A DNA stretch of 45,745 bases from Bacillota bacterium (GTDB taxonomy: Bacteria > Bacillota > UBA4882 > UBA8346). Below are positions 1-45,745 of the stretch, one piece after another (position 1 is the first letter of the stretch; every line of letters starts with the position of its first letter). The stretch covers positions 1 through 45,745 of the forward strand of contig JAAYHS010000141.1 in assembly GCA_012735315.1 (NCBI GenBank), read 5' to 3'. The notes beneath the pieces are model-generated. The model was given only the letters and a program-made list of their open reading frames with translations. It made no database searches and was not told where the DNA came from. The translations under genes and the position numbers were made by a program.

Positions 1-329
1 GCCAAATTCCCGGTTTGCCGGTTCAGATCATAATAAAGTGATTGTGTTTGATAGCTATAATCACCGGTAGAGATTTTGACATCCCCAAACGCTCGGACTA
101 CACCGGTTTCACCATCATAAATCAAATTTTGACACTCGATGGTCAAATCTCCTTTTGATAAAACTACGTTTTTGGAAGCGGTGGTTAAGTTGGTGCTCAA
201 ATCATAGTCGACGCTTCCTTCGGCTTCAATCTTCACCTCGGTTGGGCCGTCGGCCGCGGCCCGAGCAATTGCGCCGACGGAAATAACCAAAAAAGTTAAA
301 ATTAATAAACATCTCTTTATCTTTTTAAT
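1..329 (-). CDS. OstA/LptA-LptD-domain envelope protein, partial (C-terminus beyond window)
   Basis: The gene runs off the left edge; 109 codons are visible. They encode a basic N-terminus (KKIKR), a hydrophobic stretch and an AxA-type cleavage region, then a beta-rich region (GDLTIECQNLIYDGETG and similar) of the OstA type found in LptA and at the N-terminus of LptD. Such proteins bind lipopolysaccharide in the periplasm or form the outer-membrane assembly site; the visible part cannot separate LptA from LptD. No ATG, GTG or TTG gives a complete signal peptide. The best start is ATT at 327-329, nine bases after GGAGG, giving a normal signal peptide; the only in-frame TTG would remove the basic end. 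The stop of the upstream gene lies inside the Shine-Dalgarno region, so translation is probably coupled. An ATG-to-ATT sequence error is possible. Confidence 0.7.
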   Translation of the reverse strand, partial: MKKIKRCLLILTFLVISVGAIARAAADGPTEVKIEAEGSVDYDLSTNLTTASKNVVLSKGDLTIECQNLIYDGETGVVRAFGDVKISTGDYSYQTQSLYYDLNRQTGNL

Positions 330-335
330 CGTGTT

Positions 336-1262
336 CTACCTCCGGTTGTCTCTTAGGGTATAAATCCGGATCGGTTCCGTAATTTGTAAATAAAATTCGG
401 TTCCAACGGGCATCGTCCATTCCTTGCCCTTTACCGCCAATCCCAATAAAATTCCTTCGGGACCGAAAGCCGCCATTCCCAGGGCGCTTGCGGCGACCGC
501 CCATTGATAGGAACGATTTAATTCGTAAGCTTCGGACCGGAAGCTGATATTAACGAAACTGCCGTCAATCGCCCTAATCTTGAAGCGACCAAACGACAGC
601 CGGGCGTCTCTCCCCAAGTTTCCCGGTTTTTTAACGCTTTGGACGACGCCGACTCCGACGCTGCCTTTCGGAAACAAGATGTTGCCGTCAACCGCCAAAG
701 TCTCGGCAATTATAAATTTAAATTCATCGTCGGCCTTACTGGTAACCGAACTTAATTCATCGGCCATTTTCGCTTTAACCAACAAGCCTTCCGGAATACT
801 CACCCAATTCGCTTCAATATCCCCATTCGGAAACAGCTGGGTTATTAAACGTTCCAATCTTTTAGTGATCGGTCCCGAAAAGGTTTGTCCGTATAAGAAT
901 AATTCGATTTTTTCCAAACGGCTTAACAGCGCGCCGGGCGTCATTTCCCGGTAAAGAACCCATTCCAAGGCTTGAAGTTTATATAGAAGACAAATATCAT
1001 GAGGTTGATTGGAATATAACAGGTTTTCCAAATAAAATAAACGATCCACTAAAGAATCATCGGCGGATCTACCGGTTAAAACCATTTCAAATTGGGTTAA
1101 CCGATCAAAGAGATTGCCTTCGGTAACGGTCCCCAAAACATCCTTTTCCAACTCATTAAGCCAATCTAGCGGGTTGCGCGCCGGCGGCTTCCCGAAAACC
1201 CCGGATGAGAACACCAGGCTCAACAACAAACATAGCCCAAGAATATTGTTCCGCCTTTTCAT
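336..1262 (-). CDS. Exported protein with RLxxLE helical repeats, function unknown
   Basis: A 308-residue protein with a signal peptide (MKRRNNILGLCLLLSL...). The ATG at 1262 is chosen because AGGAGG lies four bases before it; longer readings overlap the upstream gene. After the signal come about four or five copies of a helical motif of 25-30 residues, roughly RLxxLExxLYGxxxxGxL, ending near residue 165. Similar motifs occur in some cyanobacterial envelope proteins, recalled rather than searched. The C-terminal half has beta-type sequence with a Gly/Ala-rich hydrophobic stretch (AVAASALGMAAFGPEG). It sits between the SLH/outer-membrane protein and the OstA gene with gaps under 10 bases, so a role at the outer membrane is inferred. 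No enzyme motif is visible. Confidence 0.75.
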   Translation of the reverse strand: MKRRNNILGLCLLLSLVFSSGVFGKPPARNPLDWLNELEKDVLGTVTEGNLFDRLTQFEMVLTGRSADDSLVDRLFYLENLLYSNQPHDICLLYKLQALEWVLYREMTPGALLSRLEKIELFLYGQTFSGPITKRLERLITQLFPNGDIEANWVSIPEGLLVKAKMADELSSVTSKADDEFKFIIAETLAVDGNILFPKGSVGVGVVQSVKKPGNLGRDARLSFGRFKIRAIDGSFVNISFRSEAYELNRSYQWAVAASALGMAAFGPEGILLGLAVKGKEWTMPVGTEFYLQITEPIRIYTLRDNRR

Positions 1263-1270
1263 TGCCCCTC

Positions 1271-2629
1271 CTAAAACCGGAAAGTAAAGGCCCCGGTCAA
1301 TCTGGAGTCGTCGAAATCCAATACTTGATAAGCCAGCCATAGAGTTAGCCAGTTATTATATTCCACCCCTAATGAGGTGGTGCTGAGCGGGCCGGACTTT
1401 ACTTGCGAATTGACAAATGATTGATAACTCAAAATCGCCCAATAATCGCTAAGCTGGTATTCCAGTCCGGCGCCGGCTTTGGTATCCGAAGGCAAAATTA
1501 CATTCCGCCCGGACGCGTCGCCCCGATAAAGCAACTCCAATTCGCCGGTTATTGATGTTTTATTGTTTAAAGCCACATTCCCTTTAATATTAATTTGAAA
1601 AGACTGCATATCGGCTTGATTGATATTATCCAAATCGATCGCCGTTGATTTGCGGGAACTGTAAAACGGAAGCCCCAGGTTGTGGGGATCCGGTTCGGTA
1701 TCGGTTTTTATCAGATAACCGCCTATTTTCAATCCTTGACTTAATCCCCTAAATTCGAGCTTACTCTGGAAATCGGCTTCAAGTCTCGAATATCCCTTTA
1801 ATGATAAAGATCCGCTAAAACGCCACAAATTCTCCATTTGGCGCAGATGATTAACCTCGTCGAGCAAGTCAAGAACCGAATCGCTGAGATCAGCAACAAC
1901 GCTTTTTGAAGTCGGGACATCAATCGTTTCATCCAACGGAAACAAATAGTAACCGCTGACCGATTTTTGGACGTCAACCGGTAAATTCCCCTTAACAACC
2001 AAATAGGGAGGGTTTTCCTTACGATTGGGATGACTGACGATATTTATCTTCCCCGCCGATCCTTGAAGCAGGATTTGATTATCCTCTTTCACAAAGATCT
2101 CCGGCAAAAACAAAAACGACTTCCGGTAAATATCTTTCAAATACTCCCCGAAATAATAGTGGGATTTTTGCTCGGAACCCGTTTGGGGAGCTAAAATTAG
2201 GTCCAAATCTTGATAAACATCGGTATTTATTAACCTGTGATTTAAATTAGGACTAATGGTGTTAATATCGGTTATTTCAATTCCCATTGCGGTTAGTTCT
2301 CCGTGAAATTCAGCGACCAGTTTGCGGATGGCGTTGAGCTTGGACTCTAAAATCGGCTCCGTTTTCCCTTGCCGCTTAGCTGAGTTGACAAATTCATTGC
2401 TGATAAAACTTTTTATGTAATAAGCGATTTCAAACCGGGACAATTGATTTCCGAAATTCACCCATTCGCGCGGATAATCCGGTATCAATCCCTCCCGATA
2501 CAACAGCTCCATTTCCCGGTAGACCCATTCCTCAACAATTGACGGGGATTCGCTTTCCATGAAGACGGTCCCCGAAAGGCCAACCGTCAATACCAGCAAT
2601 ATAAACATCCAAAAACATTTCCGGACCAT
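1271..2629 (-). CDS. SLH-domain outer-membrane protein, OmpM/porin-like
   Basis: A 452-residue protein. Residues 1-25 form a signal peptide. Residues about 32-78 match an SLH domain (EEWVYREMELLYREGLIPDYP then LSRFEIAYYI). A middle region is followed by alternating polar/hydrophobic strands from about residue 245 to the end, finishing in ...FTFRF. A terminal Phe after a beta strand is the usual signal for outer-membrane barrel insertion. SLH-plus-barrel proteins tether the outer membrane to the cell wall in Negativicutes (OmpM/Mep45) and cyanobacteria; assignment here rests on that architecture. The ATG follows a GAGGAAAG ribosome site. Its place in the lipopolysaccharide export block fits an outer-membrane role. 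Whether it forms a pore cannot be told. Confidence 0.7.
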   Translation of the reverse strand: MVRKCFWMFILLVLTVGLSGTVFMESESPSIVEEWVYREMELLYREGLIPDYPREWVNFGNQLSRFEIAYYIKSFISNEFVNSAKRQGKTEPILESKLNAIRKLVAEFHGELTAMGIEITDINTISPNLNHRLINTDVYQDLDLILAPQTGSEQKSHYYFGEYLKDIYRKSFLFLPEIFVKEDNQILLQGSAGKINIVSHPNRKENPPYLVVKGNLPVDVQKSVSGYYLFPLDETIDVPTSKSVVADLSDSVLDLLDEVNHLRQMENLWRFSGSLSLKGYSRLEADFQSKLEFRGLSQGLKIGGYLIKTDTEPDPHNLGLPFYSSRKSTAIDLDNINQADMQSFQINIKGNVALNNKTSITGELELLYRGDASGRNVILPSDTKAGAGLEYQLSDYWAILSYQSFVNSQVKSGPLSTTSLGVEYNNWLTLWLAYQVLDFDDSRLTGAFTFRF

Positions 2630-2653
2630 AAAATCTTTCCTCGCTTTTCAGAC

Positions 2654-3046
2654 TTAAGAACGGGAAATTTTTTTAAGAAACCGCTCCGCTAAGATAACGG
2701 CCACATAATCATCATAGGCTTCCTTGGGGAAACGCAACCCGATCGGAATCAAACGCATTAAACCCCGACTATGTTCTTTTAAATAACGTCTCCGCCCCTC
2801 TAAACTGGAGCCGCTTTCGTCGATCATTTCCACGGGCAACCCAAAGGTTTTCAGTTTTTCGCCGATAATTTTGCCGTTGGTGCGATCTCCCACCACCAAA
2901 ACTGAAACCGGGTGTTTGTTTATAATAACGCAAACCGTATTCAATAATTCCACCGTCGGGACCACCATTTTTTCCAAAATCGCGCCCCGGCGGTCGACAA
3001 CGGCGAGACCGCATTTATGACTACCGGGATCAACCGCTAAAATCAA
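2654..3046 (-). CDS. YqgF/RuvC-like RNase H-fold nuclease
   Basis: A 130-residue protein with the layout of YqgF (RuvX) nucleases: AVDPG with Asp6 at the first strand, VVGDR at 51-55, IDESGSS at 75-81 in the place of the family DERxTS motif, and AYDDY with Asp112/Asp113 at the end. Acidic residues at these places bind metal in RNase H-fold nucleases. YqgF takes part in maturation of the 16S rRNA 5' end; this shorter, divergent copy may do something else. The start is the TTG at 3044-3046, five bases after the stop of the DUF3084 gene; no ATG is available, and an ATA two codons earlier is possible. DUF3084 and a YqgF-like gene next to lpt genes also occur, as I recall, in other diderm Bacillota. 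Confidence 0.65.
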   Translation of the reverse strand: MILAVDPGSHKCGLAVVDRRGAILEKMVVPTVELLNTVCVIINKHPVSVLVVGDRTNGKIIGEKLKTFGLPVEMIDESGSSLEGRRRYLKEHSRGLMRLIPIGLRFPKEAYDDYVAVILAERFLKKISRS

Positions 3047-3051
3047 ATCTA

Positions 3052-4257
3052 TTACAAATCACTCTCCCTTAAATCCTGCACCGTTAATTTTACTTGAAAC
3101 GGATCAACCCGATAAATATTATCCTCGGCGACTACGGAAACTTGAAATAATTCCCCGCCGCTTCCTTTGATTTCATTGATGACTTTGGCAATTTCCGAAA
3201 TGGAAATTATATTGCGGAGGTTTTGCCCGTCGGTAATAATTCCTTTTTGAATAGCCTTATTGATGGCTAAAATCAACAAACTCAAGATTTGGTCCCTCAA
3301 GTCCGATTCGGAAACAACGCTTAACAACTTGGTGGCTACGATAGTCTCCCCCCGGCTGAAAATCCGCTCGTTGGGAAACAATTCCAGGGTGGCGGTTAAC
3401 GGTTCGCCGGCGACGGAATTTTTCTCAACCGTCACCCTTAAAACCGCCTTTTCTTTTAATTCGCTTATTTGGCGATTTACCTCGGAAATTCGATACGGCG
3501 AAATCCGAAGCGCGTAATCGGTTTTTCCCGGAATTCGAGCGCCTCGTTTTAAAGCGATTTGGTTAGCCTCATTAAGCAACGGCGCAATAATATCTTCAAA
3601 AATATTAGCGGAAGGTCGATTGGGATTAATTACCTCGGCCACCAATATTTCGCCGACATAAAAAATTATCGGTCTTCCTACAATTGTTTGATGCCGGTCC
3701 TCAAGGCTTTTTAACAGACTTTCCAAGTTCTGAATTTGTTGATTTAATCTTGTTTCCTGCAAATTTAAGTTGGCAATTTGCTTCTGTAAATTTTCATTGA
3801 TTTGAGCCAAGTTTTGAGAGCGTTTTTGGGCCAAGGCCAATTCTTCAGTGGCGTTGCTAAGTTTCTTCCTGGTTAAATCATATTGCTCCTGAATTTGGGC
3901 CAATTGTTCTTCGCGTTTTTGACGTTCAGCGACTACCGTTTCCAAATCCTTAAGCAACTTTCCGTACTCTTCGGTGAGAGTTGAATACTCCTTGGTGGTA
4001 ACGGCAAGCTCGGTCTGAATGGCTTTTAATCTGAAAATCGCCGTATGGACATAGTCGGATACTAAACTTAATACGATCAAAGTCAGACCGGCAATGAAAA
4101 AACCGGTTAAAACGGTGATCACCATCGAAGTATACTTGGGCCGCATTCCGAAGAGGCTAAGTTTTTTCTTGCCCACTTTCATGCCGACCCTGTCTCCCAA
4201 AAGGGCGAGAATGCCGCCGAAAACGATGACCGCCGCTATTATCGCATATCCTATCAT
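3052..4257 (-). CDS. DUF3084 membrane coiled-coil protein
   Basis: A 401-residue protein with two transmembrane helices (residues about 3-22 and 45-68) joined by a short basic loop, then a long coiled coil (about 75-190, rich in Glu, Gln and Leu), then a globular C-terminal half containing GRPIIFYVGEILVAEV. This is the architecture of DUF3084 proteins, known from cyanobacteria and diderm Bacillota; their function is not established. The ATG follows GAGGCGGG. It lies 12 bases after lptF/G and five bases before the YqgF-like gene, so it is almost surely in the same operon. Inference: an envelope-spanning scaffold or part of lipopolysaccharide transport, since the coiled coil could bridge the periplasm. 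Confidence 0.8.
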   Translation of the reverse strand: MIGYAIIAAVIVFGGILALLGDRVGMKVGKKKLSLFGMRPKYTSMVITVLTGFFIAGLTLIVLSLVSDYVHTAIFRLKAIQTELAVTTKEYSTLTEEYGKLLKDLETVVAERQKREEQLAQIQEQYDLTRKKLSNATEELALAQKRSQNLAQINENLQKQIANLNLQETRLNQQIQNLESLLKSLEDRHQTIVGRPIIFYVGEILVAEVINPNRPSANIFEDIIAPLLNEANQIALKRGARIPGKTDYALRISPYRISEVNRQISELKEKAVLRVTVEKNSVAGEPLTATLELFPNERIFSRGETIVATKLLSVVSESDLRDQILSLLILAINKAIQKGIITDGQNLRNIISISEIAKVINEIKGSGGELFQVSVVAEDNIYRVDPFQVKLTVQDLRESDL

Positions 4258-4269
4258 AATTATCCCGCC

Positions 4270-5355
4270 TCAGTTTTTAACCCGCGCGAATACATATAAC
4301 CCATAACCGGCAAGAACGAAATTGGGCAGCCAAGCGCCTAAAAACGGCGGAATTACGCCGCTCCTGCCCAATGAATTCCCAAAACCCATTAAAACATACC
4401 AAATCAAAATGAAAATAATGCATAAGCCAAATCCGGCCGCATTTGAACGCCGTTGCGGCTGTAAAGCCAAAGGGGTTCCCAATAAGGCAAAGATTAAACT
4501 GGCAAAGGGCATAGAGAATTTACCGTGCAAGTCAACTAATAATTTCTGCCTCTCGTCCCCTTCGGGGAAGAAGCGATCGATATATTTGCTTAATTCGGTG
4601 ATACTTTTATACTCGGGATCCTCATCCAATTGCTTGATTTCCCGCGGCGTTAAATCCAGTTGATACTGGACTCTTCCTTTATCAATGATGATCGAATAAT
4701 AGCTGTCCGTTAAAAACTGATAAATTGTCCCGTTTTCAAAAATCCAACCCTCCCCCTCCTTCCAATGCATCGATACCGCCTCAATCAAGCGATTGGCCTT
4801 TCCCTGATTAAATTCGATTATATTGATGTCTTTAAACTGTTCAATGGTGGGATCATAAATTCTGGCGTATACCCGTTTTGAAAGATTGCCTTTGACATAA
4901 AAATCCCGGTTGAAGTTATAGATGATCGACGAAGCCTTCCGAGATGCGGCTTCATACTTCAATTGATCATAAGCGCGCGTAGTCGTCGGCACTAAAAATT
5001 CGTTAAATAAAACACCGGTGATACTCATAACCAATCCCAAAATCAATACGGGAGAAGCGAGTCGGGAATAAGTCATCCCTCCGGCCCGCATGGCAATAGT
5101 CTCGCTATGGCTCGTTAATCTCCCCAGACCTAATAAAGCCGCAAACAACACCGCTATCGGAGCGCATTGAGTGACATATTCCGGCAGCCTCAGTAACAAC
5201 AGTTTCAAAACAAAGAAAAAAGTCAGGCTATATTTATCCGCATCCGGCAGTAAATCAACGAAAAAAACCCCTGAAAAAATACTCAAAAAGGCAACCAACC
5301 CGAACAAAAAAGGCCCCAAGATCTCTTTGGTCAAATATTTGGAAAGAATCTTCAT
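4270..5355 (-). CDS. lptF: Lipopolysaccharide export permease, LptF/LptG (YjgP/YjgQ) family
   Basis: A 361-residue inner-membrane protein. Three hydrophobic segments lie in the first 120 residues (from GPFLFGLVAFLSIFSG), followed by a periplasmic beta-jellyroll region (about 130-260) and three more near the C-terminus (FASLIFALLGTPLALQ onward). This is the six-helix LptF/LptG plan, and FGKFSMPFASLIFALLGTPL-type sequence is a family hallmark. The protein works with LptB to extract lipopolysaccharide from the inner membrane. Only one such permease is seen here; E. coli has two, while several diderm Bacillota and cyanobacteria seem to use one, possibly as a homodimer. The ATG has GGAGGAAGGCA directly upstream, 15 bases after lptB. 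Whether to call it F or G is arbitrary. Confidence 0.9.
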   Translation of the reverse strand: MKILSKYLTKEILGPFLFGLVAFLSIFSGVFFVDLLPDADKYSLTFFFVLKLLLLRLPEYVTQCAPIAVLFAALLGLGRLTSHSETIAMRAGGMTYSRLASPVLILGLVMSITGVLFNEFLVPTTTRAYDQLKYEAASRKASSIIYNFNRDFYVKGNLSKRVYARIYDPTIEQFKDINIIEFNQGKANRLIEAVSMHWKEGEGWIFENGTIYQFLTDSYYSIIIDKGRVQYQLDLTPREIKQLDEDPEYKSITELSKYIDRFFPEGDERQKLLVDLHGKFSMPFASLIFALLGTPLALQPQRRSNAAGFGLCIIFILIWYVLMGFGNSLGRSGVIPPFLGAWLPNFVLAGYGLYVFARVKN

Positions 5356-5370
5356 TGCCTTCCTCCTGGA

Positions 5371-6090
5371 TTACATCATAAAACGATCCCCGAGATAAAA
5401 ACGTCTGGCGTTTTCATTATTGGCGATCTCATCGGAACTACCGGAGACCAAAATGTCGCCGGCATGCATAATATAAGCCCGGTCGGTAATTGCCAGCGTT
5501 TCCCGCACACTGTGATCGGTGATTAAAATCCCCATTCCTCTTTCCCGGAGGTTGCTGATGATATCTTGGATGTCGGCCACCGCGATCGGGTCCACACCGG
5601 TGAAAGGCTCGTCCAGTAAAATATACTTGGGGTCCATCGCCAAAGCTCGAGCGATCTCGACCCGGCGCCGTTCACCCCCGGAAAGCATATAACCAAGGCT
5701 TTTCCGGATATGCCCGAGATTAAACTCCTCCAATAGTTGATCACAACGGTTTTTGCGGTAAGAACGCGGCAAATCGGTAAGTTCCAATATTGCCATAATA
5801 TTCTCTTCAACCGTCAACTTACGAAACACCGAGGCTTCTTGCGCCAAGTAACTGACGCCGAATTTGGAACGAACATGCATCGGAAGCGAAGTCACGTCAT
5901 TGTCGTCAATAAAAATGGAGCCGGCGTCGCAACGTTCCAAACCCACAATCATGTAAAAGGTAGTGGTTTTCCCAGCCCCATTCGGTCCCAGAAGCCCCAC
6001 AACCTCGCCGGGGTTCACCAATAAATCAACGCCTTTAACCACGCGGCGGTGCTGATATTCCTTGACCAAACCCTGGACATATATCGACAT
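5371..6090 (-). CDS. lptB: Lipopolysaccharide export ABC ATPase LptB
   Basis: A 239-residue ATPase with Walker A GPNGAGKTT, a Q-loop in SYLAQEASVF, signature LSGGERRRVEIARALA, Walker B YILLDEPFTGVDP and the switch His in LITDHSV. SYLAQE and the length are typical of LptB. It powers the transport of lipopolysaccharide from inner to outer membrane with LptF/G and LptC. I place the start at the ATG at 6090; a TTG one codon earlier is too close to the GGGGGA ribosome site. It is followed at once by lptF and preceded by the OstA/LptA gene. Confidence 0.95.
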   Translation of the reverse strand: MSIYVQGLVKEYQHRRVVKGVDLLVNPGEVVGLLGPNGAGKTTTFYMIVGLERCDAGSIFIDDNDVTSLPMHVRSKFGVSYLAQEASVFRKLTVEENIMAILELTDLPRSYRKNRCDQLLEEFNLGHIRKSLGYMLSGGERRRVEIARALAMDPKYILLDEPFTGVDPIAVADIQDIISNLRERGMGILITDHSVRETLAITDRAYIMHAGDILVSGSSDEIANNENARRFYLGDRFMM

Positions 6091-6111
6091 CAACCGTCCC
6101 CCAGTCTCTTA

Positions 6112-6825
6112 TTACTCAATCATTCTCGATTTCACCAAACCTATCGCGGAAATCTTTTTGGTTTTCAAATCATAAACGATCTCCGTCGCGGCCAATTCGT
6201 TTTTACCATTAATCACAACCGGATTTTCCAATAAGGTCACCTTTTCGGAAGCGCGGTCAAAAATCACCCGTCCCGCCCGCATGCAATCTTCCTTGTTAAC
6301 GGCTTGGACCGGACCGTAGACGGTAAACATACCGCTGTTTAAATCCCCTTCAACCTTTTCTCCGGTCATTTTCCATCCCGAATAATTGATGGTGACATTT
6401 TTTTCCAATTCAAACCGTTCGGTTTGATGCTCCCAATCCAGCCGTTCTCCGCTAATATCGGTAATCTCGTCATATTTTAACTTTACGGCGCCGTTAGCGA
6501 TAAAACGTTCCTGATTCAAATCAGCAAATATTTGATCGCTTACCAGCGTGCGCCGCGGTTCTTTTTGGGTTAATTTCGCCATCCCGCTTCCCTTAAGGAC
6601 CGCCTTATCACGCTGGTATTCCAATAATTTTGTCTCCAACGTAAAAATCCCCCAACGGGCTACCACCAAATCCGACCCGGCGGCATAATATTTCATGACA
6701 TCCCCTTGAAGATCAACCTCGCCGCCCCCCGGCGCCACCAACTCCAACCCGTTCTCGGCCAAAACCCCGCCCGAAAACAGCAACGCCAAACATATTAATA
6801 GTAGTTGAATAAGTTTTTTCAACAT
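6112..6825 (-). CDS. lptA: OstA-domain periplasmic protein, LptA-like
   Basis: A 237-residue protein with a signal peptide (MLKKLIQLLLICLALLFSGG, cleavage near VLAEN) and repeated beta motifs of the OstA fold: LQGDVMKYY, LEYQRDKAVLKGSG, ERFIANGAVKLKYD, GKNELAATEIVYDLK. LptA forms the periplasmic bridge that carries lipopolysaccharide from LptC to LptD. The start is chosen at ATG 6825 because AAAGGTGA lies just upstream; a GTG three codons earlier overlaps the lptC stop. The lptC stop codon is inside this ribosome site, so translation is coupled. It is longer than E. coli LptA (185 residues), which is common in non-proteobacterial copies. The gene symbol is by domain and position. Confidence 0.8.
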   Translation of the reverse strand: MLKKLIQLLLICLALLFSGGVLAENGLELVAPGGGEVDLQGDVMKYYAAGSDLVVARWGIFTLETKLLEYQRDKAVLKGSGMAKLTQKEPRRTLVSDQIFADLNQERFIANGAVKLKYDEITDISGERLDWEHQTERFELEKNVTINYSGWKMTGEKVEGDLNSGMFTVYGPVQAVNKEDCMRAGRVIFDRASEKVTLLENPVVINGKNELAATEIVYDLKTKKISAIGLVKSRMIE

Positions 6826-6830
6826 TTGAG

Positions 6831-7403
6831 TCACCTTTGATAAAATGCTTTGGTCATACCGGACATTTTCACTTGATCAAGCTTAAAATCGCCGTTAAAT
6901 TTATCGGTAATCACCGTCAAGCCCGGCGCTTCCAATACCACCCCATTAACCGCGGTAATCTGCCGGTTATTAGGATCCCAAGTAAGCTGCTTGGCTCGGA
7001 GCACCTTCCCGTCATCCGTCCTAAAACTGACTTGTCCGGTCATTTGTAATACCCGCGTCTCCCACTGAATGGTTCCCGATTCTGCGGAAAGATAGTAGAT
7101 CGGCTTTTTATTCAATAGATATTCGCCATTGATCTCGGTCAATGAACCGAGATCGTTTTTACTCTCTAAACGCGCCACATTTAGCTCCCAATGACCGTAT
7201 TTTTCGGCTCCCGGGATTTTCAACACCAAACCGATGAATTCGTCCGAATCGACATTAACATTTGCTTCACCGATCAAGATTTCCGGTTTCACCGCGAAAA
7301 CATTAAAGAAGAAGGCCAGTAGAAAATAAGCGCCGACCCCAAATAACATTAAGATTACAATTAACATCCATTTATTTTTAATTATCCAACTATTGGTCAA
7401 CAT
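6831..7403 (-). CDS. lptC: LptC-like lipopolysaccharide export protein
   Basis: A 190-residue protein with one N-terminal transmembrane helix (about 11-35, basic NKWM before it) and a beta-rich periplasmic domain. YYLSAESGTIQWETRVLQMTG and GKVLRAKQLTWDPNNRQITA match the LptC/YrbK strand pattern. LptC receives lipopolysaccharide from LptBFG and passes it to LptA. The ATG follows GAGGAATGTGG. The motif TATAAATCGAAGCTA at 7426-7440 on this strand may include the -10 element of its own promoter, since 184 bases separate it from lpxI. Confidence 0.85.
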   Translation of the reverse strand: MLTNSWIIKNKWMLIVILMLFGVGAYFLLAFFFNVFAVKPEILIGEANVNVDSDEFIGLVLKIPGAEKYGHWELNVARLESKNDLGSLTEINGEYLLNKKPIYYLSAESGTIQWETRVLQMTGQVSFRTDDGKVLRAKQLTWDPNNRQITAVNGVVLEAPGLTVITDKFNGDFKLDQVKMSGMTKAFYQR

Positions 7404-7587
7404 TCCACATTCCTCGAATAAATTATAGCTTCGATTTATACAATATCATTTAACAATTCACCACTCATCTCAAAAATCCTGCCGTTGTAAAACCTTAACA
7501 GTTTTCAAAAAACTTAAAGGATCCGTCTTTTAATCGTCTTTAAAAAATTTATCCTCAAACAATCAAGCCAATTCGACGCCGCCGTCT

Positions 7588-8442
7588 TTAAACCCGGTCG
7601 CTTGATCGCGAACAGCCGGCGGAATCCAGCACGAACTGATCCAAGGCAATTATCTTAATATTATGTTCTCTGGCTAACGCTATCATTTCCTCTTTTTCGG
7701 TGATCAAGGTTTTGTCGGCCTCAACACCTAAAATACCGGCCTTTACCTTACTCATGGATTCAATGGTGGTCCTGCCTACGGTCGGAACATCAAAACGTTC
7801 ATCCTGTTTCGGTTTACTGACCTTAACCACTATCACCCCGGGACCGCCTAAATTGCCGCCCCTAATGATCGCTTCATCGGTCCCTTCAATCGCCTCGACT
7901 GCCAACACCACTCCCTCTTTTACCACTACACTTTGCCCGATATCCAGATCTCCAATGGCTTTGGCCATCCTGAAGCCCAAACGTAAATCCTCCATCTCCC
8001 GCGGCGTTACCTGCCCTAAAATCGCCCCCGAAGGAGCCAGCAATCTTTGGAGATAATCGGTTTGTTTCGCCACCCGAAAACCATTCCTCTCAAATTCGGC
8101 GACTACGGCTAATAAAACGGCGTCATCATTCTTTTCGGGAAGATCTTGAAGCAACCGCTGAAATCTCGAATCAAATCGCCCTTCAAAAATAGCCCTCTTG
8201 CCTACTTTACCGGCCATTACCAGGTCGACGACCTTTTCGTTTTTCAAAAAATCAAGCATGGTTTCAATTTGCCCTACCTCTATTTCCCGATAAACATCGG
8301 CTTTCCCGGCCAGACCCGGAGCGACTTCTCCTTTTAAACCGATGACCACGCTCTTGGCGTTTCTCCTTTTGATCTCGGTTAAAACATGAAAAGGCAAGTT
8401 ATCGCGCCCCGCCACTAATCCGATAGGCTTCGTTTCCACCAT
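7588..8442 (-). CDS. lpxI: UDP-2,3-diacylglucosamine pyrophosphatase LpxI
   Basis: A 284-residue protein with the LpxI (DUF1009) pattern: IGLVAGRDNLPFHV at the N-terminus, VMAGKVGKRAIFEG near residue 80, LAPSGAILGQVTPRE in the middle, GPGVIVVKVSKPKQDERFDVPTVG and a C-terminal ILGVEADKTLI. LpxI removes UMP from UDP-2,3-diacylglucosamine to give lipid X in lipid A synthesis, replacing LpxH in many non-enteric diderms. I choose ATG 8442, eight bases after AAGGAG; a TTG two codons earlier is too close. lpxI is usually followed by lpxB, which is absent here. A nine-base inverted repeat precedes the gene. Confidence 0.95.
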   Translation of the reverse strand: MVETKPIGLVAGRDNLPFHVLTEIKRRNAKSVVIGLKGEVAPGLAGKADVYREIEVGQIETMLDFLKNEKVVDLVMAGKVGKRAIFEGRFDSRFQRLLQDLPEKNDDAVLLAVVAEFERNGFRVAKQTDYLQRLLAPSGAILGQVTPREMEDLRLGFRMAKAIGDLDIGQSVVVKEGVVLAVEAIEGTDEAIIRGGNLGGPGVIVVKVSKPKQDERFDVPTVGRTTIESMSKVKAGILGVEADKTLITEKEEMIALAREHNIKIIALDQFVLDSAGCSRSSDRV

Positions 8443-8473
8443 CGTCAACTCTCCTTATCGATTGAATTTAAAA

Positions 8474-8494
8474 AGACTAGACATCGTCTAGTCT
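8474..8494 (-). promoter_or_regulatory. Perfect 9-bp inverted repeat upstream of lpxI
   Basis: AGACTAGAC and GTCTAGTCT are separated by three bases. On the minus strand the hairpin is followed by TTTTT, so it may be a weak terminator or attenuator between lpxA and lpxI. It could also be a dyad operator: an AT-rich promoter-like stretch (TTGAAA, 18 bases, TATTAT) lies upstream. The repeat ends 32 bases before the lpxI start, leaving little room for a promoter in between. Confidence 0.5.
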
Positions 8495-8578
8495 GAACAA
8501 AGGTTATTTTAATATAATAATACAATAATATTATAATAAAAAGGGACCTTTCAAAAAAAGATTGATTTCTTAAGTTAA

Positions 8579-9397
8579 TTACCGAAGAATACCCCGCTCG
8601 GCGCTGCGGAGGAAACGAATAAAATGATCGATTTCCGGAATTCCTTGCAATTCTTGTTCCATTTGTTCAATCGCCTTGGAAATGGTGTAATTGGAACGGT
8701 ATAAGATCCGGTAGGCTTTTTTGATTTCATCGCGCACATTCGATTCAATACCGTTCCGGCGCAATCCGACCACATTAATTCCGGAAACCTTGGCCGGATT
8801 TCCATCCACTAAAACAAACGGCGGAATATCTTTAACGATTTTCGATAAAAATCCGACCATCGCCATTTTACCGACCTTACAAAATTGATGGATTCCGCTC
8901 AAACCGCTGATTATCGCCCGGTCCTCGATATGGACATGACCGGCGAGAGCGGCGCAATTACCCAGAATAACATTACTGCCTACTTGACAGTCGTGGGCCA
9001 CATGGGAGTATGCCATGAATAAGTTGTTACTCCCGATCCGGGTCTCCATAATCCCGCAAGCGGTGCCCCGGCTAATCGTAACGTTCTCGCGAAAAATGTT
9101 ATCATCGCCGATATAGAGAAAAGACTTTTCCCCTTTAAACTTCAAATCCTGAGGTTCACACCCGATCGAACAGCCGTGGTAAAAACGATTTCCACTGCCG
9201 ATAGTCGTCCAGCCGTCGATCACAACCTGAGGCCCGATGATACAATTATCGCCGATCTCAACGTTTTCGCCGATTATCGCATAGGGGCCGATAACCACAT
9301 TGCGCCCGATTTTGGCATTGGGATGCACGATAGCCGTTGGGTGAATCTCGCGAAGATTTATTACTTTGGAATCAATTTTAGAATCAATTAGCTGCAT
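8579..9397 (-). CDS. lpxA: UDP-N-acetylglucosamine acyltransferase LpxA
   Basis: A 272-residue left-handed beta-helix enzyme. Hexapeptide repeats such as AKIGRN, VVIGPY, VEIGDN fill residues 18-190. The catalytic His is His135 in SHVAHDC, matching His125 of E. coli. The C-terminal helical domain (GLRRNGIESNVRDEIKKAYR) is complete. LpxA adds the first acyl chain to UDP-GlcNAc from acyl-ACP, the step before LpxC. The ATG at 9397 is preceded by a G-rich stretch rather than a clear ribosome site, and the protein has about ten more N-terminal residues than E. coli LpxA. A dyad repeat lies 24 bases upstream. Confidence 0.96.
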   Translation of the reverse strand: MQLIDSKIDSKVINLREIHPTAIVHPNAKIGRNVVIGPYAIIGENVEIGDNCIIGPQVVIDGWTTIGSGNRFYHGCSIGCEPQDLKFKGEKSFLYIGDDNIFRENVTISRGTACGIMETRIGSNNLFMAYSHVAHDCQVGSNVILGNCAALAGHVHIEDRAIISGLSGIHQFCKVGKMAMVGFLSKIVKDIPPFVLVDGNPAKVSGINVVGLRRNGIESNVRDEIKKAYRILYRSNYTISKAIEQMEQELQGIPEIDHFIRFLRSAERGILR

Positions 9398-9420
9398 AAT
9401 AAAAGGCCCCCCGTTAAATA

Positions 9421-9437
9421 GATAAGCTCAGCTTATC
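9421..9437 (-). promoter_or_regulatory. Perfect 8-bp inverted repeat upstream of lpxA
   Basis: GATAAGCT and AGCTTATC flank a single base. As RNA it would fold with a three-base loop. It ends 24 bases before the lpxA start, like the unrelated repeat before lpxI. No T-run follows it. It may be an operator or a 5' hairpin. Confidence 0.4.
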
Positions 9438-9596
9438 AAATTAAAATATGTAATTTTATTATCATAATTATTATCGTGATCTATTGTGAAAGAATGGACA
9501 AGCAAAACCGGGGGAAAATACGGCATTATCCGAAAATATCTTTTAAATGCTAGCGATTTTGCTCCCAATTGCCCGAAATAAAATTTTTTTAATTTT

Positions 9597-10019
9597 TTAT
9601 CCCAATACAAACATTAATTCGGCCTCGGTAGCGATCTGATCATCCACTTTAGCGACGGCTTTCGCCCGCCCTACGTTACCCTTGAGTCGAATCACCTCGA
9701 TTTCAATTATTATTTGATCCCCGGGAACAATAGTCCTTCGAAAACGGGCATTGTCAATCCCGGTAAAATACGGAATCTTTCCTTTATGTTGGTCCTCGGA
9801 TAACATCACCAAGCCGGCGGCCTGCGCCATACTTTCAATGATCAATACTCCGGGCATTACCGGCTTTTCAGGGAAATGACCGTTAAAAAAGTTCTCGTTA
9901 ACCGTCACGTTTTTTAAAGCCACCAATCTTTGTCTGGGAACAATCTCCAAAACCCGGTCCACCAATAAAAACGGGTAGCGATGCGGCAGCATCGTCTTGA
10001 TCTGATTAATATCGTACAC
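9597..10019 (-). CDS. fabZ: 3-hydroxyacyl-ACP dehydratase FabZ
   Basis: A 140-residue hot-dog-fold enzyme. The catalytic His48 is in NGHFPEKPVMPGV and the catalytic Glu62 in IESMAQAAG; LPHRYPFLLVDRV at residues 11-23 is the family N-terminal motif. FabZ dehydrates 3-hydroxyacyl-ACP; it competes with LpxA and LpxC for the same acyl pool, which explains the common lpxC-fabZ-lpxA order seen here. The start is GTG, with GGAGGGGG nine bases upstream. The 199 bases to lpxA are AT-rich and hold only the dyad repeat at 9421. Confidence 0.96.
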   Translation of the reverse strand: MYDINQIKTMLPHRYPFLLVDRVLEIVPRQRLVALKNVTVNENFFNGHFPEKPVMPGVLIIESMAQAAGLVMLSEDQHKGKIPYFTGIDNARFRRTIVPGDQIIIEIEVIRLKGNVGRAKAVAKVDDQIATEAELMFVLG

Positions 10020-10067
10020 CTTATTCCCCCTCCCTAAACGATGATTTTAATTTATATATAATAAGAT

Positions 10068-10928
10068 TTACCCTTCCTGTTTGTTTTGGAGTTGAGTAAT
10101 TTTTTTAGCCATTTCAAGATCAAGGGTGTGTCCGGAACGGAAGGCCACCAGATGAGCGACGATCGGTCCGGCTAAATAAAGATCTCCCAGAATATCCAAG
10201 ATCTTATGCCTTACTATTTCCTCGGGAAAGCGAAGTTCATTTTCATAACCTTCATCGCCTACGAGAACCGCGATGTTTAAATCGGTATTCCGGGCCAGTC
10301 CTTGGCTGCGTAAGTATTCGACCTCCCGCATAAAAGCGATCGTTCGCGCGGGAGCGATTTCTTTCAAAAACCTCTCGGTGGAAAACTTAAAATTATAGAA
10401 CTGATTGCCGGTAACCGGGTGATCCGAAGTAAAAACGAAACTTACCTCCAAATGATCGCTGGGCAAAGCAAGCAGCATCGCATTTAAGGGCAGTTCTCCG
10501 CTGAATACGGTCCCTTCGACCCAAAGCGGTTCTTTAATGTGAATCATCTTCCGCGGCAGTTCCTGAGTGGTTATGCCCGCTTCTAAAATTTGCTCCGCGA
10601 AAACGAGGGCGCTTCCGTCTCCGGAGGGTAATTCATCCCCGTCCACCTCTACCAAGGCGTTATCAATCCCCAATCCGTGGAAAACAGCCATTAAATGTTC
10701 GATAGTAGCGATTTTCCACCCGTCTCTCCCTAAGGTTACACTTTTTTTAGTGCTGACGACATTTTCGGCCTTTGCCCTAACCCTGGGTTTTCCCGCCAGG
10801 TCCGAACGGCTAAAGATAATCCCGGAACCGGCGGGTTGGGGATAAACGGTCATCGTAACCTCTTTTCCGTTTTGAATCGCTTGACCTGAAAACTGGATCT
10901 CTTTAGAAACGGTTTGTTGTAGAATCAT
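10068..10928 (-). CDS. lpxC: UDP-3-O-acyl-N-acetylglucosamine deacetylase LpxC
   Basis: A 286-residue zinc enzyme of lipid A synthesis, catalysing the committed step. Glu77-His78 in TIEHLMA is the first metal/catalytic motif; VRHKILDILGDL supplies the other His and Asp ligands; GHTLDLEMAK holds the catalytic His. The family motif GLHSG near residue 15 is replaced by GQAIQNG, a divergence. The start is ATG 10928: a longer reading to 11021 would cover the promoter at 10977-11005. GGAGA lies five bases before the ATG. It is the first gene of the envelope block. Confidence 0.95.
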   Translation of the reverse strand: MILQQTVSKEIQFSGQAIQNGKEVTMTVYPQPAGSGIIFSRSDLAGKPRVRAKAENVVSTKKSVTLGRDGWKIATIEHLMAVFHGLGIDNALVEVDGDELPSGDGSALVFAEQILEAGITTQELPRKMIHIKEPLWVEGTVFSGELPLNAMLLALPSDHLEVSFVFTSDHPVTGNQFYNFKFSTERFLKEIAPARTIAFMREVEYLRSQGLARNTDLNIAVLVGDEGYENELRFPEEIVRHKILDILGDLYLAGPIVAHLVAFRSGHTLDLEMAKKITQLQNKQEG

Positions 10929-10976
10929 CGGCGTCTCCGTTCTATCCAAGTTACTTTTATGGGAACACTCGCAAAA

Positions 10977-11005
10977 ATTATATGTCAGTCTTAATTTTGT
11001 GTCAA
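10977..11005 (-). promoter_or_regulatory. Consensus housekeeping promoter for lpxC operon
   Basis: On the minus strand TTGACA (11005-11000) and TATAAT (10982-10977) are separated by exactly 17 bases, a perfect vegetative sigma factor consensus. The expected start of transcription is about 40 bases before the lpxC ATG. This implies strong, growth-linked expression of lpxC. Confidence 0.85.
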
Positions 11006-11112
11006 GTGAATAATAATTCAAGTAATTAGGCGTTACATTTTAAAAACCTTAAATCGCGGCGGGATCTTGGACGATAATTCCCAATGATATCATAACCCGA
11101 AACACTGGAAAT

Positions 11113-11841
11113 TTAACGTCTCAATAAATTATGATATTTTCGGCCGATTTCGGAAACCGGGTGTTCCAACACATCCTCCGGTCTTCCGGTTTCCACAATC
11201 CTCCCCTTGTCCATGAATATGATCCGATCGGCCGCGCGTCTGGCGAAAAACAACTCGTGGGTTACAATGACCATGGTGGTTTTCCCTTCGCGAACCAGAT
11301 CTTCCATTACCTCAATCACTTCTCCGACTAAAATCGGATCCAAAGAGGCGGTGGGTTCATCCCAAAGCATGATCTCCGGTTCCAGAGCCAGGGCCCGGGC
11401 GATTCCAACCCGTTGTTGTTCCCCGCCGCTTAATTCATCGGGTAAATCCTCCAACTTATGAGTAAGTCCCACTTTTGCCAAGGCAATTTCGGCGCGGCGC
11501 TTCGCAGTCTCCAAGTCGACTCCTTGGAGTCGAAGCGGCATGGCAACGTTATCCAATACATTTAAACGCCTAATCAAATTGAAGCTCTGAAAAACGAAAC
11601 CGATTTTACGGCGGATCTTTAATAATTCATTCAAAGACATTTCGGTAATTACTTGATTGCGAAGGCTGATAAAACCCTCGTCGGGTTCGGTCAAGCGGTT
11701 GATACACCGGATCAGGGTCGACTTCCCACAACCGCTCGGCCCCATGATCACTACCGTTTCCCCTTGGGTTACTTTTAAATCGATCCCCTTTAAAACCCTT
11801 TTATGGCCGTAACTTTTTTTCAGTCCCGTGATTTCCAACAT
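11113..11841 (-). CDS. ABC transporter ATPase, polar amino-acid (GlnQ) type
   Basis: A 242-residue ATPase: Walker A GPSGCGKST, Q-loop FVFQSFNL, signature LSGGEQQRVGIARALAL, Walker B IMLWDEPTASLDP, switch His in VTHELFFARRAADRI. The sequence is closest in style to GlnQ/HisP-type ATPases (CINRLTEPDEG, MDKGRIVETG). No amino-acid binding protein or ordinary permease is nearby; the gene upstream encodes the 842-residue membrane protein at 11990, and the two probably form one transporter. ATG 11841 is chosen over the ATG three codons earlier because AAAGG is about nine bases before it. The substrate is unknown. Confidence 0.9.
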   Translation of the reverse strand: MLEITGLKKSYGHKRVLKGIDLKVTQGETVVIMGPSGCGKSTLIRCINRLTEPDEGFISLRNQVITEMSLNELLKIRRKIGFVFQSFNLIRRLNVLDNVAMPLRLQGVDLETAKRRAEIALAKVGLTHKLEDLPDELSGGEQQRVGIARALALEPEIMLWDEPTASLDPILVGEVIEVMEDLVREGKTTMVIVTHELFFARRAADRIIFMDKGRIVETGRPEDVLEHPVSEIGRKYHNLLRR

Positions 11842-11952
11842 TCCAATCATCCTTTATCCTATCAAGAGCTATCAAATCGAATGCAGGAGCCGGCTTACAA
11901 CCAAACGGTTTCAGACTGCAAGCAATTTTCGGCAAAGCCTGGCTAAACTACC

Positions 11953-11980
11953 GACTCCTGTCCCCTGACTCCTGCCGACT
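11953..11980. repeat. Heptad-phased degenerate repeat
   Basis: Four seven-base units in a row: GACTCCT, GTCCCCT, GACTCCT, GCCGACT. They lie in the 139-base spacer between the ATPase and the 842-residue protein gene. Confidence 0.5.
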
Positions 11981-11989
11981 TGCCGTCAA

Positions 11990-14518
11990 TCACTTCATAA
12001 TCATCTTCCACCGGTTCAAAAATTGCAATAGCCCGGGGCGCCCGGCGGGAATCACTATCTCCCGCATAATAGTCTTGAAAGGCAGCCCCAACGACAATCC
12101 GGCCATAACCTCATCTTTGGATACCGGATTGATCTTAACCGCCACTGAAGCCATTAAAATACCGCCTAAGCCTCCCAATATCCCGATTTCTACCAAGTTC
12201 AAATAGGGGATTTTGGCCCCGGCCAAACCGGAACTGATTCCCAACCAAACGCCGCCGACCGCTGCCGCGTAAAGATTGGCCGGATTGATAAACACCAGCG
12301 CTTTTTGGTATGCCCAATCCAACCAGGGATGTTTCCAACGGCGTTTTTTAGGCAGTAATGAAAAATTAACCATTTTAAGCATTGAGATTATCAACGACTG
12401 GTCCAGAATAAAAACCAAAACCCACGAAATCAATACTATCAAAGCAGCGATGGTGGAACGGACTTCAGCTAAAATTTTATATAGTTCGCCCCGAATATCC
12501 GGATTAATGGTGCCCACCGGCAATGAAAAGATCGACGCCCGGCTGCTGTTTAGAGTGTCTTTAATCACAGCGTTTATCAAGCGACGGTCGACGCCGGAAT
12601 CGATAAAAACTTGCAACCTCTCGCCGGGAACGGTCTCTCCTCCCGTGTATTTATCGATTAAAGCAACGGATTTGCCGATCTCTTCATCCAGCAAACTGGG
12701 CAAAGCATCCCTGAACTTCTCAACCTGTCCGATTAATACGGTTAAATCGACCCGGTCCGAGCCGAATAAACGGTCCGATATCGATTCCAATCCGGATTTT
12801 ACTTGTTCGGGATCGAAACCGGTCAAATAGGATAGCGCCTGATCGGTGGCGTGAATCATTTCCAATAGTTGATTGTGATTAGCGCTGCCGGGTGTAAAAA
12901 CGGCGCCGAAATCATTAACCTGCTCGGCGAAACTATTGGCTTTATTCCGCCAAGCCATTAACGTCGCCACCAATGGGTTGAAACGATTGATGAAATCATC
13001 CAGGCTTTGAATTCGTTTTCGGAGTGAATCATGGACTATCCCCAGTTGGTCCCGGAGCAATTGAATTTTATCGCCGATACCGCCCGACTGTCCGGCGACG
13101 CTTTGTAATAAGGGACTTCCCAATAAGATCTCCGCGTTTTGAAGGCCGTCTAATGTTTTACTGAAACGGTTTTCGAGCACCTGGACCCTGGCAAAGGTTC
13201 GCGCCAAATAATCTAAATCGTCTCCGATTCCTTGGAGCAAATGAACCATTTTCACTAATCCGTTCCGATCCGCTTTCCCGGTCAGTTGGTTGATTCCGCC
13301 CTCAACCTGGTCCAGCAGGTTTTTAATCTCAAAAAGCCGCCGGTAAGCCTTTTCAATCCCGGAAACAGTCAAACCGGGGCCTCCGGTTGAATCGTTAAAA
13401 TCTTGGAGCGCGCCGTTAATCTGATTAAGCAGTTTCACTCCTTGGTCCAATCCCTGCACTAATTGGGCTTTTCGACTCGAAATTTCGGCAAAGCCGACCA
13501 TCGGACCGATTTTATCCTCGGGTAACAGCCGATAAGCTTTGTTGTCATTTATAAAACCGGCATCACCTTGGATAATCAACCCCCGGTATGCCTCACCCTC
13601 TTTGGCGGTAATTTTAACGACGACCTGCAGCGGTTCCAAAAAAGAACCCGGCTTGATACTAGCGGAATTTTTCCCATTAAAGGCCAACAGATCGCCTACT
13701 TCCAACGTCTCTCCCGGTTCCGGCAAAATTTTCACTTCCGCCGCATATGCCAGGAGAAACTTCTTTACCTCAAGCAAAGTACCGGTAAGGTGTTGATATT
13801 CATCACCGCTTCCGGCCATGGTAAGATCGCGGACGTAATTAACCCCCTCGATACCGGCCAGACTCTGTGATACTTTTTTCCCGAGGGTCATTAACTCTTC
13901 CTGAGAATAACCGGCGGACAATCTAACTTCCAAGATCTGATACTGTTTTAAAATCTTATTAATCTCGCTCAGTACGATCTCGCTGGCGTGAATATCCTCA
14001 AGAATCACTCCGATGCTGTTGCCGTCCTTAAAAGTAAAGCGGACTCCGCGGATGCGTTCCACTTGCTTGGATAAAAAATCAAAAGCCCCCGACGGCACAC
14101 TGGTGATATTAATCCGAGGTTCGGTCATTACCGAAAAGCCGCCGTTGCCGGGAAGATTGTTAAAATAATAAGGCAAGCTGTTATAGACCGATTTATTTTT
14201 ATATTTATCGGGCAACGTCAAAAAGAAACTGGCTTTACCCGCCAAACTAATCCCGGTTTTCAGAGTAGCTCCCGGGAACCTTTCCTCAATTACCTGTTTT
14301 ACCTGACGCGCCAACGCCCCTTTCAATTCTTCCCTGGTTTGAAAGAGCAGATCATATTGACCGATATCTCCCATTACTCCGGTGATCGCTTTAGCAAAGT
14401 ACTTATCGGTAGCCAAAGCGAAACCCCGGGCAAAAATACCCGAAGCCAGGATCCCCACCAATAACAGGAGCAAAATATCTTTTATGAAAGAATCTTTTTT
14501 TAAAAACGAAGTTAACAT
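11990..14518 (-). CDS. Large ABC permease-like protein with 650-residue extracytoplasmic domain
   Basis: An 842-residue protein I do not recognise as a named family. Basic N-terminus, transmembrane helix at about 14-34, outside domain about 35-685, then helices near 688-706, 748-765 and 775-795. The KKRR loop at 724-727 puts that loop in the cytoplasm, so the C-terminus is also cytoplasmic. There, residues about 802-828 (DEVMAGLSLGLPFKTIMREI then VIPAGRPG) resemble the EAA coupling loop of ABC permeases that docks on the ATPase. The four-helix plan with one huge domain after helix 1 resembles MacB/FtsX proteins, but the coupling loop looks like amino-acid permeases. The outside domain mixes beta-type sequence (35-340) and long helices (345-640). 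The ATG follows GGGGGAG. Inference: it partners the ATPase at 11113, perhaps moving lipid or envelope material. Confidence 0.6.
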   Translation of the reverse strand: MLTSFLKKDSFIKDILLLLLVGILASGIFARGFALATDKYFAKAITGVMGDIGQYDLLFQTREELKGALARQVKQVIEERFPGATLKTGISLAGKASFFLTLPDKYKNKSVYNSLPYYFNNLPGNGGFSVMTEPRINITSVPSGAFDFLSKQVERIRGVRFTFKDGNSIGVILEDIHASEIVLSEINKILKQYQILEVRLSAGYSQEELMTLGKKVSQSLAGIEGVNYVRDLTMAGSGDEYQHLTGTLLEVKKFLLAYAAEVKILPEPGETLEVGDLLAFNGKNSASIKPGSFLEPLQVVVKITAKEGEAYRGLIIQGDAGFINDNKAYRLLPEDKIGPMVGFAEISSRKAQLVQGLDQGVKLLNQINGALQDFNDSTGGPGLTVSGIEKAYRRLFEIKNLLDQVEGGINQLTGKADRNGLVKMVHLLQGIGDDLDYLARTFARVQVLENRFSKTLDGLQNAEILLGSPLLQSVAGQSGGIGDKIQLLRDQLGIVHDSLRKRIQSLDDFINRFNPLVATLMAWRNKANSFAEQVNDFGAVFTPGSANHNQLLEMIHATDQALSYLTGFDPEQVKSGLESISDRLFGSDRVDLTVLIGQVEKFRDALPSLLDEEIGKSVALIDKYTGGETVPGERLQVFIDSGVDRRLINAVIKDTLNSSRASIFSLPVGTINPDIRGELYKILAEVRSTIAALIVLISWVLVFILDQSLIISMLKMVNFSLLPKKRRWKHPWLDWAYQKALVFINPANLYAAAVGGVWLGISSGLAGAKIPYLNLVEIGILGGLGGILMASVAVKINPVSKDEVMAGLSLGLPFKTIMREIVIPAGRPGLLQFLNRWKMIMK

Positions 14519-14544
14519 ATGACTCCCCCATCACGTTAGCTTCG

Positions 14545-14553
14545 ATTATAACA
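14545..14553 (-). promoter_or_regulatory. Extended -10 promoter for the 842-residue protein
   Basis: The minus strand reads TGTTATAAT, a TG-extended -10 box, 27 bases before the start codon. No good -35 box is seen 17 bases upstream, which extended -10 promoters can do without. The bases following it (CGAAGCTA) recur upstream of lptC. Confidence 0.45.
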
Positions 14554-14654
14554 TACTAAACGTAATTGCGGGGCGCAAAATGCCCATTTTAGCTGCATAA
14601 ATATCTGGTAATTCTGCCAGAAGAAACCCCTGTCCGCTTTTTGAAAAGCAAATG

Positions 14655-14686
14655 GGGCTGCTGCGACTAAAATTCCGCAGCAGCCC
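14655..14686 (-). terminator. Hairpin terminator after the DUF3794 gene
   Basis: A perfect 11-bp stem (GGGCTGCTGCG / CGCAGCAGCCC) with a ten-base loop, followed on the minus strand by ATTTGCTTTT. It lies about 45 bases after the stop at 14731 and would insulate the coat gene from the transporter gene. Confidence 0.75.
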
Positions 14687-14730
14687 TTTGGATGCCGACT
14701 TAGCCTCTTAGGCGAGGACCCCATTTTGAT

Positions 14731-15204
14731 TTAAGACGCTACCCCTCCTCCGGCGCCCTTAACCCGAACCGTATTCGGTTCGCCGAAACGCAACGGTTCG
14801 AGCGGCAAGGTATTGGAGCAAACCGTCATCTTCCGGACCTGATCCGTAACTGTTACTCCAACAACAATAACTACGGTTTCCCGAAGCTCAGTCGGCGACA
14901 ATAATCGAAAATCTATGAATTCAATCGTCGCCGTCAACCGGCAGGTAGCGCCCGCCGGAACTCCCGGAACGTCGACAAAACCGCTAAAAGGGATATCTAC
15001 CGCCACATGCCTTACGAATCCTTTACGATCCACAAAAAAGATCTGTTTGTGTAAGATCCCTTGGAAAATGACTTTATTTTCAATCACGAAGCAGTTAAGG
15101 TCTTGAACTCTTGCTACGATTTCGTCGATTTTTTCAGCGGCCAGAGGGAGGGTGACGGTATCATCAACTAGAACTTGAGCGGTTGTTTCCGCAAGCACTG
15201 CCAT
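14731..15204 (-). CDS. Single-domain DUF3794 (SPOCS) protein
   Basis: A 157-residue protein consisting of one DUF3794 domain: LPLAAEKIDEIVARVQDLNC, VIENKVIFQGILHKQIFFVD, then VRHVAVDIPFSGFVDVPGVPAG and a beta-rich end. DUF3794 domains occur in the C. difficile coat-morphogenesis protein SipL and in many short proteins of spore formers; the short ones have no firm role. The ATG follows GGAAGAGGGG. CATATGATA at 15269-15277 on this strand resembles a late-sporulation -10 box (CATAnnnTA), but no matching -35 is seen. It has its own terminator. Expression in the mother cell is an inference. Confidence 0.8.
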   Translation of the reverse strand: MAVLAETTAQVLVDDTVTLPLAAEKIDEIVARVQDLNCFVIENKVIFQGILHKQIFFVDRKGFVRHVAVDIPFSGFVDVPGVPAGATCRLTATIEFIDFRLLSPTELRETVVIVVGVTVTDQVRKMTVCSNTLPLEPLRFGEPNTVRVKGAGGGVAS

Positions 15205-15425
15205 TTGAATCCCCTCTTCCTTTGGTTAACTTTTATCACATTAATCGGTTTCAATGCGACTATATAATTATCATATGGGACATCAGCGAAAAGGAACCTG
15301 GGCAGGGAGCATATTCAAAACACGTTACGCTAAAGCGTTCCGTGAAAATATTCGGTAAATTTAAAACGGAATCAACCACTCCGGCCCGCTCGGGCAAGCG
15401 AAAGGATGAAGAAGAAATACCCCTG

Positions 15426-15467
15426 ACTTCTCACCTCACACTTCTCACTTCCCACTTCCCGCTCACC
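15426..15467. repeat. Heptad-phased degenerate repeat
   Basis: Six consecutive seven-base units: ACTTCTC, ACCTCAC, ACTTCTC, ACTTCCC, ACTTCCC, GCTCACC. The array abuts and slightly overlaps the stop codon of the SipL-like gene. The rest of the 258-base spacer (15205-15462) shows nothing else clear. Confidence 0.6.
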
Positions 15468-17130
15468 CGACTTGCTTCGGGATGATCAGTTTTTGGCCGA
15501 TATCGATGCGGTCGGGATTAGCAATCTGATTTACCCGCGCCAAAGCGTCGACCGTGGTTTGATAGCGCCGGGCTATTTTCCAAAGCGAATCGCCGGGCTG
15601 GACTACATAAAACAACATACTCGGTCTGGTGGCAGGATCAACCGGTTCTACCGCGGCGCAGTCCCGCAAAGCCATCAATGCCCTCGGGCTTCTGGCGATA
15701 ACTCGAACCGTTGCGGTTCCCTTCACCTGAATTGATTTATCGGCGGCAAGCTCCAAATCCAACGAATCCAATTGCGCCTGAGCGCGGAGTAATGCTCCGG
15801 GTTGAATCTCTTGGAATTCAATTACACCCTCCAGCGGAAGACCGGTATTGTTCCGGCTTTCCCAGCCGGCTGCCCGGATGCGGGAACCATCGCCGTTATC
15901 AACGGCATAAATTAGTCTCAGATCAAGCTTACCGTCGACCAAAACTTTTCCGTCCACCGCTTCCAAAGTTATTCCGGCCGGTATCCCTTGCCAGCTTAAT
16001 AAGCGTTCGGGAACCTCCCCGCCCGGAAGCGTAAGCGTTGTCTCCAGATTGACGGTTCCGGTTTTTTCACCTAAGTATTCCTCCAGATTCAAAAGGTACT
16101 TTTGGGTGTCAAGGATTAGATCGCTATCGGAAACGACATCCGTTACTATTTCTTTTGGGATAATCCTCGAGATCATCGCCTCACACTCAAGATCGGCGCG
16201 GTAACGAATCTCCCGGGAAGTTTTCAGTTCCATCCCGCTGTTTTGAATGATGACCCGCGGAATTACAACCTGTTCGCCATCGGGAATTTCCAGATTAAAG
16301 ACGGTCTCAAACGGAACCGCGGTCCCCGAAGCCCGGTTCCAATCATGACTAAATATTTCAGTCGGCCGTCCCTCATCGTCGCACCCAACATAAATCGCTG
16401 AAATTTCTATAAATCCTTTGATCAAGACTTTGCCGTGATTGGCTTCCCAGTTGACACCGGTAGGTCTTGCCTGGTAAGTCAAAAGCCGGGCGACGCCGGG
16501 TTTCAGATTTGAAAGCACCAAAGGCGTTTCTACCGGTATCGTTTCGCGATGAACATCCAAAATCTCTTCCACCCGAATCGGTTCCTTGGAGACGCTTACT
16601 TTAAGAGGAGGTTCCGTTGCCACCTCGCTGATTACTTGCAGGCCTTGATCGTCAATTACGTGGACTACCGCTTCCATCTGCCCGTAGAAATGGGCCTGAT
16701 TCGGACCGACTTTTTCAAAAATCGCATTGGAAACCGATAGATCCGCCTCCACCGCCATTCCGGGACGCACACCGGGAACGGTGATTCTTTCCTCATAATC
16801 GACCCCGGTTTCGTTGGTCCATTGAGCGCTGAATTCACGGCGTTCAATTTCACCATCGCGGCTCTCTTCAACTTCGGTTTCCGGCGCAATCCGATATTCG
16901 CCGGGTTCGGTAAGATAAACCAAATAGGGGTAGACTTTTCCGGTTATAACCACCAGATCATCGTAAACGGCAATTTTAGGCGCGCCGACCTCGAAGCTTC
17001 CCCAAGTGATCTTGTCAAGGGGCGGTAAATTATCAAGCAACCGAAGGTCTCCTTCCACCGGGATCGAGCGGGTGAAATCAGTTAAAAAAAACGGACATCT
17101 CATGGACTCATATTCGCAGTTAATACTCAT
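15463..17130 (-). CDS. SipL-like spore coat protein: three DUF3794 domains and LysM
   Basis: A 555-residue protein with three DUF3794 (SPOCS) domains, at about 25-175, 185-330 and 335-480, and a C-terminal LysM domain at about 508-553 (YVVQPGDSLWKIARRYQTTV ... IDIGQKLIIP). This is the architecture of C. difficile SipL, which binds the coat ATPase SpoIVA through its LysM domain and anchors the coat to the forespore. Some relatives are annotated as SafA-like or simply LysM proteins. The ATG is preceded by AAGGAGG at a long spacing of 12 bases. No confident sporulation promoter was found. It supports endospore formation in this organism. Confidence 0.85.
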   Translation of the reverse strand: MSINCEYESMRCPFFLTDFTRSIPVEGDLRLLDNLPPLDKITWGSFEVGAPKIAVYDDLVVITGKVYPYLVYLTEPGEYRIAPETEVEESRDGEIERREFSAQWTNETGVDYEERITVPGVRPGMAVEADLSVSNAIFEKVGPNQAHFYGQMEAVVHVIDDQGLQVISEVATEPPLKVSVSKEPIRVEEILDVHRETIPVETPLVLSNLKPGVARLLTYQARPTGVNWEANHGKVLIKGFIEISAIYVGCDDEGRPTEIFSHDWNRASGTAVPFETVFNLEIPDGEQVVIPRVIIQNSGMELKTSREIRYRADLECEAMISRIIPKEIVTDVVSDSDLILDTQKYLLNLEEYLGEKTGTVNLETTLTLPGGEVPERLLSWQGIPAGITLEAVDGKVLVDGKLDLRLIYAVDNGDGSRIRAAGWESRNNTGLPLEGVIEFQEIQPGALLRAQAQLDSLDLELAADKSIQVKGTATVRVIARSPRALMALRDCAAVEPVDPATRPSMLFYVVQPGDSLWKIARRYQTTVDALARVNQIANPDRIDIGQKLIIPKQVG

Positions 17131-17531
17131 TTTTTTCAGATCCTCCTTTGGATTTTTATTTTTCAGATTTGAATCAATGGGGCGCTAAACCGTATTTCAA
17201 TTTTTAATGTTTTTTCAATTGCCGCCATTGATACGCTTATGTTTACCGGTTTTCCAAAGTTCCCATAGCCGATCACCTCCCGGCCCTCCGTGCGGAAGGA
17301 TTGCTGTTGTTCCGACCGATCCCCGGCTTAACTTGATCGGAGCCGGAAACCAAGCTTCTTGAGGAAATCTTTAAAAAAATATTGTCAAGGTTAAAACATT
17401 AGTAAATGCATATTCATAACGGGCTTCTTCGTTTATCTATATGCGGGCCGAGTCAAAAAAATATCCCGGTCCGGATATCACTTTTCACTTCAAAGGACAT
17501 CCAACCGGGAATCAATATTTATCAAAGAGCT
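17131..17531. other. 401-base spacer between two coat-type genes
   Basis: Both neighbours are on the minus strand. It holds one possible short gene (17163-17276) and a GC-rich patch at 17265-17350 with short complementary segments (CCGATC/GATCGG) on the minus strand. I could not match this to a known riboswitch. The rest is AT-rich without a clear promoter or terminator. Confidence 0.5.
17163..17276 (-). CDS. Possible 37-residue small protein, unknown
   Basis: A GTG at 17276 sits eight bases after GGAGG and opens a frame of 37 codons ending in TGA, about 33 bases before the SipL-like start. The predicted peptide begins MIGYGNFGKPVNISV and has no hydrophobic helix or known motif. The only support is the ribosome site and the position. 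It could be a chance frame in a leader. Confidence 0.25.
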   Translation of the reverse strand: MIGYGNFGKPVNISVSMAAIEKTLKIEIRFSAPLIQI

Positions 17532-18812
17532 TCATAACCGGCTCTCATCAAGCAGTCCGAAGGATTCCCCGAATAATTCAGTTCCAAATTTACCTAAATT
17601 TTTGGAATCATGAATCACGAAACCCAGTAAATTATACTTGATACCGAGCCCAATCCAGTCCCGCCATCCTTGTTGATCCCGGAAAATTAGACAATGATTT
17701 TCATGGCGGCGGCTGTAATTGACAACGGTATAAGTCGACTTGGAGTCATATCCGGTTGAGCGCTGGTTGAGCGCGGCCAGTAACTTTCCTTCCCGGTAAG
17801 TGACTTTCCTGCGCTGATGCTCCCGATCCAAATTCCAATCCCAACCGCCCACCGCCCCCATGAGCAGTATTTTGTGGCCCAATTTAGCGCGGCTTAATTT
17901 GCCGAGGAACTCCGGTAAAAATGCGGCCTCTTTTAAAAAACCAGCCGGCGTTTCCATATCCAATACGGGTTCCGCTGAAATTAATTTGGCAAAGCCGCAG
18001 ATTTGGGGCAAATTCAACCAATAAAACCGCTGAAACAGTTCCTTTCCGTCTTTAAGCAAGGGAATAATTATCAAAGGTATTTGGGTTGTATGTAATGTTT
18101 TGCAGAGTTGATCCAGAAATTTTTTCCACCGGCAAACCTTTTTTAACGGCGCGTTCCGAAAATCAATCCCCCATCGTCCGGGGTTTTCCCGTTTCAAATT
18201 AGCGGCGATTTTGGACCAGTCGGCGGTAGACGTCAAAACTTTTTCCCAAGCGCCGGCTTGAGCAACCAGTATCCGGTAGGAAGCGGCGTCATTCAATTGC
18301 TCCTGCTTGAGCAATTCGCCGCTAGCGGAGATTTCCCAGCCGACCTCCAAACGGGCCGTAGCCGGGAAATCCTCTCCGGTTTCCCCGGAACACAAAACCG
18401 CCTTCCGGATTAACAATAATCTCATGCCCGGATAGATTTTTCGCTCCGGATTCCCCTGTCCGGGGATGCCGCGCCACGCCGATTTGGCGACCCCAAACTT
18501 TTCGGAAATACTTTTTAAAGTATCCTTGGGCTTTACCGAGTAAATGAGACGGTTCAGTTTCAAGGAAACCTCCGTTAAAGTTTTGAGCGTTTCCGGTCCC
18601 GCGATCCCGTCATTTCTCAGACCAAAAGTTTTTTGAAAAAGCGACACCGCCTCTTCGTTAAGAACGCCGTATATGCCGTCAAGCGAGCCGAAATAAAAGC
18701 CCGATGCCGCAAGTAGTTTCTGTAACTCGAGCACGTCGTTGCCCTTCATCCCGAAACGGATGATCCTGCCGCCAAGCGGAATATCCGCCGCTTTCACCAG
18801 TTTCCAGCCCAA
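17532..18812 (-). CDS. YaaH/SleL-like spore protein with degenerate GH18 domain
   Basis: A 426-residue protein: peptidoglycan-binding type 1 domain (about 17-82, LQKLLAASGFYFGSLDGIYG), LysM-like domain (about 88-136, IYSVKPKDTLKSISEKFGV ... YPGMRLLLI), then a GH18-like domain (about 150-426) resembling SleL/YaaH, with KILLMGAVGGWDWNL for the family LGIPLYGYDW. SleL/YaaH cuts spore cortex fragments. The catalytic strand DxDxE is IDFRN at 216-220: the acid Glu is Arg219 and the first Asp is Gly215, so it is probably inactive. The start is TTG with GAGGG six bases upstream; an in-frame stop precedes it. A sigma-K-like promoter lies upstream. A role as a cortex- or coat-binding protein is inferred. 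Confidence 0.75.
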   Translation of the reverse strand: MGWKLVKAADIPLGGRIIRFGMKGNDVLELQKLLAASGFYFGSLDGIYGVLNEEAVSLFQKTFGLRNDGIAGPETLKTLTEVSLKLNRLIYSVKPKDTLKSISEKFGVAKSAWRGIPGQGNPERKIYPGMRLLLIRKAVLCSGETGEDFPATARLEVGWEISASGELLKQEQLNDAASYRILVAQAGAWEKVLTSTADWSKIAANLKRENPGRWGIDFRNAPLKKVCRWKKFLDQLCKTLHTTQIPLIIIPLLKDGKELFQRFYWLNLPQICGFAKLISAEPVLDMETPAGFLKEAAFLPEFLGKLSRAKLGHKILLMGAVGGWDWNLDREHQRRKVTYREGKLLAALNQRSTGYDSKSTYTVVNYSRRHENHCLIFRDQQGWRDWIGLGIKYNLLGFVIHDSKNLGKFGTELFGESFGLLDESRL

Positions 18813-18871
18813 TCATAACCCTCGAATAAGTTTAGTTTTTGATACTTTCCGTTTAATATGAAAACCCTTTA

Positions 18872-18900
18872 TACAATATGACTAAATCCCAACTATGGTG
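18872..18900 (-). promoter_or_regulatory. Sigma-K-like late sporulation promoter
   Basis: On the minus strand CACC (18900-18897), 16 bases, then CATATTGTA (18880-18872). This fits the B. subtilis sigma-K consensus mACm-N16-CATAnnnTA at every defined position. It lies 60 bases upstream of the YaaH/SleL-like gene, which fits late mother-cell expression. Sigma-E can use similar -10 boxes. Confidence 0.6.
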
Positions 18901-18917
18901 CAAATTGAAAATTTTAT

Positions 18918-18946
18918 TTGACTTTGCCCTTGATGCGGGATAAAAT
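18918..18946 (+). promoter_or_regulatory. Vegetative promoter for citramalate synthase
   Basis: TTGACT (18918-18923), 17 bases, TAAAAT (18941-18946). It is followed by a leader of about 105 bases before the cimA start. No T-box or leader peptide could be recognised in the leader. Confidence 0.65.
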
Positions 18947-19059
18947 ATAATTTAATATTCAACTTCAACCGCAATCAATCAGCAACCTGATCAAACCCTT
19001 TAAAAAGAGGATTTTTTTTCTACTCAATTTGTCATACAATTAACGGGGAGTTGGTCTTA

Positions 19060-20670
19060 ATGAGAGTCCTTATTTATGATACCACCTTGCGTGACGGAGC
19101 TCAGGGCGAAAGCGTATATTTTTCAGTCGACGATAAATTGCGGATCGTCAAAAAACTGGATGCCCTCGGTTTGGACTATATCGAAGGCGGTTGGCCCGGC
19201 TCCAATCCGAAGGACTTTGAGTTTTATCAGGCGGCAGCCAAACTGAAGCTAAAAAACGCCAAATTATCGGCTTTCGGAAGCACCAGGCGGGCGAACAACT
19301 TACCCCTCGAGGATAAAATTCTCAATGATTTATTGGCAACCCAAACCCCGGTGGTGACGATATTTGGGAAAAGTTGGGATTTTCATGCCAGCGAAGTGTT
19401 AAAGGTGACCCTGGCTGAAAATCTGCAAATGATCGAAGATTCAGTAAGCTATCTTCGTCAAAACAACCGGGAAGTCATCTTTGACGCCGAGCATTTTTTC
19501 GACGGCTTTAAAGCCAATCCGGATTATGCCATCGAGACTTTAAAAGCCGCCGCTCGGGGAGGAGCCAATACCATCGTTATCTGCGATACCAATGGCGGCA
19601 CCCTCCCTTTAGAAGCGGTCGAGATCTTTAACCGGGTAAAAGCGGAAATTTCCTTACCCATCGGTGTTCATTTCCATAATGATTCCGGCACCGCGGTCGC
19701 TTCCTCGGTGATGTCGGTCCAAGCCGGCGCCGCTCAAGTTCAGGGAACATTTAACGGTTATGGCGAACGTTGCGGGAACGCAAATCTTTCGAGTATCATC
19801 CCTACTTTAATCCTCAAGTTGGGCTATGAAACCAAGATCGGACCCAACTTGACGTCTTTGACCGAAACCTCCCGCTTTATTTCCGAATTAACCAATTTAC
19901 AACATGATGAACGCCAACCCTACGTCGGCGCATCGGCGTTCGCCCACAAAGCAGGCACGCACCACGACGCGATCATTAAAAATTCGCTCACCCTGGAGCA
20001 TGTCCGTCCCGAACAAGTTGGAAACACGCGCCGGTTCCTCCTTTCGGATCAAGCCGGACGGAGCACGATTTTGAAAAAAGTCAAGGAGATTCTTCCTGAA
20101 ACCAAAAAGAATGACCCTCAAGTCATCCAGTTAACGAATCAATTGAAGGAACTGGAGAATCTCGGCTACCAGTTTGAAGCCGCCGAAGCCTCTTTCGACT
20201 TGATCATTAAAAAGGCTTTCAATTTATATGAAAAAGCTTTTAATCTGGAAGGATTCCGAATTATCGTTGAAAAACGGGGCGATCAGCCGGTTTTTTCCGA
20301 AGCCACCATCAAAGTTGCCGTTGGAGAACAGCGTGAAATCACCGCCGCCGAAGGCAATGGCCCGGTTAACGCATTGGACTGCGCCATTCGAAAAGCGTTA
20401 CTCCGTTTTTATCCGGAAATTTCCGATATCAATCTAATCGACTACAAAGTCCGGGTTCTCGAAGAAAAACGAGGAACCGCGGCAAAAGTCCGGGTATTAA
20501 TTCAAAGCTCCGACGGCCGTAGGTCCTGGGGAACGGTAGGGGTTTCCGAAGATATAATCGAGGCTTCCTGGTCGGCGCTGGTGGACAGTATCGAATATGG
20601 TATTTTAAACAAAAATTCGGTTCCTAAAGAAGAGGAGGACGAACCGCTAATGCACACGAATTCACGCTAA
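19060..20670 (+). CDS. cimA: (R)-citramalate synthase
   Basis: A 536-residue DRE-TIM metallolyase. Residues 5-14 give DTTLRDGAQG, the catalytic Arg-Asp pair; GVHFHNDSGTAVAS carries the metal-binding His residues; GTFNGYGERCGNANL follows. A LeuA-type dimer/allosteric domain occupies about 390-520. It condenses pyruvate and acetyl-CoA into citramalate for a threonine-independent isoleucine route. Length and sequence fit CimA better than LeuA (about 510 residues) or homocitrate synthase. ATG 19060 is chosen with GGGGAG ten bases upstream; a TTG three codons earlier overlaps that site. It stands alone with its own promoter. Confidence 0.9.
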   Translation: MRVLIYDTTLRDGAQGESVYFSVDDKLRIVKKLDALGLDYIEGGWPGSNPKDFEFYQAAAKLKLKNAKLSAFGSTRRANNLPLEDKILNDLLATQTPVVTIFGKSWDFHASEVLKVTLAENLQMIEDSVSYLRQNNREVIFDAEHFFDGFKANPDYAIETLKAAARGGANTIVICDTNGGTLPLEAVEIFNRVKAEISLPIGVHFHNDSGTAVASSVMSVQAGAAQVQGTFNGYGERCGNANLSSIIPTLILKLGYETKIGPNLTSLTETSRFISELTNLQHDERQPYVGASAFAHKAGTHHDAIIKNSLTLEHVRPEQVGNTRRFLLSDQAGRSTILKKVKEILPETKKNDPQVIQLTNQLKELENLGYQFEAAEASFDLIIKKAFNLYEKAFNLEGFRIIVEKRGDQPVFSEATIKVAVGEQREITAAEGNGPVNALDCAIRKALLRFYPEISDINLIDYKVRVLEEKRGTAAKVRVLIQSSDGRRSWGTVGVSEDIIEASWSALVDSIEYGILNKNSVPKEEEDEPLMHTNSR

Positions 20671-20741
20671 CCCGTAAAACAAAAACTGTTTAGGAATTAA
20701 TTCGCGTTCATTAGGAAAATCTGATTCAGAAAAGACGATTA

Positions 20742-20769
20742 CGAGCACCGCTGCGCTGAGCACGAGCAC
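20742..20769. repeat. Heptad-phased degenerate repeat
   Basis: Four seven-base units: CGAGCAC, CGCTGCG, CTGAGCA, CGAGCAC. The array lies in the 142-base spacer between the convergent cimA and ZIP genes. No terminator hairpin is seen there. Confidence 0.4.
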
Positions 20770-20812
20770 GAATTTTATTCGTTTTCACCCCAAGCCGGGA
20801 TAAGAAATTGAT

Positions 20813-21553
20813 TTATAGCGCTTTAATCAACATTATTCCGGATAAAAGTCCGATAATTAAACCGGCGCCAACCCAGAAGGCGCCGGCTAGTTGTTTAGCC
20901 ATCGGCAAGAGCTCCTTTGCCACCAAGAAAATCATCGCGCCGCCTGCAAACCCCAGTGAAAGTGAGACCATCCATGGCGAAAGGCGCCCCAAGACAGCCC
21001 CGACAGTTCCGCCGAAAGCCATCGGCAATTCCGTCATCATTAATGCTAAAAATATTTTACAGGATTTGACCTTCGCCAATTTAAAAGCGGAGGTTACCAC
21101 AATCCCCTCCGGGATATTATGCAGCGCCATAATTAAAGCCAATCCCAACCATTTTTTGAGCTCCGGAGCGGCGATGAACGTTGTCCCCAAAGCCACTCCC
21201 TCGGGAAAGTTATGGATCCCGATCCCCAACCCTAGTAAAATCCCGATTTTAGCCGGTTTTGAAAACCGACGCCCCCGATACCAGGGTACCAAGGCTAAAA
21301 CCTTGTCGAAATATTGCACCAATAAAGCCCCGATCCCGGTCCCGAGCAGAGTCGGACCCATACCCCCAAAATACCAGGCTTCAGGCCAAAGATCAAAGAG
21401 CACCACCGCAACCATAACCCCGCCTGAAAAACCCAACAACCAGCTTTGCTTGGCCAGACTATCCGAAAAACGGCATAAGACAATCAATCCACCGGTAAAA
21501 GTCCCGGAAAAACCGGCCGTCAAACCCAACAGCGTCGCTTTTAAAATTCCCAT
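20813..21553 (-). CDS. ZIP-family divalent metal transporter
   Basis: A 246-residue membrane protein with about eight helices. The metal-binding signatures are in helices 4 and 5: HNFPEG (His114, Glu118) and HNIPEG (His145, Glu149). ZIP proteins import zinc or related metals such as iron and manganese; the closest bacterial type is ZupT/GufA-like. A charged loop (WYRGRRFSKP) lies between helices 3 and 4. ATG 21553 is used because GGAG abuts the ATG two codons earlier and sits six bases from this one. No zinc-repressor operator was recognised. Confidence 0.9.
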   Translation of the reverse strand: MGILKATLLGLTAGFSGTFTGGLIVLCRFSDSLAKQSWLLGFSGGVMVAVVLFDLWPEAWYFGGMGPTLLGTGIGALLVQYFDKVLALVPWYRGRRFSKPAKIGILLGLGIGIHNFPEGVALGTTFIAAPELKKWLGLALIMALHNIPEGIVVTSAFKLAKVKSCKIFLALMMTELPMAFGGTVGAVLGRLSPWMVSLSLGFAGGAMIFLVAKELLPMAKQLAGAFWVGAGLIIGLLSGIMLIKAL

Positions 21554-21678
21554 CGCCATCTCCGTTCCGGTAAGGAAACTTTTTTAAATCCGGATTTCCT
21601 TTAAATCTTATGCCTTTTTTTAACTGGGATATGAGTGTTTTTAAGATGCAGACTAAAATAAGGAGGATTGAACGCCCG

Positions 21679-22122
21679 GTGAAATACAACGGAAAGATTT
21701 TCTACTTATTAATGGCCGCCGCGGCCGGATCATTGATGGCGATCCAAGGAACCTTCAATAGCCTGCTGGGGAAGGTTATCGGCCTACTGGAAGGCACTTT
21801 TAGCGTTCACTTATTAGGCGCGGCGGCCGCCGGTCTGCTTTTATTATTCCTTGGCAACGGCAATTTCGCTAAATTGGCGGCGGTTCCTTGGTTCGCCTGG
21901 TTGGGCGGGCCGATTGGAGTGGCCATTATTTTCGGAGTCGCATTCAGCATTCCCCGCCTCGGTGTGGGAGTGGCTACTACCGCTATCATCGGCGCCCAGT
22001 TATTAACCGCTTATCTCATCGATCACTTCGGTCTTTTCGGGATGGAACACATTCCCTTCAACCTTTACAAATTGTTGGGAATCATTTTAATCGTATGCGG
22101 TTCCAAGCTGCTTTTAAATTAG
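21679..22122 (+). CDS. DMT-superfamily membrane protein, DUF606/YdcZ type
   Basis: A 147-residue protein of about five transmembrane helices: FYLLMAAAAGSLMAIQGTFN, then VHLLGAAAAGLLLLFLGNG, AWLGGPIGVAIIFGVAF, GVATTAIIGAQLLTAYLID and LLGIILIVCGSKLLL. The length and the first-helix motif are typical of DUF606 (YdcZ), small members of the drug/metabolite transporter superfamily; their substrates are unknown. The start is GTG 21679, 12 bases after AAGGAGG; upstream in-frame ATGs lie before that site. It is divergent from the ZIP gene and convergent with murA. Confidence 0.85.
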   Translation: MKYNGKIFYLLMAAAAGSLMAIQGTFNSLLGKVIGLLEGTFSVHLLGAAAAGLLLLFLGNGNFAKLAAVPWFAWLGGPIGVAIIFGVAFSIPRLGVGVATTAIIGAQLLTAYLIDHFGLFGMEHIPFNLYKLLGIILIVCGSKLLLN

Positions 22123-22131
22123 ACCCGGGCC

Positions 22132-22162
22132 GGCGGAGAACGGGAAACCCGTTGAGCCCGCC
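22132..22162. terminator. GC-rich hairpin between convergent genes
   Basis: Nested stems GGCGG/CCGCC and AACGGG/CCCGTT (loop AAA) lie between the DUF606 stop and the murA stop. There is no T-run on either strand, so it may act as a weak or factor-assisted terminator. Confidence 0.4.
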
Positions 22163-22214
22163 TTCACCCTGGGGAAGTCGAATACGAGCGGGAAAGGATT
22201 CGCTTATTACCCTT

Positions 22215-23489
22215 CTATGCTTTTACTTCCTCCAAAGATTCGGATACTCGGGCCAAATCGGCGCCTAAATCTTTCAACTTTTCATCGAAACGTTCATAAC
22301 CGCGTTCAATGTGGCTGATACCGGAAACCTCGGTGACCCCTTCGGCCATCATACCGGCGATAACCAAGGCGACTCCCGCCCGGATATCGGTGGCCACCAC
22401 CGGGGCGCCGCTCAATCGCTCAACTCCCCTAAAAATCGCCGTATCCCGTTCAACCTTGATATCCGCTCCCATCCGGCGCAATTCATCGATATAACGAAAA
22501 CGATTATCAAATACGGTTTCACAAATGATCCCCGTGCCCTCGGCCTGCGATAATAAAACACCGAATGGAGCTTGCAGATCGGTTGCAAATCCAGGATAGA
22601 CTCCGGTATCGACATCCACCGTTTTTAAACGGTGATTGGAGATAACTCTGATGTCATTATCCCCTTCAATGATTTCCGCGCCGGTCTCTCTTAACTTGGA
22701 GATTACCATTCTTAAATGTTCCGTGATTACGTTACTGACTTGAACATCCCCCCCGGTAGCCGCGGCGGCGATCATAAATGTTCCGGCTTCGATCCGATCG
22801 GGAATCGGAGTATGTTCACAACCGTGTAAACTTTGAACGCCTTCAATTTTTATACTGGCCGTGCCTGCCCCCCGAATCTTAGCCCCCATACTGTTTAGTA
22901 AAATAGCGCAATCCACCACTTCCGGCTCTTTGGCGGGGTTGTCGATAATCGTGGTTCCCTCAGCCAATGCCGCTGCCAGCATCATGTTTATCGTAGCTCC
23001 GACACTGACTTTATTTACATAGTAAGTTGCCCCGCGTAAACCCAATGATTTGCAAACCATTTGCCCATGCTCAATGGAGACCTCCGCGCCTAAAGTTTGG
23101 AAACCCCGCATATGCAAATCAACCGGCCGGGTTCCGATTTCGTCTCCACCGGGCATTGCCACATCCGCCAAGCCGAGTCGGCCTAACAGAAGCCCCACTG
23201 TATAAATGGATGCCCGAATTCGGCGGACCAGTTCATAGGGGGGTTGATGATTGGTGATATCTTTCCCATTGATAATCACGCTTTGCCCTTCAAAATCAAC
23301 CCGGACCCCGATACTCTTCAAGATTTCGGCCACCGTTTTGACATCGCTGTTTAAAGGGATATTGGTAAGGACCACATCATCCTTACCTAAAGCGGCTGCA
23401 AACATTAAGGCCAAGGTGCTGTTCTTACTGCCGCTAATCCTCACGCAACCTTGAAGCCTATTCCCGCCGGTAACCACGAACTTGGTCAT
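22215..23489 (-). CDS. murA: UDP-N-acetylglucosamine 1-carboxyvinyltransferase MurA, Asp variant
   Basis: A 424-residue EPSP-synthase-fold enzyme for the first committed step of peptidoglycan synthesis. GSKNSTLALMFAAAL (substrate Lys-Asn) is at the N-terminus and MRGFQTLGAEV follows the active loop. The loop reads MPGGDEIGTRPVD: Asp116 (codon GAC at 23142-23144) stands where E. coli has Cys115. Cys115 is the residue alkylated by fosfomycin; enzymes with Asp there, such as those of mycobacteria and chlamydiae, are active and resistant. ATG 23489 is preceded by GAGG; the ireB stop is one base upstream, so the genes are coupled. No second murA is in this window. Confidence 0.95.
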   Translation of the reverse strand: MTKFVVTGGNRLQGCVRISGSKNSTLALMFAAALGKDDVVLTNIPLNSDVKTVAEILKSIGVRVDFEGQSVIINGKDITNHQPPYELVRRIRASIYTVGLLLGRLGLADVAMPGGDEIGTRPVDLHMRGFQTLGAEVSIEHGQMVCKSLGLRGATYYVNKVSVGATINMMLAAALAEGTTIIDNPAKEPEVVDCAILLNSMGAKIRGAGTASIKIEGVQSLHGCEHTPIPDRIEAGTFMIAAAATGGDVQVSNVITEHLRMVISKLRETGAEIIEGDNDIRVISNHRLKTVDVDTGVYPGFATDLQAPFGVLLSQAEGTGIICETVFDNRFRYIDELRRMGADIKVERDTAIFRGVERLSGAPVVATDIRAGVALVIAGMMAEGVTEVSGISHIERGYERFDEKLKDLGADLARVSESLEEVKA

Positions 23490-23490
23490 T

Positions 23491-23754
23491 CTATAATTCC
23501 TCTCTTTCAAAATACTTGCGGACCAATTCTTCCAAGATCAAATCCCGTTCCAATCTTCGGATTAAAACCCGGGCCTCGCTTTGACTGGTGATGTAGGCCG
23601 GATCACCGGAGATTAAATAACCAACCAATTGATCAACCGGGTCGTAACCATTTTCAAGCAACGCTTGGAAAACTTTACGCAAGACTTGCGACACTTCGGT
23701 AACCGCTGTTTCTTTCGCTTCAAACTTCGCTGTATTTTCAATATGATCGACCAA
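23491..23754 (-). CDS. ireB: IreB/ReoM-family regulatory phosphoprotein
   Basis: An 87-residue protein matching the IreB (UPF0297, DUF965) family along its full length, with the hallmark GYDPVDQLVGYLISGDPAYI and a C-terminal RRLERDLILEELV. In Enterococcus (IreB) and Listeria (ReoM) a Thr near the N-terminus is phosphorylated by the PASTA kinase, and ReoM controls ClpCP-dependent breakdown of MurA. Thr8 in ENTAKF is placed like that Thr. The start is TTG, five bases after GGGGGAG. It is normally found beside alaS and ruvX genes; here it directly precedes murA. Confidence 0.93.
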   Translation of the reverse strand: MVDHIENTAKFEAKETAVTEVSQVLRKVFQALLENGYDPVDQLVGYLISGDPAYITSQSEARVLIRRLERDLILEELVRKYFEREEL

Positions 23755-23852
23755 AACGGCTCCCCCTTAAAACGCTCGTTAAACCGGGTTTTATTTCATT
23801 CGACCAATAAATAATTCGCTTCCGACAGAAATTCCCCTTTTTTCAAGCTATT

Positions 23853-23881
23853 ATTTTAAGGATCTTTCAAACTTTCGCCAA
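23853..23881 (-). promoter_or_regulatory. Candidate promoter for ireB-murA
   Basis: On the minus strand TTGGCG (23881-23876), 17 bases, TAAAAT (23858-23853). It lies about 100 bases before the ireB start. The -35 match is moderate. Confidence 0.4.
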
Positions 23882-23924
23882 ATTGTGCGCCATAACTCAT
23901 GATTAGCCCTCATCTTCAAACGGC

Positions 23925-25409
23925 TTAAGCGCACTTCAACTGTTCCCTTAGCCAAGCACCGGGGATTTTCTCTTTTTCCAATAAATTTGCGGATATCAAC
24001 TCAATCAACTCCGCCTTTGGCGCCAGCAACTTCTTGACCCGTTCTTTTTGTTCGTTCAAGATTTGTTCCATTGCGGCGGCAATTTTATCTTTAGAAGTCA
24101 AATTCTGATCGACGATTCCAAGCTCGGACAAACCGGTCTTGATAATCTGGCCGGCGATGGAAGCAGCCTGTTCAAAATCGTTGGCCGAACCGGTGCTCAA
24201 ATTGCCGTAGATTAATTCTTCAGCCATTGCTCCCCCAAGGCAGATTGCGATCTGGTCTTGGAGATAATCTTTTGTATAGAGAAATTGTTCCTGAGCCTGG
24301 GTCTGTCGCATAAACCCCAGCGCCTTGCCCCTGGGCGTCACCGTTACCGTCGCCACCGAGCCGGGCCGGAGAAGTTCGCTGATCAGAGCATGTCCCGCTT
24401 CATGCGCCGCCACCCGTTTCAATTCATTCGGTTCCGGTCTCCGATCCAGTTTTTCGCCCATGATTACCTTATCGATGGCTTCACGAATTTCCGCCATCGT
24501 AATTTGCTTGCTTCCTTTTCGAAAGGCTAAAATGGCGGCTTCGTTAATCAACGATTCCAAGTGCGCTCCGGAAAAACCGAAGGTGTCCTTGGCTACTTCC
24601 TCCAAATCAACCTCGGCGGCAAGCGGTTTTCCCTTGGCGTGAATCTTTAAAATATGAATCCTGCCTTCTTTATCGGGAAGTTCCACTTTAACCTGACGGT
24701 CGAAACGCCCCGGTCTCAAAATTGCGGCATCTAAAAGATCGGGACGGTTGGTGGCCGCGATCACCAGGATTTTAACCGCCTCATTGGGCCTAATTCCATC
24801 CATCTCCACCAACAATTGATTCAAAGTCTGATCATATTCCAAATGCGAGCTATGACTGCCTCTTTTACCGGCAATGACTTCAAGCTCGTCAATAAAAACA
24901 ATCGCGCTTTGCTTCCCCGCTTTAACCGCCAAATTTCGCGCTTTGGCGAATAACTGCCTAATGCGTTGAGCGCCGACACCCGCGTACATTTCTACAAACT
25001 CCGAACCGGAACTGGAAACGAAAACCGAATCCGTGTAATTGGCCGCCGCTTTTGCCAATAGCGTTTTACCGGTTCCCGGAGGACCGGTTAATAGAATTCC
25101 CTTTAGAGGCCTGATTCCCAATTTTTTTATCTGATCCTGGCGGCTAACAAAATCTAGAGCTTCCAACAATTCCCGTTTAGCCATTTCCTGTCCTCCGATG
25201 TCTTCAAAATTGACACCGGTTACGGTTTTAATAACCGATTGATTGCCGATGGTTTCAAAATTATGCCCCAGTCGGCCCTGAGTCAGCAAGAATAAGGCGC
25301 CGCCGGCCGCCGCCAACAACAATAACGGAGTCAAATCCACCCCGCTCCAAACCAAATATACTATTAATCCTAATCCGACGCCTACCATTAATTCGAGATA
25401 TTTGTTCAC
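23925..25409 (-). CDS. Short FtsH-like AAA zinc metalloprotease
   Basis: A 494-residue protein. Two helices (about 6-22 and 27-43) are joined by only a few residues, so the usual FtsH periplasmic domain (about 70 residues) is missing. The AAA domain has Walker A GPPGTGKT (109-116), Walker B IVFIDELE (170-177) and the RPGRFDRQV arginine-finger region. The M41 protease domain has HEAGH (336-340) and the third zinc ligand Asp411 in STGSANDFEQA. All catalytic residues are present, so it should be an active membrane protease. FtsH of B. subtilis has about 637 residues, so this is a shortened paralogue. The start is GTG after AGGAGG; its GTGA overlaps the stop of the gene upstream. Confidence 0.88.
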   Translation of the reverse strand: MNKYLELMVGVGLGLIVYLVWSGVDLTPLLLLAAAGGALFLLTQGRLGHNFETIGNQSVIKTVTGVNFEDIGGQEMAKRELLEALDFVSRQDQIKKLGIRPLKGILLTGPPGTGKTLLAKAAANYTDSVFVSSSGSEFVEMYAGVGAQRIRQLFAKARNLAVKAGKQSAIVFIDELEVIAGKRGSHSSHLEYDQTLNQLLVEMDGIRPNEAVKILVIAATNRPDLLDAAILRPGRFDRQVKVELPDKEGRIHILKIHAKGKPLAAEVDLEEVAKDTFGFSGAHLESLINEAAILAFRKGSKQITMAEIREAIDKVIMGEKLDRRPEPNELKRVAAHEAGHALISELLRPGSVATVTVTPRGKALGFMRQTQAQEQFLYTKDYLQDQIAICLGGAMAEELIYGNLSTGSANDFEQAASIAGQIIKTGLSELGIVDQNLTSKDKIAAAMEQILNEQKERVKKLLAPKAELIELISANLLEKEKIPGAWLREQLKCA

Positions 25410-25957
25410 CCGGAGTCACCTCCTCGATTATTGCCGACCGCTACGATTTGCGAGCGCCGGGGTATGGCCTCATACAAGTAATGATCGCCGTCTTCCAATT
25501 GAATATAAATGAATTCAGTCCCCAGATATACTCTTGCCGTTACCGATTGGTAACTGTCCAGAGCTCGTTTTAACTGAATATAACGCCCCGAGACCAGGGC
25601 TTCTTCCAGGTAAAAAGAGATATCATAATGAATCTGTCGCAGTTTGGAATTGGGTTGTCCGGAAATTTTAAATTGCCTTACCGGTTGCCGATAGTTTGAT
25701 TCTACTTTTTGTTTTATTAAATTCAAAATTGATTCCAGATTGGCTACTTTATCAAGTTTCAATTCCACCGTTAAACCGTTGGGTTTTTGTTTTACCGAAA
25801 AATCACAAACTTCTTTAATGCTCTCGATTTCACGCCGGGTCGGATCCTCCGCTCTCAACTTAACCGCTAATTCCCGGCCTCCGAATAATAAGACTAATGT
25901 TCCTAAAAAAACGAGTGATATCAACCAAAGACGCATGTCTTTAAACCGTTTAACCAT
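25406..25957 (-). CDS. Single-pass membrane protein coupled to the FtsH-like protease
   Basis: A 183-residue protein of no family I recognise. It has one transmembrane helix (about 10-26, LWLISLVFLGTLVLLFGG) and an outside domain of about 155 residues with an alpha/beta pattern (LTVELKLDKVANLESILNLI, FKISGQPNSKLRQIHYDISFYL). Its stop overlaps the GTG start of the FtsH-like gene, so the two are translated together. The partner lacks the FtsH periplasmic domain; this protein might supply an equivalent or act as adaptor or inhibitor, which is inference. The ATG follows GGAGGAGAG. Nothing suggests an enzyme. Confidence 0.75.
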   Translation of the reverse strand: MVKRFKDMRLWLISLVFLGTLVLLFGGRELAVKLRAEDPTRREIESIKEVCDFSVKQKPNGLTVELKLDKVANLESILNLIKQKVESNYRQPVRQFKISGQPNSKLRQIHYDISFYLEEALVSGRYIQLKRALDSYQSVTARVYLGTEFIYIQLEDGDHYLYEAIPRRSQIVAVGNNRGGDSG

Positions 25958-26174
25958 AGAAAACTCTCCTCCTCAAAAAAGACGGCTTATAATGACTGAA
26001 TGATTATCTATCAAATTCGATTTTAAATTGGAATACGACTGTGAACATTATTGACAAATCGACAACCTTTTGAAACAAACCCAAGTCAAATTAGTTAACA
26101 TAAAAATTTTAGCATAAACAAAAACTCAATAGTAGTGACTATTTTTGGTATCGTCGCTCAAAAGATAATAAAGC

Positions 26175-26215
26175 AAAAAACCGATGGTTCCGAAAACCAC
26201 GGCCATCGGTTTTTT
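26175..26215. terminator. Bidirectional intrinsic terminator
   Basis: AAAAAACCGATGG at 26175-26187 and CCATCGGTTTTTT at 26203-26215 form a 13-bp arm with a 15-base loop and T-runs in both directions. It serves the substrate-binding protein gene ending at 26253. The rest of the 295-base spacer holds AT-rich sequence without a clear promoter. Confidence 0.85.
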
Positions 26216-26252
26216 AAGATTATCAATATATCATGACTCCGGCTCCAACGCG

Positions 26253-27278
26253 CTATTCCGTTTTTACCGGAGGTAGTTTTAACTCCCTCAGAACTTCGTT
26301 TAATAAACGCAGGTCATAAATTTTCGATAAATCCGGTTTCTTTTTACCTAAAAACCCCAAATCATAAGCCCGTTCGGCGGAAACATACAAACTATGGGCC
26401 AACGGTTCATAAGTCAAATCCAGGTTTGCAAACGCCCTTTGGATGGTTTTTTCCGGCAAGGGGCTCCCGGTCAACTTTTGCAATTCTTGGATTAAATTCT
26501 TCGCCGCCTTCGTTTTGTCGCGATTAATTCTTTGAGTTATCAACACATGAGCCTGAAGCCACTTTTTGATAATTTGCGGCTTTTTTTTAAGATAGTCTTG
26601 GGTTGCGATAATATGCGCCGTTACAAACATTCCCTCAGGCCAAAGAGTCCGTTCATCCAACAGCACAACCCCTCCCGCTTCTTCCACCAAACGGGTGACC
26701 CAAGGTTCAACAGTCCAAGCGGCATCGATTTCTTTTTTTAAAAACAGATTAAGCTGATCCGGATTTGGTATCGGTAAGACAGTGACGTCGCCGCCTTGCT
26801 CCCTAAGTTTCATTCCCTGGCTTTTTAAGTATGACCGCAACGCTATATCTTGAGTATTTCCCAATTGAGGCGAGGCTATCTTCTTTCCGGCCAACTGTTT
26901 TATATTTTTAACCTTCAAGTCGGAACGGACCACCAGCGCCGCTCCGCCGCTGGCCGCTCCGGAAATGATCTTCAATAAAGCGCCGTTTGTTTTCAGATAA
27001 CCGTTAATGGCCGGATTGGGTCCGATATAGGCCAAATCCAATTGTCTGGCAAACATCGCCTCAATTACCGACGGTCCGGCGTTGAAGATAAATTTTCTGA
27101 TTTCAATGTCATTGCCCAATACTTTTTGAAAAGTTCCGTCAGCCATTCCGATAACCGCTTGAGCATGCGTAATATTCGGAAAATACCCTACCCTGATGAT
27201 TTCTTTTTTAGGAGCGGCTTGAACCGATAGAGCCGCCAAACCCAATATCAAAAAAATAGTCGCCCAGCGAACCTTCAC
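26253..27278 (-). CDS. ABC substrate-binding protein, sulfonate/nitrate/taurine (SsuA) type
   Basis: A 341-residue periplasmic-binding protein of the SsuA/TauA/NrtA group. A signal peptide (MKVRWATIFLILGLAALSVQA) is followed by IIRVGYFPNITHAQAVIGMA, AMFARQLDLAYIGPNPAINGY and NPDQLNLFLKKEIDAAWTVEPWVTRL, all typical. No lipobox Cys is present, so it should be soluble in the periplasm, as expected in a diderm. The start is GTG 27278, ten bases after GGAGG; a longer reading would add a hydrophilic stretch before the signal. No ATPase or permease gene is adjacent, so its transporter is elsewhere. Substrate (sulfonate, nitrate, bicarbonate or thiamine precursor) cannot be set. Confidence 0.85.
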   Translation of the reverse strand: MKVRWATIFLILGLAALSVQAAPKKEIIRVGYFPNITHAQAVIGMADGTFQKVLGNDIEIRKFIFNAGPSVIEAMFARQLDLAYIGPNPAINGYLKTNGALLKIISGAASGGAALVVRSDLKVKNIKQLAGKKIASPQLGNTQDIALRSYLKSQGMKLREQGGDVTVLPIPNPDQLNLFLKKEIDAAWTVEPWVTRLVEEAGGVVLLDERTLWPEGMFVTAHIIATQDYLKKKPQIIKKWLQAHVLITQRINRDKTKAAKNLIQELQKLTGSPLPEKTIQRAFANLDLTYEPLAHSLYVSAERAYDLGFLGKKKPDLSKIYDLRLLNEVLRELKLPPVKTE

Positions 27279-27387
27279 CGAAATATCCCCTCCTGATTGA
27301 TCACTGATTTTTGATGCCTTGGATATTGTATTCAAAAATTCGGTTGGAGGTCAGCCTCAAGATATTTTTTACTTTACCTAAAACAAA

Positions 27388-27410
27388 AAATCCGGAATTA
27401 TTCCGGATTT
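27388..27410 (-). terminator. Intrinsic terminator after the HD-GYP gene
   Basis: A perfect ten-base stem (AAATCCGGAA / TTCCGGATTT) with a three-base loop, followed on the minus strand by TTTTTTGTTTT. It separates the HD-GYP gene from the binding-protein gene downstream. Confidence 0.85.
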
Positions 27411-27441
27411 AAATTGTTCTCAATACCTTTTTATAATAGTT

Positions 27442-28560
27442 TTATTGGTTTTTTTCAATTATCTCCAATACTTTTTCCGATTCTTCATATTCCAAAGTAT
27501 TTTGAATATAGGTTTGAAGATACTGGCCGTCGAATAAATTGATCCGAATCGGCGGTTGCACCGGTTCCCCGTTTTGGTCGAGATAAATCCGAATCTCGGG
27601 ACGGAAAGGCGCCCCCTGGTTAATCCCGATAACTTTGGCGATTTCACCGGTGTTAAGTTTTACCAAACTGCCGATTGGGTAAATAGCCATACAAGCAACG
27701 AATGATTTCAATATTTTAATATCAAAAAGATTCGGCTGGCTTAATAAATTTTTCAACGCATCATAAGGAGTCATCCGGCGGCGGTGTTTTCGAGGAGAGA
27801 TGCAAGCGTCGTATACATCGGCAACGGCGATAATCTTTCCAAATAAATGTATGTCCGCGCCTTTAATCCCTCTCGGATATCCGCTGCCGTCAATCCGTTC
27901 GTGGTGTTCATGAATACCCCTTAGCACCGCTTCGGAAAAGCTCCCGGATTCTTTTAAAAGCTCCAAGCTGTAATCCGGATGGCGTTTTATTTCCAGCCAT
28001 TCCTCGGGAGAGAGCGGCTTGTTTTTATCATACATATCCCGGTTAATTCGCGTCATTCCGAAATCATGCAGCAGGGCGGATAACCCCAGATCCTTTAGTT
28101 CCGGTTCGCTAAGTTTTAATTCCTTACCGATAATCATCGCTAAAATCGCCACATTTGTAACGTGAGCGAATAAGTAATTATCATGGGTTTTGATGTGACT
28201 AAGGTTTAACAGCACATTGGTATTCAACTCGATCTGGGAATCAAGATCGCCCACCATCCCCCGTAACAAATTCAGATCAATATCTTTAGCGTTTCCGGAA
28301 GACATCATATTCTCGGTAATATCGACGACCCGATCGTGGGCGGCGGAAATCTGAGGAGCTATGGCTGCTTCTTCCTGGTCTTTTAGTGAAATAGGCGTCT
28401 CTTGGATCTCTACTTCACTAAAACCCCAAAACTTTAACTTGGTTATCAACTCCGCGGTTAAAACCGTATCCTCATTTAACAACAAAATTCCGTTATTTTG
28501 ATATACGTCTTTGGCTAAAATCATCCCTGGAACAAGGGCTGAAACTTGAACTGGTTTCAT
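27442..28560 (-). CDS. HD-GYP domain protein, probable cyclic di-GMP phosphodiesterase
   Basis: A 372-residue cytoplasmic protein. An N-terminal region (1-60, MKPVQVSALVPGMILAKDV, common before HD-GYP domains) precedes the HD-GYP domain, with HD at 165-166 (ALLHDFGM), HEHHERIDGSGYPRG at 218-231 and DVYDA further on. A C-terminal 75-residue beta segment (IGSLVKLNTGEIAKVIGIN) follows. HD-GYP proteins degrade cyclic di-GMP; all metal-binding positions look intact. ATG 28560 has GGAGGAAAG eight bases upstream. The CheX-like gene lies just before it, suggesting shared control of motility or surface behaviour. Confidence 0.92.
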   Translation of the reverse strand: MKPVQVSALVPGMILAKDVYQNNGILLLNEDTVLTAELITKLKFWGFSEVEIQETPISLKDQEEAAIAPQISAAHDRVVDITENMMSSGNAKDIDLNLLRGMVGDLDSQIELNTNVLLNLSHIKTHDNYLFAHVTNVAILAMIIGKELKLSEPELKDLGLSALLHDFGMTRINRDMYDKNKPLSPEEWLEIKRHPDYSLELLKESGSFSEAVLRGIHEHHERIDGSGYPRGIKGADIHLFGKIIAVADVYDACISPRKHRRRMTPYDALKNLLSQPNLFDIKILKSFVACMAIYPIGSLVKLNTGEIAKVIGINQGAPFRPEIRIYLDQNGEPVQPPIRINLFDGQYLQTYIQNTLEYEESEKVLEIIEKNQ

Positions 28561-28668
28561 CGATCTTTCCTCCATTATTGCCGGTACATATAAAATAAAT
28601 TTAATACAAGTAAAGACGCAGCCCGGCTCCGCCACCGGTTCGACTGCGCCAAATACCGATGCGAGCGG

Positions 28669-29139
28669 CTATTTGTCCGCTTCTCTTAATGCGACATAAA
28701 TAGAAATATTGCCCAAATCGGTCTTTACCGGAATTACTAAGATTTGTAAATCTTTTATCGAAACCTTAACTTCCTTTCCCATGAATAAAGAGGGAGGAGT
28801 GATGTTGCAACAATAACCGTTATTCCCCAACTCCGTGGCGGCATTGCCGGTAATAATATTACCCAATTCGCTGATAGCGCTCTTGGCGATCTCGTCAAAA
28901 TCGCTAATCGGTAAACCCATTAACATAACCGAAGCCAATTTTTGAGCGGTATCCGTAGTCATGCTATAAATTACTTGACCTAAAATATCTCCCGTAACAC
29001 CAATTATCGTATTGACATCCATTCCGGCAATGGGGGACGAAGCAAGGCTTAATTCGCCCTTACTCACTTTAGTCTTGCCTACTTTTTCCAAAACCATAAA
29101 AGCTGCTGAAACAAATGGATTAATAAATTCTACTTTCAT
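28669..29139 (-). CDS. CheX/CheC-like chemotaxis phosphatase-type protein
   Basis: A 156-residue protein with the CheX fold pattern: NPFVSAAFMVLEKV at the N-terminus and the ExxN signature in SAISELGNIITGNAATEL near residue 90. CheX and CheC dephosphorylate CheY-P; the Glu and Asn are the catalytic pair. Standalone copies often work with other response regulators. The ATG follows GAGGTGTCCC. It is 108 bases upstream of the HD-GYP gene. No chemotaxis gene set is seen nearby, so its CheY-like partner is unknown. Confidence 0.85.
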   Translation of the reverse strand: MKVEFINPFVSAAFMVLEKVGKTKVSKGELSLASSPIAGMDVNTIIGVTGDILGQVIYSMTTDTAQKLASVMLMGLPISDFDEIAKSAISELGNIITGNAATELGNNGYCCNITPPSLFMGKEVKVSIKDLQILVIPVKTDLGNISIYVALREADK

Positions 29140-29254
29140 GGGACACCTCATGAATTCTAGTATTTACTTGCATTTTCGACTCGCTAATTTTTCTCTTTCC
29201 TATTATCGGCACGTTTCTAGAAAAAATCAAGTTATCCAATTAATTTTTTTAAAA

Positions 29255-30400
29255 CTATCTTTTACCGGACTCCGTGGTTCTGTGGCCAAAAAATTCCCGG
29301 CTGACAACGGCTAAGCTTTCCAAATCAATCCATAGTTCCCCCCGGAGATATTCTCCGGCGAAACAGTCGCCGTCAGGAGTATTGATGATCGAAACCGGTT
29401 GCGGCAGTCCTTTTCCATCAAGCCATTTACATAGTTTAAGATAACTGATTAACGGCCGGCCTTTTTCCCCAAACAAGCCCGCTCCTTCGAGTATTTCACC
29501 GTTTATCAATACTTTTACCGAATTGATGGTCAAGGTATTGGTTGTTTCGCTCCATTCCAAGGATTGCTTTGCTCCCTCATCCAAGCCGTCAATAGGGAAA
29601 TATTCGGGGAACAAATCATTCTCGGGCGACATTGAACCGGAAGGATAATAAAGACCGCTAACATTGCGCCGAAGATAAACCCGGCCGTTCCAATAAAAAC
29701 CATCGCTTTCCGCCGCGCCATGATCTTGCTTGATGATTATTCGGCGCGGAACAGTTATCGTTAACGGTTTCTGCGTCTTAATCAAACATTGCAACGCCTC
29801 ATAATGAGGTTCATATTCCCAGTTTAATTCGGTCAGAACTTGCTTGATCGTCATTTCGAGGTCGACCCGGCGATAGATATCCGGGAAAATGTTTAGCCAA
29901 GCCCGATTATCATGATCAAGCCTCCCTTTTACAATCTGATAACAGACTTTGACCGGGGTCCCCACCGGTACGGTTGCAAAAAGCTCGCCGATATCTTGAT
30001 TATCCATCCGGAAACATCCCTGAGAAGCGGGCGCGCCGATGGACCAGGCGGCTGAGTTGCCATGAATACCGTATCCCTTATTGTTTAAACCCATCCAATA
30101 TTTGCCCAAGGGATTATTAGGTCCCGGCGGGATTGCCGGACCATTCTCCGGATACCATGTCGGATTGATCACTTTATTGACAATGTGAAAATCGCCGACC
30201 GGAGAAGGAGTATCCATCTTCCCTACCGCCACCTTATATATTTTTAACAGCTTACCATCATGATACAGATACAGTCGGCACTCGGGTATGTTAATCATAA
30301 TAGTCCACGGATTATCCGCCGCCGTCGCCGGAACGTCTCCGCCGGAAAGAAGCAACCCAAGGCATAAAAAAAATAACCTCAATCCCTTTTTGATTATCAT
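29255..30400 (-). CDS. Exported L,D-transpeptidase (YkuD) with C-terminal extension
   Basis: A 381-residue protein with a signal peptide (residues 1-28, cut near ATAAD). The YkuD domain spans about 32-155 with the catalytic motif HGN at 113-115 and SQGCFRM with Cys129. A proline-rich loop (PENGPAIPPGPNNPLGKYW) matches the family. It would form 3-3 cross-links in peptidoglycan or attach proteins to it. Residues 180-381 are a beta-rich extension with repeated TI.V.VNGE-type strands, similar in style to copper-amine-oxidase N-terminal domains. The ATG has GGGGGG ten bases upstream. A promoter is proposed at 30424-30451. Confidence 0.88.
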   Translation of the reverse strand: MIIKKGLRLFFLCLGLLLSGGDVPATAADNPWTIMINIPECRLYLYHDGKLLKIYKVAVGKMDTPSPVGDFHIVNKVINPTWYPENGPAIPPGPNNPLGKYWMGLNNKGYGIHGNSAAWSIGAPASQGCFRMDNQDIGELFATVPVGTPVKVCYQIVKGRLDHDNRAWLNIFPDIYRRVDLEMTIKQVLTELNWEYEPHYEALQCLIKTQKPLTITVPRRIIIKQDHGAAESDGFYWNGRVYLRRNVSGLYYPSGSMSPENDLFPEYFPIDGLDEGAKQSLEWSETTNTLTINSVKVLINGEILEGAGLFGEKGRPLISYLKLCKWLDGKGLPQPVSIINTPDGDCFAGEYLRGELWIDLESLAVVSREFFGHRTTESGKR

Positions 30401-30423
30401 ATAACAAACCCCCCGCCTAATTC

Positions 30424-30451
30424 CTTATAATTTACGCGGAGAGTCTGTCAG
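30424..30451 (-). promoter_or_regulatory. Candidate promoter for the L,D-transpeptidase
   Basis: On the minus strand CTGACA (30451-30446), 16 bases, TATAAG (30429-30424), about 25 bases before the ATG. A hairpin CCGCGG-N7-CCGCGG lies further upstream at 30473-30491 without a T-run. Confidence 0.45.
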
Positions 30452-30956
30452 ATATTCTTCCGACTATCAACACCGCGGGTAAAATCCGCGGTTAAATAAT
30501 AAAAGTATTCCAAAGCAAGGTCTCACCGGACTCTGAATGTTTCGACTTTCTAGGACTTAGATCGCTCCCGGACTTCCATGTCCTCCGCGACTTCGTCCCA
30601 TCCTAGGACTTAGATCGCTTCGCCTCTCCTGCGTCGCCTCACCCCTCGCCTCACCCCTCGCCTCACCCCGCACGTGGTTTAAGCGCTTGATGATAGTTGG
30701 TTGCCCCCCTCTCCCGCAAAGGAAGCATTTTTGAAGGTCGTGAGAGAGCATGATTGAAGCGAGTTTTCGCGTTTCTTTTTGATAGATCCCCGGCCAAAAA
30801 CAACTAAAACCACAAATATACCATGCACCTCTCTTAAAACACTCAGAACAGAGTAACGTTCGTGAAGAGGGGCGTGGCTGTCAAATAACTAAGACTGATC
30901 CGATAGCGGGTGGCGGTGAGGCGGTTTTCACAGCCCCGGCATGCTGGGATGGGCGA
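30452..30956. other. Repeat-bearing spacer between dinB and the L,D-transpeptidase
   Basis: No convincing gene. It contains CTAGGACTTAGATCGCT twice (30550-30566 and 30603-30619), a 12-base tandem repeat CGCCTCACCCCT at 30635-30669 (nearly three copies), and near 30830-30950 a GC-rich stretch with complementary segments that could fold as RNA. I could not match it to a known RNA. Confidence 0.5.
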
Positions 30957-32177
30957 CTAGTCCGGTTCAAAAACATCTTTGGCATTCCGGCGGCCAATTC
31001 TTCGCTTAACTTGCAGTACCGTCCCTTTGGAAACGATTTCTTCGCCGAAACGGTCCCGCAAACTATCGATGGTATGATGGAGTCTGATTAATTCAGGATC
31101 TTCGGATGCCGGCGGCTCTTCAAACAACTCCAATTGTAATGATTGACGATTATCAAAACCGCTAACGCTGACGCCGAGCAGCCTTACCTTTTTCAAACCC
31201 CATTGAACCCGGTTCGCTAATTGCAAAGCCTCCCGGTAAATCTTTTCTTCAAAATCGGTCGCTTCTTTCAAAGTAATCCTTCTGGTGATCGTTTGAAAAT
31301 TCTGATCGCGAATTTTTAGGGTTATAATTCGCCCCTTAAGAAAATGACGCCGGAGCCTCCGGGCTACCTGTTCGGATAGCCAAAGCAACACGCCGGCCAA
31401 AAATTCCCGGTCATCGGTATCCTCTTGAAAAGTAATCTCATGACCGATGCTTTTATAATCCTCGCCGGTTACGACCATCCGGTCGTCGATCCCGTGAGCG
31501 AGCAGATATAGTTGCCGTCCGGCTTCACCAAATTTTTGAACTAAAAAATCCGGATTTAACTTCCTGAGCATCCCAATGGTATGTATTCCCAATTTAATTA
31601 ATTGCGCCTCAGTTTTCGGCCCGACTCCCCATAATCTCTTGACCGGGAGGTTTGTTAAGATCTCCTCCATATTATCCTTGGTTATAATAACGAAGCCACC
31701 GGGTTTTTTGAGATCCGAAGCCAGTTTGGCCAGAAATTTATTCGGGGCCAACCCCGCCGAAGCGGACAGCCCCAACTCGCTACGAATGCTATTTAGAATT
31801 TCCCAGCCGATTTGTTCAGCCGGGCCGAACAGAGCCTCGGAACCGGTTAAATCTAAAAATGCTTCGTCCAATGAAAGCGGTTCAACCAATGGAGTATAGC
31901 GGTTCAATATTTTCATTATTTGGCGCGAAACCTCAGCATAACGCCACCCGCGCACCGGTAAAAAGATACCGTGCGGGCAGCGGCGCCATGCTTCCCGGAG
32001 GGGCATCGCCGAATGAACGCCGAACTTCCGGGCCTCATAGGAACAGGTGGAAACCACTCCGCGGGAGCGCGGATCTCCGCCGACAATTACCGGTTTGCCT
32101 AGATAAACCGGATTATCATGTTGTTCAACCGCCGCATAAAAAGCGTCCATATCAACATGAAGGATTTTGCGTTCCAT
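30957..32177 (-). CDS. dinB: DNA polymerase IV (Y family)
   Basis: A 406-residue translesion polymerase. Catalytic metal ligands are Asp9 (HVDMD) and Asp104-Glu105 (SLDEAF); YEARKFGVHSAMP is the finger motif; GVGPKTEAQL is the helix-hairpin-helix in the thumb; the little finger follows. QLELF near residue 356 fits the beta-clamp binding motif. It copies past DNA damage with low fidelity. The ATG follows GGGGATAACG. A perfect SOS box lies 48 bases upstream, so LexA control is expected. Confidence 0.96.
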   Translation of the reverse strand: MERKILHVDMDAFYAAVEQHDNPVYLGKPVIVGGDPRSRGVVSTCSYEARKFGVHSAMPLREAWRRCPHGIFLPVRGWRYAEVSRQIMKILNRYTPLVEPLSLDEAFLDLTGSEALFGPAEQIGWEILNSIRSELGLSASAGLAPNKFLAKLASDLKKPGGFVIITKDNMEEILTNLPVKRLWGVGPKTEAQLIKLGIHTIGMLRKLNPDFLVQKFGEAGRQLYLLAHGIDDRMVVTGEDYKSIGHEITFQEDTDDREFLAGVLLWLSEQVARRLRRHFLKGRIITLKIRDQNFQTITRRITLKEATDFEEKIYREALQLANRVQWGLKKVRLLGVSVSGFDNRQSLQLELFEEPPASEDPELIRLHHTIDSLRDRFGEEIVSKGTVLQVKRRIGRRNAKDVFEPD

Positions 32178-32224
32178 CGTTATCCCCTAGGCTATGCTTA
32201 GGTCCCATAATATATCTTCTCACG

Positions 32225-32238
32225 CGAACGCGCGTTCG
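32225..32238 (-). promoter_or_regulatory. LexA (SOS) box for dinB
   Basis: CGAACGCGCGTTCG is a perfect match to the Bacillus-type SOS box CGAAC-RNRY-GTTCG and a perfect palindrome. A TTGACG -35-like box overlaps its upstream edge on the minus strand, so bound LexA would block RNA polymerase. The dinB and LacI genes diverge from this region. Confidence 0.9.
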
Positions 32239-32324
32239 TCAAGGGTAATAGAAATACGACATTTTTAGCAAAATTTTTAAATATAAAAAAGGAATTTGGG
32301 GACCCGTAGAGAAAAATATGTTTT

Positions 32325-32338
32325 AAAAAACGTTTGCT
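32325..32338 (+). promoter_or_regulatory. LacI-family operator-like site before the lacI-type gene
   Basis: AAAAAACGTTTGCT shares the core AAACGTTTG with the two palindromes at 33368 and 34011, though its left half is degenerate. It ends 20 bases before the regulator's ATG, a position suited to autorepression. Confidence 0.5.
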
Positions 32339-32358
32339 AAAATAAAATCGAGGTTACC

Positions 32359-33351
32359 ATGACAACCATCAAAGATATCGCCCGCAAAGCCGGAGTCGCT
32401 CCCAGTGTGGTCTCCAGAGCCCTGAATAATAAATACGGGGTCAAGGATTCTACTAAAGATTTAATCCTAAAATTAGCCCAAGAAATGAATTATTATCCGA
32501 ATACCGCCGCCCGAAGCCTGGTAACACGGAAAACCGAAACTATCGGAATTATGATGGCCGACATTTCGGAACCATATTATTCACAATTGATTAAGGGCAT
32601 GGAATATATAGCAAATCAAACCGGATATACCTTGCTGTTTTCAAATTCATATGAAAGCGTCGAACATAATCGTGTTTTGCATAAAATGATTTATGCCCAA
32701 CGAGTAGACGGATTAATAATTGTCGGAAGCAATATTCAGGAAAAGAATTTTTCATTGTCCCTTTTGGAAAAGAAGATCCCTTTTGTTTTAGTAGAAAGAA
32801 ATTTCTCGGATCCCCGCGTCAATTGTATTTGGGTCGATAATGTCGGAGGAGCGTACCGGGCCACCAAATATCTTATCGAACAAGGCCATCGAAAAATCGC
32901 TCACATAGCGGGAAATTTATACTATCAAGTTGCTTTAGACCGGCTTGACGGTTATAAAAAGGCTCTTCTGGAAGCCGATATCGATTACTCCGAAGAACTG
33001 GTCGTATCGGGCAATTTTGTCTGGCAAAGCGGTTATGCGACAATGAAAGACATCTTAAGACATCATCCCCAATGTACGGCAGTATTTGCTGCTAACGACG
33101 CCATGGCTTACGGCGCCTTACAAGCGATTACCGAAGCCAAGCTAACCGTACCGGATGATATAGCGATCATCGGCTTCGACGATTTGGAGTTTTCCAGCTT
33201 AACCAACCCTCCCTTAACAACTGTCCGTCAACCGCGCTATCAGATGGGTCAAAAGGCAATGGAATTATTGACCGATATCCTTCGCGGCGAAAAGAAAAAT
33301 GGAATTAAAATCACTTTAAACCCCGAATTAATTATCCGACGCTCCGCTTAA
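32359..33351 (+). CDS. LacI-family transcriptional regulator
   Basis: A 330-residue regulator. Residues 3-25 are the DNA-binding helix-turn-helix (TIKDIARKAGVAPSVVSRAL), followed by the hinge helix (NTAARSLVTRKT) and a sugar-binding domain of the ribose-binding fold (IGIMMADISEPYYSQLIKGM; IAHIAGN; AVFAANDAMAYGAL; IIGFDD). It opens a locus of glycosidase-like and sugar-transport genes and is expected to repress them until an inducing sugar binds. The ATG follows GAGGTTACC. Operator-like palindromes are at 32325, 33368 and 34011. The sugar is unknown. Confidence 0.93.
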   Translation: MTTIKDIARKAGVAPSVVSRALNNKYGVKDSTKDLILKLAQEMNYYPNTAARSLVTRKTETIGIMMADISEPYYSQLIKGMEYIANQTGYTLLFSNSYESVEHNRVLHKMIYAQRVDGLIIVGSNIQEKNFSLSLLEKKIPFVLVERNFSDPRVNCIWVDNVGGAYRATKYLIEQGHRKIAHIAGNLYYQVALDRLDGYKKALLEADIDYSEELVVSGNFVWQSGYATMKDILRHHPQCTAVFAANDAMAYGALQAITEAKLTVPDDIAIIGFDDLEFSSLTNPPLTTVRQPRYQMGQKAMELLTDILRGEKKNGIKITLNPELIIRRSA

Positions 33352-33367
33352 AAATTTTTTTAACGTT

Positions 33368-33381
33368 TAACAAACGTTTGT
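33368..33381 (+). promoter_or_regulatory. LacI-family operator before the glycosidase-like gene
   Basis: AACAAACGTTTGTC contains the perfect 12-base palindrome ACAAACGTTTGT centred on CG, the standard form of LacI-family operators. It lies between the regulator and the glycosidase-like gene, 22 bases before the GTG. Confidence 0.7.
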
Positions 33382-33402
33382 CAAAATGAAGGAGGAATAA
33401 CT

Positions 33403-35598
33403 GTGGCTTTACTTCAAGAAGCACTGGTTGGAAGATTGGGTTCCAGGTTTAGCCTAAACTTCCGACCGAGGGAACTCAAGGTCTATTTGTCTCCGATGGG
33501 ACGTTTTTACGATCAACCGGTCGAGATGGGCATCGGTCTTCGTTTAAATGGAAAGAGCCATATCCTACCGTTTGCGAATATTGAAGGAATCGAAACCTTC
33601 TCCAAAGTCGAACAAGAATTCTTGGTCGATGGAGTTGAATACAAAGTTCGCGACGTTGAGTTGGGATTGGAGTTCGTATGCCGGGTTCACGCCCCCTTTT
33701 ATCCGGAAAATCGAAAAATATCCACTGCTCCATTCTTTTATATCGACTTGGCAATCTGTAGCTTTATCCATGGGCGAAGTAAATTTAAACCCGTAAACGG
33801 CGAATGGATTTTTTTTCTTTCCGGCGCCGAAATCCGTACCGATAAAAGTTTAACCTTACCGATAACCTCGCGATTAGCCAAAGATTGTTGGTATTACACG
33901 AATGAACGCCCTCCCGAATCACGCTCCCTTTTTTCAGAAAGCTCGTTTAACGGTGAAATTAAAGTGTGTCCTTTATTTTTAAATTCCACCTGGCAAACTA
34001 CTCATGAAATAACAAACGTTTGTTTATCGAAGCGGTTTAATCTGGAATCACCGAAACAGGTTTTACGAGAAACATTGATTATTGCGGGATTCCAACAGGA
34101 TACGGTCCTGAAAGTATGGCAAAATGATTGTCGCTTTTTGTATACCGAATATTTCGCCAATATCGATGAGGTCATTGAATATGCCCGTTCGGAGCGGGAT
34201 GAATTGCTCGAAAAAACGGCTTTATTTTGCGATACCATATACCATTCTTCAATTAGTAAAGCCGCCAAATCATTAATAGCTTGCGGATTTCAAAATTATT
34301 TGGCTAATTCTTGGTGGGTCCGGGATCAAAACGACGCCGACTGGTTTTTTGTCTGGGAAGGATGGTGCGGCTTTCATTCCACTTTGGATGTAGAATACAA
34401 CAGTTCCTGGTTCGCCTTGCTTTTCTGGCCGGAACTGCTCGCCAAGCAAATGGATTATTGGTTCCAAAGTATCCAACCCGAAGGTTTTCCCAGTCATGAT
34501 ATCGGTATTTTACTGGAGGTTAATTCCCAAGTCTATCCTCACCATATGCCGGTTGAAGAATCCTGTAATTTGCTTTTATTGACCTATGTCCTATGGCGTT
34601 TCAGAGGTTATCGGAAATGGCTGCGGCATTTACCGGAACTAGTCAAAGTAGTGAAGTATCTCTTAACCACGGATACTACCGGTAACGGCTATCCCAATAT
34701 AGGAGTGGCCAACACGATTGATGACGCCGCAGCATCGGTTCAATTTGCCAAAGAGCAAACTTATCTTGCGGTAAAGGTTTTGTCGGCTTTAACCGCTTTT
34801 CTGGAATTAACCGGCAACATACCTGATTGTGACATCCTTAAAGAGTTGGCCGCAAAATCGAACCGGATGATCGACAAAATTAAAGACACCATGGAATCGC
34901 AAGCCTGGTTGGAAGATCATTACGCTGTTTGCCTACCTCAATCCACCGAAGATTTAAAAGATGTCTGGACCGGGAAAAAAATCGAAGGCGAGGACCTTAA
35001 TGGTTGGGACGCCTATTCTTTATACACAACCAACGGCCTTCTGTTTCTGCTGGCGACCGGTATCAAACCGGATTTAAATTATGAACGATTGCTGATCGAT
35101 CTGCAACAATCAATGAATAAAAGTATTACCCCTTTTGGCTGTACCCATAGCAGCATTGACCGCAGTAATGTCTGGATATCCCAGAACTTCTGGCGGGATC
35201 AGATCGCCTGTTACCTAGGTATCGATCTGCTGGATATGGCGGAACGTTATTGGAAATACCTCGAATGGGAAAATACCCAAGGCCGCGGTGGATGCTTCGT
35301 AGACACTTATGGTTGGAATTGGCTTTCTTATTACCCACGCGGGATTACCTCTTTTGGAATTTTGGCAAGCGCTCTCGGAATGCGGGTTAATGCTGAAACA
35401 ATGACCATTGATCTGTCCCCGGTTCGTTTACCTTGCAGATTTCCACTAACCATTATAGCTGATTGGGAAAAAGGTTCCATCCCTTGGATTGAATGCCGGG
35501 TGGAGCATGGAAAAATCCGATGGCTGTTGGAAGACCAATCCCCTAACAAATGGCGAATCAACATCAACTTTGATAGTGTTAATTTACTCAAAAATTAA
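33403..35598 (+). CDS. (Alpha/alpha)6-barrel glycosidase-like protein, DUF4965/GH52-like
   Basis: A 731-residue cytoplasmic protein without signal peptide. The N-terminal part (1-255) is beta-rich; from about residue 270 it is helical with many Trp. Residues about 290-480 resemble six-hairpin glycosidases: EGWCGFHSTLDVEYNSSWF, then PSHDIGI, HMPVEESCNLLLL (like the MPVEESGNM motif of DUF4965/glutaminase-A proteins) and NTIDDAAAS. GH52 beta-xylosidases have the same order of motifs, and the match to any one family is distant. Acidic residues in these motifs are candidate catalysts. The GTG follows GGAGG by seven bases. With no signal peptide it probably acts on an imported oligosaccharide. An operator palindrome lies inside the gene at 34011. 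Confidence 0.6.
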   Translation: MALLQEALVGRLGSRFSLNFRPRELKVYLSPMGRFYDQPVEMGIGLRLNGKSHILPFANIEGIETFSKVEQEFLVDGVEYKVRDVELGLEFVCRVHAPFYPENRKISTAPFFYIDLAICSFIHGRSKFKPVNGEWIFFLSGAEIRTDKSLTLPITSRLAKDCWYYTNERPPESRSLFSESSFNGEIKVCPLFLNSTWQTTHEITNVCLSKRFNLESPKQVLRETLIIAGFQQDTVLKVWQNDCRFLYTEYFANIDEVIEYARSERDELLEKTALFCDTIYHSSISKAAKSLIACGFQNYLANSWWVRDQNDADWFFVWEGWCGFHSTLDVEYNSSWFALLFWPELLAKQMDYWFQSIQPEGFPSHDIGILLEVNSQVYPHHMPVEESCNLLLLTYVLWRFRGYRKWLRHLPELVKVVKYLLTTDTTGNGYPNIGVANTIDDAAASVQFAKEQTYLAVKVLSALTAFLELTGNIPDCDILKELAAKSNRMIDKIKDTMESQAWLEDHYAVCLPQSTEDLKDVWTGKKIEGEDLNGWDAYSLYTTNGLLFLLATGIKPDLNYERLLIDLQQSMNKSITPFGCTHSSIDRSNVWISQNFWRDQIACYLGIDLLDMAERYWKYLEWENTQGRGGCFVDTYGWNWLSYYPRGITSFGILASALGMRVNAETMTIDLSPVRLPCRFPLTIIADWEKGSIPWIECRVEHGKIRWLLEDQSPNKWRININFDSVNLLKN
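34011..34024 (+). promoter_or_regulatory. Intragenic operator palindrome in the glycosidase-like gene
   Basis: AACAAACGTTTGTT is a perfect 14-base palindrome with the same core as the site at 33368. It lies about 610 bases into the coding sequence, 643 bases from the promoter-proximal site, reminiscent of lac O2 inside lacZ. Confidence 0.55.
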
Positions 35599-35707
35599 TT
35601 CATGATTTTACTCCGAACAAATTTGTAAAAAGGAGGTGGGATAAAGACCAGAAAGAGTTTATCGTTAGGTTTTCCATGGATTATTTTAACTAAAGGGAGG
35701 AGTAATA

Positions 35708-37021
35708 GTGTTTAAAAACAAAAACATTACTATTTTGCTGGTAATTGCAGTGATCGTGATAATTGTCGGCATCTTGTTATTTCCGGGCGTCCAAAATTCA
35801 ATCAAGACCGTATTTAAAGGAGGTAAAGCAACAGGACCGGTTAAATTAACAGTCTGGGGAAGAGACCTTCCCAACGACGATCCGGCTCATGCATACATTA
35901 GAGCGGTAGTTACCGGGTTTCGAGCCGAAAACCCGGATATAGAGCTGGAATATATTGCTTTGGGTGATCCGGGACTTATGGACAAGACAAAGGTCGCCAT
36001 GGCAAGTAACAAAGACCTTCCCGACATCTTTCAAGGCTGGGGCGGTTCCGTTATGGGCGGTTATGCAGATGCCGGACGGCTGCTGGACATGACCAAGGAA
36101 TTAAAGTCAATCCCCTGCAGCGCAGCCGCGCGCGAAGCTATGACTTGGAAAAAGAAGATCTATGGTGTGGCGCCGTTTTTCGCCATCGCCGGTCTCTTCA
36201 TCAACGAGGATATCTTTAAAGCCAACGGGCTAAAAATACCGACCACCATTGACGAGCTGGAAGCAGTAGCCGACGCGCTAAAAGCCAAAGGTATTCAGCC
36301 CTTCGCTTGCGGCGCCAGGGATAAATGGCCGCCGCTGGCGTTGTACATGTACTTAACCGACCGTTACGGCGGGATTAATGCTTTCGACGACGCCCGGACC
36401 AGGAAAATACGTTTCGATAGCGACGCCTTCGTTCAAGCAGCTCAAAAGTATCAAGAATGGGTGAAAAAAGGGTATTTCGGCGAAAAACCGTTGAGTGAAG
36501 CATACGGCGACGCCGATAACCTAATGGCCACCGGCAAAGCGGCCATGCAAGTAACCGGTTCCTGGAAGTGCGCTCAATACGCCAGTAAGGATTTCACGGA
36601 TCAGAACATAGGGTTCTATCCTTTCCCCGTGTTGCCGGGCGGCAAGGGTGAAATCACCGATATGATGGGTATGGTCGATATCGGTTTCACCGTGACTAAA
36701 GCGGCCGCAAACAAAAAGGACGCGGTTGTTCGCTTTTTAAAATACGCCATGAGTGTGGAAGCCTGCTCTGCTGAAAAGGGTCGTATTTGCGCCGTGCCGG
36801 GTGTGAAAGTCCCTACCCGTTTGACCGGAATGGCCTCCGAAGTATTCGGCAAGGCTAAAGCAATTCAGTTTTGGTGGGATCAAGATCTGCCGCCGATGAT
36901 AACCAGCCCGTTGAATGATACCCTCCAAACCTTCTTTATGCCCGAAAGCGATGTCGTTAGAGCGTTGACGAAGTATGAAGAATTAGCGGAAGAACATCTG
37001 GGACCAGCTAAGGAAATTTAA
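35708..37021 (+). CDS. Sugar ABC transporter substrate-binding protein (CUT1, family 1)
   Basis: A 437-residue extracellular solute-binding protein family 1 member: VKLTVWGRDLPNDDPAHAYI, FRAENPDIELEYIALGDPG, LPDIFQGWGG, GLFINEDIFKANGLKIPTTI and GKAAMQVTGSWK are typical. The N-terminus is KNKNITILLVIAVIVIIVGILL, a helix without a lipobox Cys or clear cleavage site, so the protein may stay anchored in the inner membrane; most Bacillota homologues are lipoproteins. The GTG follows GGGAGG. The spacer upstream (35599-35707) has an unused AAAAAGGAGG at 35627-35636 and a shorter palindrome ACAAATTTGT at 35617. Two permeases follow. The substrate is probably an oligosaccharide. Confidence 0.92.
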   Translation: MFKNKNITILLVIAVIVIIVGILLFPGVQNSIKTVFKGGKATGPVKLTVWGRDLPNDDPAHAYIRAVVTGFRAENPDIELEYIALGDPGLMDKTKVAMASNKDLPDIFQGWGGSVMGGYADAGRLLDMTKELKSIPCSAAAREAMTWKKKIYGVAPFFAIAGLFINEDIFKANGLKIPTTIDELEAVADALKAKGIQPFACGARDKWPPLALYMYLTDRYGGINAFDDARTRKIRFDSDAFVQAAQKYQEWVKKGYFGEKPLSEAYGDADNLMATGKAAMQVTGSWKCAQYASKDFTDQNIGFYPFPVLPGGKGEITDMMGMVDIGFTVTKAAANKKDAVVRFLKYAMSVEACSAEKGRICAVPGVKVPTRLTGMASEVFGKAKAIQFWWDQDLPPMITSPLNDTLQTFFMPESDVVRALTKYEELAEEHLGPAKEI

Positions 37022-37041
37022 TTTATCCAATGCTACAGTAT

Positions 37042-37074
37042 GCGGAGCGGAGACATTCTTTAGTCTCCGCCCGC
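37042..37074 (+). promoter_or_regulatory. Strong intercistronic hairpin after the binding-protein gene
   Basis: GCGGAGAC (37047-37054) and GTCTCCGC (37063-37070) pair perfectly around an eight-base loop, with outer GCGG/CCGC pairs. No T-run follows. Such hairpins protect upstream mRNA ends, giving more binding protein than permease. Confidence 0.65.
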
Positions 37075-37092
37075 TTACAAGGAGGTGTTCGG

Positions 37093-38031
37093 ATGAAAAG
37101 CAACGCCAATGTATCTATCTTCACATCCGGTGTCAAGTATCAACTGAAAAGGGACTGGAATCTCATTATCTTTAAGAGTATCTTTCTCCTGCCCGCTCTG
37201 GCGTTTCTCGTGATCTTTATGTACTATCCGATCGAAGAGACGTTCCGTCTCTCGATGATGCGCGCCACCGGCCTGGGCGACACCGTTTTTATCGGATTTG
37301 ATAATTACTTAAGACTGTTTAAAAACGATGAATTTATCGCCGGTTTTATAAATGTCTTCGCTTGGTCTTTCTGGAGCGTGATAATTCAAATTCCTCTGGC
37401 CTTTTTTATAGCTTTTTCCTTATCCGTCTATAAGAACAAGATCACGAGCCCGTTACGCGCCGTATATTATCTGGCGAATATTCTACCGTCGGCGATCACG
37501 GCTATGCTTGGCCGGTTCATTTTTGCGCCCAGGTACGGGGTGATCGCCACAATTTCAGAGAAGTTCAACTGGACCTGGTTAGGAAAGATCGATTTTCTCG
37601 GAGATACCAATATCGTCTTCTGGTCAATATTCACCGTTGCTACCTGGGCTTATACGGGATTTGGCATTATCTATCTGATGGCGAATATCGAACAAATCCC
37701 TATGGAGCTTCGCGAAGCAGCGGAGTTGGACGGCGCCAATAAATGGCAATACGCCCGCTTTATCGTACTGCCAATGATCGCTTATCCCATCCGCATCCTC
37801 GCTATTATCAGCACCATCGGCAGTCTAAAATTGTTCGACTTGCCATGGATGCTTACCGGCGGCGGTCCGGGTTATTCCACCTCAACACTGGTTATTGCCT
37901 TATATAAACAAGGCTTTGTCAATTGGCAATATGGCAGGGGTTCCGCCATCGGGGTTATAATTTTCTTACTTGCTTTAATCTTCGCCGTGACCCAATTTTC
38001 GCTGCAAGGGAAGGAGGGTAGCGTGAAATGA
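37093..38031 (+). CDS. Sugar ABC transporter permease, MalF/UgpA type
   Basis: A 312-residue inner-membrane protein with six predicted helices. The EAA loop reads MELREAAELDGANKWQYARF then IVLPMIA, which docks on the ATPase. FLLPALAFLVIFMYYPIEETFRLS is the typical first helix. It forms the channel together with the next permease. ATG 37093 is chosen with AAGGAGG seven bases upstream; a longer reading covers the hairpin. No ATPase gene follows, so it probably uses a shared MsmX/UgpC-type ATPase from elsewhere. Confidence 0.93.
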   Translation: MKSNANVSIFTSGVKYQLKRDWNLIIFKSIFLLPALAFLVIFMYYPIEETFRLSMMRATGLGDTVFIGFDNYLRLFKNDEFIAGFINVFAWSFWSVIIQIPLAFFIAFSLSVYKNKITSPLRAVYYLANILPSAITAMLGRFIFAPRYGVIATISEKFNWTWLGKIDFLGDTNIVFWSIFTVATWAYTGFGIIYLMANIEQIPMELREAAELDGANKWQYARFIVLPMIAYPIRILAIISTIGSLKLFDLPWMLTGGGPGYSTSTLVIALYKQGFVNWQYGRGSAIGVIIFLLALIFAVTQFSLQGKEGSVK

Positions 38032-38891
38032 ATGATACATTCCTTGAAAAAGGCGTTTCTAAAAAACATAATCAATATTCGGAAATTTTTATTACAGCCA
38101 TTTTAATAATTTTAGCTTTAGTAGTGATTTTACCACTTTTGCTGCCCTGGTGTTTCGTATTTAAAACCCAGCTGGAATTCGCCTATTATCCTTGGAGCTG
38201 GCCCAAGGAATTCAAATGGTCCAATTTTCTCTTTGCTTGGGAAGCCGTCCGGATTGGAGAAGGTTTATTAAATACTCTCTGGGTTTGCATAGGCGCCATT
38301 TTATGCACAGTACCGACTTCGGCCATGGCGGGTTATATCTTCGCCCGTTACCGAAGTAAATTTACGGAGATTGTATTCTATGCCATTCTGGCCGGTTACT
38401 TCGTTCCGGTACAGATGGTTTTGATTCCGCTTTATCAATTATGCAACAACTTAAATCTAACCAATTCGTTACCCGGGCTTTTTTTGCCGATGACCGCCTT
38501 TGGAATCCCTTTTTGGACAATGATTTATCGTTCATTTTTCCGTAGTCTCCCCAATGAACTGGCTGAAGCCGCCTGGATCGACGGCGCGGGACATCCGGGT
38601 ATTTTCTTTCGAGTCATGCTGCCCTTGGCCAAACCGGCTACTATTTTAGCTGTCCTTCTTGTCTTTATTGGTTCTTGGAGCGATTATCTATTGAGTTTGA
38701 TCATGCTCAACGACCAAAAACTCTTTACCATGCAATTACGTATAGCCCAGTTTATGCAATCGACCGGAACTCATAATATGCCTAGGTATGGCGCAGCCGC
38801 GATCATCGCCGCCGCGCCCACTATTATGCTGTACCTAATCTTCCAACGTTGGATAATCAAAGGAACCTTAGCCGGCGCTCTTAAAGGTTAA
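38028..38891 (+). CDS. Sugar ABC transporter permease, MalG/UgpE type
   Basis: A 287-residue inner-membrane protein with six helices, overlapping the upstream permease by four bases (ATGA). The EAA loop is ELAEAAWIDGAGHPGIFFRV then MLPLAKPA. GYIFARYRSKF and the C-terminal QRWIIKGTLAGALKG are standard for MalG-type subunits. It pairs with the MalF-type subunit to move the substrate delivered by the binding protein. Confidence 0.93.
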   Translation: MNDTFLEKGVSKKHNQYSEIFITAILIILALVVILPLLLPWCFVFKTQLEFAYYPWSWPKEFKWSNFLFAWEAVRIGEGLLNTLWVCIGAILCTVPTSAMAGYIFARYRSKFTEIVFYAILAGYFVPVQMVLIPLYQLCNNLNLTNSLPGLFLPMTAFGIPFWTMIYRSFFRSLPNELAEAAWIDGAGHPGIFFRVMLPLAKPATILAVLLVFIGSWSDYLLSLIMLNDQKLFTMQLRIAQFMQSTGTHNMPRYGAAAIIAAAPTIMLYLIFQRWIIKGTLAGALKG

Positions 38892-38914
38892 TCATCGGCG
38901 CAAGGTTGGTGAAG

Positions 38915-39610
38915 ATGATGATTATTAATCCGATTCGGATATTAATCGCCATTGATACGCTATCCATTCGAGAATACTTAAATATGGTCTTAAGTCATGA
39001 ACCGGACATGAAAATCGTGAATTCTGTTGGAAACGCCGCTTTAGCCCTTGAACAGGCCTTAACATTAAAGCCGAATGTAGTCTTAATCGATATTGAGACG
39101 GGTACCCTTCGGGCCGGAGTTGACACCATCCGGACCTTGGCCGCGAAAGCTCCCGACATACGTGTATTAGTGTTTTCACATTTAACTTACGAAGAAACCG
39201 TATTAGCCGCTTTTGAAGCCGGCGCCGTTGATTATCTGCCTAATAATTCCTCCGTTATCGAAACATTAGCGGCCATTCGGGCTGCCGTCCAAGAACATCC
39301 CCCCATCCGGCCGGAAATTGCCAGACTGATCCGGAAGGAATTTCGGACGCTTCGATCTCAACGGGCTAATTTGGTTGCCACTTTAAATACTGTTTACAAA
39401 TTAACCCCCACTGAGTTGGAGTTATTAAAACTATTTGCGGAAGGAAAAACCCCAAGCCAAATCATTACAATGAGACAAATCGAAGCATCCACCTTCCGGA
39501 CTCATGTCGGAAACATGCTCAAGAAATTTAAAGCAAACTCCGTTGGCGATGTTGTATACCAACTAAAACATTTGGGTGTTTTTGAGGCTTTTATAGCGAA
39601 AAAACATTAA
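38915..39610 (+). CDS. Degenerate NarL/LuxR-type response regulator
   Basis: A 231-residue protein. The N-terminal receiver-like domain (1-125) keeps the phospho-acceptor position Asp59 (VVLIDIETG) but has a single Asp at 14 (AID) where receivers have an acidic pair, and Asn110 (DYLPNN) where the conserved Lys should be. Normal phosphorylation switching is therefore doubtful. The C-terminal LuxR-type helix-turn-helix is complete (LTPTELELLKLFAEGKTPSQ ... FRTHVGNMLKKF), so it should bind DNA. No histidine kinase is nearby. It starts 23 bases after the permease; ATG 38915 follows AAGG. It may adjust the sugar locus. Confidence 0.82.
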   Translation: MMIINPIRILIAIDTLSIREYLNMVLSHEPDMKIVNSVGNAALALEQALTLKPNVVLIDIETGTLRAGVDTIRTLAAKAPDIRVLVFSHLTYEETVLAAFEAGAVDYLPNNSSVIETLAAIRAAVQEHPPIRPEIARLIRKEFRTLRSQRANLVATLNTVYKLTPTELELLKLFAEGKTPSQIITMRQIEASTFRTHVGNMLKKFKANSVGDVVYQLKHLGVFEAFIAKKH

Positions 39611-39779
39611 ACTGTGGTATTTAAATTTATGACCGGCATCGAAAAGATTCTTAAGGATTCAAGATTATTCAAGGTTAGTGAGTGAAATATTTATTGGAAT
39701 TTTTTGACCGGGAACGGTTAGGAAGAAGATGATGAGTAAAGATTATCAAAGAGTTGAATTCAAAAAATGAAAGCTTATG

Positions 39780-41015
39780 TCACTTTTTTTTCGTCCGGAC
39801 CAAGACGTATTTATTCGAAAAATGGATCAACAATGAAGCTGCCAATAAAATCCCCAAAATAATCAATTGCTGTTTTCCGGTCAAGACGATCCGATCCAAT
39901 GGGTTAAATTTAGCCCCGGCCGGGGTCGCCCAACGCGATACCGGCGCTATCGCAATCGCCAACGGACCCAACAACAGCCAAGTATAAAAAGCGGCGAACA
40001 GCCCGTGTAATAACCGGGCGATTACATAGGGGACCATTCGAATATCGGTATCATGAATCACGCTCGCCACTTGACCATGGACCGATAATCCGCTCCAGGC
40101 AATAATCCAACTGGTAATGATCGCTTTATCCAATAGCGGAACCGATGCGCTACTCGCGGCCATGGCGCCGAGATCGATTTCCAAAATCCCGTTAAAAACA
40201 GAAGTCGCCAATTCAGGACTGATCTTAAAGACTTTCAAGATATTCCCGATTACCGGTGTTATCATATTTAAAATCCCAAAAATCGCCGTGACCTTCACCA
40301 ACACTGAAAACAGCATAATAAAACCGCAAATCATCAATAAAGTGGTCATCGATTCTTTGACCGCGTCTCCCATCAACCGACCGAAAGGCCGTCCGTCTTC
40401 GCGTCGGGCCTTAAATAACGCCCTGACGGCGCGGTTAAAGATCCCTTCTTTACCGGAACTATCCCGGAAACCGTCCGGCAACGGTTGATCATTGTAATGA
40501 TAGTATTTAAAGATGATTCCCACCGTGAAACTGGCGACATAATGAGCAGTCGCCAGAGTAATCCCCAAAGCGGGACGGCCGAACATTCCCACCGCCACGG
40601 CGCCGAAAATGAATAACGGATCAGCGGTATTCGTAAAAGAAAGCAGTCGCTCCCCTTCCACTCGGGTGCACATCTTGTTGCGCCGAAACTTGCCCGTGAT
40701 CACCGCATCCATCGGATAACCCGCCGCCAGCCCCATTGACAAGGCGAAAGCCCCCACTCCCGGCACATTGAATAAAGGGCGCATCAACGGCTCCAATAAC
40801 ACTCCCAGAAAGTGAACCACTCCCATACCCAGCATAATCTCGGATAAAACAAAAAAAGGCAGCAATGACGGGAATACTATTTCCCAAAAGATCTTCATTC
40901 CCCCAATGGCCGCGTTGACCCCTGCTTCGGGATATATTACCAGCGACAGCGTGAGCAGGGACACCAGCCCCGCCCCGAGCAAGACGTTGATTCGTTTTAA
41001 GATCAAGATTCGCAT
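39780..41015 (-). CDS. ylbJ: YlbJ-like sporulation membrane protein (nucleoside-recognition family)
   Basis: A 411-residue membrane protein with about eight helices and two Gate/nucleoside-recognition-like halves. FPSLLPFFVLSEIMLGMGVV, GLAAGYPMDAV and SFTNTADPLFIFGAVAVGMFG are hallmarks of YlbJ, a sigma-E-dependent sporulation protein of B. subtilis needed for cortex formation. The ATG has AAGGAGG 11 bases upstream. No convincing sporulation promoter was found. It is convergent with the response regulator gene; the 169-base gap holds nothing clear. Confidence 0.88.
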   Translation of the reverse strand: MRILILKRINVLLGAGLVSLLTLSLVIYPEAGVNAAIGGMKIFWEIVFPSLLPFFVLSEIMLGMGVVHFLGVLLEPLMRPLFNVPGVGAFALSMGLAAGYPMDAVITGKFRRNKMCTRVEGERLLSFTNTADPLFIFGAVAVGMFGRPALGITLATAHYVASFTVGIIFKYYHYNDQPLPDGFRDSSGKEGIFNRAVRALFKARREDGRPFGRLMGDAVKESMTTLLMICGFIMLFSVLVKVTAIFGILNMITPVIGNILKVFKISPELATSVFNGILEIDLGAMAASSASVPLLDKAIITSWIIAWSGLSVHGQVASVIHDTDIRMVPYVIARLLHGLFAAFYTWLLLGPLAIAIAPVSRWATPAGAKFNPLDRIVLTGKQQLIILGILLAASLLIHFSNKYVLVRTKKK

Positions 41016-41475
41016 TATTTTTGCGCCTCCTTTTTATTCATGAATTACATCTAAAACGCATCAGATCCTAGAAAATGTTTTCTCCGTGTCTTTGTGGTTA
41101 ATAAATGAATTGGCCACGGAGACGCAGAGACACAGAGTGAAAACTAATTTTTCATCTAAGACCCCGGATGGGTCGAAGTCGTGGAATCCATGGATAGATG
41201 GCAACGACCATTAACGCGCCCCGCCAGGCCGGGGCGGGCGACTACTTAGGCAAATCTCAACTGATTCTATCCATCCGGTCAGCCTCATGATGTATGGAAA
41301 GAATCCACATCTTAGCTTACTTTTTAAATATATGGCAGTCCAGAAATGAATAGAAGTGAAAGGAGCAATCGGGGAAAGGGAGGTTGAAAAGCATAGGCTT
41401 TCCTAAGGAGGATTTATAGTTTTAATCGCTAATATCTTTAAAAAAGATTTTATTCCCAAATTACGAGGTATCCGA
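41016..41475. other. 460-base spacer with inverted repeats, no gene
   Basis: It contains an imperfect inverted repeat at 41081-41097 / 41114-41138 (CTCCGTGTCTTTGTGG facing CCACGGAGACGCAGAGACAC), a perfect outer pair CCGGATGG (41164-41171) / CCATCCGG (41271-41278) enclosing the hairpin CGCCCCG-N6-CGGGGCG at 41217-41236, and AAGGAGG at 41405-41411 with no standard start codon after it. Confidence 0.55.
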
Positions 41476-42069
41476 ATGAACCCCGAATTGACGCATTTAA
41501 CTGACCCAATTGACCCGGCCTGGGGAAAAGCCGCTTTTATCGATGTCGAAACCACCGGCTTAAACCCGGCCTACGAAGAAATTATCGAACTGGCGATCGT
41601 TCTTTTTGCATTCCACCGGGAAACAGGCGAAATCATGGGAATTATCGATGAATATACCGGACTGCGCGAACCTTCCCGCCCGATTTCGAGGAGCGCCTTT
41701 TTAGTCCACCGTATCAGTAAGCGGGATGTCCGCGGGAAAACCCTCGACCATTCGAAAATTGAAAACCTGATCAGTCGAGCCGATTTTCTAATCGCCCATA
41801 ATGCGGAATTTGATAAAGGATTTGTCGGGAAAATGTTTCCGGCAGCCCTTTCGAAGCCCTGGTATTGCTCGATGAACGGTATCAAATGGTACCGGAAGGG
41901 ATTCGCTTCAAAAGCGTTGCAAAATTTACTAACCGCTCACCGCATCCGGGTCGACCGCTCCCACCGGGCCGGGGCGGATGTCCGGGCCTGCTTGATGTTG
42001 TTATCATTAATGAACCAAAACGGCATCACTTATTTCCAAGAAATGCTTAATGAAAGGAAGAATGCGTAA
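41476..42069 (+). CDS. DEDDh 3'-5' exonuclease, DnaQ-like
   Basis: A 197-residue exonuclease domain protein. Exo I is FIDVETTGL (Asp23, Glu25), Exo II is AHNAEFDKGF, and Exo III is HRAGADVRA; together these give the four acidic residues and the catalytic His of the DEDDh family. It resembles the proofreading domain of DnaQ/PolC but is a standalone protein of uncertain role in repair or RNA turnover. ATG 41476 follows CGAGGT by six bases. The frame stays open upstream to 41407, just after a strong AAGGAGG at 41405, so a longer form from a non-standard start (ATA 41416) is possible. Confidence 0.88.
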   Translation: MNPELTHLTDPIDPAWGKAAFIDVETTGLNPAYEEIIELAIVLFAFHRETGEIMGIIDEYTGLREPSRPISRSAFLVHRISKRDVRGKTLDHSKIENLISRADFLIAHNAEFDKGFVGKMFPAALSKPWYCSMNGIKWYRKGFASKALQNLLTAHRIRVDRSHRAGADVRACLMLLSLMNQNGITYFQEMLNERKNA

Positions 42070-42082
42070 GCCGGCCCTTATC

Positions 42083-44308
42083 TTACCCGCTGATTCCGGC
42101 AAGAGATTTGAGCAAACTTCGGGCCGCCTTCTGGGACTCCACGTAATAATGGGCCTTGGTAAAGGCGGTGAATCCCACCTTTATGCTCCACGCCTGTTCC
42201 GGTAAAACGGCGAATATGTCTTCGTCGGTCCAGTCATCGCCCATTCCCAAAATAAAATCCCACTCTTCCTTCTCCAACCAATGAACCGACGCCTTTCCCT
42301 TATTGATATCCACCGGTTTAACTTCAACCACCTTGTTTCCCAATAAAACCTGAAGCCCGGTAGAATTCAAAAAAACGCGGATGGCATCCATTAATTCCTT
42401 GGCGCGCAGCGAACCTAACTCCGGTTCCGATTTACGATAATGCCAAACTAGGGAAAAAGACTTTTCTTCGATAAACGCGCCCGGGGTTCGTTCGGCGAAC
42501 ACCTCAAAAACCGGGTAAATATTGGATTTCCAATCCTCCGGATTCCCTTTTTGGGTCGACTCCCAATCCGGATAATCCCGTTCTTTAATCCAGATTCCAT
42601 GTTCGGCTACAAGATCAACCTCTATTCCGGCCAGCCATTCCGAAAGCGAACCCCGATCGCGGCCGCTGATAACCACCACCCGGTTTTTCGGATCACCGGC
42701 CAGATTTTTGAGCGATTCAATTAACTCTTGGTCCGGTTTAGCTTGTTCCGGCTTTTTTTTGAAAGAGACCAAGGTGCCGTCATAATCCAATAATAATAAT
42801 CTGCGGTTCGCTTGCTGATAATCAGTGAATAACCTTTGTTTCAAGCGACCGGCCAATAAGCGCTGCTGATTCTTTTCCTGATTTTCCTTGGTATTGACCA
42901 ACTGCTCCACAAAATCATCGGCCCAACGGAAAACGTTATATCGTTTAATCCGTTTTTGCATCAACTTTAAAGCGGCTTTTTTATCCTCCTCGGGCATGGT
43001 TAACCCTTGATAAATCGCCTCGGCCATACTATTGACGTTATTCGGGTTAACGATAATCGCCTCTCCCAGCTCCGCGGCAGAACCGGCGGTTTCGCTTAAA
43101 ACCAATACTCCGTTTTTATGCTGCCCCTGACAGGCCAGGTACTCTTTGGAAACAAGATTCATACCGTCACGAACCGGAGTCACCAACGCCAAATCGGCGG
43201 ATGAATAAAGACCGATCAAGGTGGTAAAAGGAACCGAACGGTACATGTAAAGAATCGGCGACCATCCCGGAGTCCCGAAACGGCCGTTAATCTTGCCGAC
43301 CAATTCGTCTACTTCTTTTTTTAACATCCGATATTGCTGTATCTTATCCCGGGAAGGAACACAGAGCATTATATAAGTAACTTTGCCATGCCAATCGGGG
43401 TGATTCTCCAAAAACAATTCAAACGCTTGGAGCCGCTCCGGTATTCCCTTGGTAAAATCGAGCCGGTCGACGGAGAGGATAATTTTATTCTCCTTCATGG
43501 TCTTCATCAGATTATCATTTTCCGCGTTAACCTCTTCGGAAGCGACCCCCGCAATAAATCTCGCGGCGTCGATGCCCATTGGAAAAGTATCAACCTTTAC
43601 CACTCGGTCGCCGGCCACGATCTGGCCGTAATTTTGTTCTTTTCCAAGAATCCGCAAAATACAACTGAGAAAATGCCGACTGTAATCATAGGTATGGAAA
43701 CCGATTAGATCCGCTCCCAAAACGCCGTTCAAAATCTCGTTCCGCCACGGAAGATAGCGGAAGACCTCCATCGATGGGAAAGGAATATGTAAGAAAAATC
43801 CGATGGTTGCTTCGGGGATCTCTTTCCGGATCATTTCCGGTAATAACATTAATTGATAGTCGTGGACCCAAATGATATCATCCGGTTTCACCGTTTCCAA
43901 CAGCGCCTTGCAAAACTTGGAGTTAACGCTTTGATAATACTCCCATTCCGAATGGTCATAAGAACACCTGGTTGTAAAATAATGAAACAAAGGCCACAAG
44001 GTATTATTACTGAATCCGTTGTAATATTTTTTGATTTCGATGTTGGAAAGATAGACCGGATAACAGTTAAACTCGTTCAATAATCTGTTTTTCAAGATAT
44101 TTTTCTCTTTATCGGTAGTCGGATTATAACCGGGCCAACCGATCCAAAGACCCTCATTCTCCTGGTGATAAGAAGCCAACCCGGTGGCTAAACCGCCCGC
44201 GCTGGGATTGATCTGAATTTTCCCGTTTTCCTTGAAAATGCTAACCGGCAGCCGGTTGGAGATAATCACAACCCTCCGGCCGCGCAACTTTTTGGCTTTA
44301 TCCGTCAT
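42083..44308 (-). CDS. Bifunctional trehalose-6-phosphate synthase/phosphatase
   Basis: A 741-residue fusion. The N-terminal GT20 synthase domain (about 8-470) begins VVIISNRLPV, has SAGGLATGL, IWVHDYQLMLLPEMIR, IDRLDFTKG-type SVDRLDFTKGIPERLQAF and VTPVRDGMNLVSKEY. The C-terminal HAD phosphatase (about 500-741) has LLLDYDGTLVSF, VISGRDRGSL and GDDWTDEDIF. The first makes trehalose-6-phosphate from UDP- or GDP-glucose and glucose-6-phosphate; the second removes the phosphate. The product protects against drying, heat and osmotic stress. ATG 44308 follows AGGGGG by eight bases. It is convergent with the exonuclease gene, 13 bases apart. Confidence 0.95.
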   Translation of the reverse strand: MTDKAKKLRGRRVVIISNRLPVSIFKENGKIQINPSAGGLATGLASYHQENEGLWIGWPGYNPTTDKEKNILKNRLLNEFNCYPVYLSNIEIKKYYNGFSNNTLWPLFHYFTTRCSYDHSEWEYYQSVNSKFCKALLETVKPDDIIWVHDYQLMLLPEMIRKEIPEATIGFFLHIPFPSMEVFRYLPWRNEILNGVLGADLIGFHTYDYSRHFLSCILRILGKEQNYGQIVAGDRVVKVDTFPMGIDAARFIAGVASEEVNAENDNLMKTMKENKIILSVDRLDFTKGIPERLQAFELFLENHPDWHGKVTYIMLCVPSRDKIQQYRMLKKEVDELVGKINGRFGTPGWSPILYMYRSVPFTTLIGLYSSADLALVTPVRDGMNLVSKEYLACQGQHKNGVLVLSETAGSAAELGEAIIVNPNNVNSMAEAIYQGLTMPEEDKKAALKLMQKRIKRYNVFRWADDFVEQLVNTKENQEKNQQRLLAGRLKQRLFTDYQQANRRLLLLDYDGTLVSFKKKPEQAKPDQELIESLKNLAGDPKNRVVVISGRDRGSLSEWLAGIEVDLVAEHGIWIKERDYPDWESTQKGNPEDWKSNIYPVFEVFAERTPGAFIEEKSFSLVWHYRKSEPELGSLRAKELMDAIRVFLNSTGLQVLLGNKVVEVKPVDINKGKASVHWLEKEEWDFILGMGDDWTDEDIFAVLPEQAWSIKVGFTAFTKAHYYVESQKAARSLLKSLAGISG

Positions 44309-44390
44309 TACCAACACCCCCTTTTCTTTGTTTCTCCACTCTTTCCCATGACACCTTTTCCAATAAGTAGTTTTTTAATTTTTCGGTGAA

Positions 44391-44438
44391 GTCAAAAGTA
44401 AAAGTGGAATGTCAAAAGTTAAAAGTAGAAAAAGTCTA
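44391..44438. repeat. A-rich heptad-phased repeat
   Basis: GTCAAAA recurs at 44391 and 44411; from 44411 the units GTCAAAA, GTTAAAA, GTAGAAA, AAGTCTA run in seven-base phase. It lies in the 180-base spacer between the flavoprotein and trehalose genes. No promoter was recognised there. Confidence 0.35.
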
Positions 44439-44488
44439 AAACAAAGGATGTCAGTTAATGATCAATACCTTTTAATATCACCATTCTT

Positions 44489-45421
44489 TCAAACATTAAC
44501 CAATGTTTTCAGCGACTCCCGCTGCAACAGGTACTCCCAGGCGTTAATGGCCGCTTTGGCGCCCTCGCCGGCGGCGATAATAATTTGTTTTTCCGGAATC
44601 GTCGTGGCGTCGCCGGCCGCAAACAAACCCGGTATGTTGGTCTTGCATTCACAATCGATTTTAATCTCGCCTTTTTCAGTCTTTTCAACCAAGCCCTCGA
44701 GAAACTCGGTATTCGGGTCTAAACCGATCTCAATAAATACTCCCTGGACCGGTATTTCGAACCGATTTTTGTCTTCCAACCGCTCCACGGCTATCCGCTC
44801 CACCAACTTAGACCCTTTTATCTCAACCACGCTATGCTTCAAGTATTGTTTTAACTTGGAAATACCGGATAACCTTTTAATTAAGACAGCATCAGCCGTT
44901 AGTTCGGTTAAGGAGATCAAGTGAATCTCCGAAGCATAGATGTTCAGATCAAATACGGCTTTCAAAGCCGAATTTCCCCCGCCTACCACCGCCACCGGAA
45001 CATTTCGGAAAAGCGGCCCGTCGCAAGTGGAACAATAACTCACTCCTTTATTACGAAACTCGTTTTCGCCAGTGACATTTAAAGTCCGAGGCCGTTTACC
45101 GACAGCTACGATTACTGTTCGAGCCAAATACTCCTCTCCGTCAACGGTTTCAACGGTAAAAAATTCCCCATCTCTCCGGATCGACCGGACCTCGGTCTGT
45201 TTCTCCTCCAGTTGGTGTTCTTTAACCTGAGCCTGAAACCGATCCATTAGCGCCCGGCCGTTGATCTCCGTAAAACCCATATAGTTTTCAATATCCGAGG
45301 TCCAATTTACTTGTCCGCCGAAATCTTTGCTAAAAATCGCCGCCTTCAACCCTTTACGCGCAGCGAATACAGCGGCGGTCATCCCGGCCGGACCCGCCCC
45401 GATAATTATCACGTCGTACAT
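44489..45421 (-). CDS. Thioredoxin reductase/AhpF-like flavoprotein
   Basis: A 310-residue FAD/NAD(P)-dependent oxidoreductase. The FAD-binding motif is IIGAGPAGMTAA (residues 7-18), the redox-active disulfide is Cys130-Ser-Thr-Cys133 in SYCSTCDGP, the NAD(P) motif is VVGGGNSALKA, and FAAGDATTIPEKQIIIAAGEG closes the FAD site. FGGQV near residue 35 and GPLF after the CxxC are closer to the C-terminal part of AhpF than to classic TrxB. It would reduce thioredoxin, glutaredoxin-like or peroxiredoxin partners; no thioredoxin or AhpC gene is in the window. ATG 45421 is nine bases after AGCAGG; an ATG three codons earlier abuts it. Confidence 0.9.
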   Translation of the reverse strand: MYDVIIIGAGPAGMTAAVFAARKGLKAAIFSKDFGGQVNWTSDIENYMGFTEINGRALMDRFQAQVKEHQLEEKQTEVRSIRRDGEFFTVETVDGEEYLARTVIVAVGKRPRTLNVTGENEFRNKGVSYCSTCDGPLFRNVPVAVVGGGNSALKAVFDLNIYASEIHLISLTELTADAVLIKRLSGISKLKQYLKHSVVEIKGSKLVERIAVERLEDKNRFEIPVQGVFIEIGLDPNTEFLEGLVEKTEKGEIKIDCECKTNIPGLFAAGDATTIPEKQIIIAAGEGAKAAINAWEYLLQRESLKTLVNV

Positions 45422-45470
45422 TTGATTCATCCTGCTCTATTGGCTATTTTTACAGACTCAATGATGTTTC

Positions 45471-45515
45471 GTTCCGCGCTCAATCTCGTTCCGCGTTCCG
45501 CGTTCAACGTTCCGC
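45471..45515. repeat. GTTCCGC heptad repeat
   Basis: GTTCCGC, GCTCAAT, a three-base insert, then GTTCCGC, GTTCCGC, GTTCAAC, GTTCCGC in strict seven-base phase. The reverse complement of the unit is GCGGAAC, close to the CCGGAAC unit further right, so the two arrays face each other. Confidence 0.75.
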
Positions 45516-45638
45516 GTTTTTACCGCTTTGTCAATGAAGTAATCCCAAGCGTAAGTCTTAAAACCAGAAATTCGGGATAGGCTTGAAACCATAGATTATA
45601 ACCACAACAATAGACTTGGATCTATGGATCCAAAACTT

Positions 45639-45745
45639 AACTCGGAACTCGGAACCCGGAACGATAGACTCGGAACCCTAGGCCATAGACCAAACCCGGA
45701 ACCCGGAACCCGGAACGATAGACTCGGAACCCTAGGCCATAGACC
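45639..45745. repeat. CCGGAAC heptad array with a duplicated 41-base block
   Basis: Units CCGGAAC, GATAGAC, TCGGAAC, CCTAGGC and CATAGAC run in seven-base phase. A 41-base block occurs exactly at 45651-45691 and 45705-45745, period 54 bases. The array continues past the window edge. With the GTTCCGC array it fills most of the 45422-45745 spacer; 45516-45638 shows nothing clear. Confidence 0.8.

Follow-up and report, generated by a model that had tools for sequence, protein, structure and literature searches.

Three putative LacI-type operators at a Bacillota sugar locus, one of them inside a GH52-like glycosidase gene

We have identified three matching sites at a sugar locus of a Bacillota bacterium which, judging by their sequences, are very probably operators of the adjoining LacI-family repressor. 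The strongest of them, O_in (34011..34024), is situated 608 bases past the GTG start of a glycosidase gene, deep in the coding sequence. Our preferred reading, held with modest confidence, is that the locus is an autoregulated operon for uptake and hydrolysis of xylo-oligosaccharide-type sugars, with the repressor acting on all three sites and the in-gene site serving as a roadblock brake.

In the window (the whole stretch of 45,745 nt that was analysed) the regulator gene occupies 32359..33351 on the forward strand and encodes a protein of 330 aa with the Pfam domains PF00356 (LacI) and PF13377 (Peripla_BP_3). It is followed on the same strand by a GH52-like glycosidase gene (33403..35598; 731 aa; GTG start at 33403; partial Pfam matches) and then by genes for an ABC sugar importer (35708..38891), a substrate-binding protein (SBP_bac_1) and two permeases (BPD_transp_1 twice), presumably the remainder of an operon headed by the glycosidase gene. 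O_reg (AAAAAACGTTTGCT, 32325..32338) lies just 5′ of the regulator start codon and is presumed to be an autorepression site. O_gh (AACAAACGTTTGTC, 33369..33382) lies in the 51-bp gap between the two genes, 17 bases 3′ of the regulator stop codon and 7 bases 5′ of the glycosidase AGGAGG. O_in (AACAAACGTTTGTT), 642 bases further on, is a perfect 14-bp palindrome. All three sites share AAACGTTTG, which has no further copy in the window. A scan with the sigma-70 consensus showed no promoter-like site near O_gh or O_reg.

The initial annotation had already described three matching LacI-type operators, with the most perfect copy, a 14-base palindrome, inside the gene and no other copy in the window; this description is borne out, for the set of three by footprinting and by regulator–operator co-occurrence across the class. 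Its positions 32325 and 34011 were correct, while the middle site begins at 33369 and not 33368, the in-gene offset is 608 rather than 610 and the spacing 642 rather than 643 bases.

Orthologues of the regulator (60% identity or more across the matched portion) are present in 15 of 29 genomes of the class, the host included, the copy in G008 being partial. We read 16 loci, namely the window, L019 (evidently the locus of G001, whose glycosidase is 69% identical), L022 and 13 further stretches, 268,274 bases in total. In 12 of the 16 loci the 220 bases before the regulator hold a AAACGTTTG site (at −184 in L065), which in 11 of them is no more than 71 bases from the aligned start; a site follows the regulator, at about +1008, in 10 loci, one of these sites, the O_gh of L019, being CC-centred. 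The operator consensus can be written (C/A)ACAAACGTTTGT(G/T). A symmetrised matrix was made from 21 intergenic sites of 15 of the 16 loci, with O_in left out and O_gh and O_reg in the training set. Four upstream training sites (L054, L055, L056 and L063), 29–71 bases ahead of the regulator start, are flagged as inside ORFs that either are longest readings made automatically or overlap; they were counted as upstream. O_in scores 21.9, the highest value in the window, above O_gh (21.0) and O_reg (16.0). Over the whole 268,274 bases, 23 sites score at least 16.0 (the 21 training sites, O_in and the site upstream of the L065 regulator), and everything else scores 12.7 or less.

Exact ACAAACGTTTGT is present in 11 of the 15 class genomes with an orthologue of the regulator versus none of the 14 without (19 sites versus 4 for the reversed control), counts which are not independent trials, as the genomes are related (8 of the 29 belong to one genus). 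In G001 and G014 the exact copies are away from the regulator locus. The 19 sites comprise 12 outside ORFs of 120–150 aa or more, five near an ORF start (L063, L089, L090, L092 and L095, the last 130 bases in), where the true starts are uncertain, and two deep in a gene: O_in and L085, the latter in an esterase-like ORF of G024. Core GCAAACGTTTGT is found in 12 of the 15 orthologue-bearing genomes and in three of the 14 without a close one (G017, G021 and G025; 27 sites versus 7 for the control), and is thus not exclusive to this regulator. Exact ACAAACGTTTGT also turns up in one paper, on a Thermus regulator.

In the regulator protein both Pfam matches are over the cut-off (PF00356 57.3 bits, PF13377 130.2 bits): an N-terminal LacI-type HTH is followed by a periplasmic-binding-protein-like domain, the architecture of the LacI/GalR family. 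The sites have the form of LacI/GalR operators, an even palindrome with central CG, placed mostly 5′ of targets including the regulator's own gene (family norm after PMC4052901). Residues 3–329 align with PurR 2–329, and residues 3–318 with LacI 5–318 of 360, which leaves 12 residues over versus 42 in LacI. Repressors of the Lac type have a C-terminal tetramerisation helix; in the alignment of the 330-aa regulator to LacI no counterpart of this tail is seen, and the regulator is probably a dimer. The check for an alternative binder covered the LacI-family genes of the host genome, where the single other member (C137) has a different HTH and was rejected.

How far the sites stand out from chance depends on the stringency of the pattern. 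In the window AAACGTTTG gives 5 strand-wise matches, all from the three sites, versus 0.94 expected, a count reached in one of 100 shuffles. Allowing three mismatches, the 14-mer shows no enrichment there (5 matches versus a shuffle mean of 3.62, with 33 of 100 shuffles reaching 5). Across the 2.95 Mb of the host genome, only O_gh and O_in match the 14-mer when no more than one mismatch is allowed. With at most two mismatches there are 21 places versus 13 for the reversed control. The 10-mer CAAACGTTTG has nine places, seven of them away from the locus, versus five for the control; six of those seven are within ORFs of at least 100 aa (the L014 copy is outside), and at least two (L015 and L018) represent Ala-Lys-Arg-Leu codons. 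For the 12-mer ACAAACGTTTGT with two mismatches no enrichment is seen in the host genome (95 places versus 115). Since the more permissive patterns barely exceed the control, if at all, the signal is confined to near-perfect copies. Many random copies in unrelated genes, named in advance as evidence against the sites, exist to some extent for the 10-mer; the 14-mer, at one mismatch or fewer, has none.

We have also scored with the matrix 15 of the 95 places of the 12-mer with at most two mismatches (all 10 with one mismatch or fewer, and 5 of the 85 with two). The best of the 13 scored places outside the locus reaches 18.0, none being near 21.9. Among the places scored, in-gene sites in unrelated genes reach 15.1–17.8; chance can therefore produce a site as strong as O_reg (16.0). 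The site at C68:3290 (CACAAACCTTTGTT), scoring 18.0 and upstream of a short MFS-like ORF, is a possible further member of the regulon.

O_in is likely to be bindable by the repressor, and the balance tips slightly towards its being functional. We infer the following scheme of repressor binding, inducer, promoters and roadblock. When inducer is lacking, repressor on O_reg would limit its own synthesis, repressor on O_gh would stop transcription of the glycosidase and transporter genes at the start, and repressor on O_in, well within the first structural gene at offset 608, would most likely be a second brake, halting polymerase that had got past O_gh or was reading through from the regulator promoter, in the manner of the PurR roadblock in purB. 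O_gh, too, may meet polymerase arriving from the regulator promoter. Inducer would release all three sites simultaneously. A strong operator inside the coding sequence of the target gene, one feature of the roadblock kind, is what is found at 34011–34024, the glycosidase being counted as the target gene because O_gh precedes it. Repressors bound downstream of the start can block polymerase, with PurR, GalR and CcpA named (PMC10310618); such roadblocking is documented, and it leaks more when the repressor binds less tightly or the promoter is very strong (PMC4132739).

The best surviving alternative, unlikely but credible, is that O_in is a chance neutral site, bindable yet unselected and of little effect. 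The encoded protein allows the site without dictating it. O_in is read as (AT)A ACA AAC GTT TGT T(TA), encoding I-T-N-V-C-L, and the possibility that conserved residues force the palindrome, raised in the initial annotation, was rejected: ITNVCL aligns with ITNIYL in L019 and with a gap plus QDICL in L007, so residue conservation is poor and the choice of codons free. Given the peptide, the chance of the O_in match is 0.0006 from local codon fractions. Synonymous shuffles of the glycosidase gene reach 21.9 in 7 of 2000 cases; 77 of 2000 give a site of at least 16 somewhere in the gene, and this, together with the in-gene sites of 15.1–17.8 in unrelated host genes and the exact copy deep in the esterase-like ORF of G024, speaks for a neutral origin. 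Against it stand the score of O_in, the window's top, and its being with O_gh the sole match to the 14-mer at one mismatch or fewer in 2.95 Mb; that such a site should fall in the very gene which this regulator presumably controls would be unlikely by chance.

Comparison with relatives, which for O_in rests on two cases (L019/G001 and G013), tells on both sides. The orthologue of the same genus has AACAAACATTTATT at the same offset, 14 bases that equal O_in except for two changes, which break the palindrome; it scores 11.0, in the background range (up to 12.7). Identity at 12 of 14 bases is unremarkable, since 486 of 2180 14-base windows are conserved as well or better. The third positions of the six O_in codons agree in all six cases, which is rare (10 of 725 six-codon windows, the overall identity being 0.49) and speaks against neutrality. 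At the aligned place in the orthologue of G013 (55% identity) no counterpart of O_in was found. Both glycosidase relatives keep O_gh yet not O_in at operator strength, a point in favour of a chance site.

As far as seen, a strong O_in is present in a single species. ATT is common to G013 and L019, and TGT to G013 and the window; by parsimony on these three sequences, the genus ancestor may therefore have carried AACAAACATTTGTT, whose matrix score is 15.3. A narrower proposal, which we regard as rather doubtful, is that in this species alone a tail-less repressor has recently acquired an operator within a gene that is stronger than the one at the promoter, i.e. a young second brake.

A lac-like loop, in which one repressor assembly would join O_gh and O_in across 642 bp and raise occupancy of O_gh, appears improbable. 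Two strong sites flank the gene start and a third is upstream, a geometry like that of lac O1–O2, and GalR-type loops, which form without a LacI-like tail, could provide the model. But nothing in the regulator corresponds to the end of LacI, which makes a loop by a lac-type tetramer unlikely, 642 bp would be long for a dimer with no partner, and the two relatives that keep O_gh do not keep O_in at strength. On these grounds the likeness to the lac O1–O2 loop drawn in the initial annotation is set aside, and action of O_in by roadblock is the likelier. That O_in controls an internal promoter serving the transporter genes (which start ∼1.7 kb downstream of it) or an antisense RNA is very improbable, as a promoter scan of 32100–36000 found none near 34011 and four elsewhere (two at 34496–34535, and at 34829 and 35602–35629) versus 8.4 expected from shuffles.

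The Pfam matches of the glycosidase, GtaA_6_Hairpin (4.2e-10) and Glyco_hydro_52 (5.2e-9), are both partial, with PF03512 matched over residues 240–353 of 731 only, at 36.1 bits versus a cut-off of 25. Three PDB profile matches are significant, all of them to β-xylosidases (4c1o, 8qme and 4rhh) over ∼115 residues, and a β-xylosidase-type enzyme is probable from these matches; the structure model (mean pLDDT 38.2) was too poor for use. Besides the window, orthologues were found in G001 and G013 only (E-value 1e-30 in the 29 class genomes; 1e-20 in 398 sampled genomes of the phylum), so that the gene is seen in 3 of the 398, the window's own included; weak partial matches have 27% and 23% identity (G011 and G049). 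Read by eye, the importer ORFs after the glycosidase of L019 are named alike and in the same order, and directly after the glycosidase of G013 no ABC-importer ORF was recognised; the order regulator–glycosidase–importer is thus seen in just two genomes. In 6 of 11 listed loci (L053, L056, L057, L058, L061 and L062) the regulator is followed by ABC-importer-like ORFs, again recognised by eye. Nine hand-picked enzyme ORFs from six loci are three of GH43, two of GH67, three of GH3 and the GH1 gene of L019. Xylo-oligosaccharides are likely to be both substrate and inducer, because of these neighbouring enzymes in relatives and because β-xylosidases are the nearest solved relatives of the glycosidase.

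The present case is an added example of a rare kind, the in-gene LacI-family operator. According to a large survey, fewer than 1% of LacI-family sites are in coding regions, lacZ and purB being named (PMC4052901); as the survey covered −400 to +100 around gene starts, operators deep within genes may be under-counted. O_in can be erased by silent codon changes that leave the protein untouched, which makes it a clean testable case. If functional, it would represent a LacI-family repressor without a tetramerisation tail that uses an in-gene second brake in a sugar operon.

Known systems resemble this locus in different respects. With MalR of Streptococcus pneumoniae it shares the core CAAACGTTTG, and a CC-centred variant (rokB, CGCAAACCTTTGCA) is in use there, as in the O_gh of L019; this likeness is one of operators, the regulon of MalR being that of maltose and its sites having CG flanks (PMC4451989). 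As in the E. coli lac system, where O2 is in lacZ (PMC4052901), an in-gene operator lies in the first structural gene and others at the gene start and near the regulator. Unlike in lac, the regulator here is without the tetramerisation tail, the two glycosidase sites are 642 bp apart and the top matrix score belongs to the in-gene site, lac O2 being a weaker binder than O1 (PMC4132739). The PurR site in E. coli purB (He and Zalkin 1992, as cited in PMC4052901, PMC4132739 and PMC10310618) differs in belonging to a purine and not a sugar regulon; at our locus there are intergenic operators too, and the block to elongation is a proposal. In both, a LacI-family repressor of PurR-like length has an operator in the coding region of its target.

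Four loci carrying an orthologue of the LacI-family regulator, L058 (genome G018), L059 (G016), L060 (G028) and L062 (G022), have no AAACGTTTG site in the 220 bases upstream of the regulator gene. Within the gene itself, counting from its start, weak look-alikes are found at +308 in three of the four (matrix score 10.8-12.5) and at +944 in L060 and L062 (11.9); the scores at both positions are within the background range.

In the window, the centre of the sequence TTAACGTTTA (33360-33369) precedes that of O_gh, the predicted operator between the regulator and GH52-like glycosidase genes, by 11 bases or roughly one helical turn; this sequence is possibly a weak copy overlapping O_gh. In the same-genus genome (L019), a GH1 gene (3509-4852) is located upstream of the regulator and adjoins a DNA polymerase IV gene; among the window ORFs at 28000-40000, inspected by eye, none was recognised as its counterpart.

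An exact ACAAACGTTTGT is present at G024:C9:7300-7311 (L085; matrix score 22.0), ∼920 bases into an ORF of 509 aa whose product, judged by eye, resembles an esterase. This copy may be either a chance match or a second in-gene operator of the LacI-family regulator.

Elsewhere in the window's own genome, contig C68 carries an intergenic CACAAACCTTTGTT (L081:3290-3303; matrix score 18.0). A short ORF, MFS-like by eye, begins ∼90 bases after the site and converges with one that by eye resembles a ROK kinase; the site possibly marks a further regulon member. In relatives, the regulator's predicted operator occurs near ORFs that by eye resemble lipoprotein substrate-binding proteins (L092, G027:C108; L094, G016:C79), and in L092 also near a ROK-regulator-like ORF, similarly named; such neighbours suggest that the regulon of the LacI-family regulator is a wider one, of xylose type.
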